A DNA stretch of 64,000 bases. Source: Pseudomonadota bacterium (lineage in GTDB: Bacteria > Myxococcota_A > UBA796 > SXON01). A program made the position numbers and the translations under genes. Shown piece by piece: positions 1 to 64,000 of the stretch; position 1 is the stretch's first letter, and each line of letters begins with the position of its first letter. The stretch spans positions 1-64,000 of the forward strand of contig JAUXQH010000135.1 in NCBI GenBank assembly GCA_030685065.1, written 5' to 3'. The notes under the pieces are model-generated. The model did no database searches and had not been told where the DNA came from. It saw only the letters and a program-made list of their open reading frames with translations.

Positions 1-1140
1 GCCACCGCCGGAACCCGAGCCGCCACCGCTTCCGCCGCCGGAGCTACCGCCACCGCCGGAACCCGAGCCGCCGCCGCTTCCGCCGCCGGAGCTACCGCCG
101 CCGCCGGAGCTACCGCCGCCGCCGGAGCTACCGCCGCCGCCGGAGCTACCGCCACCGCCGGAGCTACCGCCGCCGCCGGAACCCGAGCCGCCGCGGCCCC
201 CCCCAGCGCCGGTGTCCAGTCCGATCGTGACCGAGATCTCGAGCCCAGAATCGCCGCTCCCGGCGCCGCCGCCGCTTCCGCCGCCGCTTCCGCCGCCGCT
301 CCCGGCGCCGCTTCCGCCGCCGCTTCCGCCGCCGCTTCCGCCGCTTCCGCCGCCGCTTCCGCCGCCGCTTCCGCCGCTTCCGCCGCTTCCGCCGCCGCCG
401 CCTCCACCCGCGCCGCCCGTGCCCGCGCCCCCGCCCGCGCCACCCCCCCCCGGCTTGGTCGGGGGATGCTTGTGGGTCGGCGTCGCGAGCACCGGCTTCG
501 GCGTCCCGGGCGCGCCGCCGTTGATGTCGACCTTGCTCGCCTTGAAGGTCTGCGACTGGGTGCCGATCTTGGCAGATGTCTTCGCGGCGAGGACGGCCGT
601 CTGCGTGGCGCTCATCGCGATCGAAGCCGTGGCCTCGACCTTGAAGTCCTTGCACTTGAAGCTGACGGTCTCCTTGGCCTCGTGGATGATGTTCTTGCCG
701 ACCTTCTGCGTGATCACCTTGTTCGCGGCGTGCAGCTCCTGGTAGATCGCGTCGTTCTCGGACGACGCCTTGATCTCGATGCGCTCCTTGCCGGGCGTGT
801 CGTCGAAATCGATCCAATGGGAATTGCGCGACCAGAAGCGACGATGGTCGTCGTTCCCATCCTCGTTCGCATAGGGCTTCGGTTTGTCCGCCGCCCCGTT
901 GTAGACGGCGCCCATCACGTAGGGCGACATCGTCCGGTACGAGAACCCGATCACGACCTCGGTACCGACCTCCGGGAGCATCACGAGCCCGCGCAGCTTG
1001 CCCGCCATGGGCGTGAGCATCCGGATCCAGGTGGAGTCCGGCGGGGTCTCGGCGTCAACTGGATAGTTGACCTTGATCCTGCCCATCTTGTCGGGATCGA
1101 CATTGTCGATGACGATGCCGACTACGAGGCCGTTTATCAT
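1..1140 (-). CDS. VgrG/phage baseplate gpV-like spike protein with long Gly/Ser-rich C-terminal tail (partial, 3' end outside window)
   Basis: Not in the supplied ORF track because it has no stop inside the window. Own translation from ATG at 1140 (minus): MINGLVVGIVIDNVDPDKMGRIKVNYPVDAETPPDSTWIRMLTPMAGKLRGLVMLPEVGTEVVIGF...VYNGAADKPKPYANEDG...FDDTPGKERIEI, then THKHPPTKPGGGG and ~150 residues of GGS/GGGS runs. Frame spot-checked as open to base 1. Confidence 0.85.
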   Translation of the reverse strand, partial: MINGLVVGIVIDNVDPDKMGRIKVNYPVDAETPPDSTWIRMLTPMAGKLRGLVMLPEVGTEVVIGFSYRTMSPYVMGAVYNGAADKPKPYANEDGNDDHRRFWSRNSHWIDFDDTPGKERIEIKASSENDAIYQELHAANKVITQKVGKNIIHEAKETVSFKCKDFKVEATASIAMSATQTAVLAAKTSAKIGTQSQTFKASKVDINGGAPGTPKPVLATPTHKHPPTKPGGGGAGGGAGTGGAGGGGGGGSGGSGGSGGGSGGGSGGSGGGSGGGSGAGSGGGSGGGSGGGAGSGDSGLEISVTIGLDTGAGGGRGGSGSGGGGSSGGGGSSGGGGSSGGGGSSGGGGSSGGGSGGGSGSGGGGSSGGGSGGGSGSGGG

Positions 1141-1152
1141 GACCCGACCTCG

Positions 1153-1863
1153 TCAGTTGATGTTCGTGATCGAGGCGGTGAGCGTGAGGCTGTTCCCGCC
1201 GTCGACCGTGCAGCTGGTCCCGGAGGTGAGCTCCATCGTCGTGCCCGCCTTCATCGAGATCGAGTTGGTGGCCTCGAGGATGAAGTCCTTGCACTTCCAC
1301 GACACGGTCTCGACGGCTTCGACGATGATGTCCTTGCCCGAGTAGACGGAGAGCACTTTCTCCTTCGCGTCCCAGATCAGGCGGATCTCTTCATTGTGCG
1401 TGATGAGCTCGATGCGCTCGTCACCCGCGGTGTCGTCGAACGTGACGCGATGGCCGCTGCGGCTCTGGAACACCCGGAGGTTGTTCTCGCCGTCCTCGTT
1501 GGCGTACGGCGGGGTGTCCACGCCGTTGTAGACAGAGCCAAGCACGATGGCGTTGTCGTGATCGCCATGCACGAACGACACGACGACCTCGTCCCCGATC
1601 TCGGGGATGGTCATCCAGCCGCGCTCCTGGCCCGCCATCGGCATCGCGAGGCGCGCCCACCAGCTCTCCGGACCGTCGGGGAGGGTGGGAAACTTCACGC
1701 GTACGCGGCCGAGTTGTTCCGGATCGACGTTGTCGGTCACCAGCGCCTCGACGAGCCCAGGCATCTGTCCGGACACTGGGCGTCCATGCCGATCGGTCAC
1801 TTTGGGCAAGGCTTCCTCCAACGGGTGGGGGGCAGTATAGGGCGCCGGGACGAAGCTCGTCAA
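1153..1863 (-). CDS. VgrG/phage baseplate gpV-like protein, paralog of preceding gene
   Basis: ORF 1153..2403 contains LVTDNVDPEQLGRVRVKFPTLPDGPESWWARLAMPMAGQERGWMTIPEIGDEVVVSFVHGD...VYNGVDTPPYANEDG...FDDTAGDERIEL. Likely TTG start at 1863; the N-terminal part of the ORF is antisense to the lipoprotein at 1973. Confidence 0.8.
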   Translation of the reverse strand: MTSFVPAPYTAPHPLEEALPKVTDRHGRPVSGQMPGLVEALVTDNVDPEQLGRVRVKFPTLPDGPESWWARLAMPMAGQERGWMTIPEIGDEVVVSFVHGDHDNAIVLGSVYNGVDTPPYANEDGENNLRVFQSRSGHRVTFDDTAGDERIELITHNEEIRLIWDAKEKVLSVYSGKDIIVEAVETVSWKCKDFILEATNSISMKAGTTMELTSGTSCTVDGGNSLTLTASITNIN

Positions 1864-1972
1864 TGCGGGGCGGGCAGACGGCGCCGGCGGAAATGCCGCC
1901 TCCGATAGCTTGTTCGACCGGATCGCACGCCGGTCGGTTCGGGTGTAAGGTGCGCGCGCTCCCGGATCCCCC

Positions 1973-3088
1973 TTGCGCCTCCTCCCGCTCGTCGCCTTGG
2001 TCCTCCTGACCGGCTGCCCCCAGAACATCGGCTCGGACGACAAGCCTGTCGACACCGCGGCGGACACCGACACCGATACCGATTCGGACACCGACACCGA
2101 TACCGACTCGGACACCGACACCGACACCGACACCGATTCGGACGCGGACACCGACGCCGATACCGACGCGGACGCCGACACCGACACGGACACGGACACG
2201 GACACCACGCCGGCCGAGTGCTCGGACGACCTCGACGGGGACGGAGTGACCGCGGGGGACGGCGATTGTCGTCCCGACGATGCGGAGGCCTTTCCCGGCG
2301 CCCCCGAGCGTTGCAACGGTCGGGACGACAATTGCGACGGCAAGGTCGACGAGGACGATCCCTGCGTCGCTCCCTTCGCGCCGCCTCCTCCGCCGGAGGA
2401 CACCGGCGATACGGCCGTTCCCGATACCGCCGTTCCAGAAACGGACGACGATGGGGACGGCTACTCCGAGAGCGAGGGGGACTGCGACGACACGAACCGC
2501 CGCATCAACCCGCGGTCGCCCGAGACGTGCGGGAACGGGATCGACGAGAACTGTGACGGCGTGGACGACGAGTGCGACGAGCCCGACACCGGAGTCGCCG
2601 CGTTCAACTACATGGGCGATTTCACCGTTTGCGAGGACGAGGCCTTCCTCCAGGGGCACTTTGCCTACGAGCTGACGGGCCTGCGCGACGGAGAGCGCCT
2701 CTGCACCGCGATCGGGGAGTTCGCCGTCGAGCGCGCCGCGCCCAGCGGCTGCCCCGATTGTGACTGGTCGTTCGACCTGTCGGGCCTCCAGAACACCCAG
2801 GCGTCGGGCGCCTACTGCGAGCAATTCGGGCTCGACGACGACTGGCTCGCGGGGGCGGTCGACTACTCGTGGGGGTTCGCCGAGACGTACGAGTACGTCG
2901 GCTACTACGGCAGCTACACGTTCGAAAATACGTTGATGCTCTACATCGACCGGACGTACGGCTGGTTCCCGTTCGCCTTCAACTACGCCGGGCGGAACTG
3001 GGTCGAGGGGGACAGTTACTACGCGTCGTTCTCTCGCCCCGTCACCAACGCGAAGGGCTACTACGCCTACTACTACTACTACCGGTAG
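1973..3088 (+). CDS. lipoprotein with Asp-Thr repeat linker and MopE-type putative metal-binding motifs
   Basis: TTG start; MRLLPLVALVLLTGC lipobox; (DT)n tract; DGDGVTAGDGDCRPDDAEAFPGAPERCNGRDDNCDGKVDEDD and DCDDTNRRINPRSPETCGNGIDENCDG repeats. Confidence 0.8.
   Translation: MRLLPLVALVLLTGCPQNIGSDDKPVDTAADTDTDTDSDTDTDTDSDTDTDTDTDSDADTDADTDADADTDTDTDTDTTPAECSDDLDGDGVTAGDGDCRPDDAEAFPGAPERCNGRDDNCDGKVDEDDPCVAPFAPPPPPEDTGDTAVPDTAVPETDDDGDGYSESEGDCDDTNRRINPRSPETCGNGIDENCDGVDDECDEPDTGVAAFNYMGDFTVCEDEAFLQGHFAYELTGLRDGERLCTAIGEFAVERAAPSGCPDCDWSFDLSGLQNTQASGAYCEQFGLDDDWLAGAVDYSWGFAETYEYVGYYGSYTFENTLMLYIDRTYGWFPFAFNYAGRNWVEGDSYYASFSRPVTNAKGYYAYYYYYR
2050..2209 (+). repeat. hexanucleotide-type low-complexity tract encoding (Asp-Thr/Ser/Ala)n linker
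   Basis: Repeated gacaccgacacc/gataccgattcggac units seen directly. Confidence 0.9.
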
Positions 3089-3169
3089 TCCCTGGGGATC
3101 CGGACGAATGACGCCGGATCGGGACGCCTCGATCGCGACCGGTTAGGCGGCGCCGTTGAGGGCCTGCCC

Positions 3170-5095
3170 ATGTCGTTGTTGCTGCTCGCGCTGTCCGCTT
3201 GTACGAAGCCCGCCGCCGACGACACGGGGGGCGTCACCCCTCGCGAGTTCTCGGACTGTGATCCGATCTCGTACGACTACTGCTCGCTGCCCTATCCGTC
3301 GTCGTTCTACCTGCGGACCGACGACACCAGCGCGACCGGGTTCCGGGTGCAGCTCGGCGCGACGACCCTGCCGATGACCCACCAGGGCTACCAGCCGCCC
3401 CCCGACCTCTGGAACGAGCTCGACGGCTTCTCTCCCATGGGGCCGATCCTGGCGCGGTTTCCGAACCTCGCCCTCACCGGAGTGCCCGGCCATGACGACA
3501 TCGGGGCGTCCATCGCGGACGGAGCCCCCATCGTGCTGGTCGACATGGAGACGGGCGAGCGCATGCCCTACTTCGCCGAGCTCGACATGGCGGGGGTGCA
3601 CGTCGCCGGGCGGGAGTTCCTCTTCATCCGGCCGGTGGTACCGCTTCGCAACGGGCACCGGTACGCGGTCGGCGTGCGCAACCTCGTGGACACGTCGGGC
3701 GCCGCGATCGCGGCCTCGGAGGGCTACGCGGCGCTCAGGGACGGAACGGCCACGGACAACTGGGACATCGAAGGCCGCCGCGACACCTTCGAGGAGGTGT
3801 TCACCACGCTCGAGGCGGACGGGTGGGCCCGCTCGGAGACCATCCTGGCGTGGGACTTCGTCGTGGGCAGCAAGGAGAAGATCACCGGCCGCGCCGAGTG
3901 GATGCGGGACGACACGCTGGCCCGCATCGGAGCCGGCCCGGCGTACGTGATCGACAGCGTCACCGACGAGGTGAGCGACACCATCTACCGCGAGATCCAG
4001 GGGCACTTCACCGCGCCCCTCTACCTCGAGGCCGACGAGCCCGACACCTTGCTCACGCGCGACGAGAACGGCATGCCGTTCTACAATGGCGACACGACGG
4101 TCCGCTTCACCATCCGCGTCCCGCGAACCGCGGTCGAGAATCCGCGTCCGCTCAAGCTCGTGCAGTACGGGCACGGGCTGCTCGGGGACCAGGGAGAGGT
4201 GGGCGCGGGCTACCTCGGCGAGATGGCCAACAAGTACGGGTACGTGCTGTTCGCGACCAACTGGCGCGGCATGGCGGAGGACGATCTGGACGCGATCACC
4301 CTCATGCTGGTCAGCGACATCGGGCGCTTCGGCATCATCCCCGAGGGCGGGCACCAGGGCCTCATCGAGTTCGTGGCCGCCGCGGCGATGATGCAGGGAA
4401 GCATGGCGAGCGACGCCAGCCTGGCCTTCGCGAGCCCGGAAACCGGCTCGATGGTCTCCGTGATCGACCCGAGCGAGGTCTACTACTACGGCAATTCGCA
4501 GGGCGGCATCCTCGGCGGAGTGTACCTCGCGATGTCACCCACGATCGAGCGCGGCGTGCTCGGGGTGCCGGGCATGCCCTACAGCCTCCTGTTGTCGCGC
4601 TCTTCGGACTTCACGCCCTTCTTCGCGCTCTTCCAGGGCATCTACCGCGACCAGGAGCACATCAGCTTCTGGATGGCGCTGCTCCAGAACCTCTGGGACT
4701 CGGCGGAGCCGGGCGGATGGGGCCGCCAGATGATCGAGGACCCCATCGCCGGCGTGCCGCAGAAGCAGGTGCTCCTGCAGGACGCCATCGGGGACGCCCA
4801 GGTCTCCACGCTCGGCGCCCAGAACATGGCCCGCGCGTACGGCGCGTCCCTGATCGAGACCCCCCTCGCCGAAGTGTGGGGCGTCGACATCCAGCCCTCC
4901 GGCTTCACCGGGTCCGCGTTGGTCGAGTACGAGCACGGCGCGCCCGAGGTGCCGTTCACCAACACGCCGCCCGACGAGGACGAGGACACCCACGAGGACA
5001 CCCGCCGCGCGCTCGCCGCCCAGGAGCAGCTCAACACGTTCCTCACGACGGGCGTGGTGCAGCAGTACTGCGACGGTGTGTGTGATCCGGACTAG
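3170..5095 (+). CDS. lipoprotein, alpha/beta-hydrolase (bacterial lipase-like)
   Basis: [13 protein letters not shown] signal/lipobox; [23 protein letters not shown] nucleophile-elbow motif. Confidence 0.75.
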
Positions 5096-5132
5096 CTGCA
5101 CGGGTTGAAGCCGGCGAATCACGTGCGCACCC

Positions 5133-5167
5133 AAGGACCCAGCCGCTCTCGCGGAGAGGAGGTCCTT
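5133..5167 (+). promoter_or_regulatory. 5'UTR hairpin sequestering the ribosome-binding site of the downstream oxidoreductase
   Basis: AAGGACC (5133-5139) pairs with GGTCCTT (5161-5167); inner CTCTC (5146-5150) pairs with GAGAG (5154-5158). The AGGAGG Shine-Dalgarno at 5157-5162 lies within the structure; ATG at 5170. Confidence 0.5.
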
Positions 5168-5169
5168 CG

Positions 5170-6753
5170 ATGCGGACGAATAATGTGTGGCTCGCGACGA
5201 GCGCCGAGGCGCCGCGGGGGCCTCTGACGATGGATCTCCGCGCCGACGTCTGCGTGATCGGCGCCGGCGTGGCGGGTTTGACGACGGCCTACCTGCTCGC
5301 GCGGGAGGGGCGGAGCGTCATCGTACTCGAGCGCGGCGCGGTGGCAGGCGGAGAGACGCGCAACACGACGGCGCACCTCTCGAACGCGATGGATGACCGC
5401 TTCGTGCGGCTGGAGCGCGTGCACGGCCGGGGCGCCGCGCGCCTGGTCGCGGAGAGCCACGGCGCCGCGATCACCCGGATCGAGGAGATCGTGGCGGACG
5501 AGGACATCGCCTGCGACTTCGACCGGGTGGACGGCTACCTCTTCCAGCCACCGGGCCGCCCGATGTCCGAGCTCTCCGAAGAGCTCGCGGTCGCGCGGCG
5601 CGCCGGGGTGTTCGTGGAGATGATCGCGCGCGCGCCCATCGACGGCTTCGACACCGGGGCTTGCCTGCGCTTCACGGGTCAGGCTCAGCTCCATCCGCTC
5701 AAGTACATGCACGGCCTCGCGCTGGCGTTCGAGCGGCTCGGCGGGCGGATCTTCTGTGACACGCCCGTCAAGGAGGTGCACGGCGGCAACGAGGCCGAGG
5801 TCATCACCCGGGACGCGCGGGTCGTGCGCGCCCGCGCGGCCGTGGTCGCCACCAACTCCCCGATCAACAATCGCCTCGCGGTCCACACCCGGCAGGTGCC
5901 CTATCGGACGTTCGTGATCGGCGCGATCGTGCCCCGCGGCGTCGTCACCAAGGCGCTGTTCTGGGACGATGGGGACCCCTACCACTTCGTCCGGCTCGAG
6001 GCGACGGTCGACCCGACGGCCGACACGGACGTGCTGCTCGTGGGCGGGGAGGATGCCCGTACCGGGGAGGTGCATGACGACGAGGCCCGCTACCTTCGGC
6101 TCGAGGCCTGGGCGCGCGCCCGTTGGCCGATGATCCGGGACGTTCCCTACCGGTGGTCCGGTCAGGTGTACGAGCCGGTCGATGGCCTCGCCTTCATCGG
6201 GAAGAACCCGCTCGACGCGGACAACGTGTACATCGCGACGGGGGACTCGGGGCAGGGCATGACCCACGGCACCATCGCCGGCATCCTCCTCACGGATCTC
6301 ATCTGCGGACGCAAGAACCCGTGGACGCGCCTCTACGATCCGGCGCGGGTCCGGCTAAGCGTCGCGCGCGACTACGTGCGGGACTCCGTCGGCACCGCGG
6401 CGCACTACGCGGTGTGGCTCACGCCCGGCGATGTGTCCGGCGTGGACGCCATCCCGCCGGGGGAGGGCGCCGTGCTCCGGCAGGGTTTGCAGAAGATCGC
6501 GGCCTATCGAGACGAAAACGGGAACGTGTCGATGTGCAGCGCGACGTGCACCCACCTGGGCTGTGTCGTCGGCTGGAACCAGAGCGAGTCGTTCTGGGAG
6601 TGTCCGTGTCACGGGTCCCGCTTCGATCGCTTCGGGAAGGTGGTCAATGGTCCAGCGACCGTGGATCTCGCGCCCCTCCCTGCCCCTCCCGCCGCCGCGA
6701 CGAAGAAGCTCCCCGACGGGACGAAGAAGAAGAAGGTGCTGGAGCCGGTGTGA
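5170..6753 (+). CDS. FAD-dependent oxidoreductase with C-terminal Rieske [2Fe-2S] domain
   Basis: [23 protein letters not shown]-binding motif; C-terminal [26 protein letters not shown] Rieske motif. Confidence 0.9.
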
Positions 6754-6778
6754 CTACATCGATGGGACGGGGGGAGGC

Positions 6779-7036
6779 ATGGCGGACGAGGACGACCAGA
6801 GTCTCGAGGGCGACTTCGAGGAGAACACCAAGGACATCCCCCCGTCCGCGAGCATCAGCAAGGAGCGCGCGGACGGGCAGGACTCACGGGCGACAGCGCG
6901 CGTCGGCGAGGAGCCGGACGGGCCGAGCACCCGGGTGACGGAGGGCCGCGGCATCGCTGCGCGGATCGCCGAACACGAGGCGATCATCCAGCACAAGGAG
7001 CTTCCGGAGCGCGGCAGGCGCCACAAGAAGCGGTAG
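6779..7036 (+). CDS. small hypothetical protein
   Basis: MADEDDQSLEGDFEENTKDIPPSASISKERADGQDS... in frame of ORF 6431..7036; internal ATG at 6779. Confidence 0.5.
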   Translation: MADEDDQSLEGDFEENTKDIPPSASISKERADGQDSRATARVGEEPDGPSTRVTEGRGIAARIAEHEAIIQHKELPERGRRHKKR

Positions 7037-7038
7037 GG

Positions 7039-8526
7039 CTACGAGCGCTCCACCCCGTAGAGCCGACCGTGGCGGTTCCACAGGTGCGCCACGAGATCCT
7101 CGACCGGATCGCGGTCGCCGACGACCTCGCGGAAGAGGACCGGCGCGTCGTCGAGGTGGCCCTTGGCGTGCACGTGGTCGCGCAGCCACGCGAGGATGGC
7201 CTTGAAGTCCCCCCGCTCGACGCGCTCCCAGATGTCGGGGAGGTCTTCCTGGATCTTCGCCCCGAACCCGGCCGCGTAGAGGTTGCCGATGGTGTAGCTG
7301 GGGAAGTAGCCGAACGCGCCGCCCGACCAGTGCACGTCCTGGAGCACGCCCTCCTTCGCGGTGGGTGGCACCACGCCGACGATGCGGCGGTACGCGTCGT
7401 CCCAGGCGGCGGGGAGGTCGACCGCCTGGAGCTTGCCCTCGAGGACGGCCACCTCGATCTCGAAGCGCACCAGGACGTGCAGGTTGTAGGTGGCCTCGTC
7501 CGCGAAGATGCGGATGAGCGAGCGGTCGACCTTGTTCATCGCCGCGTAGAGCGAGGTGGGCGTGACCGCGAGCGTGGGCCAGATGCCGTGCATGCGCGGC
7601 GCGAGGTAGCGACAGAACGCCTCGGAGCGCCCGATGAAGTTCTCCCAGAAGCGCGACTGGGACTCGTGGAGGCCCATGCCGGCGGCCTTGTCGAGGCCGG
7701 TGCCCGCCCACTGCGAGGGGAGGCCCTGCTCGTACATGGCGTGGCCGCACTCGTGCACGGTGCCGCCGAGCGCGGCGAGGAAGTTGTCTACGCGAAAGTG
7801 GGTGGTGATCCGCACGTCGTCCGTCGCGAGGCCAACGGAGAACGGGTGCTCGGAGAGATCGAGCCGGCCGTGCACGCGGTCAAAACCGAGGTCGGTCAGG
7901 ACACGCTCGGAGAGCTTGCGCTGGCCCTCGATGTCCAACGGCGCGTCGAACCCCTCGGCGGGGGGGCGGCCCTGGATGGCGTCGAGGAAACGATTCAGCT
8001 CGCGGCCGAGGCGCTCGAACATCGGGCGGAGCTCGGCGATCGTCGAGCCGGGATCGTAGTCCTCGAGCAACGCGTCGTACAGGTGCTGCCCCGGCGTGGC
8101 CTGCCGCTCCGCCTGCTCGCGCGTCAGATCGATGAGGCGCTGGAGCGGCGCGGCGTAGGGCGCGAAGTCGTTGGCCTCGCGCGCCTTCATCCACGCGGCG
8201 AAGCCGGCGGTGCGGGCGTGGGAGAGCTCCTCGACCAGGCGGCCGGGGAGCACGGTCGCCCGGCGGTACCGACGGCGGGCGTTCCGCACCGCGGAGGTCT
8301 GGACGCGGTCGAGCGAGGAGCCCTCGAGGGAATCGAGCCAGCTTCCGACCTCGGGGGCCGTGAACCGCTCGTGGTAGATGCGACCGAGCGCGGCAGCCTG
8401 CTTGCCGCGCGAGGCGCCGGCGCCAGCGGGCAAGTAGGTCTGCTGATCCCAATCGAGCAGCGCCATCGCGCCGCCGATGGCGTCGAGCTCGTGGATGCGA
8501 GACGTGAGCTGGTCCCAGGCGTTCAT
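7039..8526 (-). CDS. M32 family carboxypeptidase (carboxypeptidase Taq)
   Basis: MNAWDQLTSRIHELDAIGGAMALLDWDQQTYLP; VHECGHAMYEQGLP zinc motif; GLHESQSRFWEN. ATG at 8526 preferred over the longer ORF. Confidence 0.9.
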   Translation of the reverse strand: MNAWDQLTSRIHELDAIGGAMALLDWDQQTYLPAGAGASRGKQAAALGRIYHERFTAPEVGSWLDSLEGSSLDRVQTSAVRNARRRYRRATVLPGRLVEELSHARTAGFAAWMKAREANDFAPYAAPLQRLIDLTREQAERQATPGQHLYDALLEDYDPGSTIAELRPMFERLGRELNRFLDAIQGRPPAEGFDAPLDIEGQRKLSERVLTDLGFDRVHGRLDLSEHPFSVGLATDDVRITTHFRVDNFLAALGGTVHECGHAMYEQGLPSQWAGTGLDKAAGMGLHESQSRFWENFIGRSEAFCRYLAPRMHGIWPTLAVTPTSLYAAMNKVDRSLIRIFADEATYNLHVLVRFEIEVAVLEGKLQAVDLPAAWDDAYRRIVGVVPPTAKEGVLQDVHWSGGAFGYFPSYTIGNLYAAGFGAKIQEDLPDIWERVERGDFKAILAWLRDHVHAKGHLDDAPVLFREVVGDRDPVEDLVAHLWNRHGRLYGVERS

Positions 8527-8641
8527 GGCGTCCTCGAAGCCGGGCGATATAACGGGCGTCCGCCACTCCATGCCAAGCAGGCCGCCCACGATCACGATCG
8601 ACGCCGCCGCCTCGCCCGAAGCAAATGTGCTCCTCACGACG

Positions 8642-9190
8642 ATGCTCCACGCCCTCCAGGACGCGCTCCGCGCGGCCCCGGACGACGAAGCGGCGCTCGA
8701 ACGGGGCCTCTCGGAGGGCCTCGCCGCGTACGACGCCTACCTCGCGCTCGTCGTCACCGCGCATCCGATGAGCTGCCGGGTCGGCTGCACGGCGTGCTGC
8801 CATGACAACCCGCGCGGCGTCACCGGCGTCGAGATCGAGCGCCTCCGCCGATCGGTCGACACCTTCCCGGATCGCGCTCGCGTGAAGTCGGCGTTCGCAC
8901 GGCTCGCCGCGCAGAGGGCCGACGCCGAGGCCTGGCGTCGCCGCCAGGAGCCGTGCCCCCTGCTCGACGGCGACGGGCGATGCCGGGCCTATGCGGCGCG
9001 CCCGCTCGCCTGTCGCGCGTTCGTGGCGGTGACGCCGGCCGAGTGGTGCGATCCGTCGAGCCCGCGCTACGCCGACCGCGTGAATCCCCACCTCGATCCC
9101 CCGCGCGTAATCCTGCAGATCCTCCAGGCGCTCTCCGCCCGCCGCGGGTTGTCCGTCGCGACCGACCTCCACACGGGGATGGCCGGGTAG
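8642..9190 (+). CDS. YkgJ-family cysteine cluster protein
   Basis: MSCRVGCTACCHDNPRGVTGVEIERL; CPLLDGDGRCRAYAARPLACRAF. Confidence 0.8.
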   Translation: MLHALQDALRAAPDDEAALERGLSEGLAAYDAYLALVVTAHPMSCRVGCTACCHDNPRGVTGVEIERLRRSVDTFPDRARVKSAFARLAAQRADAEAWRRRQEPCPLLDGDGRCRAYAARPLACRAFVAVTPAEWCDPSSPRYADRVNPHLDPPRVILQILQALSARRGLSVATDLHTGMAG

Positions 9191-11725
9191 ATGACGTTGC
9201 GATGGAACGACGAGGCGCGGTGCCTCGATCTCGGCGTGCGCGATCTCCTCGACGAGGGAGACCGGCGCGGCCGCGCGCCGATGGCGCTCTCCGACCGCGC
9301 CCGGATGCGGGCGGGCGCCGACCTCCATCGCGACCTGCAGGCCACGCGGCGAGCCGAGTCGGAGGGGGTGTCCTCCGAGGTCACGCTCCGCCACTCGGTG
9401 GTCGTGCGCGGATGGACCTGCACCGTGCACGGTCGCGCCGACGTGGTCGCCGAGGAGGGGGGCCGCACGGTCGTCGAGGAGATCAAGTCGTCCCTGCTCG
9501 ACGGGGACGCGCTCGCCATGGCCCACACCTTCCCGGTGTGGGAGCGCCAGCTCGCCTTCTACGTGAGCTTCGCCGCGGCCGCGCGGCGGCCCGATCCGGT
9601 CGGGCGCCTGCGCGTCGTGTCGCTCCTCGACGGCGCGGAGCGCATCATCCAGGTGCCGCTCGATCCCGCGCTCGAGTCCTGGATCGTCGCGAGGCTGAAC
9701 GAGCTCGTTCTCGGGCGGGAGGAGCGCCTCGCGTGGTGGGCGCGCCGCCGACAGCTGCCGGTCCGCTTCGCGCACGACGAGGCGCGCACCGGCCAGGACG
9801 CCGTGGTGTCCGCCGTGGAGGAGGGGGTACGGCAGGGCCGCCACGTGCTGCTCGTCGCGCCGACGGGCGTCGGAAAGACCGCCGCGGTGCTGGCCGGCAC
9901 CCTCCGGGCCGCGGCGGCGTCCGGGCAGCGCGTGTGGTGGGCCACGGCGCGCACCACGCAGCAGGCGATGGTCGAGCGCACCGCCGCCGCGATGGCGGCC
10001 AGGGGCACGCCCGTGCGATCGGTCACGCTGCGCGCACGCGAGCGGGCGTGTCGTCGGGGAGGGGAGCCCTGTGACCCCGGCGCCTGCCCGCTCAAGGAGC
10101 CCGCCCCCGACCGGCTCGACGCCGCGCTCCAGGCGCTCGCCGCCCTCGGCCAGCCCGACGCCGACGCGCTCGCGCGGGTGGCCGCAGAGCACCGGCTCTG
10201 CCCGTACGCGCTCGCGCTCTCCTGGCTCGAGCGCTGCGACCTGGTCATCTGCGACTACAACTACGCCTTCGATCCGGACGTGCGGCTGCGCCTCGCGCTG
10301 GCCGACGTGCCCCACGTGCTCGTGGTCGAAGAGGCCCACCAGCTGCCCGACCGCGCGTGCGAGTGGGGCTCCCCGAGCATCGACTCGAAGCTCGTGAGCG
10401 ACGTGTTCGCCGCGCTCCCGGACGACCGCTCCTGGGCGCCCTTCCGCGCGCTCGCACACCAGGTCGCCGAGGGGATCGCGGACGCCGCGCTGCTGGCGAC
10501 CGGGGTGGGGGACAAGGAGGCCGTGCTCGTCGAAGCGAACACCCGGCGCTGGGTGGCTCTCCGCGACGCCGTCGACGATCTCGGCCTCGCCCACGCCGCG
10601 CTCAGCCAGGGCTACCCCCGGCCCGCGCCTCTGCCTCCGCTCCTCCTCCTCGCCGAGCCGCCGCCCTTTCCCTCCGCCCCGACGCCGCCCATGGACCCGT
10701 GGGTGGTGCTCGCGCGCGCCGTGATGCGGTTCGCGGGGGCGCTCGAGCGAGCGGGGGAGGAGACCGTCGCGCTCTGGTCGCCGGGGCCCGCGGTGCTGCC
10801 GGGGACGAGGCTCGAGGTGCCGGGCGGGCGCCTGGCCTTGTCCTGTCGGGACCCCTCTCGGGTCCTCGGGCCGCGCTTCACCGAGGCCCACGCGACGGTG
10901 TCCGTCAGCGCCACGCTCGCCCCCGGCTGGTTCTACCGCGATCGCTGCGGGATGGACGCGGGCAGGGCCCTCGAGGTGGAGGCGCCCTCGCCGTTCCCCC
11001 CCGAGCGGCGCCGCGTCCTCGTCGTCGGCGGCGTGTCCACCGAGTACAAGCACCGCCTCCGCGACCGAGACAAGGTCGCCGACATCGTCGGCCGGACGCT
11101 CGCCGCCGTGCCCGGCAACGCGGCCGTGTTCGTGTCGAGCTTCGAGCAGCTCCGCGATCTCGTCGCGGCCGTGTCACTCCCCGGCCGGGAGCTGCTCGTG
11201 CAGACGCCCGCCATGGACGAGGGGGAGCGCGCCCGTCTGCTCGATCGGATGCGCGACCCGACGGCCCCGCGCGCCCGGGTGCTCGTGGGCGTGCTCGGCG
11301 GCCTGTTCGCAGAGGGCGTGGATCTCCCGGGGGAAGCCCTCCGCGCGGTGCTCGTGGTGGGTCCCGCCCTCCCTCCTCCCACGCTCGAGCGCCGGCTCCT
11401 CCAGGCCTGGTACGAGGAGCGGTTCGACCAGGGCTTCACGCTCGCCTACGTGCAGCCGGGGATGACCCGGGTGGTCCAGGCGGGCGGGCGCGTCGTCAGG
11501 GGGCCCGGCGATCGCGGCGTGGTCGTGCTCATCTGCCAGCGCTTCCTCCGCAACGCCTACGCCGAGTGGCTGCCCGCGCCTTGGGATCCGCGCCGCACGC
11601 GCCGCCCCTGGGAGGACGTGGCCGCCTTCTTCGCGGAGGCGGAGGCAGCGGCCGAGAGCGCGGCCGACGCGGCGTCCGGAGAGCCCTCGTCGGAGCCTAT
11701 GGCGTTGCAGCCACCAGAAGCGTAG
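9191..11725 (+). CDS. PD-(D/E)XK nuclease domain fused to XPD/DinG-like Fe-S DEAH helicase
   Basis: N-terminal GRADVV...VVEEIKSS...ERQLAFY (RecB/Cas4-type motifs); VAPTGVGKTAAV Walker A; C-RRGGEP-C-DPGA-C...RL-C cysteine cluster; VVEEAHQL DEAH-like box. Confidence 0.85.
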   Translation: MTLRWNDEARCLDLGVRDLLDEGDRRGRAPMALSDRARMRAGADLHRDLQATRRAESEGVSSEVTLRHSVVVRGWTCTVHGRADVVAEEGGRTVVEEIKSSLLDGDALAMAHTFPVWERQLAFYVSFAAAARRPDPVGRLRVVSLLDGAERIIQVPLDPALESWIVARLNELVLGREERLAWWARRRQLPVRFAHDEARTGQDAVVSAVEEGVRQGRHVLLVAPTGVGKTAAVLAGTLRAAAASGQRVWWATARTTQQAMVERTAAAMAARGTPVRSVTLRARERACRRGGEPCDPGACPLKEPAPDRLDAALQALAALGQPDADALARVAAEHRLCPYALALSWLERCDLVICDYNYAFDPDVRLRLALADVPHVLVVEEAHQLPDRACEWGSPSIDSKLVSDVFAALPDDRSWAPFRALAHQVAEGIADAALLATGVGDKEAVLVEANTRRWVALRDAVDDLGLAHAALSQGYPRPAPLPPLLLLAEPPPFPSAPTPPMDPWVVLARAVMRFAGALERAGEETVALWSPGPAVLPGTRLEVPGGRLALSCRDPSRVLGPRFTEAHATVSVSATLAPGWFYRDRCGMDAGRALEVEAPSPFPPERRRVLVVGGVSTEYKHRLRDRDKVADIVGRTLAAVPGNAAVFVSSFEQLRDLVAAVSLPGRELLVQTPAMDEGERARLLDRMRDPTAPRARVLVGVLGGLFAEGVDLPGEALRAVLVVGPALPPPTLERRLLQAWYEERFDQGFTLAYVQPGMTRVVQAGGRVVRGPGDRGVVVLICQRFLRNAYAEWLPAPWDPRRTRRPWEDVAAFFAEAEAAAESAADAASGEPSSEPMALQPPEA

Positions 11726-11773
11726 GCGGACCGCGGGCATCGCTGTAGACTGGCGGCCCCCCCGGAGGCGTTC

Positions 11774-13699
11774 GTGCGCCTGTTCCCCCTCGTCCTGCTC
11801 CTCGCCTGCTCCGACTACGATCTCCGGCAGTCCACCGACGACAAGGGTGTCGAGGAGGACACCGGCGCGGACGGCCCGGACACGGACACCGACGAGGAGC
11901 CCTACCCCGAGGACACCGACCCGAACCTCTGCGAGGAACGCGACATCCCGGCGCGATCGATCGCGCAGAACGAGGAGTGCTACTCCGAGGGGCCCACCGT
12001 CGGCAGCTTCACCCCGATCGTGGAGTGGACGAAGGATCGCTGGAGCGTGGACCCCAGCTCCAACAACGTGATGATGATGCCGGCCGTCGGCTCGCTCACG
12101 GACGACGACGGGGACGGCGATGCCGACGCGGACGACGTCCCTGACATCGTGCTGATCAGCTACGGCGGGGACGGGACGCTGCGGGCCGTCAGCGGGGACG
12201 GCGGCGCGGAGATCTTCAACGTGGGGGGCCAGGGCCTCCAAGGCCAGGGCGGCGTGGCGCTCGGCGACATCGATGGGGACGGATGGACCGACATCGTCGC
12301 GGTCACGACGAACGCGGTCAAGGCGTTCGACGCCTCCGGCACCCTGATGTGGACCAGCGGCACGCTCTCCGGCCTCATCTACGGGACCTCCGACAACCCG
12401 GCGATCTCCGACATGGACGGCGACGGCCGCCCGGAGATCATCGTCGGCGGCGCCATCATCGACGCGACGGGTCGCGTGGTGGGGCGCGGCGCCCACGGCA
12501 TCGGCGGCGTGAACAACCAGAACGTCGGCACCACCTCGTTCGCGGTCGACCTCGACGGGGACGGCGAACAAGAGGTCGTCACCGGGAACGCCGCGTACAG
12601 TCGCGACGGCACCGCGCTCTGGTACAACCGCCAGGATGACGGCTACGTGGCCGTCGGCAACTTCGACGGCGACGACGACGCGGAGATCGTCGTCTCGACG
12701 GGCGGGCAGGTTCGCCTCCAGGACACGGACGGCACGGTGCTCTGCACCAACCGGATCCCCGGCGCCGACACGGCGGGGTACGGCGGGCCTCCCACCGTGG
12801 CCGACTTCGACGGCGATGGGGACGCCGAGTTCGCGCTCGCCGCGGGCTCCCGCTACTCGGTCTTCGAGTCGGACTGCTCGATCACCTGGCAGGCCGTCAC
12901 CCAGGACGGCTCGTCGGGCAACACCGGCTCGAGCGTCTTCGACTTCGAGGGCGACGGCATCGCGGAGGCCGTGTACGCCGATGAGACCCGCCTGTGGGTG
13001 TTCGCCGGCCCCGACGGCGCCATCAAGCTGGAGAGCTCCCAACACTCGAACGCGACGTGGCTCGAGTACCCCGCGATCGCCGATGTCGACGGGGACGGCC
13101 AGGCCGAGATCGTCGTGGCGAACACCCCCTACGGCGCCTCGTTCACCGGCATCACCGTCTTCGGGGACGCGGACGAGTCCTGGCGCTCGGGGCGCAAGGT
13201 CTGGAACCAGCACGCGTACCACATCACGAACGTGGAAGACGACGGCGGCATCCCGCGAAACGCCGACCAGAACTGGTTGACCTACAACAACTTCCGCTCG
13301 GGGGACATCGGCGCAGGCGGGGCCGGCGGCTACTCCGGGCCGGATCTGGTGGTCGAGGTCGAGGATGTCTGCATCGACGAGTGCGACGAGGGCCGTCTCA
13401 CCGTGTGGGTGACCGTCGGAAACGTCGGCTTCGAGGACGTAGAGACGGACTTCGATCTGAAGCTGATCGGCGTGGACGACACGGGGGGCGAGCGCCTCCT
13501 GGAGCAGTTCACCGTCACCGACACCATCGTGGCGGGCATGCGCCTCGCCGCCTTCGAAGTCGTGATCGACCCGGTGTCGGCCACCCTCGCGAGCGTGTAC
13601 GCCAAGGTGGACAAGGGGAACGACGCGCCGGACGACGACGTGTCCGAGTGCGTCGAGGACAACAACGAGAACGACTACAACGAGAACCTTTGTCCGTAG
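11774..13699 (+). CDS. FG-GAP/VCBS-repeat lipoprotein
   Basis: GTG start; MRLFPLVLLLACSDYD lipobox; repeated DIDGDGWTDIVAV, DMDGDGRPEIIVGG, DVDGDGQAEIVVAN. Confidence 0.8.
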   Translation: MRLFPLVLLLACSDYDLRQSTDDKGVEEDTGADGPDTDTDEEPYPEDTDPNLCEERDIPARSIAQNEECYSEGPTVGSFTPIVEWTKDRWSVDPSSNNVMMMPAVGSLTDDDGDGDADADDVPDIVLISYGGDGTLRAVSGDGGAEIFNVGGQGLQGQGGVALGDIDGDGWTDIVAVTTNAVKAFDASGTLMWTSGTLSGLIYGTSDNPAISDMDGDGRPEIIVGGAIIDATGRVVGRGAHGIGGVNNQNVGTTSFAVDLDGDGEQEVVTGNAAYSRDGTALWYNRQDDGYVAVGNFDGDDDAEIVVSTGGQVRLQDTDGTVLCTNRIPGADTAGYGGPPTVADFDGDGDAEFALAAGSRYSVFESDCSITWQAVTQDGSSGNTGSSVFDFEGDGIAEAVYADETRLWVFAGPDGAIKLESSQHSNATWLEYPAIADVDGDGQAEIVVANTPYGASFTGITVFGDADESWRSGRKVWNQHAYHITNVEDDGGIPRNADQNWLTYNNFRSGDIGAGGAGGYSGPDLVVEVEDVCIDECDEGRLTVWVTVGNVGFEDVETDFDLKLIGVDDTGGERLLEQFTVTDTIVAGMRLAAFEVVIDPVSATLASVYAKVDKGNDAPDDDVSECVEDNNENDYNENLCP

Positions 13700-13868
13700 T
13701 CCGCCGGGCTCCCGCTCGTTTCCTGGCGCCCCCACGCTCCCGGGTGAGCCGCGTGCATTTGTGCTCGGGGCTGCGTACCGATAGGTAGGCGGGCTCGAGG
13801 AGGCCTTACTGGACGCGGATCGTCTGCTGGAGCTCAGGAAGCCGTTCGAGGATCTCGAGGCGTCCGCC

Positions 13869-15212
13869 GTGCGGATCGCCGCCGCGCGCCCGGGCGAGCT
13901 CCATGACGACGCGCTCTCGGCCATTCGCTACGTCCTGAACTTCGCGAAGTTGCTGGTCATCCGGGATCGCGCGGGGGTCGACCACGACGTGCAGGGCTTC
14001 ATGGCCTCGCACGCGTGGAAGGTGCGCGACGCGCTCACTCCGCACCTGCTGGAGGAGCCCTCCTTGTGGGGCGCCATGCGGGTGCTCCCCGAGCTCGTGG
14101 CGCTCACCCGGGATCGGCGCACCCGGCTCCTCGAACACTTCCCGCTCGACCGCGACAGCCTCGAGGCCGAGGTGACGACGCGGCAGTTGGTCGTCGTGTG
14201 CGGCGGGGGAGGAGGCGCCGGCTACGGCTACGCGGGCGCGTGGACCCTGTTCCATCGTCGCGGGCTGCAGCCCGAGCTCATCGCCGGTACGTCGATCGGA
14301 TCGTTGTTGGGGCTGTTCCGCGCGCGCCGACGCGTGTTCGACGGGGCGCCGCTCGTGGCCGCGGCCAAGCGCCTCTCGTGGGAGACCGTCTTCCGCGTCC
14401 TCCAGATCGAGAGCCGCTACGGCCTGCCCGCCACCCTGCGCCTCTACCTGCGGAGCGCGATCGGCTCGTTGTTCGAGACGCCCGACGGGCGCCCGCTCAC
14501 CTTCAGGGACCTCGAGATCCCGCTGCTCATCGTCACGACCGGCATCGGTGTCGAGGCGCTCAAGCACGATCTCTCGTACTACGAGCACTTCCTCGATGAC
14601 GCCGTTCGGCCGGGCGTGAAGCTCCAGGTCTCAACCCTGGCAAAGGTCGGGCAGGTCGCGACGATCTTCCGCGAGCTCTTGTCCACGCCCGACGCGCTCC
14701 GGGAGGTCGTGTTCGGGTCGGACCCCGCGACCTACGACGCCGACGTCCTGGATGCGGCCGGGTTCTCCTCCTCGATCCCGGGGCTCATCCACTACGACGT
14801 GCTCCGCGACGATCGCCGGATGAAGGTCCTGCTCGACGAGCTGTACGCGCGCTACGGCATCACGCGCCTCGCGGAGGGCGGCATCGTCAACAACGTGCCG
14901 GTGCGGCCCGCGTTCACCGAGGCGATGTCCGGGCGCCTCGTGCGTCGTAATCCGTATATTGTCGCGCTCGATTGTTTTCCGCCGAGGATGCGGGCGATCA
15001 TGTTCTACGGCGTGCAACAGATCGTGCGCCCGAACGTCCTGCGGAACATCCCCTACGCGAACACCTACCTGGCGATGGAGCGTACGCTCTCGCCGCTCAA
15101 CCTCGTCCCGAACGTGCCCGACGTGAACAAGGCGATGAACTGGACGATGGAGGAGCTCGAGCCCCACATGCCGGTCATCGAGCGGATGTGCACCCCGTTC
15201 CGCCCGATCTGA
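13869..15212 (+). CDS. patatin-like phospholipase
   Basis: VVCGGGGGAGYGYAGAWTLFHRRGLQPELIAGTSIGSLLGLF (G-X-S-X-G nucleophile); EGGIVNNVPV. Confidence 0.85.
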   Translation: MRIAAARPGELHDDALSAIRYVLNFAKLLVIRDRAGVDHDVQGFMASHAWKVRDALTPHLLEEPSLWGAMRVLPELVALTRDRRTRLLEHFPLDRDSLEAEVTTRQLVVVCGGGGGAGYGYAGAWTLFHRRGLQPELIAGTSIGSLLGLFRARRRVFDGAPLVAAAKRLSWETVFRVLQIESRYGLPATLRLYLRSAIGSLFETPDGRPLTFRDLEIPLLIVTTGIGVEALKHDLSYYEHFLDDAVRPGVKLQVSTLAKVGQVATIFRELLSTPDALREVVFGSDPATYDADVLDAAGFSSSIPGLIHYDVLRDDRRMKVLLDELYARYGITRLAEGGIVNNVPVRPAFTEAMSGRLVRRNPYIVALDCFPPRMRAIMFYGVQQIVRPNVLRNIPYANTYLAMERTLSPLNLVPNVPDVNKAMNWTMEELEPHMPVIERMCTPFRPI

Positions 15213-15219
15213 CCCGCGT

Positions 15220-16385
15220 TCAGCGCGCGGTGACGGATGCGCTGGCGCGCGCCGTCGCGGGAAAGGCCAGCGCGACCGCGCCGATCAGCAGCACGCCGGC
15301 CGCGTAGAAGGGGGCCGCGGGGCCGCCCGCGGTGAAGAGGATCCCCCCCAGGGCGGGGCCTGTCGCGCGGGCGAGCGCGCTGATCGACTGCGCGCTGCCG
15401 AGGACGGTTCCCTGGTCGCCGGCGGCGGCGCTGCGCGAGATGAGCGACTGGAGGCTCGGCGTCGCGAGCCCCTGGCCCACGGCGAGCAGGCAGAACACGC
15501 CGGCGAGGGCGTAGCCGGGGGGAGCCGTGGGGAGCGCCAGGATGCCGAGGGTGAGGAGGCCGAGGCCCACGGGGACCAGGGGCCGCTCGCCGAAGCGCTT
15601 GACCAACCGCCCGATGAGCCCCCCCTGCACGACGATGCCGAGGATGCCGACCAGCCCGAAAAGCCGCCCGATCTCCGCTGGCTCCATCCCGTGCGTCGCC
15701 TTGGCGAAGAGCGTGAACGTGCTCTCCATCAGGGCGAACGAGAAGACCTGCACGAAGGTCAACGCGATGCAGAGGCCGATCGCCGGCGCGGTGAGGGCGC
15801 TCCAGAGGGCGGCCGGCGCGATCGACCGGCGCGAGGGCAAAGAGCCGGCGTGGCGCGTCTCCGGGAGCCAGGCGAGCGCGAGCACGAAGTTCAGCGCGGA
15901 GAGGCCGGCCGCGAGCCAGAGGGGGAGCGTGAGGGAGGTCGTGGCGAGCTCGCCGCCGATGAACGGCCCGAGCGTGAAGCCGATGCCGAACGCGGCGCCG
16001 ATGAGGCCCATGCCCTTGGCGCGGTTCTCGGGCGTCGTCAGATCGGCCATGCACGCCTGCGCCGTGGAGATGTTGGCCGTCATCGCGCCGTGGAGGGTGC
16101 GGAACAGGAACAGCATCCACAGCGAGTTCGCCGAGGCAAAGCCCGCGAGCATCACGGCGGTGAGGCCCACCGACAACAACAGCACCGGGCGCCGCCCGAT
16201 GCGATCCGAGAGCTGGCCCCAGAGGGGGGCCGCCACGAACTGGGCGAGCGAGTAGCAGGCCATCAGGAGCGTGACCTGGAGCGGCGTGGCCGAGAAGTCC
16301 AGGGCGTAGAACGGGAGGAGCGGGATGACGATCCCGAACCCGACCAGGTCGAGGACCACGGTGAGGAATACGACGAGGATCGGCT

Positions 16386-16389
<4 letters not shown>
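15220..16389 (-). CDS. MFS transporter
   Basis: MKPILVVFLTVVLDLVGFGIVIPLLPFYA...GQLSDRIGRRPVLLLS; ATG at 16389 inside longer ORF. Confidence 0.9.
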
Positions 16390-17162
<773 letters not shown>

Positions 17163-17244
17163 GGAGCCTCCGGAGCCCCACGGTCTAACCCGCCGTTCCG
17201 CGGGGCGGAGTGACGGCGGAACGAACGAGACGGGATCGACGGAG

Positions 17245-18699
17245 CTACGGGTCCTCCCTGGCGATGCGGGTCAGGAGCACCAGCTCCAGCATCGTGTCCC
17301 CGTCCACGTCGGTCGTGGCGAGTACGCTGCCGGTCTCGAGGTACTGGCGATCGGCCGCGACGGTGGTGGGCGCGCCGCTCATGAACTGGGTCGTCGGCCA
17401 CGCGGTGTAGGGGCCCCGCCACACGGTGGCCGCCCCCGCGCGGGTGGCCGAGGCGAGCCCGGTGCTGTTCGTCCCGGGTGCGCCGACGACGAGGTCGTTC
17501 ACGCCGTCGCCGTCGAGGTCGGCGATGTGGACGGCCGCTCCGAAATTGCCCCGCGCGAACTCGCCCCGGAGGGTGCGGGCGGGGCCCGGGGTCGCCAGAA
17601 TTCCCTCGCTCTCGAGTCGGGCCCGAAGGTCGCTCCCCGCGTACACCATGACCGCGCCCGTGGCATCGTCGTCTCCGCTCCCGCCGTCCGCCCCGGGAGC
17701 TCCTACGACCAGCTCGCTCAGGCCGTCGCCATCGAGGTCGCCCACGGCGATCGCCGAGCCGAAATTGGCGCCGGGCTCGCTCCCCGAGAGGACGAGGGCG
17801 GGGTCCGCGGCGACGTCGACGGGGCTGGTCCAGATCGAGACGGCGCCGGCGCCGTTCCGGGCGATGCCGCTCGCGTAGGGCGCGGCCACCACGAGCTCGG
17901 GGAACGCGTCGTCGTCGAGGGAGGTGGAGCAGCTCACCGCGTCGCCGAAACGCGCGCCGTCTCCACCGCCGAAGAGCTGGGGGAGATCGGCGCTGGACGC
18001 GAGCGTGGCCGGCATCGTGGCGGAGAGCGCAACGCTGAGCGAGCCGGCGAGGGCGGCGGCCCCGGGAGAGGCCCACGGGGCCGTCGCCGCCCAATCGGCG
18101 AGGCCGTCGGCATCGAGGTCGCCGCATGCCCAGACGCCTTCGCCGAAGTGGTCCTCCGCGTGCTCGCCGACCACGATCTGGGGGGCCGTGGCCCCGGCGA
18201 GCGAGGCGTCCGCGCCCTCGTAGAGGAAAACGGCGCCGACCGCGGAGAGCGTAGGCCCCGCGTCGCGAGCCGGCGCCCCGACGATCAGCCGCGTGCCGCC
18301 GTCGATGCCCTCCCCCAGGGCGACGGCCGCGCCGAAGCGCTCGCCCGTACCCCCGCCGGGAAGGACCGCGGTGAGGGCGCCGCCGCGCAGGAGGGACGCT
18401 CCGTCATGCCAGCGGACCTGGTCGGCGGCGGGGATGCCCAGCAGCAGCCCGCTGTCGACCCCGAGCACGGCCCAGTCGAAGCCGTCGGCATCCGCGCCGT
18501 TCGTCGCGAGCGCGGGCGAGAGGGCGTCCACATCGGCGAAGTCGAGATCCTCCGCCCGGAAGATCCCGATGGAGGCGCGTGGATAGAGCGCTCCGCAGCC
18601 CGCGCCCTCGCAGGGAGCGGGGCACCCGGTCAACAACCCCACAGAGAGCAGGAAGAGGCCCGTGTAAGGAGGGTCGAACGATGTTAATGGCGTCGACAA
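17245..18699 (-). CDS. FG-GAP repeat lipoprotein
   Basis: Probable TTG start: MSTPLTSFDPPYTGLFLLSVGLLTGC lipobox; VGDLDGDGLSELVVGAPGAD, IADLDGDGVNDLVVGAPG repeats. Confidence 0.75.
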   Translation of the reverse strand: MSTPLTSFDPPYTGLFLLSVGLLTGCPAPCEGAGCGALYPRASIGIFRAEDLDFADVDALSPALATNGADADGFDWAVLGVDSGLLLGIPAADQVRWHDGASLLRGGALTAVLPGGGTGERFGAAVALGEGIDGGTRLIVGAPARDAGPTLSAVGAVFLYEGADASLAGATAPQIVVGEHAEDHFGEGVWACGDLDADGLADWAATAPWASPGAAALAGSLSVALSATMPATLASSADLPQLFGGGDGARFGDAVSCSTSLDDDAFPELVVAAPYASGIARNGAGAVSIWTSPVDVAADPALVLSGSEPGANFGSAIAVGDLDGDGLSELVVGAPGADGGSGDDDATGAVMVYAGSDLRARLESEGILATPGPARTLRGEFARGNFGAAVHIADLDGDGVNDLVVGAPGTNSTGLASATRAGAATVWRGPYTAWPTTQFMSGAPTTVAADRQYLETGSVLATTDVDGDTMLELVLLTRIAREDP

Positions 18700-18732
18700 T
18701 TCCGGCCTTCCGTCCGAATAGAAGGAGCTCGC

Positions 18733-20007
18733 ATGCCGCAGGTATATACGGTCATCCTCGGGGGGGGGCGCGGTCAGCGGCTCTACCCGCTGACGATGCA
18801 TCGCGCGAAGCCGGCCGTGCCGGTGGGCGGCAAGTACCGGCTCATCGACATCCCCATTTCGAACGCGATCAATTCGGGGTTTCGGCATATCGCCGTGTTG
18901 ACGCAGTACAACTCGGCCTCGCTCAACTCGCACATCACCAACACCTACCGCTTCGACATGTTCGGGCAGGGGCAGGTCGAGGTGCTCGCAGCCGAGCAGA
19001 CGGACGACGGCGGGGACTGGTACCAGGGCACCGCCGACGCCGTGCGCAAGCAGATCCGGCGGCTCACGGCGTGGGGGGTGGAGCACCTCATCATCCTGTC
19101 CGGCGATCATCTGTACCGCATGAACTACCGGGAGATGTACGACCGTCACATCGCGACCGACGCGGACGCCACGATGAGCGTCATTCCGGTCCCGCGGAAG
19201 GACGTCACCGGGCTCGGGGTGCTCTCCGTCGACGAGCAGGGGCAGGTGGTGGCCTTCCGCGAGAAGCCCCGCGCGGACGAGGACATCTCGGAGATGCGCT
19301 CGCCCCCGCCCTTGCGCCGCGCGTGGAACCTCTCGGATGACGAGTTCCTGGTCAGCATGGGCGTCTACATCTTCCGCCTGTCGGCCCTCCGCGAGATCCT
19401 CGCGAACCCCGCGAACATGGACTTCGGGAAGCACATCCTCCCCGACATGATCCGCACGCATCGGGTCTCGGCGCACCTCTTCCGGGGCTATTGGCGGGAC
19501 ATCGGGACCATCGCCAGCCTGTACGAGGCCAACCTCGCCCTGACGGAGGAGGAGCCCTCCTTCCGGTTCCACCATCCGGACGGGCCGATCTACACCCGCC
19601 AGCGATTCCTCCCGGCCAGCAAGCTGCTGGACGCGGCGGTGCGGCGCAGCATCCTATCGGACGGCTGCCTGCTGTTCGGCGGAGAGCTCGATCATTGCGT
19701 GATCGGCATCCGCTCGCGCGTTCAGAAGGGCGCCTGCTTGAAGGACGTCGTGATGATGGGCGCGGACTATTACGAAGACGACGAGGTCCGCGCGGCCAAC
19801 CTCCAGCGGGGGATCCAGCCGGTCGGCGTGGGCCGTGGCTGCGTGATCGAGCGCGCGATCCTCGACAAGAACGCGCGCATCGGGCCCGGCTGCATCATCC
19901 GCGGCGGGGAGGATCGCCCGGATCAGGACGGCGACGGATGGTACATCCGGGATGGGATCGTGATCGTCCCGAAGGACGCCACGCTGCCGGAGGGGACCGT
20001 CATCTGA
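18733..20007 (+). CDS. glgC: glucose-1-phosphate adenylyltransferase
   Basis: VYTVILGGGRGQRLYPLTMHRAKPAVPVGGKYRLIDIPISNAINSGFRHIAVLTQYNSASLNSHI. Confidence 0.95.
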   Translation: MPQVYTVILGGGRGQRLYPLTMHRAKPAVPVGGKYRLIDIPISNAINSGFRHIAVLTQYNSASLNSHITNTYRFDMFGQGQVEVLAAEQTDDGGDWYQGTADAVRKQIRRLTAWGVEHLIILSGDHLYRMNYREMYDRHIATDADATMSVIPVPRKDVTGLGVLSVDEQGQVVAFREKPRADEDISEMRSPPPLRRAWNLSDDEFLVSMGVYIFRLSALREILANPANMDFGKHILPDMIRTHRVSAHLFRGYWRDIGTIASLYEANLALTEEEPSFRFHHPDGPIYTRQRFLPASKLLDAAVRRSILSDGCLLFGGELDHCVIGIRSRVQKGACLKDVVMMGADYYEDDEVRAANLQRGIQPVGVGRGCVIERAILDKNARIGPGCIIRGGEDRPDQDGDGWYIRDGIVIVPKDATLPEGTVI

Positions 20008-20034
20008 CGCCGATGGGAAGACGCGGTCGGGAGG

Positions 20035-20877
20035 CTACTTGCCGCCCTTCTTCTTCTTCTTGTCGGGAGGCGGCGCTACGACGGGAACCATGTCCTCGAC
20101 GTGCTTCGCGACGAGGAGCTCGACACGGCGGTTGGCTTCCCAGGCCGCCTCGGTCTCCGCGGGGTCGACAGGGACGGACTCGCCGAACCCCGCCGCGAGC
20201 AGGCGGTCGGCGGGGATGCCGGCCTTGACGAGGTAGGCGACCACCGAGGAGGACCGCGACTCGGACAAGGTCTGGTTGTAGGCGGCCTCGCCGCGGCTGT
20301 CGGTGTGCCCCTCGACGCGCACCAGGAGGATCTCGGGATGCGCCTGGAGCGCGGTAGCCACCGCGTCGAGGAGGCCGAAGCTCTCTCCGAGGATCACGGC
20401 GCTCTCGAGCTCGAAGTAGATCTTGTCCGACAGATCGATGCGGTCACGCTTCACGGTGACCGCGATCGGCGGGGCGATCCTGGGCATCGGGCCCACGCGC
20501 GTCACGAACGTGCGGATGCTGCCCGTGGGGACCTCGAGCGCGACCATGTGGAGGCCGAACGTGAGGCCCTCGAGCCGCATCGTGGCGTAGGGCCCGATCG
20601 TGCCGATGGGGAGGCCGTTCACCGCCACCTCTGCCCAGGAGGACAGGGGGTTGGTGAAGACCAGCGCTCGCTCGCTCTGTGCGGCCAGGTTCGGCACCTC
20701 CTCCGCGTCGGCGGGGAGGGGCGGCTTGATCGGCGAGAGCTGCCCGAGGGCGACCGCGGGGTCGACCACGAGCGACTCGAGGCCAGAAAAGGGCGCCTTG
20801 GTCCAGCGGACGTTCGTGTCGAACGTCGCGACGTGGGTGGCGAAGGCGAGGCCGATGAGGGAGAACAGCATGAGCAA
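20035..20877 (-). CDS. OmpA-family C-terminal domain protein
   Basis: IYFELESAVILGESFGLLDAVATALQAHPEILLVRVEGHTDSRGEAAYNQTLSESRSSSVVAYLVKAGI. Confidence 0.85.
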   Translation of the reverse strand: MLMLFSLIGLAFATHVATFDTNVRWTKAPFSGLESLVVDPAVALGQLSPIKPPLPADAEEVPNLAAQSERALVFTNPLSSWAEVAVNGLPIGTIGPYATMRLEGLTFGLHMVALEVPTGSIRTFVTRVGPMPRIAPPIAVTVKRDRIDLSDKIYFELESAVILGESFGLLDAVATALQAHPEILLVRVEGHTDSRGEAAYNQTLSESRSSSVVAYLVKAGIPADRLLAAGFGESVPVDPAETEAAWEANRRVELLVAKHVEDMVPVVAPPPDKKKKKGGK

Positions 20878-20878
20878 C

Positions 20879-21769
20879 CTACCGCGGGGTGAGGCCGGAG
20901 TATCCGGTCAGTTCCCTGCTCATCACGTCGCTCCCGTCATCCACGTTCGTATTTGTTTCACGAACGAGGCCCAGGCCCTCGACGTACCACTGCTCCAGCT
21001 CACCGTTGATCTGGGAGAAGCCGCCCACGTCCATGTAGTAGGTGTTGAGGATGTGGTAGGCGTCGTACGTGTTGCCGTCGTACAACGTGACCGTGTCCAT
21101 CGGCATCTCGGAGTAGGCACCGTCGACCACGAGCTCGATGGGCAGGCCGCTGAAGCTGGCCGAGGTCGAGTAGCTGTAGGACCACGACGTGCCCGCGCCG
21201 AGGTCGGCCTCGGCCGGGAGGTACTTGCGCGGGTCCGTGGGGGTGCCGATCAGCGCGCCGAGCGACGAGCCGCCGACCTCCATCGAGACGTCCCACTCGA
21301 GCATGTACATGCCGGTCTCGCCGCCGTAGTCACAGCCCATGTAGATGGCGCCGGACCAGCCGCCGGTCGAGCTCGAGACCTCGTCGTACATGGTGTACGC
21401 CTGGTCGCCGCTGGTGGTCCAGCCGGTTCCCCAGCCTTCCTGCTGCCCGGTGCCCGCCGTGCCGCCCAGCGTCACGTCGTAGTACCGGATGTAGCCGGAG
21501 GTCTCGAGGGGGTCGTACCGGTTGGTGCAGAGATCGGCGTCCGTGTCCGAATCCGTGTCGGCATCGGTGTCCGCGTCCGTGTCGGCATCGGTGTCCGTGT
21601 CGGTGTCCGTATCGGAGTCCGCGTCGGTGTCGGTGTCGGTGTCCGTGTCGGCGTCGCTCGTGTCGCCCGAGTCCTGCCCGACGTCGTCCTTGTTGGTGTC
21701 GTCCTGCTGATAGGAGGGCCCGTCACAACCAACGGCGAGGAGAAGGGCGGAGTAGATGGAGAGCTTCAC
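20879..21769 (-). CDS. lipoprotein with Asp-Thr repeat linker
   Basis: GTG start; MKLSIYSALLLAVGCDG lipobox; DADTDTDTDTDADSDTD... tract. Confidence 0.7.
   Translation of the reverse strand: MKLSIYSALLLAVGCDGPSYQQDDTNKDDVGQDSGDTSDADTDTDTDTDADSDTDTDTDTDADTDADTDADTDSDTDADLCTNRYDPLETSGYIRYYDVTLGGTAGTGQQEGWGTGWTTSGDQAYTMYDEVSSSTGGWSGAIYMGCDYGGETGMYMLEWDVSMEVGGSSLGALIGTPTDPRKYLPAEADLGAGTSWSYSYSTSASFSGLPIELVVDGAYSEMPMDTVTLYDGNTYDAYHILNTYYMDVGGFSQINGELEQWYVEGLGLVRETNTNVDDGSDVMSRELTGYSGLTPR
21535..21660 (-). repeat. low-complexity tract encoding (Asp-Thr/Ala/Ser)n linker
   Basis: gtccgtgtcggcatcggtgtcc repeat units. Confidence 0.9.
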
Positions 21770-21802
21770 GTGGACCTCAGCGATTCGGCCGGGACGATTA
21801 CC

Positions 21803-23011
21803 ATGAGACCCAGCGCCATGGCAACAGTTCTTCCGGGGCAGCGCACGCTCGTCCGCGGGATCCGCCAACTGTGGACCGGCACCGCCGTGATTGACCACGC
21901 CGCGTTGCTCCTCGTCGACGGGCGCGTGGCCTGGGTCGGCCCGGAAGATGGCGCCCCCACCGCCACCGACCACTTCGACGCCGGGGGCGCGGTGGGGATG
22001 CCCGGGCTCGTCGATCCCCACACCCACGCCACATTCGCGGGCTCTCGCGCGGGAGACTTCGAGCGCCGCCTGGCTGGAGAGTCCTATACGGCCATCCTCG
22101 AGGCCGGCGGCGGCATCCACTCCACGGTCGCCGCGACACGGGCCGCGTCGGAGGACGACCTGGTGTCGTACACCCGCGCGCGGCTGAGCGAGATGCTGGC
22201 GTATGGAGTCACGACGGTCGAGATCAAGAGCGGGTACGGATTGACGGCTGAGGACGAGGCGAAGATGCTTCGTGCGGCCCGTCGCGCCGCGGGGCCCGTG
22301 GATGTCGTCACGACGTTCCTCGGGGCCCACGCACGGCCTCCGGGGCAGGCGGACTACGTCGATCGCGTCATCGGGGAGCAGCTCCCGCTGTGCGCGCCGC
22401 TCGCCGACGCCATCGACGTCTACTGTGACCGGGGGGCGTTCACCCTCGAGGAGGCGGAGCGCGTGCTCCGGGCCGGAAAGGCGTTGGGCCTGGCGGTTCG
22501 GATCCATGCGGAGCAGGTCGCGTTCACCGGAGGGGCGGCGATGGCCGCGTCGCTCGGGGCGCAGTCGGCCGATCACCTCGAGCACATCGACGACGACGGG
22601 ATCCGCGCCATGGCCGACGCGGGAACGGTCGCGGTGCTCCTCCCCGGCGCCATGTTGTACCTCCGGGATCCGTCTCCGCCGGTCGCACGGCTCCGTGCGG
22701 CGGGCGTGGCCCTCGCGATCGGCACGGACCTGAACCCGGGCTCCTCCCCCGTTCGGGATCTGTGGTCCTGCGCCACCCTCGCTTGCCTGACGATGGGGCT
22801 GACCGTCCACGAGGCCCTCGCCGGGATCACGGTCCACGCCGCGAGGGCCGTGGGCCGGCCCGATCGCGGGTGGCTTGGTCCCGGCGCGAGGGGGGATCTC
22901 GCCCTCTACGACTCGCCGCCGGGGGAGCCGGCCGAGCTGCGGGTGCTCGTCCAGTACATGGGGGGGCACCGCGCGAAGGCGGTGTTCAAGGACGGGCGGC
23001 GCGTCCTCTGA
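21803..23011 (+). CDS. hutI: imidazolonepropionase
   Basis: GMPGLVDPHTHATFAGSRAGDFERRLAGESYTAILEAGGGIHSTVAATR...VEIKSGYGL; ATG at 21803. Confidence 0.9.
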   Translation: MRPSAMATVLPGQRTLVRGIRQLWTGTAVIDHAALLLVDGRVAWVGPEDGAPTATDHFDAGGAVGMPGLVDPHTHATFAGSRAGDFERRLAGESYTAILEAGGGIHSTVAATRAASEDDLVSYTRARLSEMLAYGVTTVEIKSGYGLTAEDEAKMLRAARRAAGPVDVVTTFLGAHARPPGQADYVDRVIGEQLPLCAPLADAIDVYCDRGAFTLEEAERVLRAGKALGLAVRIHAEQVAFTGGAAMAASLGAQSADHLEHIDDDGIRAMADAGTVAVLLPGAMLYLRDPSPPVARLRAAGVALAIGTDLNPGSSPVRDLWSCATLACLTMGLTVHEALAGITVHAARAVGRPDRGWLGPGARGDLALYDSPPGEPAELRVLVQYMGGHRAKAVFKDGRRVL

Positions 23012-23014
23012 CGG

Positions 23015-23461
23015 TCAGACCGCGATGTCCTCGTTCCAGATGGCTGGATTTCGCTCGATGAACGTCCGCATCAGCTCGACCGCCTCGGGGAGGTCGAGGT
23101 TCACGACCTCGACGCCGCGGGACCGGAGGAGCGCCTCCGCCCCGAGAAAGGTGCGGTTCTCCGCGAGCACGACGCGCGGGATCTTGAAGAGCAGGGCCGC
23201 CCCGGTGCACATGTCGCAGGGGGACAGCGTCGTGTAGAGCGTGGCCCGCGCATAGGCGGAGGCGGGTAGCCGGCCTGCGGCCTGCAGGCAGTCCATCTCG
23301 CCGTGGAGGACCGGGTTGCCCTGCTGTACGCGACGATTCCTGCCGCTCGCGACGACCGCCCCGTCGATGACGAGCGCGGAGCCGATCGGGACGCCGCCCT
23401 CGGCGAGCCCCTGACGTGCTTCCCGGAGGGCGGACTCCATGAAACGGAGATGGTCGGTCAT
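23015..23461 (-). CDS. nucleoside/cytosine deaminase family protein
   Basis: PVLHGEMDCLQAAGR and TTLSPCDMCTGAALL zinc motifs. Confidence 0.85.
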   Translation of the reverse strand: MTDHLRFMESALREARQGLAEGGVPIGSALVIDGAVVASGRNRRVQQGNPVLHGEMDCLQAAGRLPASAYARATLYTTLSPCDMCTGAALLFKIPRVVLAENRTFLGAEALLRSRGVEVVNLDLPEAVELMRTFIERNPAIWNEDIAV

Positions 23462-23488
23462 TCGCCCGGGTAACGGTTTGTCCCGAAC

Positions 23489-23523
23489 CCCGCCGCATGT
23501 CGGTCAGCGGCGTATGCGGCGGG
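23489..23523. promoter_or_regulatory. inverted repeat in the divergent deaminase/tatA intergenic region
   Basis: CCCGCCGCAT (23489-23498) and ATGCGGCGGG (23514-23523), perfect 10-bp arms, 15-nt spacer. Confidence 0.5.
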
Positions 23524-23557
23524 CACGAGATATGCGGCTCGCTGTGAAGGAGGATCG

Positions 23558-23848
23558 ATGGTCGGCTTCGGAATGCCCGGAATGACTGAGTGGATCGTGA
23601 TCCTCGTCATCGTCCTCATCTTTTTCGGCGCGGGCAAGCTCCCCGATGTCTTCGCGCAGGCGGGCAAGGGCCTCAAGGCGTTCAAGGACGCCTCGGAGGG
23701 CCGGCCCACGGGTACGGCCGCGGATGACGAGGAGGAGCCGAAGCCCAAGCCGAAGCAGCTCGCCTCGCGCGACCCGGACGACCTGGACGATGAGCCGGTC
23801 GAAGAGGGCGCGTCGAGCGCGCAGAAGCAGCGCCGCCGACCGGGCTAG
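23558..23848 (+). CDS. tatA: Sec-independent protein translocase TatA/TatE family
   Basis: [41 protein letters not shown]; acidic/Lys tail. Confidence 0.9.
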
Positions 23849-23874
23849 GCCCGCTGGATTTCACCGCGGGGCGG

Positions 23875-24672
23875 TCAGCTTCGCCTCCGTGGCGTTCGGG
23901 AAGCGAGGACCGCGGCCACCTCGGCCCGCAGCTCGGGGGTGAGCACCTGGGACGAGGCGAGCTCGGCCAGGTGCTGGCGGAGCAGCGTCGGGAGCAGCGG
24001 CGCGGCCAGCGAGAACGGAGTCGCGGGGTTGAACGCCAGCGTCTTCCGCACGCGGTAACCCTGCCCCCAGCGCAGGTGGGACGCGATGAGCTCCAGGATT
24101 GCCGTAGAGGTGGGACGCATCGCCGCGATGCGCACCACGTCGCGTTCGGTGATCCGAGGGTTGTCGAGCAGCACCCGGATCACGCGGGGATCCCGGTCAT
24201 GGAGGAGGCGATCGAGGACGAGGCGGTCCACGCTTCGCGCCGCGGAGGTGCGTGCGCCCGCGGACGTGTCGAGGTGGGGGTTGCGCGGGTCTACCCGCTT
24301 CCCGTCCCCGCGGGTTCCGAGGAAGCGCGCGGAGAGGCGGGGGAGGTCGGCGACGCGGGCGGCCGAGTACAGGTCGGTGATCCGTTCGTACGGGAGCTCG
24401 TTCAGCACCGAGGGGGTCAATGCGAGCTCGGCCACGAGCGCGCGGCACGCGGCCTCGCCGTTGGCGGCCCGCGCGTCGATGCGGGCGAGAACGCCGAGCA
24501 GGGAGCCGTCATCGGTCTCGGCGAGGAGATCGGCCAGCACGGTGCGCCGAAGCGCGCGATCGGCGACGGCCGCGAAGCGGCGCAGCCAGATCGCGACGAA
24601 GGGATCGGCGTCCTCCGGGTGCTCCACCAGCTCCCGGGCTCGCGTCACGACAGCAGGCGGCGCCGTGTCCAT
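23875..24672 (-). CDS. hypothetical protein
   Basis: Uninterrupted ORF, helical repeat-like; no recognised family. Confidence 0.55.
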   Translation of the reverse strand: MDTAPPAVVTRARELVEHPEDADPFVAIWLRRFAAVADRALRRTVLADLLAETDDGSLLGVLARIDARAANGEAACRALVAELALTPSVLNELPYERITDLYSAARVADLPRLSARFLGTRGDGKRVDPRNPHLDTSAGARTSAARSVDRLVLDRLLHDRDPRVIRVLLDNPRITERDVVRIAAMRPTSTAILELIASHLRWGQGYRVRKTLAFNPATPFSLAAPLLPTLLRQHLAELASSQVLTPELRAEVAAVLASRTPRRRS

Positions 24673-24726
24673 GCGCAGGACTATCCGACGCCGACCGCGC
24701 GTGCCGACCGGTTACGGTGCCGACCC

Positions 24727-25245
24727 ATGCGGCATTCGCTCTCGCGGTTCGTGGCGGCGCTCGTCGCCGCCTGCGCTCTCTCCGGCGTTTCCGGCGGCCT
24801 GTACGGCTGCAACGGGGCGGCACCGACCACGCCCGAGGAGTGCGCCGCCATGGGCGACGCCCCGGCGCGCGACGAGTGCTACCTGGTCGTCGCGCCGAGC
24901 GTCTTCAAGGCGGACGCCACGGCCGGGATCGCGCTGGTGGAGACGGGCATCTCCGATCCGCTCACGCGGGACATGGCCTGGTACAACGTGACCAAGAACG
25001 TAGATCCCTACTCGAACAAGTACTGCGACCGGATCCAGGACAAGACGCTGGCGGAGCGTTGCCGAATCATCGTGAGCCGCCCGCATCTGCATCGGGAGCT
25101 CACCGGGCAAGGCGGCGGTCCTCCGGGCGGTCCTCCCGGTGGCCCTCCGGGCGGTCCCCCCGGTGGCGCTCCGGGCGGTCCTCCGGGCGGCCCGCCGAGT
25201 GGTGGGGAGCCTGGAGCGCCCCCGAGCGGAGCTCCGCGTCCCTGA
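24727..25245 (+). CDS. hypothetical lipoprotein/secreted protein with Gly-Pro repeat tail
   Basis: MRHSLSRFVAALVAACALSGVSGGLYGCNG; C-terminal (GGPP)n. Confidence 0.6.
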   Translation: MRHSLSRFVAALVAACALSGVSGGLYGCNGAAPTTPEECAAMGDAPARDECYLVVAPSVFKADATAGIALVETGISDPLTRDMAWYNVTKNVDPYSNKYCDRIQDKTLAERCRIIVSRPHLHRELTGQGGGPPGGPPGGPPGGPPGGAPGGPPGGPPSGGEPGAPPSGAPRP

Positions 25246-25273
25246 CCGGGCGGGCTTCGACGAGAGCTGAGCC

Positions 25274-25307
25274 AAAAATGAAGAGCGGCCCCGTGGAGGG
25301 CCGCTCT
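25274..25307 (-). terminator. Rho-independent terminator
   Basis: AGAGCGGCCC/GGGCCGCTCT perfect 10-bp stem (25282-25307) followed on the minus strand by TCATTTTT. Confidence 0.75.
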
Positions 25308-25477
25308 CTATTTCCGCTCGATCAAGGCACCCGATGCGATCGGTGCACGGCGAGCGTTCGGTTGATGGAAAGAGTCCCCCCCGCCATTCCCTCACCGCAA
25401 GAGATGGAGGAGACGCTTGACGTTGCCGGGTGGAAGTCTGCCGGGGGGGACTGAAACCCTTCCTCAACCGCGAGGAT
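25274..25477 (-). ncRNA. candidate structured small RNA (~204 nt), family unknown
   Basis: Minus-strand promoter TTGCCA-17-TACACT (25507-25512 / 25484-25489); CGGUUGA/UCAACCG (25464-25470 with 25359-25365); AGUCCCCCCC/GGGGGGGACU (25443-25452 with 25373-25382); CGCUCG/CGAGCG domain (25351-25356 with 25315-25320); intrinsic terminator. Confidence 0.6.
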
Positions 25478-25483
25478 GATCGG

Positions 25484-25512
25484 AGTGTAGGGCGAACCCC
25501 GAACGATGGCAA
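25484..25512 (-). promoter_or_regulatory. sigma70-like promoter for the ncRNA
   Basis: TTGCCA, 17-bp spacer, TACACT on the minus strand. Confidence 0.5.
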
Positions 25513-25669
25513 CCATAAAAACCCTGCCTGTGACGGATCGCGACTCAAAAGTCGTGGCATGGTTCTTGTCAGCTATTGACGTGTCTGATTTGGCAGGTGC
25601 GCTGGGGATTGTCCACGACCGATTGCGTTCCTTTCAGGCGGGCGGAGCGTAGCTTGTCGGGGCGTGACA

Positions 25670-26926
25670 TCACCAGTCGTCGGTACTCCACCGGTCGGAC
25701 AGCTCGAGGACCGCCGCTGTAAGCAGGGCGGCCGCGGGCTCTTCGACCGCCTCGGGCAGGAGCGCTCCGCGGGGGTCGGCGAGGCGCATGAGCCCGTTCG
25801 GCGCGTTCTCTTCGACCAGTCCTGGGAGCCATTCGGCGCCGGGGTTCAGACGGGTCCACGCGGCGCCCGCGTCCTGAAGGGCCTCGCCGAGCCCGAACAC
25901 GTGGGGGTGGTCCGCGAGCGTCTGTACATGATCGATCTCGCTGGCCAGGACCATCACCGGGAGGTCGGGCCGCGCGGCGACCAGGGCCCCGGCCAGCCGC
26001 GTCCCGTCGCGCTCCGCCCACCAGTCGGCGGCGGCGTCGTGGGTCGCGTAGCCCGACAGCGTCAACCCGCGGGTCGCGGCGGCGTCGAGGAGCGCGGGCG
26101 AGAGCATGACCAGGCCCGTCGCCAGATCCTCGACCCCTCGCACCGTGACGTCAGCGTCGCCACATCCGTTGTCCTCGTCGAGGTCGAAGCAGAGCACGGA
26201 GGGGTCGCCGCTGAGCTCCACGAGTCGCTCGACCGGCAGGTCGCACACGATCCCCGTCGCGCTGGCGAACACGCAGCTGCCGGACCGGTACACCGTGGGC
26301 GTCGCCCCGAGCTCTACGTTGACGAACTGGGGGCCGGCGGGCGTCTCCCACACCACCAGGCCCCGGACGGGGGGCGTGGAGAGCGTGGTGTCCGCGAGCG
26401 CGGCGATCGCGAGGTTTCCGCCGTTCGAGGTCCCGACGACATACAGCCCGTCGGCGTCCGCGCCCGGCACCCGATCCGCGAGCGTGCATCCGCCGAGGTC
26501 GCGCACGTCCCCGGCGGCCCAGCGGAGCACCGCTGCAACCGCGGCGCGGGACGAGGCCCCGCGGCGATCGTTGGTCCCCTCGGTGCGCCCGTTTCCGGGA
26601 AGGTCGAGGTGAACGTCGACGAGGCCGGCGGTCACGTCCACCCGCATCGACGACCGATCGATCGGCGTACCGACGGCATCCCAGGCGCCGTGGACCACGA
26701 GAGCGACGGGCCAGGCCGCCGCCTCTGCCGAGCTCTCGGGCCAGCGCACGTCCGCATGGACACTGCCGCCGGCTCCGTCCGGCACTTGCACGCCGATGGT
26801 GCGGACCCCCAGGTCCACCTCGTCCGGGAGCTGCTCCGCCCGGCAGAGGTCGTCGGCCTCTCCGCTCGTGGGTCGGCACGCGCCGGCGAGGCACGGGAGC
26901 AGCATCAGCGCCGCGCGGCGCGTCAA
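25670..26926 (-). CDS. lipoprotein, alpha/beta hydrolase
   Basis: LTRRAALMLLPCLAGAC lipobox with TTG start at 26926; VVGTSNGGNLAIAAL nucleophile motif. Confidence 0.7.
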   Translation of the reverse strand: MTRRAALMLLPCLAGACRPTSGEADDLCRAEQLPDEVDLGVRTIGVQVPDGAGGSVHADVRWPESSAEAAAWPVALVVHGAWDAVGTPIDRSSMRVDVTAGLVDVHLDLPGNGRTEGTNDRRGASSRAAVAAVLRWAAGDVRDLGGCTLADRVPGADADGLYVVGTSNGGNLAIAALADTTLSTPPVRGLVVWETPAGPQFVNVELGATPTVYRSGSCVFASATGIVCDLPVERLVELSGDPSVLCFDLDEDNGCGDADVTVRGVEDLATGLVMLSPALLDAAATRGLTLSGYATHDAAADWWAERDGTRLAGALVAARPDLPVMVLASEIDHVQTLADHPHVFGLGEALQDAGAAWTRLNPGAEWLPGLVEENAPNGLMRLADPRGALLPEAVEEPAAALLTAAVLELSDRWSTDDW

Positions 26927-27501
26927 GCGTCGAAGCCGAGAGGGATCGGGGACTCGACCCACAGCGCTCCACCCGGGGTGGGGAGGCGAACCCGCCATGC
27001 GTGCAGGTAGAGGCGATCGGCGTCGGGGCCGCCATACGTCGGGTCCCCGAGGAGCGGCGCGCCGAGGCTCGAGAGATGGGCGCGGATCTGATGCGTGCGG
27101 CCGGTGAGCGGGCGCACGAGCACGCCGATGCGCCCGCCGGCGCGCCACCGCACCTCGAACCGGGTCTGCGCGGGCCGGCCACGGCCGATCTGCACGCGGC
27201 CCCGCTTCCACTCCCCGAGGGGGAGGTCGATCTCCCCCAGGTCCGGGAGGCTCCCCACGACGACCGCGAGGTACTCCTTCTGCACGCGCCCCTCCGCGAA
27301 CGCCTGGCTCATCTCGCGTTGGCCCTCGGGGGTGCGCGCCATCACGAGGCAGCCACTGGTCTCGCGGTCCAGGCGGTGGCACACCAGGAGGCCCGTATCG
27401 CGCTCGATGGACGGGCCCGCCGCCCGCGACGGCACGACGTCGATGCCGACAGGCTTGTCGAGCACCTGGATATGACGGTCAAGATGAAGCGTGTTGATCA
27501 A
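26923..27501 (-). CDS. RluA-family pseudouridine synthase
   Basis: LDKPVGIDV; LLVCHRLDRETSGCLVMART; RPLTGRTHQIRAHLSSLGAPLLGDPTYGG. Start (TTG 27501) approximate. Confidence 0.85.
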   Translation of the reverse strand: MINTLHLDRHIQVLDKPVGIDVVPSRAAGPSIERDTGLLVCHRLDRETSGCLVMARTPEGQREMSQAFAEGRVQKEYLAVVVGSLPDLGEIDLPLGEWKRGRVQIGRGRPAQTRFEVRWRAGGRIGVLVRPLTGRTHQIRAHLSSLGAPLLGDPTYGGPDADRLYLHAWRVRLPTPGGALWVESPIPLGFDA

Positions 27502-27510
27502 GGAGGACGC

Positions 27511-29907
27511 GTGGAGATTGGTCGCATGCCTATCCCCGCGTTGGGCGCTGAGCAGCTTCGGTGGCAGGTCCCGGACGGGCTCTTCGAGTTTCGGACGACC
27601 GCCGACCTGGCTCCCAACGAGACCATCATCGGGCAGACGAACGCGACGGCCGCCTTGCGGCGCGGCGTGCTGCTCGAGGGGCCCGGGTTCAACGTGTTCG
27701 TGGTCGGGCTCCTGTCCACCGGGCGGCTCGGCACGGTCAAGCGGATCCTCGACGACCTCCGTCCACGGCGCCGAAAGACGAGGGACCTGGTCTACGTCGC
27801 CAACTTCAAGGAGCCGGGGCGCCCCCACCTCCTCGAGTTTCCCCCCGGGCGGGGGGTCGCCTTTCGGAAGGAGCTCCTGCGAGTGGCCGCCGCGCTCCTC
27901 GAAGAGGTGCCTCGGCTGTTGCGCTCCGACGAGGTGCGCACGCAGCGCGATCGGCGCACCCAGGACGCGGAAGTGACCCACCATGGGGCCCTCCAGCGGC
28001 TCGAGGCGCACGCGCGCGATCTCGGCTTCGTCATCGGCGATCTGGGCGACGAGGGGAGCCCGAACCCCGTCATCCTCTGGGTCGACGCCGCGATGACGGA
28101 GCCTGGGACGGCCGTCGAGGACGCCCCGGTTCACACGCGCGCCGAGCTCCAGGTGCTCGTCGAAAATGGCGGCGTTCAGCTCCCGCTGTCCCGGGACGAG
28201 GTGTTTCGCCGGTTCGACGTGCTCGAGCGTGAGCTCGCGTCGGCGCTGAACCTGTCGCGGGAGGCCGTGATGGACACCGTCCGCAAGGTCGCCGAGACCG
28301 AGCGGGAAGCCATCGACGCCGGCACGCGGAAGGTGCTCGCCGATCTCGGCCGGCGGTGGCCCTCCGCCCGCCCTTGGCTCCACGAGCTGCACGAGGAGCT
28401 CGTGGAGTCGCTCGAGTGGTTCGATGACGGGGGGGAGCAGGACGGCTTGTTCGCCGCCTTCGCCGCGAACGTGATCCATCGTGGCTCCCGCAGTCCGCAC
28501 GCGCCCGTCGTCGTCGTGCCGAACGCCACCTGGGCCCACCTCTTCGGCGGAATCGAGGGCGACGCCGCGGTGGATCACCGCAACATCCGCGGTGGCTCCC
28601 TCCAGGACGCGGACGGCGGCTTCCTCGTCCTCAACGCGTCGGATCTGCTCCAGGATCCCGGCTCCTGGCGATTGCTCAAGCGGGCGCTGATGTTCGGACA
28701 GGTCGACATCCAGAACCCCGAGAGTCCGCTCAACACGGGCGCCTCCGTGCTTCGCCCCGACTCGATGCAGCTCGACGTCAAGGTCGTCCTGCTCGGGGAC
28801 TCCGAGACCTACGCCGCCCTGTTCTACGGCGACACCGACTTCGCGAGCATCTTCAAGATCAAGGCGGAGTTCGAAGAGGACGCCGCCTGTACGCCGCCGC
28901 TCCTTCGGGACTACGCGGGCTTCATCGCGCGCATGGTGCGGCGGGAGAAGCTCCCCCACTTCACGCGGGATGCCGTCGCGGCCGTCCTGGAGTGGGCGGT
29001 GCGCGCGGGCGGCCGCGGGGGGCGGATCACCACCCGCTTCGGGAGCATCGCGGACCTCCTCCGGGAGGCCGCGTTCGAGGCCAACGGCGCGATCGTGGAG
29101 CGGGTTCACCTCGAAGCCGCGCTGCTCGCGCGCCGCGACCGCGACGATCTCGCCGAGCGGCGCGTCATCGAGATGCTCCAGAGCGGTGTGCTCCGCGTCG
29201 ATCTCGACGGGCGGCGGGTGGGGCAGGTGAACGCGCTGGTCGTCTACCATGTCGGTGGTCACGACTTCGGGCGCCCGATGCGCATCACTTGCACCGTCGG
29301 GGTCGGGCGCGGGGGGGTGGTTTCGATCGAGCGCGAGGTGCGCCTCTCGGGGCGAGTGCACCAGAAGGGCGTCCAGATCCTCCGCGGCCTCCTCCTCGAT
29401 CGGTTCGGGCGCAAGCGTCCGCTCTCGTTCACGGCTTCGATGTGCTTCGAGCAGTCGTACGCGCGGATCGACGGCGACAGCGCCACGTCCGCCGAGGTCT
29501 ACGCCCTGCTCTCGGCGCTCGCGTCCGTGCCCCTGCGCCAGGACGTGGCGGTCACCGGATCGGTGAACCAGTTCGGCGAGGTCCAGGGAGTCGGCGGCGT
29601 GAACGAGAAGATCGAGGGGTTCTTCACGGCGTGCCGGATCCGGGGGCTCACGGGGGCCCAGGGGGTCGCCATCCCCGAGCACAACGTCCCGGATCTCTGC
29701 CTGTCCACGGCGGTGCGGGACGCCTGCGCGATCGGGACCTTCCACGTCTGGGCCATCAGCCGGATCGAAGAGGGAATCGAGCTGCTCACCGGTCTGAACG
29801 CGGGCGAGCGCGACGCCGAGGGCGACTACCCCGAAGGCTCGGTGTTGGGACGTGTCGCGAGCGCGTTGGACGAATTCACGAACTTGACGCGTCGGAGGCG
29901 GGGATGA
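27511..29907 (+). CDS. Lon-like protease with degenerate AAA domain
   Basis: C-terminal GDSATSAEVYALLSALA (Ser) and GGVNEKIEGFF (Lys) Lon dyad; P-loop region NVFVVGLLSTGRLGTVKRIL. Start uncertain (ATG 27472, GTG 27511 or ATG 27526); AGGAGG at 27501-27506. Confidence 0.8.
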   Translation: MEIGRMPIPALGAEQLRWQVPDGLFEFRTTADLAPNETIIGQTNATAALRRGVLLEGPGFNVFVVGLLSTGRLGTVKRILDDLRPRRRKTRDLVYVANFKEPGRPHLLEFPPGRGVAFRKELLRVAAALLEEVPRLLRSDEVRTQRDRRTQDAEVTHHGALQRLEAHARDLGFVIGDLGDEGSPNPVILWVDAAMTEPGTAVEDAPVHTRAELQVLVENGGVQLPLSRDEVFRRFDVLERELASALNLSREAVMDTVRKVAETEREAIDAGTRKVLADLGRRWPSARPWLHELHEELVESLEWFDDGGEQDGLFAAFAANVIHRGSRSPHAPVVVVPNATWAHLFGGIEGDAAVDHRNIRGGSLQDADGGFLVLNASDLLQDPGSWRLLKRALMFGQVDIQNPESPLNTGASVLRPDSMQLDVKVVLLGDSETYAALFYGDTDFASIFKIKAEFEEDAACTPPLLRDYAGFIARMVRREKLPHFTRDAVAAVLEWAVRAGGRGGRITTRFGSIADLLREAAFEANGAIVERVHLEAALLARRDRDDLAERRVIEMLQSGVLRVDLDGRRVGQVNALVVYHVGGHDFGRPMRITCTVGVGRGGVVSIEREVRLSGRVHQKGVQILRGLLLDRFGRKRPLSFTASMCFEQSYARIDGDSATSAEVYALLSALASVPLRQDVAVTGSVNQFGEVQGVGGVNEKIEGFFTACRIRGLTGAQGVAIPEHNVPDLCLSTAVRDACAIGTFHVWAISRIEEGIELLTGLNAGERDAEGDYPEGSVLGRVASALDEFTNLTRRRRG

Positions 29908-31438
29908 CGGGGGCCCGGCGCCAGAACGTGGCCACGAGCGACAGGAGCCCGACGAGGCTAGCCACGGCTGGAAACCAGCCTCCCCACGTCCGGTAGGGGG
30001 TCTCGAACGTCGCCATGCGGATCGGCACGACCTCGGCGACGTCGGTGTACGGGGTGGTGTAGACCGGGATGGCCCCGTGGGGCTCCACCACCATGCTCAC
30101 GCCGGTGTACGCCACGCGGAGCATCGGCCGCCCGAGCTCGACTGCGTGCACCGCCGACAGCATCGCGTGCTGGTGCGGGGCCGAGGTGTCGCCGAACCAC
30201 CCGTCGTTCGTGATGTTCACGAACACGTCCGCGTTCATGAGGTGCCGCATCTGCGACTCGAGGATGGCTTCGTAGCAGATCGGGGTGGTGAACGTGTAGC
30301 GGCCCGTGTCGAACACGGTCGGGGTCGTTCCGGCCCTGAAGTTGCCGACGCCCTCGATGTAGTCGCGCAGATAGCTCACGGGCCAGGGCAGGTACTCCCC
30401 GAACGGGAGCGGCACCATCTTGTCGTACCGCCCGAGGATCTCGCCACTTTTTCCGAAGAGGTAGGCGGAATTCCAGCTGGCGCGGCGCGTCGGATCCTCA
30501 GGGTCGCGGCTGAACGTGCCGCCGCCGACCAGGAAGTCGAAGCCGCCGCGCTTGGAGAGCTGGGAGAAGATCTCCTTCAGCTTCCCTTCGTTGGGGTTGT
30601 ACCCGATGGAACCCTCGGGCCAGACGACGAGGTCCGGCTTCTGGTCGGCGACGAGCCCGGTGAGCTGCATCCACGACTTCAGCACGTCGTTGCCGCGCTC
30701 CTGGAGGCGGGTCACCATCGTCACGTGCTGCTGCAGGATGGCCGCGCGGACCACCGGCGCGCCGGAGAGCACGGCCTCCACCTCGGCATATCGCCACGCA
30801 CCGAACCCGAGGTTGGCGAGCCACAAGGCGGCGACTCCGAGCATCGCCGGGATGGGCGGCGCCGTGCGCTCGCGGCGGGCGATGAAGAAGGCGGCGATCG
30901 CGCAATTCACGAGGATGACGAGGTAGGAGAGCCCCATCGCGCCGAAGACGCTAGCGAGCTGCCACACCCACGGCACGCGGTATTGCCCGACGCCCTGGTA
31001 ATAGGGGAACAGCGCAGGCTGGAGGTACTCCATGCCCACCCAGACCGCGGGGAAGAGCACGATCCAGGCGCGCCCGAAGCGACGGCGCAGCGGCGGCAAC
31101 GCCATCGCGACGAGGCCGTAGGGAAGCCCCCACACGGCCGCGAAGAGCACGACGATGCCGGCGGCGAGCACCAGGGGGATGTTCGAGAACACCGCAATGG
31201 TCTGTGCGAGCCAGAAAAACAGGCAGAATACGCCCGTGAACCCGCAGAGGTAGCCCAGCTTGAAGTTCAGCCGAGGCTCGTCCGCGCGCAATGCCCAGAA
31301 GAGCGGGACGAAGCTGAACCAGTGGAGCGCGGACAGACCCAGCGGGGGCGAGACGAACAACAACAGGAGGCCGGAGGTCAGCGCCGCGAGGGTGCGCGGG
31401 AGCGCGGGGCGCGAAAAGAGCCCGGGGGAGGGGGTCAA
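29876..31438 (-). CDS. lnt: apolipoprotein N-acyltransferase
   Basis: LVVWPEGSIGYNP, DKMVPLPFGEYLPW, ICYEAILESQM, FVNITNDGWFGDTSAPHQHAMLSAVHAVELGRPMLRVAYTGVS. Confidence 0.9.
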   Translation of the reverse strand: MTPSPGLFSRPALPRTLAALTSGLLLLFVSPPLGLSALHWFSFVPLFWALRADEPRLNFKLGYLCGFTGVFCLFFWLAQTIAVFSNIPLVLAAGIVVLFAAVWGLPYGLVAMALPPLRRRFGRAWIVLFPAVWVGMEYLQPALFPYYQGVGQYRVPWVWQLASVFGAMGLSYLVILVNCAIAAFFIARRERTAPPIPAMLGVAALWLANLGFGAWRYAEVEAVLSGAPVVRAAILQQHVTMVTRLQERGNDVLKSWMQLTGLVADQKPDLVVWPEGSIGYNPNEGKLKEIFSQLSKRGGFDFLVGGGTFSRDPEDPTRRASWNSAYLFGKSGEILGRYDKMVPLPFGEYLPWPVSYLRDYIEGVGNFRAGTTPTVFDTGRYTFTTPICYEAILESQMRHLMNADVFVNITNDGWFGDTSAPHQHAMLSAVHAVELGRPMLRVAYTGVSMVVEPHGAIPVYTTPYTDVAEVVPIRMATFETPYRTWGGWFPAVASLVGLLSLVATFWRRAPVIPASDASSS

Positions 31439-32226
31439 CGGTCCCAACGCGGCGCCCGCTTCTCCAGGAATGCCGCCACGCCCTCCCGCGGCTCCCCGCT
31501 GGTGAGCGCCAGCACCCCGGCACGTGTCTCGACCGCGAGCGCCTCGATCAAGCCGAGATCCGAGGAGGCCCGCACCGCGCTGAGCGCGAGCGCTACCGCC
31601 CGGGGCCCGTTGGCCGCGATGTCCCGGGCGGCGCTTCGGGCCGCCGCGAGAGCTGTACCGGCCGGCACGACGCGCTCGACGACGCCGAGGCGATAGGCCT
31701 CCTCCCCATCCACGCGCCGGGCGGTGCAGATGAGGTCGGCGGCGCGCCCTGGGCCGACGAGGCGCGTGAGCCGCGCGCAGCCGCCCAGGTCGGGGATCAT
31801 CCCGATGCGGACCTCCAGGAGGCCGAGGCTGGCGTCCGCCGCGGCGAACCGCATGTCGCACGCCAGCGCCAGCTCGAGCCCCCCGCCGATGCAGGCGCCT
31901 TCGATGGCGGCGATGGTGGGGCAGGGCAGGTCGGCCAGGGCTTGAAGGCAGCTCTTGAGCTCGGTGATGACCTGCCATGCAACGTGCTCGTCGCCCTCGG
32001 CGATCGCCGGCGCCGCATCCAGGAACAGCGCGTTGTCCGGGTTCAGATCCATTCCCGAGCAGAAGTGCGCGCCGATTCCCGTCACGATGACGGCGCGAAC
32101 GTCGGTCACGGCGTTTGCGGCGCGCCGCAGGTCACGCCACATCCCCATGTCGAGCGCGTTGCGTCTGGACGGCCGGTCGAGCGTGAGTACGGTGACGCCA
32201 TCCTGGGTTTCGCTGATCACTGGCAT
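31435..32226 (-). CDS. enoyl-CoA hydratase/isomerase family protein
   Basis: VLTLDRPSRRNALDMGM; AAIEGACIGGGLELALACDMRFA. Confidence 0.9.
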   Translation of the reverse strand: MPVISETQDGVTVLTLDRPSRRNALDMGMWRDLRRAANAVTDVRAVIVTGIGAHFCSGMDLNPDNALFLDAAPAIAEGDEHVAWQVITELKSCLQALADLPCPTIAAIEGACIGGGLELALACDMRFAAADASLGLLEVRIGMIPDLGGCARLTRLVGPGRAADLICTARRVDGEEAYRLGVVERVVPAGTALAAARSAARDIAANGPRAVALALSAVRASSDLGLIEALAVETRAGVLALTSGEPREGVAAFLEKRAPRWDR

Positions 32227-32257
32227 CCGCCGCTGTTATCCCGTCTTCAGGATGCCC

Positions 32258-32286
32258 GTGGCGCCTCCGTGGCGCCTCCGTGGCGC
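32258..32286. repeat. 11-bp tandem repeat (GTGGCGCCTCC, about 2.7 copies)
   Basis: Direct reading. Confidence 0.7.
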
Positions 32287-32410
32287 AATCTCCTCCACTC
32301 GAGGGGCGCGCGAAATCAGCGCCGAGAGGACGCCAAAACGGCAGAGAGCCGGCGCCTTGCAGCGTCGACTCTCCTGTCCGTACGGTCGGACGATGAACAG
32401 CGAGATCGGA

Positions 32411-34087
<1,677 letters not shown>

Positions 34088-34113
34088 CTAGGTGAGAGGG
34101 GGGGGGAGAAAGC

Positions 34114-34404
34114 CTACTTGTCGAGGACCGCGAGGACGTCTTCTTCACGGAGGATGACGTGCTCTTCGCCTTCGAGCTTGATCTCGTCGCCCGTGTACTT
34201 GCCGAAGAGCACCCGCTCGCCGACCTTGAGGGTCATGGGGCGGATCTTGCCATCTTCGAGGACGCGGCCGGTGCCGACGGCGATGACCTCGGCCTCCTGC
34301 GGCTTCTCCTTGGCGGTGTCAGGGATGATGAGGCCCCCGGCGCTCTTGTTCTCGGTGGTGACGCGCTTGACCAGCACGCGATCGTACAGAGGGCGGAACT
34401 TCAT
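34114..34404 (-). CDS. groES: co-chaperonin GroES
   Basis: [47 protein letters not shown]. Confidence 0.97.
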
Positions 34405-34496
34405 GGTCGGACTCCGGTGAAATCAGGGGTTTTTGTCGTGCCGCCGGTGGCGGCCCGAAGGTGCGGGCAGGGGCGAGGCCCAGACCCGAGTGCGGC

Positions 34497-34528
34497 GAAG
34501 GGGTACACACGCCGCGGACCCGCGTCAA
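34497..34528 (-). promoter_or_regulatory. possible heat-shock-type promoter for groES-groEL
   Basis: Minus strand TTGACG (34523-34528) and CCCCTTC (34497-34503), sigma32-like. Confidence 0.3.
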
Positions 34529-34850
34529 CCATCGCCTCGGCGAAAAAGCGAAGCGCGGCGCCGGATCTGCACCATTGCCGATTCGACGCCGCTTCTCCCA
34601 GGGCCCGGCCGAGGTCAGGGCGATTCGTAGGAAGGCCCGAGTCCAGGGAGCAACCATCCAAGCAAAAATCGGGCCAGTTGCGGCGAGGCGGCTCAAACAT
34701 TTTTCTTAGGCACCGTCTTCCCCGGCGGTCTGTCAGCGCGGTTGCCAATATTCAGCGGTGTACCTAATCAAAGAAGAGTCGGTCATGACGGGAGGCTTCC
34801 AGACGCCGCGGTACGCCACGCAAGCGTCCAGGCGGAGGCACGCCGTCGGC

Positions 34851-34878
34851 TTGACGTCGCGAAGGCGGGGATTAGCAT
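34851..34878 (+). promoter_or_regulatory. possible dnaK promoter
   Basis: TTGACG, 16-bp spacer, TAGCAT. Confidence 0.4.
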
Positions 34879-34978
34879 CTGCGGGGCTTCGACGCGTACG
34901 GCTGTGTGCGCGTCGATTCGAAAGCTTCTAAGGTTGTTTGTTTCGCGCTACGGCGCGATTCGGAGAGGGAAACCGGTC

Positions 34979-36880
34979 ATGGGCAAGATCATTGGCATCG
35001 ATCTCGGGACTACGAACTCTGTCGTGGCCGTCATGGAGGGAGACTCCCCCACCGTGATCATCAACGAGGAGGGCGCGCGTACGACCCCGTCGGTGGTGTC
35101 CTTCACCAAGGACGGGGAGCGGCTGGTGGGAGCTACCGCACGCCGGCAGGCGATCATCAATCCGACCCGCACCGTGTACTCGGTGAAGCGGTTCATGGGA
35201 TTGCGTTGGGAGGAGGCCTCGAAGGAGGCGTCCCGCGTGCCCTACAAGATCGTGCGGGCTCCGGACGGCCTGGTCAAGATCCAGGGCGACGACAAGGAGC
35301 ATTCCCCGCCCGAGATCTCGGCGATGATTCTCCAGAAACTCAAGCGCGACGCCGAGAAGTACCTGGGGCAGCCCGTGACCGAGGCGGTCATCACGGTGCC
35401 GGCGTACTTCAATGACGCCCAACGCCAGGCGACCAAGGACGCGGGCCGCATCGCCGGGCTCGACGTGAAGCGGATCATCAACGAGCCGACCGCGGCGGCG
35501 CTGGCCTACGGCTTCGGAAAGAAGAAGAAGGACCAGACGATCGCGGTCTACGACTTCGGTGGCGGCACGTTCGACATTTCCATCCTCGATGTCGGCGACA
35601 ACGTGGTGGAAGTTCGCTCGACCAACGGCGACACGCACCTCGGCGGCGATGACATCGACAACGCGATCATCGACTGGCTCGTCAAGGAGTTCAAGACCGA
35701 GACGGGCATCGACGTCGCGGGCGACAAGATGGTGCTCCAGCGCCTGAAGGACGCCGCGGAGAAGGCGAAGATCGAGCTCTCCTCGAGCCAGTCCGCCCAG
35801 ATCTCGCTGCCGTTCCTCTCGGCCGACAAGGACGGCCCGAAGCACCTCGAGCGCAGCCTCTCCCGGGCCCGCTTCGAGCAGATGATCGAGCCCATCGTCG
35901 AGCGCACGATGGAGCCCTGCCGGCTCGCATTGCGGGACGCGAAGGTGGCCGCGGGCGACATCGACGAGGTCATCCTCGTCGGCGGCTCCACGCGCATCCC
36001 GCTCGTCCAGAAGAAGGTCAAGGAGCTCTTCGGCAAGGAGCCGAACCGCTCCGTGAACCCGGACGAGGTCGTGGCGCTCGGGGCCGCGGTCCAGGGCGGC
36101 GTGCTCGGCGGCGACGTGACCGACATGCTCCTGCTCGACGTGACCCCGCTGTCGCTCGGCATCGAGACCCTCGGCGGCGTGATGACGACGCTCATCACCC
36201 GCAACGCGACGATTCCCACCAGCAAGGGGGAGACGTTCAGCACCGCGGCCGACGGCCAGACCGCGGTCGATGTGCACGTCTACCAGGGCGAGCGCCCGCT
36301 CGCGAAGGACAACCGCCTCCTCGGTACGTTCCGGCTCGACGGCATCACGCCGGCGGCGCGCGGGGTACCCCAGGTCGAGGTCACGTTCGACATCGATGCG
36401 AACGGAATCCTGAACGTCAAGGCCAAGGACAAGGCGACGAGCCGCGAGCAGAAGATCACGATCACGTCCTCCTCCGGCCTCTCGAAGGAAGACGTGGACA
36501 AGCTCGTGCGCGAGGCGGCGGCGAACGAGTCGGTCGACAAGGGCAAGCGTGAGCTCATCGAGGAGCGGAACAAGCTCGACAACCTCGTCTACCAGACGGA
36601 CAAGGCCCTCCGCGAGAGCCGCGACAAGATGCCCCCCGACCAGGTCAGCGTGGTCGAGAGCGCGTTGGTCGACGCGAAGTCGGCGCTCGACAGCGACGAC
36701 GCCGCCCGCATGAAGGACGCCTTCGAGAAGCTCACCCAGGCGAGCTACAAGTTGGCCGAGACGATGTACCAGGGCGCCGGTGCCCCCGGCGGCGCGGGCG
36801 CGGCGCCGGGCGCCGGAGACGCCGCGGGTGGCGCAAAGAAGGGCGATGACGTCATCGACGCGGACTTCGAAGAGGCGTAG
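34979..36880 (+). CDS. dnaK: molecular chaperone DnaK
   Basis: [35 protein letters not shown]; ends [11 protein letters not shown]. Confidence 0.98.
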
Positions 36881-36935
36881 ACGGACAGGCTGCGGGGGCC
36901 GTCGATGGGGCGGCCCCCGACCTTGTGGAGGATAG

Positions 36936-38051
36936 ATGGCGGGTAAGCGCGACTTCTACGAAGTGCTCGGCGTGGCACGTGGTGCTTCCGCCAACGAGAT
37001 CAAGAAAGCCTTTCGGCAGATGGCGATGAAGTTTCATCCGGACAAGAATCCGGACGACAAGGAAGCCGAGGCTCGCTTCAAGGAAGTGGCCGAGGCTTAC
37101 GAGATCCTGGGAGATGACCAGAAGCGGCAGATGTACGACCGCTTTGGGCACGATGGTCTGCGAGGGGCCGGCTTCAACACCGGCTTCAACAACCAGGAAG
37201 AGATCTTCTCGCACTTCTCCGACATCTTCGGTGACCTCTTCGGCTTCGGTGGCGGAGGGGGCGGGCGCCGTCGCGGGCCCCGCCGCGGGCCCGATCTCGA
37301 ATACCCGCTCACGGTGGAGTTCCTCGAGGCGGCCAAGGGCTGCGAGAAGGAGATCCAGGTCCCCAAGCACGCCATCTGCCAGGAGTGCGACGGCAACGGC
37401 GCAGCCCCCGGGAGCCAGCCGCAGGTCTGTGCGACGTGCCGCGGGGCGGGCGAGGTGGTTCAGGCCCAGATGTTCCTCCGAATCCGCACCACCTGCCCGA
37501 GCTGCGGCGGGCGGGGCAAGGTGATCAAGGACCCCTGCGCGCCGTGCGAGGGCAGCGGTCGTACGCGGGTGAGCGAGAAGCTGAAGGTCACGATCCCGGG
37601 CGGGATCGACGACGGAATGCAGCTGCGGTTGCAGGGCAAGGGCGATGCCGGCGATTCGGGCGCTCCGGCCGGGGATCTCTACATCACCATTCGTGTGGCG
37701 GAGCACGAGATCTTCGGCCGCGATGGCAACAATGTCTTGTGCCAGGTGCCGATCAGCTACGCGACCGCGTGCCTGGGCGGAGGGATCTCCGTCCCGACGA
37801 TCGACGGCGAGGAGAACCTCGAGGTCGAGGGCGGCACGCCGTCGGGCAAGGTGTTCACCCTGCGTGAGAAGGGCATCCCCTCGCTGAACGGGCGAGGCCG
37901 AGGTGACCAGCTCGTTCAGGTCGTCGTCGCCGTGCCGAAGAACATGTCGGCCAAGGAAGAAGAGCTGGTACGTCAGCTCGCGGCGCTCCAAGAGGCCAAG
38001 GTGGCCGACCGGAGCATCTGGAAGGAGTTCCTCAACCGGTGGACCAGCTAG
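36936..38051 (+). CDS. dnaJ: molecular chaperone DnaJ
   Basis: J-domain with HPDKN; four CxxCxGxG motifs. Confidence 0.97.
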
Positions 38052-38106
38052 GCCGCCGTTCCGCGGAAGTCGTGGCCCGTCGCAGGTGTCGTCGGTGGAG
38101 GGAAAG

Positions 38107-39114
<1,008 letters not shown>

Positions 39115-39127
39115 GGGCGGCATCGTC

Positions 39128-39985
39128 GTGCTTACCTCCGAAGAGCTCCGCCAGATCCGTCGTCTCCACGTGCAGGCAGGCCGTCGTGTGGACAGCCTGC
39201 TCGCTGGCGACTACCGCTCCGCCTTCAAGGGCAGCGGGATGGAATTCGAGGAGGTACGCCAATACGTCCCGGGAGACGACGTTCGGCGAATCGACTGGAA
39301 CGTCACGGCCCGTACGGGCGAAGCCTTCATCAAGGAGTTCCGAGAGGAGCGCGAGCTGACCCTCCTGGTCTTGCTCGACGTGAGCGGATCGGTACGGTTC
39401 GGCTCGGGCGGCCGCGACGGTCGCACGGACAAGAGGCTCCAGATGGCGCGGGTCGCAGGCGGGCTCGCCTACGCGGCCCTGCGTACGGGCGACCGCGTCG
39501 GGCTGCTGACGTTCAGCGATCGCATCCACCACTACCTGCCCCCCCGACGGAGCCGAGGCCACGGCTGGCAGGTGATCAGCGCCGCGTTCGAGCACGTGGG
39601 GGACGACCACGGCACCGACATCGCCGGAGCGCTGGCCTACGCCACGAAGGTGCTCAAGCGCCGCGCGGTCGTCGCCGTGTTGTCGGACTTCCAGGCGGCG
39701 CGTCCGTTCGGGCCGGAGCTCGGGGCGCTGGTGCGTCGCCACAAGACGCATGCCCTGTTGTTCCACGATCCGCGCGAGCAGGCCCTCCCCAACGTGGGAA
39801 TCGTGTCCCTACGGGACGCCGAAACCGGAGAGATCAACGTCATCGACTCGTCGGCGCTGCACGCCGCGCGCTCGGTAGACAGCCGGCTCGGCGAGCTCCG
39901 ACGCCACGGAGTGCGCGCGAGCGCGGTCTCGACGGACGAGGACGCCTTCTTGCGGCTTCAGCTGCACTTTCGGGGCGCGCGATGA
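39128..39985 (+). CDS. DUF58 domain protein
   Basis: GSGMEFEEVRQYVPGDDVRRIDWNVTARTGEAFIKEFREERELTLLVLLDVSGS. Confidence 0.9.
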   Translation: MLTSEELRQIRRLHVQAGRRVDSLLAGDYRSAFKGSGMEFEEVRQYVPGDDVRRIDWNVTARTGEAFIKEFREERELTLLVLLDVSGSVRFGSGGRDGRTDKRLQMARVAGGLAYAALRTGDRVGLLTFSDRIHHYLPPRRSRGHGWQVISAAFEHVGDDHGTDIAGALAYATKVLKRRAVVAVLSDFQAARPFGPELGALVRRHKTHALLFHDPREQALPNVGIVSLRDAETGEINVIDSSALHAARSVDSRLGELRRHGVRASAVSTDEDAFLRLQLHFRGAR

Positions 39986-40776
39986 TGGCGCTGGTGTTGG
40001 CGTTGTGCGGGTGCCAGGGCGGCGCTTCCGTGCCCCTGGCCCCCGAGGCTCCGGTGTGGGTCGAGGCGCGACACGTAGCGAAGGGAGAGCCGGTGCGGCT
40101 CCACGCGCCGACCGGCAGCGCCCTCCCAGCGGTCGAGGGCCTCGTCGCGACCGAGGTTGCGGTGGAGGAGGGTGGGACCACGCTCTGGGAGCTCCGCGGC
40201 GGTCCGGGCTCGTACGTGCTGGACGTCCCGGTCGGGGCGGGCCCCGTGTCTCGTGTCTTCGTCGACATCGGTGTCGACGGTCCGACCGGCGGCCCGATGG
40301 AAGATCTGGCGGACGTGCCCCCGCCGGTCCCGCCCTGGTGGCCGAGGGCCGCCGCCATCACCGCTGCCGTCGCGACGCTCGTGGCCGTGGGCCTGTTCGC
40401 CTGGCGAAAGCTCCGCCCCGTACCGCCCCCGGCCCCCGCGGAGCCGGCCGATCAGGTCGCGCGGCGCGCCTGGGCCTCGCTGCGGGCGCGCGGCGATCTC
40501 GAGCCCGACCTGCTGGCCGCTGGGCTCTCCTCCGTGTTCCGCCGCTACCTCGAGGCCGTGCACGCCTGGCCGGCTACGTCCCGCACCTCGCGTGAAATCC
40601 TCGATGCCCTGGCGGGAGATCTCCCCGTGATGCAGCTCGAGCGCGCGCGTCGGCTGCTGAACGCGATGGACATCGTGCGTTTCAGCGAGCGATCGGCGCA
40701 CGAAGGGTTCTTCGCGGCGCTCGACGACGACTTCGAGGCCCTGCTCTCGGTTCGCGCGGGGGCGTCGCGTGCTTGA
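39982..40776 (+). CDS. Bat-operon membrane protein (DUF4381-like)
   Basis: Position between DUF58 and VWA genes, single TM plus helical C-terminal domain; 4-bp overlap upstream. Confidence 0.65.
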   Translation: MMALVLALCGCQGGASVPLAPEAPVWVEARHVAKGEPVRLHAPTGSALPAVEGLVATEVAVEEGGTTLWELRGGPGSYVLDVPVGAGPVSRVFVDIGVDGPTGGPMEDLADVPPPVPPWWPRAAAITAAVATLVAVGLFAWRKLRPVPPPAPAEPADQVARRAWASLRARGDLEPDLLAAGLSSVFRRYLEAVHAWPATSRTSREILDALAGDLPVMQLERARRLLNAMDIVRFSERSAHEGFFAALDDDFEALLSVRAGASRA

Positions 40777-41731
40777 ATGGATGCATCCCGCGTGGTTGTT
40801 GGCGTTGCCCCTGGCGTTGCTCCCGTGGCTCGCATGGCTGCGACCCCACACGATCCGGTTCTCGGCCCTTCGCAGCGTGACGTCGCGCCGCACCTGGCGC
40901 AGCTTCGGCGCCCCGGTCCTGCCGCTCCTCGAGTGCGTCGCGATCCTCGGCGTGGTCCTGGCGTTGGCGCGTCCCCAGGAGGTTCGACGGGAGACGCTCC
41001 GCGAGTCCCAGGGCATCGACATCCTGTTGGCCATCGACACCAGCGGGTCGATGGACGCACCGGACATGCGCGCCGGGCCGCGGGAGCTGACGCGGCTCGA
41101 GGCCTCCAAGCTGGTGATGACCCAGTTCGTCGACGAGCGCCCGGATGATCGCATCGCGCTGGAGGTGTTCGGGGAGGATGCCTTCGTGCAGGTGCCCCTG
41201 ACGCTCGATCACGAGGCGCTGTCGGACTTCATTTCGCAGCTCGAGATCGGCATGGCCGGCAAGAACGCAACCGCCGTCGGGACGGCCATCGCCATCGGCG
41301 TGAAGCGGATGAAGGAACTCGACGCGCCGTCGAGGGTCATGATCCTCGTGACGGACGGACGGTCGAACGCAGGGAGCGTCACGCCGCTCCAAGCGGCGGA
41401 GGCCGCGGCCGCACTGGGAGTGCGCGTGTACACGATCGGCGTCGGGAGCGCGGGGCGCGGCGGCTTGTTCGGGGGGATGGGCGGCGCGGACGTCGACGAA
41501 CGTTCGCTCAATGCCGTTGCCGTACGCACCGGCGCCCGGTACTTCCGCGCCGCGGATACCAACGCGCTCGCGCAGGTCTACGCCGAGATCGATCAGCTCG
41601 AGCCGTCGACCGGCCGCACCAAGGAATTCGTCCATCGCGACGAGCGGTACCTCCTGGCGCTGGTTCCGGCGCTGCTGATGTTCGTCGTCCACATGGGCCT
41701 GGGGGCCACCGTGCTCCGGAGGCTCCCGTGA
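40769..41731 (+). CDS. VWA domain protein, BatA-like
   Basis: ILLAIDTSGSMDAPDM MIDAS motif; N- and C-terminal TM segments. Confidence 0.88.
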   Translation: MLEWMHPAWLLALPLALLPWLAWLRPHTIRFSALRSVTSRRTWRSFGAPVLPLLECVAILGVVLALARPQEVRRETLRESQGIDILLAIDTSGSMDAPDMRAGPRELTRLEASKLVMTQFVDERPDDRIALEVFGEDAFVQVPLTLDHEALSDFISQLEIGMAGKNATAVGTAIAIGVKRMKELDAPSRVMILVTDGRSNAGSVTPLQAAEAAAALGVRVYTIGVGSAGRGGLFGGMGGADVDERSLNAVAVRTGARYFRAADTNALAQVYAEIDQLEPSTGRTKEFVHRDERYLLALVPALLMFVVHMGLGATVLRRLP

Positions 41732-43686
41732 ACTGGGCCCGCCCGGATCTGTTGGCGTTGCTGCTCCTGGTCCCGCTGGCACTGCTGGTCGTCGTCTACG
41801 CAGAGCGCGCACGATGGCGCAACCTCACGCTGCTCGCGGCCCTGGACGTGCTCCCGACGCTCCTCCCACCCCGCCTCCGCTCCATCCGCACCTGGCAGGC
41901 GGTGCTCGCCGTCGTGACGACTCTCGCGCTCGCCCTGGCGGCCGCCGGGCCGCGCCTCGGTTTTGAGTGGCAACAGCAAAAGGTTGAGGGCATCTCCCTC
42001 GTCGTGGTCCTCGACGTGTCGCGGAGCATGGACGCCCAGGACGTCTCGCCGTCCCGCATCGAGCGCGCCCGCCGGGAGATCCTCGATCTGGTGGGCCTTC
42101 TCCGCGGGGATGCGGTGGGGCTCGTGATCTTCGCCGCCGGCCCCTACGTTCGCATCCCTCTGACGGTGGACTACGACACGTTCACCTGGGCAGTGAAGGA
42201 CAGTTCGTCGCTCACCATCCGCGCCCAGGGCAGCGCGCTCGCGGGTGCGCTCGACGCCGCGTCCGGGCTCCTCGAGAAGGCCGAAGGGTCGGGGAAGGCC
42301 ATCCTCCTCGTCAGTGATGGGGAGTCTCACGACGATCCCGCGACGATGGACGCCGCGCTCGCGCGGGTTCTCGCTGCGGGGGTGCGGGTTTATGCCCTCG
42401 GGGTCGGCGAGCCCGGCGGCGCGCCGATCCCGCTGGAGGAGGGCGGCTTCAAGAAGGACGCCTCGGGCGATGTGGTGTTGTCCCGTCTGGACGAAGTTGT
42501 GCTTCAGCGGCTTGCCGCCGCCACTGGTGGGGCCTACGTGCGGGCGGTGGCCTCCGATGAAGATGTACGCGCGCTGTACGAGACGGAGATCCGCGGCAAG
42601 CTGGAGGCTTCGGAGCGGAGCGTGCGTCGCGAGAAGCTCCCGCTGGAGCGGTTCCAGTGGCCGCTCGGGCTGGCGCTCGTGAGCATGTCCATCTCGGCCG
42701 GGATCGGGATCGGTCGGCGTCGCGGAGGTGCCGCACGGGCCGCGCGGGGCGGCGCCGCGGCTGGGCTCCTCGTCGCCCTCCTCTTCGGGGCGTCGACCGA
42801 CGCCTGGGCGGGACCCGCCGAGGATGGGAAGGCGGCGCTTCGTGCCGAGCAGTGGGAGAAGGCCGCCGAGCTTCTCGGGCAGGCGCGCGTGGAGAACCCT
42901 CGGGATGCCGAGGCGACACGTGGGTTGGCGGAGGCGCTGTACCGCTCCGGACGCGTGCGCGAGGCCGAGCAGCTCTTCCGGACGCTCGCCGAGCAGGACC
43001 CGGCCCATCGCGCGGTCCACCTCTACAACGCCGGCAACGCGGCGTACCGCGGTGGCCGCCTCGCGGATGCGCTGCAGGACTTCCGCTCCGCCGCCCAGGC
43101 CGACCCGCAATTCAAGCCCGCGCAGACGAACGCCACCGCGGTCGAGCGGGAGCTGGCGGCCCGCACCGAGCCGCCGCCCCCCGAATCGGGAGAGGAGCAA
43201 GGAGAGGAGCAGGCGGGCGAGCAGGAGGAGCAGGCCTCGGGCGAGCAGCAGGGCCAGGATGGACAGGCCGAGGGCCAGGAGCCACCGCCCGGCGAGGAGG
43301 CGCAGGACCAGGGCAAGGGCGGCGAGCCGGGGGAAGATCCCGGAAAGGCTGGCGAAGACGGCCAGGCATCCGAAGGCCCGCCTCCGGAGGGCGGCCCCAG
43401 CGGGAAGCCCGGGACGGGGTCGGACGTGGACGACGCCGGGCGTCGCGAGGGGACGCCGCTGGACGGCCAGGGCGAGCCGACGGACCAGGAGCCAGGAGCC
43501 GAGGGGGAGCCCGCGCTCTCCTCGGAGGGCGAGGACGGGGTGGAGGCCACGGGTGAGGCCGAGGACGGCACACCCAACGGCACGGGCGAGATGACCCGCG
43601 AGCAGGCCGCCCGCCTCGTGGACTCCGTCCCGGACGGGACGCCGCGGGTGGTCGTGGGCGGCCGTGGCACGGAGAAGGACTGGTGA
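41728..43686 (+). CDS. VWA domain + TPR protein, BatB/BatC-like fusion
   Basis: VVVLDVSRSMDAQDVSPSRIERA; TPR region; long Glu/Gln/Gly-rich C-terminus. Confidence 0.88.
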   Translation: MNWARPDLLALLLLVPLALLVVVYAERARWRNLTLLAALDVLPTLLPPRLRSIRTWQAVLAVVTTLALALAAAGPRLGFEWQQQKVEGISLVVVLDVSRSMDAQDVSPSRIERARREILDLVGLLRGDAVGLVIFAAGPYVRIPLTVDYDTFTWAVKDSSSLTIRAQGSALAGALDAASGLLEKAEGSGKAILLVSDGESHDDPATMDAALARVLAAGVRVYALGVGEPGGAPIPLEEGGFKKDASGDVVLSRLDEVVLQRLAAATGGAYVRAVASDEDVRALYETEIRGKLEASERSVRREKLPLERFQWPLGLALVSMSISAGIGIGRRRGGAARAARGGAAAGLLVALLFGASTDAWAGPAEDGKAALRAEQWEKAAELLGQARVENPRDAEATRGLAEALYRSGRVREAEQLFRTLAEQDPAHRAVHLYNAGNAAYRGGRLADALQDFRSAAQADPQFKPAQTNATAVERELAARTEPPPPESGEEQGEEQAGEQEEQASGEQQGQDGQAEGQEPPPGEEAQDQGKGGEPGEDPGKAGEDGQASEGPPPEGGPSGKPGTGSDVDDAGRREGTPLDGQGEPTDQEPGAEGEPALSSEGEDGVEATGEAEDGTPNGTGEMTREQAARLVDSVPDGTPRVVVGGRGTEKDW

Positions 43687-45290
43687 TCGGCGTCGTCCTC
43701 GTGCAGGCGGCGCTCGCGGCGCAAGTGGCCCTTCAGGTCGACAGCGACCAGATCCGCGAGGGTCAGGCGGTTCGGCTCGATCTGCTCGTGATCGACACCG
43801 TTCCGCGGGCAGTGCCGCGCCTCGAGGTGCCGGCGGGACTCCAGGTCGCCTACCGCGGGCAATCGCAGCAGCGGCAGATCATCAACTTCCAGTCGACCTC
43901 CTCGACGACCTTCAGCTACACGCTCACCGCTCTCCGGGCGGGTGAGTACGACGTGGGGCCGGTCACGGTGTCCACGGACGCCGGCGAGCTCGCCACGGCA
44001 CCGCTGCACGTGACCGTCACCGCCCGCGCCTCGGGAGGCGCCGAGGCGCTCACCGGCGACATCGGCGTGGACCACGTCTGGGTGGGCCAGGTGCTGATCT
44101 ACCACCTCCGCTTTCAGACCGAGAAGAACGTGGTCAGCGGCCGGTGGACACCGCCGGCGCCGTCGGGCTTCACGGCGGAGCCCACGGTCGAGCCGGTCAC
44201 CTCGGAGTACCGTCTGGACGAGGACGGCAAGCCCCTCTCCATCCAGGAGCTCTACTTCCCCCTCCGGGCGTCCGCGCCCGGAAAGTGGACGATCCCGGGC
44301 GGCGTCCTCCAAGCCCAGTACGCGGTGACCGAGAGCAACTCGAGGCGCAGGAACAGCCCGTTCGAGGGGATCGGTGCCTTCGGAAACGTGCGGTACGAGG
44401 TCTACTCCGCCGCTCCGCTCGATGTCGAGGTTCGGGACATCCCCGCCGCGGGGCGCCCCCCGGACGCCACGGATCTGGTCGGCCGCTACTCGGTCGAGGC
44501 GCGAACCTCGGAGGGCACCGCGCGGGTCGGGGACACGGTAACGGTCGAGGTCGTGGTCGAGGGGGACGGCGTGTTGGCAGGCTTCTCCCTGCCACCCCTC
44601 GCGGGGAACGCGTTCCGCGTGTACGACGATCAGCCCGTCGTCGAGTCGAACATCGAAGGCGGCGAGTACCACGCCAAGGCCACCTTCAAGCGCGCCATCG
44701 TGCCCCAGGCTCCGGGGGACATCGAGGTGCCGCCGATCGAGATCGCCTACTTCGACCCGGTGGACGGCGCCTGGGCGCGCGTGAGCACCAAGCCGATCCG
44801 CCTCTCGGTGGGCGGCGAGGCGAGCCAGGCCAGGGTGGCCTCTTTCGCCGAGGGTGGCGCGCCCCGGAACGTGGACGCCCTGGGGGAGGACATTCTCCCG
44901 GTGCGGACCGATGTCCGGCTGGCCCGCCCCTGGCCGCGGGCGCTCGCCCTCGCGCTGGTTGCGCCCGGGGCCCTGCTCCTCGCCGCCCAGGCCCTCCTCG
45001 GCCTCCGCGGGCGTAAGCCCCGCCTCGCGGAGCGCGCCCTCGGCTTCGAGGACCTTCCGGTCGACGCCGAGGCCCGGCTCGCCGGTGTGGAGCGGATTTT
45101 CCGCGAGCGGGTCGCGCGCCGGCTCGGAGTGACGACCGAGGCGCTGCGTCGCGAGGATCTCGCTGCGCTCGGGCCCGTGGCCGATGAGGCCGAGACGATC
45201 TACCGAGCCCTCGAGCGTCGACGCTACGGCGGTGAGGATGCCACCGTGTCCGAGGAGCGGGTCCGGGCGCTCGTGGAGTCGTGGGCATGA
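43683..45290 (+). CDS. BatD-family protein
   Basis: VALQVDSDQIREGQAVRLDLLV...GRYSVEARTSEGTARVGDTVTVEVVVEGDGVL; operon context. Confidence 0.8.
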   Translation: MIGVVLVQAALAAQVALQVDSDQIREGQAVRLDLLVIDTVPRAVPRLEVPAGLQVAYRGQSQQRQIINFQSTSSTTFSYTLTALRAGEYDVGPVTVSTDAGELATAPLHVTVTARASGGAEALTGDIGVDHVWVGQVLIYHLRFQTEKNVVSGRWTPPAPSGFTAEPTVEPVTSEYRLDEDGKPLSIQELYFPLRASAPGKWTIPGGVLQAQYAVTESNSRRRNSPFEGIGAFGNVRYEVYSAAPLDVEVRDIPAAGRPPDATDLVGRYSVEARTSEGTARVGDTVTVEVVVEGDGVLAGFSLPPLAGNAFRVYDDQPVVESNIEGGEYHAKATFKRAIVPQAPGDIEVPPIEIAYFDPVDGAWARVSTKPIRLSVGGEASQARVASFAEGGAPRNVDALGEDILPVRTDVRLARPWPRALALALVAPGALLLAAQALLGLRGRKPRLAERALGFEDLPVDAEARLAGVERIFRERVARRLGVTTEALRREDLAALGPVADEAETIYRALERRRYGGEDATVSEERVRALVESWA

Positions 45291-46024
45291 TCGCGCTGGC
45301 GCTTGCGGGTTGGTTGTCGGCGGCGGCGTTCGCCAGCGTGGAAGGACGCTTCGAGGAGGCCAACGCGGCGCTCGCGGCCGGGGATCTGCCGGCGGCCGAG
45401 GCCGGCTATCGGGCCGTGCTCGAGGAGCGGCCAGATGCAGGAGACATCTGGTACAACCTTGGGAACGTGCTCTATCGCCAGGAGCGCCACGCCGAGGCCG
45501 CGCTGGCCTGGCGCAACGCCGCGGCCCGCCTCCCGCGCGACCCCGACATCGACGCAAATCTCGACTTCGTGCGGCGTACCTTTCGCGACGGCCTGGTCGT
45601 GCCGGATCCCGTTCCCTGGTTCGCGCCGTGGCAGGTCGCGCTCACCGCGGACGAGGGCATCTGGCTGGGCGCGGCGTTGGCCGGCCTGGGCCTGCTCGCC
45701 GTTGCCGCGCGCCGCCGGGGCCCGCACCTTCCGCTCGCGCCGGTTGGGGTCGGCCTCGTCGTCGTGGGAGGCCTCCTCGCCGCGGGCGGGTTCGGCGAGG
45801 CGAGGATGCCGCCGGTGGCCGTCGTGCTCGTCTCCGAGGCCACCGCGACCTCGGATCTCGGGGGCGGCGTCGAGCTGTTCACCCTTCACGCTGGCGCCGA
45901 GGTCTCCACGGTCGAGAAGGAAGCCGGGCGCACGCTCGTGTCGCTCCCCGACGGGCGCAAGGGATGGCTTCCGAGCGAAGCGCTGGGCGTTGTGGATCCA
46001 TCTGGTCCGCCTCCGGTGTTATGA
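45287..46024 (+). CDS. BatE-like TPR/SH3-domain protein
   Basis: TPR (YNLGNVLYRQERHAEAALAWRNAAARLP), TM segments, SH3-like C-terminus; 4-bp overlap with BatD. Confidence 0.75.
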   Translation: MIALALAGWLSAAAFASVEGRFEEANAALAAGDLPAAEAGYRAVLEERPDAGDIWYNLGNVLYRQERHAEAALAWRNAAARLPRDPDIDANLDFVRRTFRDGLVVPDPVPWFAPWQVALTADEGIWLGAALAGLGLLAVAARRRGPHLPLAPVGVGLVVVGGLLAAGGFGEARMPPVAVVLVSEATATSDLGGGVELFTLHAGAEVSTVEKEAGRTLVSLPDGRKGWLPSEALGVVDPSGPPPVL

Positions 46025-46548
46025 CCGCGCGCGGAGGCGTCATGCATCGTCTGCTCCTCGCGTTGCTCTTTGTGGCCGGCTGCGGCTGGGAGGGCCGCGT
46101 CCGGCTCCTGTCCGACGTCGAGTTCGACCATTACTACGCCCTGAAGCCCTTCATGCCCGAGGAGGATCGCAAGGCGTTCCTCAAGCTGAAGACAGAAGAA
46201 GAGCGGAGCGCCTTCCTCAAGGAGAAGGGCCTGTGGGACCGCTTCTACAAGTACCCCGAGCACGTCCGCAAGGGCATCGTGTCCGGCGCGGTGCAGAACG
46301 GTTGGACCAAGGACATGGTGTACATGGCCTGGGGAGCGCCCTTCGACAAGCGTGCCCTCGCCGGTCGTCCCGCGCCCCGCTCCGAGCTGCTCGTCTACCG
46401 TTTCGAAAAGCAGGAGGACGGCACCGTGCTCGTCTACCTGCCGAACAGCAAGACCGAGTACAAGGCCGTTGAGCGCTTCACGCGCGATGTCTACCTGGAC
46501 AGCGACCAGGTGACCGAGATCGTCGAACGGAAAGGTTGGTCCCAGTAG
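46021..46548 (+). CDS. hypothetical lipoprotein
   Basis: MHRLLLALLFVAGCGWEG lipobox; 4-bp overlap with preceding gene. Confidence 0.7.
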   Translation: MTARGGVMHRLLLALLFVAGCGWEGRVRLLSDVEFDHYYALKPFMPEEDRKAFLKLKTEEERSAFLKEKGLWDRFYKYPEHVRKGIVSGAVQNGWTKDMVYMAWGAPFDKRALAGRPAPRSELLVYRFEKQEDGTVLVYLPNSKTEYKAVERFTRDVYLDSDQVTEIVERKGWSQ

Positions 46549-46567
46549 GCGTCGGGCTTTTGGTAGT

Positions 46568-46609
46568 CCGGTCCTCCCTTCCGGAGGAGACCGGGGTTTG
46601 GCGCCCCGG
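46568..46609. terminator. stem-loops downstream of the Bat operon
   Basis: CCGGTCCTCC/GGAGGAGACCGG (2-nt bulge) and CCGGGG/CCCCGG. Confidence 0.4.
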
Positions 46610-46670
46610 AACGCTGGCGATCGTCGATCGGTGCGTCTAAGGTAGCGTGGCCCGAGCCAGGAGCGAAGCG

Positions 46671-48269
46671 ATGAAGGTCTCCCTGATCAGCCCGTACCCG
46701 GACATCACGAACTACGGGCTCCGCTCGATCTCGTCGACGCTCCGCGCTGCCGGCCACACCACCCAGGTCATCTGCATGCCCGACTTCGCCGGCGACGGCG
46801 AGAGCGTGCACGTCCGGATGTCCGAGGATCGCTACTCGCCACAGGTGATCGAGCAGATGCTCGAGCTCGTGGCGGACTCGGACCTGGTCGGCGTCACGCT
46901 GATGACGCACTACTACGACTCCGCCCGGCAGATCACCAAGGCGATCCAGACCCACCTCGGGAAGCCCGTGATCTGGGGCGGGTTCCACCCCTCGGTGCGT
47001 CCCGACGAGTGCGCGCGCCAGGCGGAGTACGTGGCGATCGGCGACGCCGAAGACCTGATGCTGCAGCTCTGCGAGCGCCTCGAGAGCGGGGACTCCCAGA
47101 ACCTCCACGGCATCAAGTCGCTGGTGTGGCGCAAGGGGCAGGACGTAATCCGCAACGCGCCGGGCTCGCTCGAGCAAGAGCTCGACCGCTACCCCGCGCC
47201 CGACTTCTCCCGCGAGGATCACCACATCCTGTTCGAGGGGCAGCTGATGCCCGTCAGCAAGGATCTGCTCCGGCGCTACCTGCACAACGGCACGGTCAGC
47301 CGGATGTTCGGGCGCACCGGGTACCAGACCATGACCGGCCGCGGGTGTCCGCATGCCTGCACGTACTGCGGCAACAGCTTCTACCGGGATCTGTACAAGC
47401 GTCAGCGGTACGTCCGCTTCCGCTCCGTCGAGCACGTGATCGGCGAGCTCGAGGACGTGAAGCGCGAGTACCCCTTCATCGATTTCGTCTGGTTCTCGGA
47501 CGACTCGTTCTTCGGCCGTCCCCTCCCGGACCTGCTCGACTTCGCCCACCAGTACAAGACCCGCGTCGGCGACCCGTTCTACCTGCTCGGCAGCCCCGGC
47601 ACGATCACGGAGGAGAAGTACTCCGCCCTGGTCGATGCGGGTCTGCACTGCATCCAGATGGGCATGGAGCATGGCAGCAAGCGCATCCAGAAGCTCTTCA
47701 AGCGCTCGACGATGGGCAACGACAAGATCCTGAAGAGCGCCGAGATCATCACGAAGTTCACCGACCGTACGGCGCCGCCCCAGTACGACATCATCTACGA
47801 CCTCGCGTACGAGACCATCGAGGACAAGCTCGACACCTTGCGCCTCGTCGCGGAGCTGCCGAAGCCGTACCGGCTCCAGGTCTTCTCGGTCATCTACTAT
47901 CCGGGCACGTCGCTCCACACGCTCGCCGAGCGGGACGGCCTCGTGAACGACGAGAAGGCCGAGATCTACGACCGCATGTTCTTCGAGCGGCACGACAGCT
48001 ACACCAACACGCTTCTTTTCCTCGCGCGTTCGGGCCGCTTCCCACATCCGCTGCTCAAGGTGCTCATCGATCGGCGCGTCGTCGACGTGATGACCTCCGA
48101 CTACATGGCGCCCGCCGGAAACGTTGCCCGCGCCGCGATCCACGCGCTCCGCCAGGCGCTTCGCAGCCCCGCCGTCGAGCGCGCGAAGGCCCTCGGCACG
48201 TACCGGGCCCGCCTCGTCGGCATGACCGGCGCGGACGCCGGCGCTGCTGCTCCCGTGGCGGACGCGTAG
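46671..48269 (+). CDS. B12-binding-domain radical SAM protein
   Basis: VSLISPYPDITNYGLRSISSTLRAAGH; GRGCPHACTYCGNSFYR (CxxxCxxC). Confidence 0.88.
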   Translation: MKVSLISPYPDITNYGLRSISSTLRAAGHTTQVICMPDFAGDGESVHVRMSEDRYSPQVIEQMLELVADSDLVGVTLMTHYYDSARQITKAIQTHLGKPVIWGGFHPSVRPDECARQAEYVAIGDAEDLMLQLCERLESGDSQNLHGIKSLVWRKGQDVIRNAPGSLEQELDRYPAPDFSREDHHILFEGQLMPVSKDLLRRYLHNGTVSRMFGRTGYQTMTGRGCPHACTYCGNSFYRDLYKRQRYVRFRSVEHVIGELEDVKREYPFIDFVWFSDDSFFGRPLPDLLDFAHQYKTRVGDPFYLLGSPGTITEEKYSALVDAGLHCIQMGMEHGSKRIQKLFKRSTMGNDKILKSAEIITKFTDRTAPPQYDIIYDLAYETIEDKLDTLRLVAELPKPYRLQVFSVIYYPGTSLHTLAERDGLVNDEKAEIYDRMFFERHDSYTNTLLFLARSGRFPHPLLKVLIDRRVVDVMTSDYMAPAGNVARAAIHALRQALRSPAVERAKALGTYRARLVGMTGADAGAAAPVADA

Positions 48270-48313
48270 GACCGCGGGCGGTCACCGCCGACCAGGCAAG
48301 TTAGGGATCCTCG

Positions 48314-48847
48314 ATGGAACCTGCGGTTCAGAGCGTGAGCGTATGCGTAGAGCCGGCGGTCCCGGGGGACGCGCCCGCCATCCTGGCGCTCCATCGCCGG
48401 GTGCTGGCTGAGGGGCAGTGGTTCATCACCGAGCCGGACGAGTTCCCCGAGGGGGTGGACGCGAAGGTGGCGGTCATCCGGGACGCGGCGCGCTCGCAGA
48501 ATGGCGTGTTCCTCGTCGCACGCCACCAGCACGCGCTCGTCGGCTGGGCCCAGGTGGTGGGCGGAGGGCGTCGGCGCACGCGGCACGTCGGGCGCCTCGA
48601 GATGATGGTGGACGCGCGCGTGCGGGGGGTCGGCGTGGGCTCGGCCCTGCTTGCCGCGATCATCCACTGGGCCGAGGGGAGTGGAGCGGTCTACAAGCTC
48701 TCGTTGAACGTGTTCGCTCACAACGTCCGCGCGCTGGCGCTCTATGAGAAGTACGGCTTCGCGGAGGAGGGCCGCCGGGCGCGCGAGTACCGCTTCGCCG
48801 ACGGTTCCTGGCGCGATGACGTGCTCATGTTCCGGCTGGTCAAGTAG
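48314..48847 (+). CDS. GNAT-family N-acetyltransferase
   Basis: LEMMVDARVRGVGVGSALLAAIIHWAE; SLNVFAHNVRALALYEKYGFAEEGRRARE. Confidence 0.9.
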   Translation: MEPAVQSVSVCVEPAVPGDAPAILALHRRVLAEGQWFITEPDEFPEGVDAKVAVIRDAARSQNGVFLVARHQHALVGWAQVVGGGRRRTRHVGRLEMMVDARVRGVGVGSALLAAIIHWAEGSGAVYKLSLNVFAHNVRALALYEKYGFAEEGRRAREYRFADGSWRDDVLMFRLVK

Positions 48848-48851
48848 CCAT

Positions 48852-50201
48852 TCAGGCCTCGGGATCGCGCCATTCGGCCTCTCGCCGGTAGATCGTCCGC
48901 GCCGTGATCCCGAGCAGATTGGCGGCGAGGGAGCGGTCTCCATTGCATTGGCGCAGCGTCGCCTCGATCATTCGGCGCTCCACGTCGCGCAGGGGTGTGC
49001 CGGGCGTGAACACCAGGCGAGGCACCTCGTTCGTCGTCGAGGCGGCCGCGCGGATCGCGGGCGGGAGATCCCCCAGCCGCACCAGGTCCTCGCGGGCGAG
49101 CACGGCCGCGCGCTCCATCGCGTTCTCCAGCTCGCGGACGTTGCCGGGCCAGGGGTGCCGCTCGAGGGCGGCCAACGCTTCGGGCTCGATCCCGCGGAGC
49201 ACACGACCGTTGCGCGCACCGTGGGTCGACGCAAAGTGTCGGGCCAACAAGGCGATGTCCGCACGGCGCTCCCGGAGCGCCGGCACGTGGAGGCGGATGA
49301 CGTTGAGGCGGTAGTAGAGGTCAGGCCTGAGGCGCCCCTCCGCGACGGCCTGCTCCGGATCCCGGTTGGTCGCCGCGACGACGCGAACCTCCGTTCGGAT
49401 CGTCCGGGTGCCGCCCAGCCGCTCGTACTCGCCGTCCTGGAGTACGCGCAGCAGCTTCACCTGCAGGGGTAGGGGGATCTCGGTGACCTCGTCGAGGAAG
49501 ATGGTCCCGCCAGAAGCGAGGTCGAAGCGCCCCTCTTTGCGTCCGTGCGCCCCCGTGAACGCACCGGCCTCGTAGCCGAACAGCTCGCTCTCCAGCAGGT
49601 TCTCGGGAAGCGCGCCGCAGTTCACCGTGACCAGGCGGCCCGGGCGAGCGCTGACGGTGTGGATCCACCGCGCCAGCAGCCCCTTTCCCGTGCCGCTCTC
49701 GCCCGTGAGCAGCACCGACGCCATCGACGGGGCGACCTGCCGGGCCTCCTCCATGAGCGCGCGCAGCTCCCCGGACTGACCGATCAGCTCGCCGGGGGAG
49801 GCCTGAGCGATCTCCTGCCTCAACCGGAGATTTTCGCGGAGGAGGTCGTGCTTCTCCAGCGCTTTTCGCACCGAGGCGATGACCTCCGTGCGGCGGAGCG
49901 GCTTCGTCACGAAGTCGTAGGCCCCCTCCTTCATCGCCTCGACCGCGCTCTCGACCGTGCCGTAGGCGGTCACCAGGATCACCTGCACCTGCGGCGCCAC
50001 CTGTCGCGTGGCCCGTAGAAGCTCGAGTCCGCCCATTCCGGGCATCTTCAGATCGCTCACGACGACACCGATGTCGCCCTCGCGCAGGATCTCCAGGCCT
50101 TGCCGACCGTCCGCGGCGACCCGCACCGGCCAGCCTTCGCGCGTGAAGATGCGCTCGAGGGCCAGCCGATTGGACTCTTCGTCGTCGATGACCAGGATCA
50201 T
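48852..50201 (-). CDS. sigma54-dependent NtrC-family response regulator
   Basis: ILVIDDEESNRLAL receiver; LLTGESGTGKGLLARWIH; GAFTGAHGRKEGRFDLASGGTIFLDEV; Fis-type HTH end. Confidence 0.95.
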   Translation of the reverse strand: MILVIDDEESNRLALERIFTREGWPVRVAADGRQGLEILREGDIGVVVSDLKMPGMGGLELLRATRQVAPQVQVILVTAYGTVESAVEAMKEGAYDFVTKPLRRTEVIASVRKALEKHDLLRENLRLRQEIAQASPGELIGQSGELRALMEEARQVAPSMASVLLTGESGTGKGLLARWIHTVSARPGRLVTVNCGALPENLLESELFGYEAGAFTGAHGRKEGRFDLASGGTIFLDEVTEIPLPLQVKLLRVLQDGEYERLGGTRTIRTEVRVVAATNRDPEQAVAEGRLRPDLYYRLNVIRLHVPALRERRADIALLARHFASTHGARNGRVLRGIEPEALAALERHPWPGNVRELENAMERAAVLAREDLVRLGDLPPAIRAAASTTNEVPRLVFTPGTPLRDVERRMIEATLRQCNGDRSLAANLLGITARTIYRREAEWRDPEA

Positions 50202-50231
50202 GTGACAAGGTGTCTGTGGGCTGACACCCTG

Positions 50232-51893
50232 TCAAGCTGGAACGCGGATTCGAAAGGATGTGCCGCTCCCAGGGGCCGTTTCGCACGTGATGGACCCGCC
50301 GAGATCCTCGAGCGACTGCCGAGCGATCGCGAGGCCGAGGCCCGTACCGCGCGCGCGGGTCGTGTAGAAGGGGTCGAACACCCGCTCGGCGACCGCCTGC
50401 TCCATGCCCGGTCCATCGTCGCGGACCACGAACTCGAGCACCGGGCCATCCTTGTGGACGTGGATGCTGAGGTGCCGGGCGCCGGCCTCTCCGGCGTTGC
50501 GCACGAGGTTCAGCAGCGCGCGGCGTACGGTGTCGCCGTCCATCTCGACGGTGCCGAGGGGCGTTCCGGTGACCTCGGCGGTGACGCCCATGCGGCGCAG
50601 CGCCTCCTCTTCGAGCCCGACGATGCCTCGTGCGAGCGCGATCGGGTCTTCGTGCGTCGCCTCCGGGAGGCGGCGCCGCGCGAGGTCCAGGTATCGTTCG
50701 GTGACGCCCTCGAGCCGCCGGATCTCGGTGATGATCGTCGCGAGCAGAGACCCCGCCTCTTCGGAGTCGATCTCTTCGGTCATCAGCTCCGCGTGGAGGG
50801 AGATGGCGTTGAGCGGGTTGCGGACCTCGTGTGTGACTTGCGCGAGCATCTGGCCCACCAAGGCGAGGCGCTCGCTGCGTTGGAGTCGCTCGCGGTCGCG
50901 TTGTCGCTCGGTGACATCCTCGCCGAGCAGGATGGTGCCCCGCTCGTCGAAGGGCCGCACGATCACGTCCTGCAGGCGCTCCTGGAAGTGCAGGTTCTCG
51001 TGACGCCCGTGGTCGAGCGTGGCCAGGGCTGCGGGGAGCGGGGCGCCCTCTTGAAGTCCCCACAAGCCGCGCGCCGCGGGGTTGGCCATGCGAACGACGC
51101 CGCCCTCCACCACGGCGACCGCCGCCGCGATGTTGTCGAGCACGCGCTGAAGGTAGAGGGACAGCGCGTGCAGGGTGCGATCCCGCTCGTCGACGGCGCG
51201 CACCATCTGATCGAACGCGCGCGCGAGCGTGTGGATCTCCTCGATCGTGGCGGGGGGCATCGGTCCGGGACGCTCTCCCGCGGCCACGCGCCGCACCTGT
51301 TCGGTGAGGGTGGAGATCGGCCGCAACGCGGACCCGGTGAGCCACAACAAGAGGGCACCCAAGAGCACCGCGACGGCGAAGAGGCCGGCGGAGACGTTGC
51401 GCGCGCGGGTCTGGGCGGATGCCGCCTTCTGGCTCGACGCGGCGACACGCCCCTCGACCAGGGTCGAGAGCTGGAGGATCTTGTTGCGGAGCACGGCGCG
51501 CGCGGCGGCCTCGGCGTCGGTGCCGCTCGTCGAGCGCCAGGCCTTCACGGCCACCTCGACCTCCTCGATCTGACGGGAAGTTGCCTGCAGGGCCGCCCGC
51601 TCCTCGCTGTCCGGACGGAGGTCAGCGGTGCCGGACGCCAGGCGGGTCGCCTCCGCCAGGGTGGTGTCCAGCGTGCCCATGCCGGCGCGCTCGCGTTCGA
51701 TGAGCCCCACCATCCGTGCAGATTGGCGTGCGAGCGGGAGGTACACCCGGTTCACGACCTCCAGGGAGGCGCCGATCCGGGTGAGCTGGACCTGGTTGTA
51801 GGCCAGCGCCGCCAGGAAACAAAGGACACCGAGCCCGAGCCCTCCCAGGAGTCTCCCCCGCAGCGTCCGGAACCAGGTTCGGTTCAAAGTCAC
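50232..51893 (-). CDS. sensor histidine kinase (HAMP, PAS-like)
   Basis: LALVGQMLAQVTHEVRNPLNAISLHAELM H-box; VVRDDGPGMEQAVAERVFDPFYTTRARGTGLGLAI. Confidence 0.93.
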   Translation of the reverse strand: MTLNRTWFRTLRGRLLGGLGLGVLCFLAALAYNQVQLTRIGASLEVVNRVYLPLARQSARMVGLIERERAGMGTLDTTLAEATRLASGTADLRPDSEERAALQATSRQIEEVEVAVKAWRSTSGTDAEAAARAVLRNKILQLSTLVEGRVAASSQKAASAQTRARNVSAGLFAVAVLLGALLLWLTGSALRPISTLTEQVRRVAAGERPGPMPPATIEEIHTLARAFDQMVRAVDERDRTLHALSLYLQRVLDNIAAAVAVVEGGVVRMANPAARGLWGLQEGAPLPAALATLDHGRHENLHFQERLQDVIVRPFDERGTILLGEDVTERQRDRERLQRSERLALVGQMLAQVTHEVRNPLNAISLHAELMTEEIDSEEAGSLLATIITEIRRLEGVTERYLDLARRRLPEATHEDPIALARGIVGLEEEALRRMGVTAEVTGTPLGTVEMDGDTVRRALLNLVRNAGEAGARHLSIHVHKDGPVLEFVVRDDGPGMEQAVAERVFDPFYTTRARGTGLGLAIARQSLEDLGGSITCETAPGSGTSFRIRVPA

Positions 51894-52036
51894 CCCCGCC
51901 CCTCGGCTAACGTGCCCCGCTGGCGCTGCGGGGGCGTCGCTCTGTCGCGCCCTGTCACGGGCCGCCCAACGCCGGTTGCGGGGTAGGCGGTTTGTGATAC
52001 ACAGCGGCGGTTCCGCGCCCCAGTGCTGGAGGAAGG

Positions 52037-53104
52037 ATGATTTCGATGCGTTCCGTGCTGCTCTCTCTCTGTCTTCTTGGTCTTGCCGCTTGTGACGGAA
52101 GCGTCGGCGCGAAGGACGCCGCTGTCAGCCCCGAGGCAAAGGCCGATGTCGGCGAGACCCTCGCCAGCGTCAACGGGGAGGTCGTGGGCTCCAAGGAGTT
52201 CGAGCAGGCCGCGGCGCGCAAGGCTCCGGCCAGCGGCGACGCCCTCTCCGCCGAGGAGAAGAAGGAGGTCCTCGACTCCCTCGTCGAAGAGAAGCTCCTG
52301 TACGCGGAAGCCCTCCGCAAGCACCTGGATCGGGACCCCAAGGTCCAGAAGGTCATGGTCAACACGCTCCTCCGCGAGGACGTGTACAGCACCGTCAAGA
52401 ACGGTGACTTCAACGACGAGATGCTCCAGACCTACTACGAAGAGCACAAGAGCGAGTTCGTGGTCCCGGAGAAGGTGCAGATCAAGCGCATTCTCATCAA
52501 GGTGACCGAGGCGCGCCCCGACGACGCGGCGAAGCTCGAGGCCGAGCGGATTCGCGGCGAGATCGTGAAGACGCCGGACAGCTTCAAGGATCTCGCGGCG
52601 AAGTTCTCCGAAGATCCGTACAAGCGTCGCGGTGGCGACGTGGGCTTCGTCTCCAAGGAAGGCAAGCCGGGCCTCGACGCCGCCATCGTCGACAAGGCCT
52701 TCTCCCTCGAGACCGGCGCCGTGTCGGACGTGTTCAAGACCACGGACGGGTACAACGTCGTTCAGGTGGCCGCCCGTCGTGAGCAGGTCGAGCGCACGTT
52801 CCAGCAGATGAAGGGCTCCGTCCTTCGCAAGGTCAAGAACGACAAGATGAAGGAGCTGTACGACGGCTACGTCGCGAAGCTCAAGACCGGCGCGACGATC
52901 CAGATCGACGAGACCAAGGTCGCGGCGGTCGAGATCAAGAACAGCCGTCGTCCCTTCACGCCCGGCGGCGGCCTCCCCGGCGCCGGTGAGGGTGAGGAAG
53001 GCGAGGAAGGCGGCCTCGAAGCGGGCGGTGAGGACGAAGGCGCGGGGATGCCCGCCGTTCCCGCCGGCGCCGGCACGCCCCCCCCCGTCGCGCCCTCCAA
53101 CTAA
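52037..53104 (+). CDS. peptidylprolyl isomerase (parvulin-type) lipoprotein
   Basis: MRSVLLSLCLLGLAACDG; VQIKRILIKV...FKDLAAKFSEDPYKRRGGDVGFVSK. Confidence 0.85.
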   Translation: MISMRSVLLSLCLLGLAACDGSVGAKDAAVSPEAKADVGETLASVNGEVVGSKEFEQAAARKAPASGDALSAEEKKEVLDSLVEEKLLYAEALRKHLDRDPKVQKVMVNTLLREDVYSTVKNGDFNDEMLQTYYEEHKSEFVVPEKVQIKRILIKVTEARPDDAAKLEAERIRGEIVKTPDSFKDLAAKFSEDPYKRRGGDVGFVSKEGKPGLDAAIVDKAFSLETGAVSDVFKTTDGYNVVQVAARREQVERTFQQMKGSVLRKVKNDKMKELYDGYVAKLKTGATIQIDETKVAAVEIKNSRRPFTPGGGLPGAGEGEEGEEGGLEAGGEDEGAGMPAVPAGAGTPPPVAPSN

Positions 53105-53112
53105 GTACGTCG

Positions 53113-54249
53113 ATGTCGTTCGTCCTCCTGCTCGTGTCGTTGGCCGGGTTCGCGGCGGCGGAAGATCCGCAGCCTGGCGCGTCGGCCCCCGTACCGAGCA
53201 AGGAGGAGGCCGCGGTGCCGGCCGCCGCGGTTCCGGCCGCCGCGGTTCCGGCGATTCCCGCGCCCGCGCCCGTTCCGGTCGATTCGAGCGCTGCGGCGCC
53301 GGCGGCAGCGGCGGGTGTGGTCGTCGACCGCGTCGCCGCCGTCGTGAATGAAGACATCATCACCTTGAGCGAGGTCTACGCCTTCGGCGGGTCCTACATC
53401 GAAGAGGTGATCGCGGCGAGAGGCGCGGGCAGCCGGGCTTCCGCCGAGGCCGAGGTCGTGGAGCGTCTGCTCGAGCGCCAGCTCGTCGAGCAAGAGATGA
53501 CCGCGTTGAAACTCGATCTTGTCGATCAGGACGTCGACAGCTCGATCGCCGACATCGCCGAGCGCAACGGCATGGACATCGACGGGCTCCGGAAGGAGGT
53601 CGAGCGCAGTGGCATGGGCTGGGACCAATACCGCAGCGAGCTGAAGGAGAACCTGCGCGACATGAAGTTCGCGCAGACCGTGCTTCGTCCGCGCGTGAAC
53701 GTGACGGAGGACGAGCTGCGGGATGCGTGGCTGCGTGCGTCGCCGACAGCTCCCGCTACGGCTCGTGTGCAGGCACTCGTGCTCATGATCCCGCCCGGCG
53801 CCACCGAGGCCGAGCGGCAATCCTCCCGTGAAGCCGTGCTGGCCCGTGCGCGGTCGCTCCGCGACGAGGCGCGCGCCGGAGGCGACTTCGCCGCGCTCTC
53901 TCGGGCGAACGACCAGGGGCCGTTCGGCGAGCAGGGCGGAGAGATGGGCGTGTTCAAGCCCGGTGAGCTCGTGGACACGCTGGACAGCGTCATCGTGAAC
54001 ACCCCCGTCGGAGAGGTGAGCGATCCCATCGTCATCGGTGACGGGGTCTACCTGCTCCGCGTGGCCGAGCGGATCTCCGCCGCCAATGACTTCGAGGCCC
54101 GGCGCGCCGAGGTCTCCGAGCAGGTGTTCCAGTCCCGCCTCGAGGACGAGAAGGAGCGCTGGTTCCAGGAGGCCCGCCGTCGCGCGGTCATCCGGATCCT
54201 CCTCCCTGGAGCCTCCCAGGCGAGCCCAGGGGCCTCCCTCACTCAATGA
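53113..54249 (+). CDS. SurA-like peptidylprolyl isomerase/chaperone
   Basis: VVDRVAAVVNEDIITLSEV; FAALSRANDQGPFGEQGGEMGVFKPGELV. Confidence 0.85.
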   Translation: MSFVLLLVSLAGFAAAEDPQPGASAPVPSKEEAAVPAAAVPAAAVPAIPAPAPVPVDSSAAAPAAAAGVVVDRVAAVVNEDIITLSEVYAFGGSYIEEVIAARGAGSRASAEAEVVERLLERQLVEQEMTALKLDLVDQDVDSSIADIAERNGMDIDGLRKEVERSGMGWDQYRSELKENLRDMKFAQTVLRPRVNVTEDELRDAWLRASPTAPATARVQALVLMIPPGATEAERQSSREAVLARARSLRDEARAGGDFAALSRANDQGPFGEQGGEMGVFKPGELVDTLDSVIVNTPVGEVSDPIVIGDGVYLLRVAERISAANDFEARRAEVSEQVFQSRLEDEKERWFQEARRRAVIRILLPGASQASPGASLTQ

Positions 54250-55154
54250 GGCCCCTGGTGCTGACTCCCGGCGATCCCGCGGGGATCGGCCCGGAGGTGG
54301 CCATTCGCGCTCTCCGCGCGACGGGTGCCGACGCGGTATTGCTCGGTGACATCGACGCATTGCGCAAGCATGCGCCGGACCTCGTCCTGGTTCGGGACAT
54401 CGAGCCGGGCGCCGGCCTGCGGGCATTGATCCTGCCCCGCTCGTCCGAGCCCATCGAGATCGTCGCGATTCGCGCCGCTGTGGATGCCTGTCGCGACGGC
54501 CGCGCGCGGGCGATGGTCACGGGGCCGATCCACAAAGCGCGGTTGGCTGCGCGCGGGTTCTCCCATCCAGGTCACACCGAGTTCCTTGGGGAGCTGTGTG
54601 GGGTGAACGAGCCCGTGATGGCGTTCGTCGGCGGCGCGGTTCGCGTGTCCCTGGTGACCGTGCATCTCCCGCTTCGGGAGGTGCCCGCGGCGGTCACGCG
54701 GGCGAAGGTGCTCCACACCCTGCGCACCTCGGATCGGGCTCTCCGGGAGCACCTGGGCTTCGCGCGGCCACGGCTCGCGGTGTGTGGCCTGAACCCCCAC
54801 GCCGGGGACGCGGGGCTGCTCGGGCGCGAGGAGATCGACATCATCGGGCCGGCGTGTGCGGACGCGCGCGCGGAGGGCCTGGACGTGTGGGGGCCCATCA
54901 GCGCGGAGACGGCATTTTTTGAGGTAGATCGGTCCGATATGGTGGTGGCGATGTACCACGACCAAGGGTTGGCACCGCTCAAGCGGCTCGATTTCGGACG
55001 CTCCGTGAATTGGACGCTCGGCCTGCCCATCGTGCGGACCAGCGTCGATCATGGCACAGCCGACGCGTTGGTCGGGACGGGGAAGGCCAGCTCGGCCAGC
55101 ATGGAGGCGGCGATCCAGCTGGCGATCCAGCTCACCTCCGGCACCGCGCGGTAG
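54246..55154 (+). CDS. pdxA: 4-hydroxythreonine-4-phosphate dehydrogenase
   Basis: LTPGDPAGIGPEVAIRAL; TGPIHKARLAARGFSHPGHTEFLGELCG; VAMYHDQGLAPLK; FGRSVNWTLGLPIVRTSVDHGTA. Confidence 0.95.
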   Translation: MRPLVLTPGDPAGIGPEVAIRALRATGADAVLLGDIDALRKHAPDLVLVRDIEPGAGLRALILPRSSEPIEIVAIRAAVDACRDGRARAMVTGPIHKARLAARGFSHPGHTEFLGELCGVNEPVMAFVGGAVRVSLVTVHLPLREVPAAVTRAKVLHTLRTSDRALREHLGFARPRLAVCGLNPHAGDAGLLGREEIDIIGPACADARAEGLDVWGPISAETAFFEVDRSDMVVAMYHDQGLAPLKRLDFGRSVNWTLGLPIVRTSVDHGTADALVGTGKASSASMEAAIQLAIQLTSGTAR

Positions 55155-55181
55155 CCAGAACGCCCGAGCGCGTTCTGGCTA
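55152..55181 (+). terminator. stem-loop containing the pdxA stop codon
   Basis: TAGCCAGAACGC / GCGTTCTGGCTA perfect 12-bp stem, 6-nt loop. Confidence 0.55.
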
Positions 55182-55273
55182 GGGGTTTCCGGTCGGCGAA
55201 ACTCCGTTTCAAGCGGGCAGCGTGTTCGCGCCGCGCAAACACGGGCCCACTCGAAACGGTCCGCCTCCGGATC

Positions 55274-55317
55274 GCCGATCTTCACGGCGGGTTTGGTAAC
55301 CCGCCGTGAAGGTCGGC
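55274..55317. terminator. 20-bp stem-loop between convergent genes
   Basis: GCCGATCTTCACGGCGGGTT (55274-55293) pairs with AACCCGCCGTGAAGGTCGGC (55298-55317), one T-G wobble, 4-nt loop; no U-tract. Confidence 0.5.
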
Positions 55318-55320
55318 TAG

Positions 55321-55830
55321 CTACTCCGTCGCGAGCATCGTCCCGCAGCTTGCTCCAGCGGTCCAACTCTCCCAACGCTCGGGGGCCGCGCCGAAGGCCC
55401 GGCAATCGGCCACTTCGGAGCCGTCCCGCGTGAGCACCCGCACGATGCCGGTCAGATCGGGCTCATTGCAGTTGAAGACGGTGGAGCTCCCGAGGAGCAC
55501 GTCACGCCAGTCGGGCTCTACCGACAGGGTCAGGTCGAGCTCGTCCGACGTGCCATCTGCGGCCGCGGCCGTGGAGAACATCGGATGACGTTCGACATAG
55601 GCGCCGTCGGTCGAGAGGAGCACCTGGCCGTTGCCGGTCCATGCATCGGTCGTGACCTCGAAGCGCCACCTGGCGTCTTCGGTGTCACACGCGACGCTCG
55701 CTGTCACGATTGCCGGCGGCTGTGTGGTCGGGTTCGAGCCGGTGTCGGCGTGCTCACCCCCCGCACATGCCACAAAAACAAGCGCGGCGCAGGACCGGAT
55801 GCTCCGGAACTGCGCCGCGCCGATTGGCAC
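55321..55830 (-). CDS. hypothetical secreted/lipoprotein
   Basis: N-terminal hydrophobic segment ending LVFVACAGG; distant similarity to next two genes. Confidence 0.6.
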   Translation of the reverse strand: MPIGAAQFRSIRSCAALVFVACAGGEHADTGSNPTTQPPAIVTASVACDTEDARWRFEVTTDAWTGNGQVLLSTDGAYVERHPMFSTAAAADGTSDELDLTLSVEPDWRDVLLGSSTVFNCNEPDLTGIVRVLTRDGSEVADCRAFGAAPERWESWTAGASCGTMLATE

Positions 55831-55840
55831 GATGCCGACC

Positions 55841-56374
<534 letters not shown>

Positions 56375-56402
56375 TTTCTCCTCCTAGAGAATCAGCGGGC
56401 AT

Positions 56403-56431
56403 CTTCTACACCAATTGCCCGGCGGGCGCAA
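56403..56431 (-). promoter_or_regulatory. sigma70-like promoter of the 55841-56374 lipoprotein
   Basis: Minus strand TTGCGC, 17-bp spacer, TAGAAG, then AGGAGG upstream of the ATG at 56374. Confidence 0.4.
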
Positions 56432-56479
56432 GTGGCTGAGCTAGAGGTTCGTGCGGGGGCACCTTCATGGCCGAGGCAA

Positions 56480-56504
56480 GGGGGAGGGCGGCTGGCCCTC
56501 CCCC
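56480..56504 (-). terminator. strong stem-loop downstream of the 56513 lipoprotein gene
   Basis: GGGGGAGGGC / GCCCTCCCCC perfect 10-bp stem, 5-nt loop. Confidence 0.6.
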
Positions 56505-56512
56505 GGCGGGTG

Positions 56513-57052
56513 CTACCAGAAGTTCGAGCACACGTCCGAGAAGTACGAGGGGTCATGCCCGTAGGCCGCGCAGTCGGCGTAGTTGCCGTTCTCGTCGGTC
56601 ACCGTGAAGAGCACCGTGAGCTGGTTCGAGATCGCGGAGTCGGACACATCGAAGATGGTCGACTGATTCTGGACCTGGTCCTCGAAGCTGCCGACCAGGT
56701 TGAGGTTGATCTCCTTGGTCTCGGTGTTGTCGTCGAAGTCGACGAGCGTGAAGTCGTTGTGGAACTCGGACCACGCACCGCAGACGAGCTCGCCCTTGGT
56801 GGACGAGGGGCCGCAGGTCCAGCTGGGGTCACCGGTCTCGACGAGGTCGAGCTCGACGGTGCCCATGGAGCCGGTCGTGGTGACCTCCCAGGTGCAGGTG
56901 GAGCCGGAGCAGAAGCCGTTGACGTTCTCGAGCAGCACGTCACCGTTTCCGCCCGACTCGCAAGCGGTGTCGCCGGTGTCACACTTGCTGCTGCCGCCAT
57001 CGCAACCAAGGAAGGTGAGCGCCGCGGCGCCGAGGAGAAGTACGTTCTTCAT
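56513..57052 (-). CDS. lipoprotein, paralog of 55841-56374
   Basis: MKNVLLLGAAALTFLGCDGGS lipobox; WSEFHNDF; CAAYGHDPSYFSDVCSN. Confidence 0.7.
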   Translation of the reverse strand: MKNVLLLGAAALTFLGCDGGSSKCDTGDTACESGGNGDVLLENVNGFCSGSTCTWEVTTTGSMGTVELDLVETGDPSWTCGPSSTKGELVCGAWSEFHNDFTLVDFDDNTETKEINLNLVGSFEDQVQNQSTIFDVSDSAISNQLTVLFTVTDENGNYADCAAYGHDPSYFSDVCSNFW

Positions 57053-57139
57053 TGGGGGTCCATCCGTTTGAGTGAGTGCAGGCAACGCCTCCCTCTACCG
57101 AGGGATGCGGAGTACCTCTAAGCACGCTCAGGATGAGCT

Positions 57140-58804
57140 TCAAGTTGCCGTGACAGGCGACGGGTCCTCGAAGGCGGCCGCCATGCGCTCGCGGAACAGC
57201 ATTCGTTCGATGCGATCGAGCAGGACGTCGAGCCCCTCTCCGGTCCTGGCGCTCACTGGGGAAGCCTCCCAATCCTCGACCATCGCGCGCACCCGGTCGG
57301 GGTCGGCCCGATCGATCTGGTTCACGACGACGAGCGTGGGGGTGTCCGCGGCGCCGAGCTCCTTCAACACCTGGTCTACCGTGCTCTTCTGCCCCTCGGC
57401 GTTCTCGTCGCCGGCGTCCACCACGTGGAGGAGAAGATCGGCCTCGAGCGCCTCGTCGAGGGTGCTCCGAAACGCGTGCACGAGATCCTTCGGGAGGTCG
57501 CGGATGAACCCGACGGTGTCGGTGAGGATGATCTCGCGATCCTCCGGGAAGCGCATTCGGCGGGAGGTCGGGTCGAGCGTGGCGAACAGCTTGTCTTCCG
57601 CGTCGACGTGGCTCTGTGTCATGCGATTGAGCAACGTGGATTTGCCGGCGTTCGTGTAGCCCACGATCGCGACCAGCGGGAGGCCTACGCGCTTGCGACG
57701 GTCGCGACGCATCGTTCGTTCGGCGGCGATCTCGTCGAGCTGGCGCTGGACGCGGTGGAGCCGTTCGTCCGCGCGGCGTCGATTGATCTCGAGCTTCGTC
57801 TCGCCGGGGCCCTGGCCGCCGATGCCGCCGGTGAGGCGGCTCATCGCCGTGGGCATGATGGCGAGGCGCGGCTTGCGGTAGCGGAGCTGGGCGAGCTCTA
57901 CCTGGAGCTTGCCTTCCCGCGTGGTGGCGCGCTGGCTGAAGATGTCCAGGATCAGCTGGGTGCGGTCGAGCACCTTGAGGTCTGTCTCCGTGGCGATGTT
58001 CCTTAGCTGCGAGGGCGAGAGCTCCTGATCGAACACGAGGACGTTGGCGCCGAGGTGCATGCACCGCAGCACGAGGTCCTTCAGCTTGCCTTCACCCACC
58101 ACGGTGCGCCCATCGATCTCCCGGCGTACCTGCAGCACCGAGTCGGCGATCTGCAGGCCGGCGGTGTGCGCGAGCCGGCCGAGCTCGTCGAGGGAGCGGC
58201 GGGCACCGCGCGGATCGCGCACGGTCACGCTCACGAGCACAGCGCTCTCTTGCCCGGTGATGGCCCGGGCCTCCGCTGCCGTTCGGAATTGGACCTCGAG
58301 GTCACGGATGAACGAGGAGAAATCCTCGTCCCAGCCGTGCACCGAGGGCACCTTTTCCACCCGCCACATCTCGGCGCCGCGCGCCGCGCCAGGGGGGAGG
58401 ATGACCCCGTACTCCAACGCGCCCGGGAGCCCGTCCGGCTGGGCCTGGATCACCACGACGGTGTCGAGGCGCAGGAGGGTGAGGTCCGTCAGGTCGTCCT
58501 TGCTCAGGCCCTCGCCGCGGAGGTGGGTGTGGACCAGCCGCAGGCCGCGGAAGCGACCGGCGCCCGCACGCTCGCGCCCCAGCTCGGGGATGAAGAGCTG
58601 ATGCGCGTCACCCACGATCACCTTGTCGACCATGCCGACGCGGTCGATGAGGAGCCCCACCTGCCGGTTGCACTCGCGCGACACCTCGGTGAGGCGGCGC
58701 GCGAGCTCTGGGGTGACGAAGCGCGTGGCGGGGATGCGGCGTTGGTAGAAGGACTGGAGGGCCTTGTTCTGGCTCGGCTTGAGGCCCTCGGTGTTTCCGA
58801 ACAA
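57140..58804 (-). CDS. hflX: GTPase HflX
   Basis: GGIGGQGPGETKLEINRRR; VGYTNAGKSTLLNRMT; DTVGFIRDLP. TTG start. Confidence 0.94.
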   Translation of the reverse strand: MFGNTEGLKPSQNKALQSFYQRRIPATRFVTPELARRLTEVSRECNRQVGLLIDRVGMVDKVIVGDAHQLFIPELGRERAGAGRFRGLRLVHTHLRGEGLSKDDLTDLTLLRLDTVVVIQAQPDGLPGALEYGVILPPGAARGAEMWRVEKVPSVHGWDEDFSSFIRDLEVQFRTAAEARAITGQESAVLVSVTVRDPRGARRSLDELGRLAHTAGLQIADSVLQVRREIDGRTVVGEGKLKDLVLRCMHLGANVLVFDQELSPSQLRNIATETDLKVLDRTQLILDIFSQRATTREGKLQVELAQLRYRKPRLAIMPTAMSRLTGGIGGQGPGETKLEINRRRADERLHRVQRQLDEIAAERTMRRDRRKRVGLPLVAIVGYTNAGKSTLLNRMTQSHVDAEDKLFATLDPTSRRMRFPEDREIILTDTVGFIRDLPKDLVHAFRSTLDEALEADLLLHVVDAGDENAEGQKSTVDQVLKELGAADTPTLVVVNQIDRADPDRVRAMVEDWEASPVSARTGEGLDVLLDRIERMLFRERMAAAFEDPSPVTAT

Positions 58805-58837
58805 CGTTTCGATGATCTGACTCCTGCGGGGTGGCCG

Positions 58838-60070
58838 CTACTTGGTTGCGACGCGCTCGATGATCTGGGGCAGATCGATCCCCAGCGCGCCCTTCAGCTC
58901 CTCGACGAGCGTGACGGCCCTTCGCGCGCTGACGTCCGCGTCCGGGGGAAGCACGGTGAGGCGATGCACCTTGACCTGCTGGATGGTAGACACCAGCTGC
59001 CCCATCGTCGCCTGTAGTTTCTGCATCAGGAAGATGTCGCGCGACGCGGCGCCGCCGTTCTTCCAGGTGGTGATCATCTGCTCGAGAACGTGGTTGGTCG
59101 CGCGCCCGTCCTCCACGATCTTGGCGGCCGCGCCCTTGGCGTTGGAGCTCGCGGCTTCCATCTCGGCCTGCGCGGGCGCGATCACGTCCGCCTCGAGCTG
59201 CCGGCGCACCTGCTCCACGCGGGCGGCCTGCACTTTGAGTTCACCTTCCGCACGTGCGACCATGGCCTTGACCCGGCCGACCTCCTCGGCGATGAGGGCC
59301 TCCCGCCGCGAGAGGGTCTCCATGAGGCGCCGCTCGGTCTGGGTGCGCGCGATCTCGATCTCGGACTCGAGCTCGGACACGCGCGCACGCTCGCGCGATC
59401 CGGCGTCCTGGATGATCGAACGGGCGCGCGCGTTGGTCTCCGCCACCTTGGAGCGCATGATCAGGTCGGCGGAGCTCTTCCGGCCGATGCTGTTGAGGTA
59501 GCCCTTCTCGTCGGACACGTTCTGGATCTTCAGCGTGTCGAGCGCGAGGCCGAGGCGGGTGAGGTCGTGCTCGGCTTCTTCGAGGAGCTTCTCGGCGAAC
59601 GCGATCTTGTCCTCGTTGACCTGCTCGGGGGTGAGCTGGGAGAGGACGCCGCGCAGGTTGCCCTCGAGCGTGTCCTTCGCGACCTGGACGATGTCCTTCC
59701 GCGCGTAGCCCATGAACCGCTCGATCGCGTTGTTGAGGATGGGCTCGTGCCCCGAGATCTTGACGTTGGCCACGCCCTGGACGGTGAGCGGGATGCCGCC
59801 CTTCGAATACGCGTTCGTGACGCTCACCTCGATGATCATGTTGGTGAGGTCGACGCGGTCGACGGTCTCCAACAGCGGGATGCGCACCGAGCGGCCGCCC
59901 TTCACGATGCGGTAGCCGACGGCTCGCCCCTCGAGCTGGCGCGTGGTGCCCGAGAAGATGAGGACCTCGTTGGGGCCGCAGATGTAGAGCAGGTTCCGCA
60001 GGACGACGAGGGCGCACACCGCGAAAAAGCCGACGACGAAGAGGAGGACAACCGGGACGAGAAGGCTCAC
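58838..60070 (-). CDS. SPFH/Band 7 (flotillin-like) protein
   Basis: N-terminal TM; CGPNEVLIFSGTTRQLEGRAVGYRIVKGGRSVRIPLLETVDRVDLTNMIIEVSVTNAYSKGGIPLTVQG. Confidence 0.88.
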   Translation of the reverse strand: MSLLVPVVLLFVVGFFAVCALVVLRNLLYICGPNEVLIFSGTTRQLEGRAVGYRIVKGGRSVRIPLLETVDRVDLTNMIIEVSVTNAYSKGGIPLTVQGVANVKISGHEPILNNAIERFMGYARKDIVQVAKDTLEGNLRGVLSQLTPEQVNEDKIAFAEKLLEEAEHDLTRLGLALDTLKIQNVSDEKGYLNSIGRKSSADLIMRSKVAETNARARSIIQDAGSRERARVSELESEIEIARTQTERRLMETLSRREALIAEEVGRVKAMVARAEGELKVQAARVEQVRRQLEADVIAPAQAEMEAASSNAKGAAAKIVEDGRATNHVLEQMITTWKNGGAASRDIFLMQKLQATMGQLVSTIQQVKVHRLTVLPPDADVSARRAVTLVEELKGALGIDLPQIIERVATK

Positions 60071-61344
60071 GACTTGATCTCCGCGCTGGAGGAGGAGCGG
60101 GCGAGGGTGCCGGTGACGTCGACGCCGGTGGTGGCGCTGAGCTCCTGGAGCACCTGCTTGACCATGGCCGGGTAGCCGGCGACGAACGCGGCGAGGGCCT
60201 TCCCATCACCCCGGTCGATGACGGTGACCTCTCCGACCTCGATGCTGTTCACGCGTGCCACGACGGTGGACATGATCTGCTCCAGCTGCTGGATGAGGAA
60301 GATGTCCCGCGCGTCGTTCCCCGCGGAGGCCCAGGTGCGGGTGAGCATCTCGAGGACCTCGGCCATGCCCGCGCCGTTCTCGGCGATGACCGAGGCTTCG
60401 CCGCGAGCGCGGAGCGCTTCCGCCTGCTGCTGGGCCCGGGCGGGGAGCACGACATCGGCGATGAGGCGGGTCTGCTCGAGCTTCTTGCGGATCTCCTGGA
60501 GCTCCTGCTCCGCCTCGGCCCGCGCCTCCGCGGCGAGCTGGCCCGTGCGCTCCTCCTCCGACTTGGCCGTCCCCTCGAGGTCCGCCTTGATCTTGCGCAG
60601 CTCGTTCTGCTTCTTTCCGATGCGGGCCTCGGCCTGTTCCACGGCGATCTTGCCGCCCTGGTTGGCCAGGGCCTCGGCCATCTCGGCCTCGCTCTTGGCC
60701 TGGGACTCGGCGATGTCCGCCACCATCAGGACGTTGGCGATGCGCTCGCGGCCGATGCTGTCGAGGTACTTCACGTCGTCGTAGACGTTCAGGACGCGGA
60801 GCGTGTCGAGCTGGATGCCGAGCTTCCGGAGGTCGTCCTCGGCTTCGTCGAGCAGGGTGTTGGCGAACTTCAGGCGATCTTCGTTGACCTCCTCGGGGGT
60901 GAGCCGGGAGAGCACGCCACGGAGGTGCCCCTCGAGGGACTCCTTCGCGACGCGGCTGATCTCACCGGGATCGCGGCCGAGAAACCGCTCGACCGCGTTC
61001 ATGATGACCTTCGGATCGCTCGACACCTTCACGTTGGAGATCGCGTGCAGGTTCAGCGGGATGCCACCCTTCGAGTACGCGTTGGTGACGTGCAGGTCGA
61101 GCGGGATGGTCGACAGGTTCATGGCGTCGACCCGTTCGAGCAGCGGCACGCGGAAGGTGCGGCCTCCGAAGACGAGTCGGTACCCGACCTCCGAGCCGTC
61201 GGCCATCTCGCGCTTCCGGCCCGAGAAGATCAGCACCTGATCAGGGCGGCAGATGAAGATGAACTGTTTGGCGATGGCGACGGCCATGAGGAGGCCGAAG
61301 CCGAGCCCCGTGGCGAGGCAAAGTGCGGTTACGAGCTCTTCCAA
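60067..61344 (-). CDS. SPFH/Band 7 (flotillin-like) protein, paralog
   Basis: CRPDQVLIFSGRKREMADGSEVGYRLVFGGRTFRVPLLERVDAMNLSTIPLDLHVTNAYSKGGIPLNLHA. Confidence 0.88.
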   Translation of the reverse strand: MEELVTALCLATGLGFGLLMAVAIAKQFIFICRPDQVLIFSGRKREMADGSEVGYRLVFGGRTFRVPLLERVDAMNLSTIPLDLHVTNAYSKGGIPLNLHAISNVKVSSDPKVIMNAVERFLGRDPGEISRVAKESLEGHLRGVLSRLTPEEVNEDRLKFANTLLDEAEDDLRKLGIQLDTLRVLNVYDDVKYLDSIGRERIANVLMVADIAESQAKSEAEMAEALANQGGKIAVEQAEARIGKKQNELRKIKADLEGTAKSEEERTGQLAAEARAEAEQELQEIRKKLEQTRLIADVVLPARAQQQAEALRARGEASVIAENGAGMAEVLEMLTRTWASAGNDARDIFLIQQLEQIMSTVVARVNSIEVGEVTVIDRGDGKALAAFVAGYPAMVKQVLQELSATTGVDVTGTLARSSSSAEIKS

Positions 61345-61354
61345 GAGGGCTCCT

Positions 61355-62026
61355 TCAGGAGGGGGTGGAGACGGCTGGTGGGGGGCGCCGATCGGGAGTG
61401 GCGGGGGTCACATCGGCGGTGCCGCCGGACACGTCCACCACGAGGACACGTTCGCCACGTTCGAGGAGGCGGCCTTCCTTCGTGGTAGCGGGCAGCTCGA
61501 GGGTCTGGCCGTTGTGCACGAGGCGCACCTTGCCGAGCTTGCCCGGGCCCATCGTGAGGACGACCTCTGCGTCCCGCCCGCGGAGGGTGCGGGCGTCCAA
61601 GGCGCTGGAGACGGTGTCCCGGGAAATGGCGCGCAGGAGCGTCGTGACGCCGGCACCCACGCCGGCCCCGGTGACGGCGGAGAGCACGAGCGTGAAGAGC
61701 CAGGGGGTCGACAACAGGGAGAGGAGGAGGCCCGTCATCCCGAAGGCGGCGAGCGCGAAGGTCCAGAACCGCAGCGAGAGGATGGTCAGCGCGATGGCGC
61801 TGAAGCCCTGAAGGATCCCTTCATGGTCCTGCCCGTGCACCGCGAGGTCCTTTCCCAGGCCGTGCTGGCCGTGCTCGTGATCCAGCTCGTGCCCGTGATC
61901 CAGCTCGTGCCCTGCGTCCGCCGAGCCTCCGTCGCCCTCGACGTCCTTGCCCCCACCGAACATCGAGGCCGCGATGAGGATGCCGCCGAGCACGAGGCTT
62001 CCGGCGTAGAGCGCGAGGAGGGTCAC
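61355..62026 (-). CDS. NfeD/YqiJ-like membrane protein with His-rich segment
   Basis: TM segments, C-terminal OB-like region (GRDAEVVLTMGPGKLGKVRLVHNGQTLELPATT); HELDHGHELDHEHGQHGLGKDLAVHGQDHEG. Confidence 0.7.
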   Translation of the reverse strand: MTLLALYAGSLVLGGILIAASMFGGGKDVEGDGGSADAGHELDHGHELDHEHGQHGLGKDLAVHGQDHEGILQGFSAIALTILSLRFWTFALAAFGMTGLLLSLLSTPWLFTLVLSAVTGAGVGAGVTTLLRAISRDTVSSALDARTLRGRDAEVVLTMGPGKLGKVRLVHNGQTLELPATTKEGRLLERGERVLVVDVSGGTADVTPATPDRRPPPAVSTPS

Positions 62027-62057
62027 GATGGAATCCTGGCAGGTCGATGCGAGGAAA

Positions 62058-62390
62058 TCAACGGCCGCGCGCGAGGTTGAGCCACCCGGCGATGAAGCAG
62101 ATGCCCCCGAGCGGGGTGATCGCGCCCAGGATCGGCAGGTCGAGCAGCACCAGCATGTAGAGGCTGCCGCTGAAGATCAGGATGCCGCACAGGAAGAGGA
62201 GGCTCGTCAAGCGGCGTGGCACGGGGGCCAGGGAGAGCGCCAGGAGAGCCACGGCGTGGACGAGGTGGTAGCTCGAAGCGGTGTGCCAGGTTTCGAGCCG
62301 CTCGGGCGTGACCCGGCTCTCCAGCGCGTGGGCACCGAAGGCCCCCGCGGCGACGGCGGTGGCCCCGAGCAGCGCGGCGATACGCCTCAT
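62058..62390 (-). CDS. DUF423 family membrane protein
   Basis: AAGAFGAHALESRVTPERLETWHTASSYHLVHAVALL. Confidence 0.88.
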   Translation of the reverse strand: MRRIAALLGATAVAAGAFGAHALESRVTPERLETWHTASSYHLVHAVALLALSLAPVPRRLTSLLFLCGILIFSGSLYMLVLLDLPILGAITPLGGICFIAGWLNLARGR

Positions 62391-62608
62391 TCGGCGCCCC
62401 CGAGCGCCGAGAGGGCGGCCACGAGCTCGTCGGAGCCGCTGAACCGCATCGTGGCGCCGTCGATCCGGCAGATGAGGGAATGCTCGCAGGCTTCACACCG
62501 ATCGAAGCACTCGACGGTGGACAACGCGCCACCGGCAGCGGCCACGCGCGCGGGGAGGCCGGGATCGTGGCGCCCCATGCCGGTAGCGCAGACGACGACC
62601 TCGATCAT
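62387..62608 (-). CDS. small cysteine-rich protein (DUF1450-like)
   Basis: MIEVVVCATGMGRHDPGLPARVAAAGGALSTVECFDRCEACEHSLICRIDG; 4-bp overlap with DUF423 gene. Confidence 0.6.
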   Translation of the reverse strand: MIEVVVCATGMGRHDPGLPARVAAAGGALSTVECFDRCEACEHSLICRIDGATMRFSGSDELVAALSALGGAE

Positions 62609-62773
62609 TGGGCCCCGACAGGGGAATAGTGGGCGGACATGTCGGCGGTGTATCCTGCCGTCGGTTGGCGCGAGGGCTGGGTTGGAGCCTCCTCCGGTCC
62701 TGTCACGCGACGAGCGCGTGCTGAACGTGATCCTCGTCATGCGGACATATTCTGGTCTTGCAGAAGAGATCGT

Positions 62774-62789
62774 CTGAACATACGTTCAG
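62774..62789 (+). promoter_or_regulatory. LexA/SOS box upstream of imuA
   Basis: CTGAACATACGTTCAG: perfect CTGAAC/GTTCAG inverted repeat, 3 nt before the imuA ATG. Confidence 0.8.
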
Positions 62790-62792
62790 GGC

Positions 62793-63626
62793 ATGTCCCA
62801 GTTGCCCCTCCGGCTCGTGCCCTCCCGGGTTGACATCGGGACGCGTCCTCTGCGCGAGGTCGCCGGGGTTCCAGTACGGGCGCAACCCGAGCCCGTCCCT
62901 CCCGTATCGGCGCGGTCGGCGGCGATCGAGCGGCTGCGTGCGCTGGTGGGCTCGCGCGGTCGGGTGGGGATCGTACCTCCGCCACCGGAGCCCATGGTCC
63001 CCGACCTGCCGTCGCTCGCGCCGGGGCATCTCTCCACGGGGATCCTGGGTCTCGATGCGTGGCTGCACGGGTGGCCCCAACCGGGGCCGGTCGAGCTGGT
63101 CGGCCCCGCGGGGAGCGGTCGGCTCGCGTTGGTGATCCCGCTGATCGAGCGTCTCACCCGGCAGGGACGCTCGGTGCTTCTCGTGGATCCGCTCCATCAG
63201 GTACACCCCCCTGGTCTGGGGCGATCCGACATGTCCCGCCTGGTGATGGTCCGTCCGCCCGGGGAGCGGGCGGCCTGGGCCGCCGAACAGGTGGCGCGTT
63301 CGGGCGCGGTCGACATGCTGCTGGTGCTCGACGCGCCGCCGCTGGGGAGAGGGGGGGTGCGGCTCGCCCGTGCGGCCGAGGCGGGCGGCATGGTCGTGTT
63401 CGTGCTCACCGAGCGCCCAGAGGCCGAGCTCCCGGCCTCGTTGCGCATCGAGACCGCGGGGTGGCAGGGGGATCACGTGCGGGTGCGCTGCACCCGCAGC
63501 CGGGATGGGCGGATGGTGGGGGAGCGGTTGATCGCGCCCTCCGAGGCCCCGATGTGCTCCAGGATGTCTGCTTCTCCGTCCTCGGCCTGGGTCGCGTCGC
63601 GACCGCGTCGCGTCGGAGCCGGCTGA
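62793..63626 (+). CDS. imuA: ImuA-like RecA-fold mutasome protein
   Basis: LSTGILGLDAWLHGWPQPGPVELVGPAGSGRLALVIPLIERL; TGATG overlap with following Y-family polymerase-like gene. Confidence 0.8.
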   Translation: MSQLPLRLVPSRVDIGTRPLREVAGVPVRAQPEPVPPVSARSAAIERLRALVGSRGRVGIVPPPPEPMVPDLPSLAPGHLSTGILGLDAWLHGWPQPGPVELVGPAGSGRLALVIPLIERLTRQGRSVLLVDPLHQVHPPGLGRSDMSRLVMVRPPGERAAWAAEQVARSGAVDMLLVLDAPPLGRGGVRLARAAEAGGMVVFVLTERPEAELPASLRIETAGWQGDHVRVRCTRSRDGRMVGERLIAPSEAPMCSRMSASPSSAWVASRPRRVGAG

Positions 63627-64000
63627 TGCGGCGTGGCTTCCTCGCCATTCATCTTCCCGGGTTCCGGCTGGAGCGTTGCGGGTGGGATCCACAACTCCCA
63701 GCTGTGCTCGTCGCCGTCGCGCGGGGCGCGGAGCGGGTCCTCTCGCTCTCGTTACCCGCGGGGCAGGCTGGCATTCGCCTTGGGATGACGCTGGCGGCCG
63801 CCCGCGCACAGCTCCCCGAAGTGCGCGTCGAGCGGCTCGATCCCGCGGGCGAGCTCGCCGATCTCGAAGCGCTGTGCGTCGCGCTCTGCCGCTTCACGCC
63901 GGCCGCCCGCCCGGTACCCCCCGATGCGCTGCTCCTCGAGGTCGGATCGGTCGCGCTCGCGCCCATCCGAGCCTGCCTCGCCGAGCTCGGCCACGTCTGC
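63626..64000 (+). CDS. imuB: ImuB-like Y-family DNA polymerase (partial, runs off right edge)
   Basis: MRRGFLAIHLPGFRLERCG...GIRLGMTLAAARAQLPEVRVERLDP...LEALCVALCRFTPAARPVPPDALLLEVGSV. Confidence 0.8.
   Translation, partial: MRRGFLAIHLPGFRLERCGWDPQLPAVLVAVARGAERVLSLSLPAGQAGIRLGMTLAAARAQLPEVRVERLDPAGELADLEALCVALCRFTPAARPVPPDALLLEVGSVALAPIRACLAELGHVC

Follow-up and report, generated by a model that had tools for sequence, protein, structure and literature searches.

The initial annotation had placed a stand-alone structured RNA gene on the minus strand of the window, by which we mean the whole 64,000-nt stretch of DNA that was analysed. The sigma-70-like promoter that it had described, TTGCCA-N17-TACACT, was retrieved by the promoter scan at 25512–25484 (−), with a predicted transcription start at about 25477. 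It was the sole promoter-like site in the 3 kb between 24000 and 27000, where shuffling expects 0.1. At the other end, the terminator scan recovered the claimed GC-rich intrinsic terminator at 25274–25308 (−), with a stem of 12 pairs (25308–25281) and a terminal CATTTTT. The predicted length of the RNA is about 145–205 nt. The terminator is separated by 36 nt from the end of a convergent small lipoprotein-like gene (24710–25245, +), which is a frequent neighbour of the RNA, with homologues at the corresponding position of up to 27 loci (for example, L059), and may share the terminator of the RNA. This protein matched no Pfam family. Its tail is Gly-Pro-rich (GGPPGGPPGG), and similar repeats were found in relatives.

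The 207-nt fold had a minimum free energy of −101.3 kcal/mol (z = −5.85), and 0/200 shuffles were as low. Its main feature is a rod on the minus strand. The P1 extension of the outer stem, assigned from sequence and fold, pairs CGGUUGA (25464–25470) with UCAACCG (25359–25365). The main stem, P2, pairs AGUCCCCCCCG (25442–25452, from covariation) with CGGGGGGGACU (25373–25383, from fold and covariation). The pairings named in the initial annotation, CGGTTGA with TCAACCG and AGTCCCCCCCG (25452–25442) with CGGGGGGGACT (25383–25373), were thus confirmed. The rod carries a head with the invariant motif GCGUCUCCUCCAU (25404–25416, −), which is complementary to the Shine-Dalgarno region and in which CUCCUCCAU is mostly unpaired. 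The conserved core (25367–25459, −) was matched end to end by two covariance models, R1 (101.5 bits) and R2 (94 bits). A second hairpin domain (about 25311–25356, −), previously proposed from CGCTCG/CGAGCG enclosing GCACCGAT/ATCGGGTGC, did form in the fold, but comparison with relatives indicated that it is lineage-specific: it was missing from both same-genus relatives (L003 and L004), in which a terminator follows almost directly after the rod.

The initial annotation had named a lack of compensatory substitutions in homologues and a conserved protein reading frame as findings that would speak against an RNA gene. Compensatory changes were in fact abundant. In the alignment of 61 matches (59 distinct), which was fitted to the model and is thereby biased towards the structure, 92.9% of cells were paired and 15 of the 20 pairs showed double changes, with 116 double-change cells compared with 33 after shuffling (0/500 shuffles as high). 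The covariation amounted to 0.380, versus 0.236 for the shuffles, and fell to 0.13–0.15 upon sliding the partners. A MAFFT alignment of 19 sequences gave a weaker signal in the same direction (8 double-change cells versus 3.7 in shuffles, 4/500 as high). P2 was paired in 98.9% of cells over the 59 distinct sequences, with changes on both sides in 10 of its 11 pairs, and the partners in P1 varied among genomes with pairing mostly kept. Pairing in the inner part of the head is ambiguous, since RNAalifold favoured another local arrangement. The sequence GCGUCUCCUCCA in the head, which is the complement of the Shine-Dalgarno region, did not vary among the 55 copies compared and, from CUCC on, was mostly unpaired. 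Similarly, GCGTCTCCTCCA was identical in 55/55 copies, with a mean probability of being unpaired of 0.65–0.91 from CUCC onward (61 copies aligned separately). The distances to the invariant motif were spread over all three phases, indicating that no reading frame is kept, and a hidden protein gene was rejected.

Further evidence was provided by the regions flanking the RNA in relatives. A promoter-like site, mostly with a spacing of 17–18, was present upstream of 30/55 copies, compared with 4.4 in shuffles. With a simple rule, terminators were found within 200 nt in 17/55 copies (5.2 in shuffles), and many copies had no recognised one. The locus is a conserved structured RNA gene with an invariant open loop and a recurrent promoter, and the comparative evidence supports the original description of an undescribed, stand-alone RNA.

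We also compared the locus with known RNA families. No Rfam 15 family reached its gathering score, and the matches that appeared at E values up to 5 were at chance level only. The initial annotation had likened the locus to 6S RNA (RF00013), and the two do share a long rod, a similar length, and the organisation as a stand-alone gene. However, no 6S match was found in 25200–25700 at E up to 5, while 6S was found above cut-off at other loci in 19/60 genomes (27 including weaker matches). Because separate 6S genes occur in many of the same genomes, this resemblance was rejected. In one of them (L086, genome G033), the new RNA (638–728, +) and 6S (1989–2170, −) are 1.3 kb apart. The genome from which the window comes yielded no recognisable 6S. 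Unlike many others of the order, the genomes searched from the window's family (f1) gave no real Rfam 6S match (one was chance-level), and 6S in f1 is either lost or too diverged for the Rfam model. The bacterial small SRP RNA (RF00169) had no match at the locus and was found separately from the new RNA in 16/19 genomes, on contig 110 in the case of the window's genome. Thus, with no model match at the locus and with 6S and SRP RNA located elsewhere, neither these two nor any other Rfam family was retained as its identity.

BLAST against 57 relatives indicated that the rod and head are conserved within the window's family and beyond. R1, which was built from 19 sequences (61 for R2), detected the RNA in 60/63 genomes of the window's order, including 27/27 good-quality ones; the three negative genomes have a completeness of 73–83%. 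There was a single copy per genome, except for one tandem pair in G045 (L076, 2291–2381 and 2644–2737, minus strand, about 350 nt apart), whose relative G024 has one. A search of 379 genomes of the phylum with R1 and R2 yielded no convincing member among the 316 that lie outside the order. Weak matches, each by one model, were obtained in G068 (R1, E = 0.009) and G133 (R2, E = 0.015), and the former was rejected as the stretch lacks the motif. In a pattern scan of 84,980 species, true copies were found, as far as compared, only in records of metagenome-assembled genomes (MAGs) of the order, including UBA796, UBA2385, and UBA2957. The matches checked outside the order scored at most 21 bits, and members in other phyla or viruses were rejected. 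All matching records of the order are metagenome-assembled, and some of its MAGs are filed under wrong names (Klebsiella pneumoniae, Bifidobacterium breve), namely CAMAXZ010000006.1, CAMASI010000045.1, and CALQBK020000024.1 (L123, L140, and L109). A literature search for a described Myxococcota RNA motif found none. From these sequence comparisons, we conclude that the RNA gene is real and represents a new family that is core to one order of uncultured Myxococcota.

As to its function, the RNA is a genuine new order-wide family of a known kind and probably a base-pairing regulator; we infer transcription, pairing with mRNA, and repression. In the most likely reading, to which we assign a probability of about 0.5, the RNA regulates in trans and independently of Hfq, by pairing with ribosome-binding sites. 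The locus would encode a trans-acting small RNA of about 145–205 nt in which the GC-rich rod (P1/P2) presents the head, with GCGUCUCCUCCAU largely single-stranded. This loop would pair with selected mRNAs at their purine-rich ribosome-binding sites (UGGAGGAGAC), and the pairing would block access of the ribosome without the help of Hfq. Hfq was not found above cut-off in 38 genomes, in line with the absence of hfq from Myxococcus xanthus (PMC5684412).

Two features of anti-Shine-Dalgarno small RNAs are present: a conserved, exposed loop complementary to the Shine-Dalgarno region and, as judged from sequence signals, a stand-alone gene with promoter and terminator. The Cuckoo RNAs and the CcsR and SmelA075-type small RNAs of Alphaproteobacteria also have a stem-loop with a conserved anti-Shine-Dalgarno loop motif (CCUCCUCCC), but there the motif recurs in several hairpins, and a DUF1127 gene is often adjacent (PMC3927594, PMC10253847). 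The new RNA has one rod with CUCCUCC and no second such loop in the folds, a longer invariant motif and no Rfam-level relation to them, and it belongs to another phylum; DUF1127 was absent among the six window genes scanned, neighbours in other genomes being read by eye only. MicL of E. coli, which represses the lipoprotein Lpp, would be similar in blocking translation initiation, if lipoprotein mRNAs are targets. MicL itself acts on a single target as part of the sigma-E response (PMC12137417), whereas for the new RNA many targets are possible, the promoter is sigma-70-like, and Hfq was not found. Pxr of M. xanthus is likewise a myxobacterial stem-loop RNA with a function-critical loop in hosts without hfq, but it has three stem-loops and is reported only from fruiting myxobacteria (PMC5684412), while the new RNA had no convincing model match in the phylum beyond its own order.

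The idea that lipoprotein mRNAs are the targets was formed after seeing the data, from a search for the pattern TGGAGGAGAC a short distance upstream of ATG. Two control Shine-Dalgarno patterns of equal length were searched, further hits were fetched for the main and C1 patterns with a preference for short spacing, and one rule set for genuine starts was applied to main and control patterns, in families other than the window's own. The strict lipobox rule was satisfied by 20/36 of the genuine-looking starts preceded by TGGAGGAGAC and by 4/22 controls (Fisher p = 0.005), and a lipobox or hydrophobic N-terminus was found in 29/36 and 8/22, respectively (p = 0.0009); this test is not fully independent, since the 36 starts include the 30 seen first, and the effective number is lower, since several starts are orthologous pairs. 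By eye, about 26 of the 36 were lipoprotein-like. A candidate lipoprotein start sequence is UGGAGGAGACAUG. A second test was performed on 985 genes, obtained with a simple caller from parts of G048 and G000, about 0.6 Mb of either genome. Matches of at least 8 nt to the complement of the loop were found for 6/135 lipoproteins and 8/850 other genes (p = 0.007, a nominal value because several cut-offs were tried; the lipobox rule was also widened between runs). None of 300 loops with altered flanks gave as high an excess, and the canonical anti-Shine-Dalgarno complement, used as a control, matched 0/135 lipoproteins versus 5/850 others. The excess was confined to matches of at least 8 nt and did not reach significance with cut-offs of 6 or 7 nt. 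The energies of the duplexes between loop and start region did not differ between lipoproteins and other genes. As the whole-duplex test did not confirm the excess, lipoproteins can be proposed as the favoured target class only tentatively, and pairing with ribosome-binding sites is held at the even odds given above.

Besides the duplex energies, the lack of any single target conserved over 13 nt speaks against such a regulator, and so does the loop itself: 12 nt without variation across the order are more stringent than usual for a seed that pairs with mRNAs, and would also be compatible with a protein or a fixed RNA as the partner. In the first case, the invariant loop on its rod would serve as a recognition site, and the RNA would sequester or scaffold a protein that binds RNA or associates with the ribosome, according to the logic of 6S RNA without belonging to its family. 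The single copy found order-wide and the strict invariance of the loop do resemble housekeeping ribonucleoprotein RNAs. Furthermore, there is no conserved 13-nt antisense target, since the RNA gene itself is the only place where the complement of the 13-mer recurs from genome to genome. Yet the invariant stretch is an exact and exposed complement of the Shine-Dalgarno region, and the complementary starts were enriched in lipoproteins. Binding of a protein is a possible but rather unlikely explanation. In the second case, the RNA would be a guide pairing with a fixed RNA (ribosomal RNA, tRNA, or a second small RNA) for maturation or assembly, which would agree with a single-copy, order-wide RNA with an invariant loop. 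A match in rRNA or tRNA would, however, recur in all genomes, which no match of the 13-mer GATGGAGGAGACG besides the RNA gene did, and the 18 other matches examined all lay within long open frames. We consider such a guide improbable.

The neighbouring genes bear on a role in cis. Frequent upstream neighbours, identified by reading translations by eye, were lnt, an rlu-type synthase, an alpha/beta hydrolase, and a CheY-like receiver; downstream, we frequently found (also by eye) the convergent small lipoprotein followed by tatA and hutI, tatA having Pfam support in the window. In family f3, mtnA is often the next gene on the same strand, as would suit a leader or riboswitch that controls this gene in cis. 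However, the window's family has a convergent gene in that position, and several f3 copies (L060, L065, L078, and L091) have a terminator downstream of the RNA. The downstream gene is variable among relatives, which argues for a trans-acting RNA rather than a cis element. With neighbours unlike between families, synteny disfavours a cis-regulatory leader, which was rejected as highly improbable. That the locus is nothing more than a bidirectional terminator with chance pairing between convergent genes, as the short distance to the lipoprotein gene could suggest, is refuted by the covariation, and also contradicted by the conservation and the recurrent promoters, leaving it a negligible probability.

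Returning to the regulator that pairs with ribosome-binding sites, a more speculative and rather doubtful extension is that it could be a core regulator of the order, acting with a single invariant loop on many lipoprotein mRNAs at once through their shared ribosome-binding-site code (UGGAGGAGAC) without Hfq, i.e. an RNA-based lipoprotein regulon. Our work illustrates that a comparative search starting from a single candidate can define a family that is absent from Rfam. Little is known of small RNAs in Myxococcota, and a core, order-wide RNA whose pairs covary strongly and whose open loop is invariant offers a concrete handle on Hfq-free RNA regulation; it may also bear on how lipoprotein-rich cells coordinate the synthesis of their envelope proteins.
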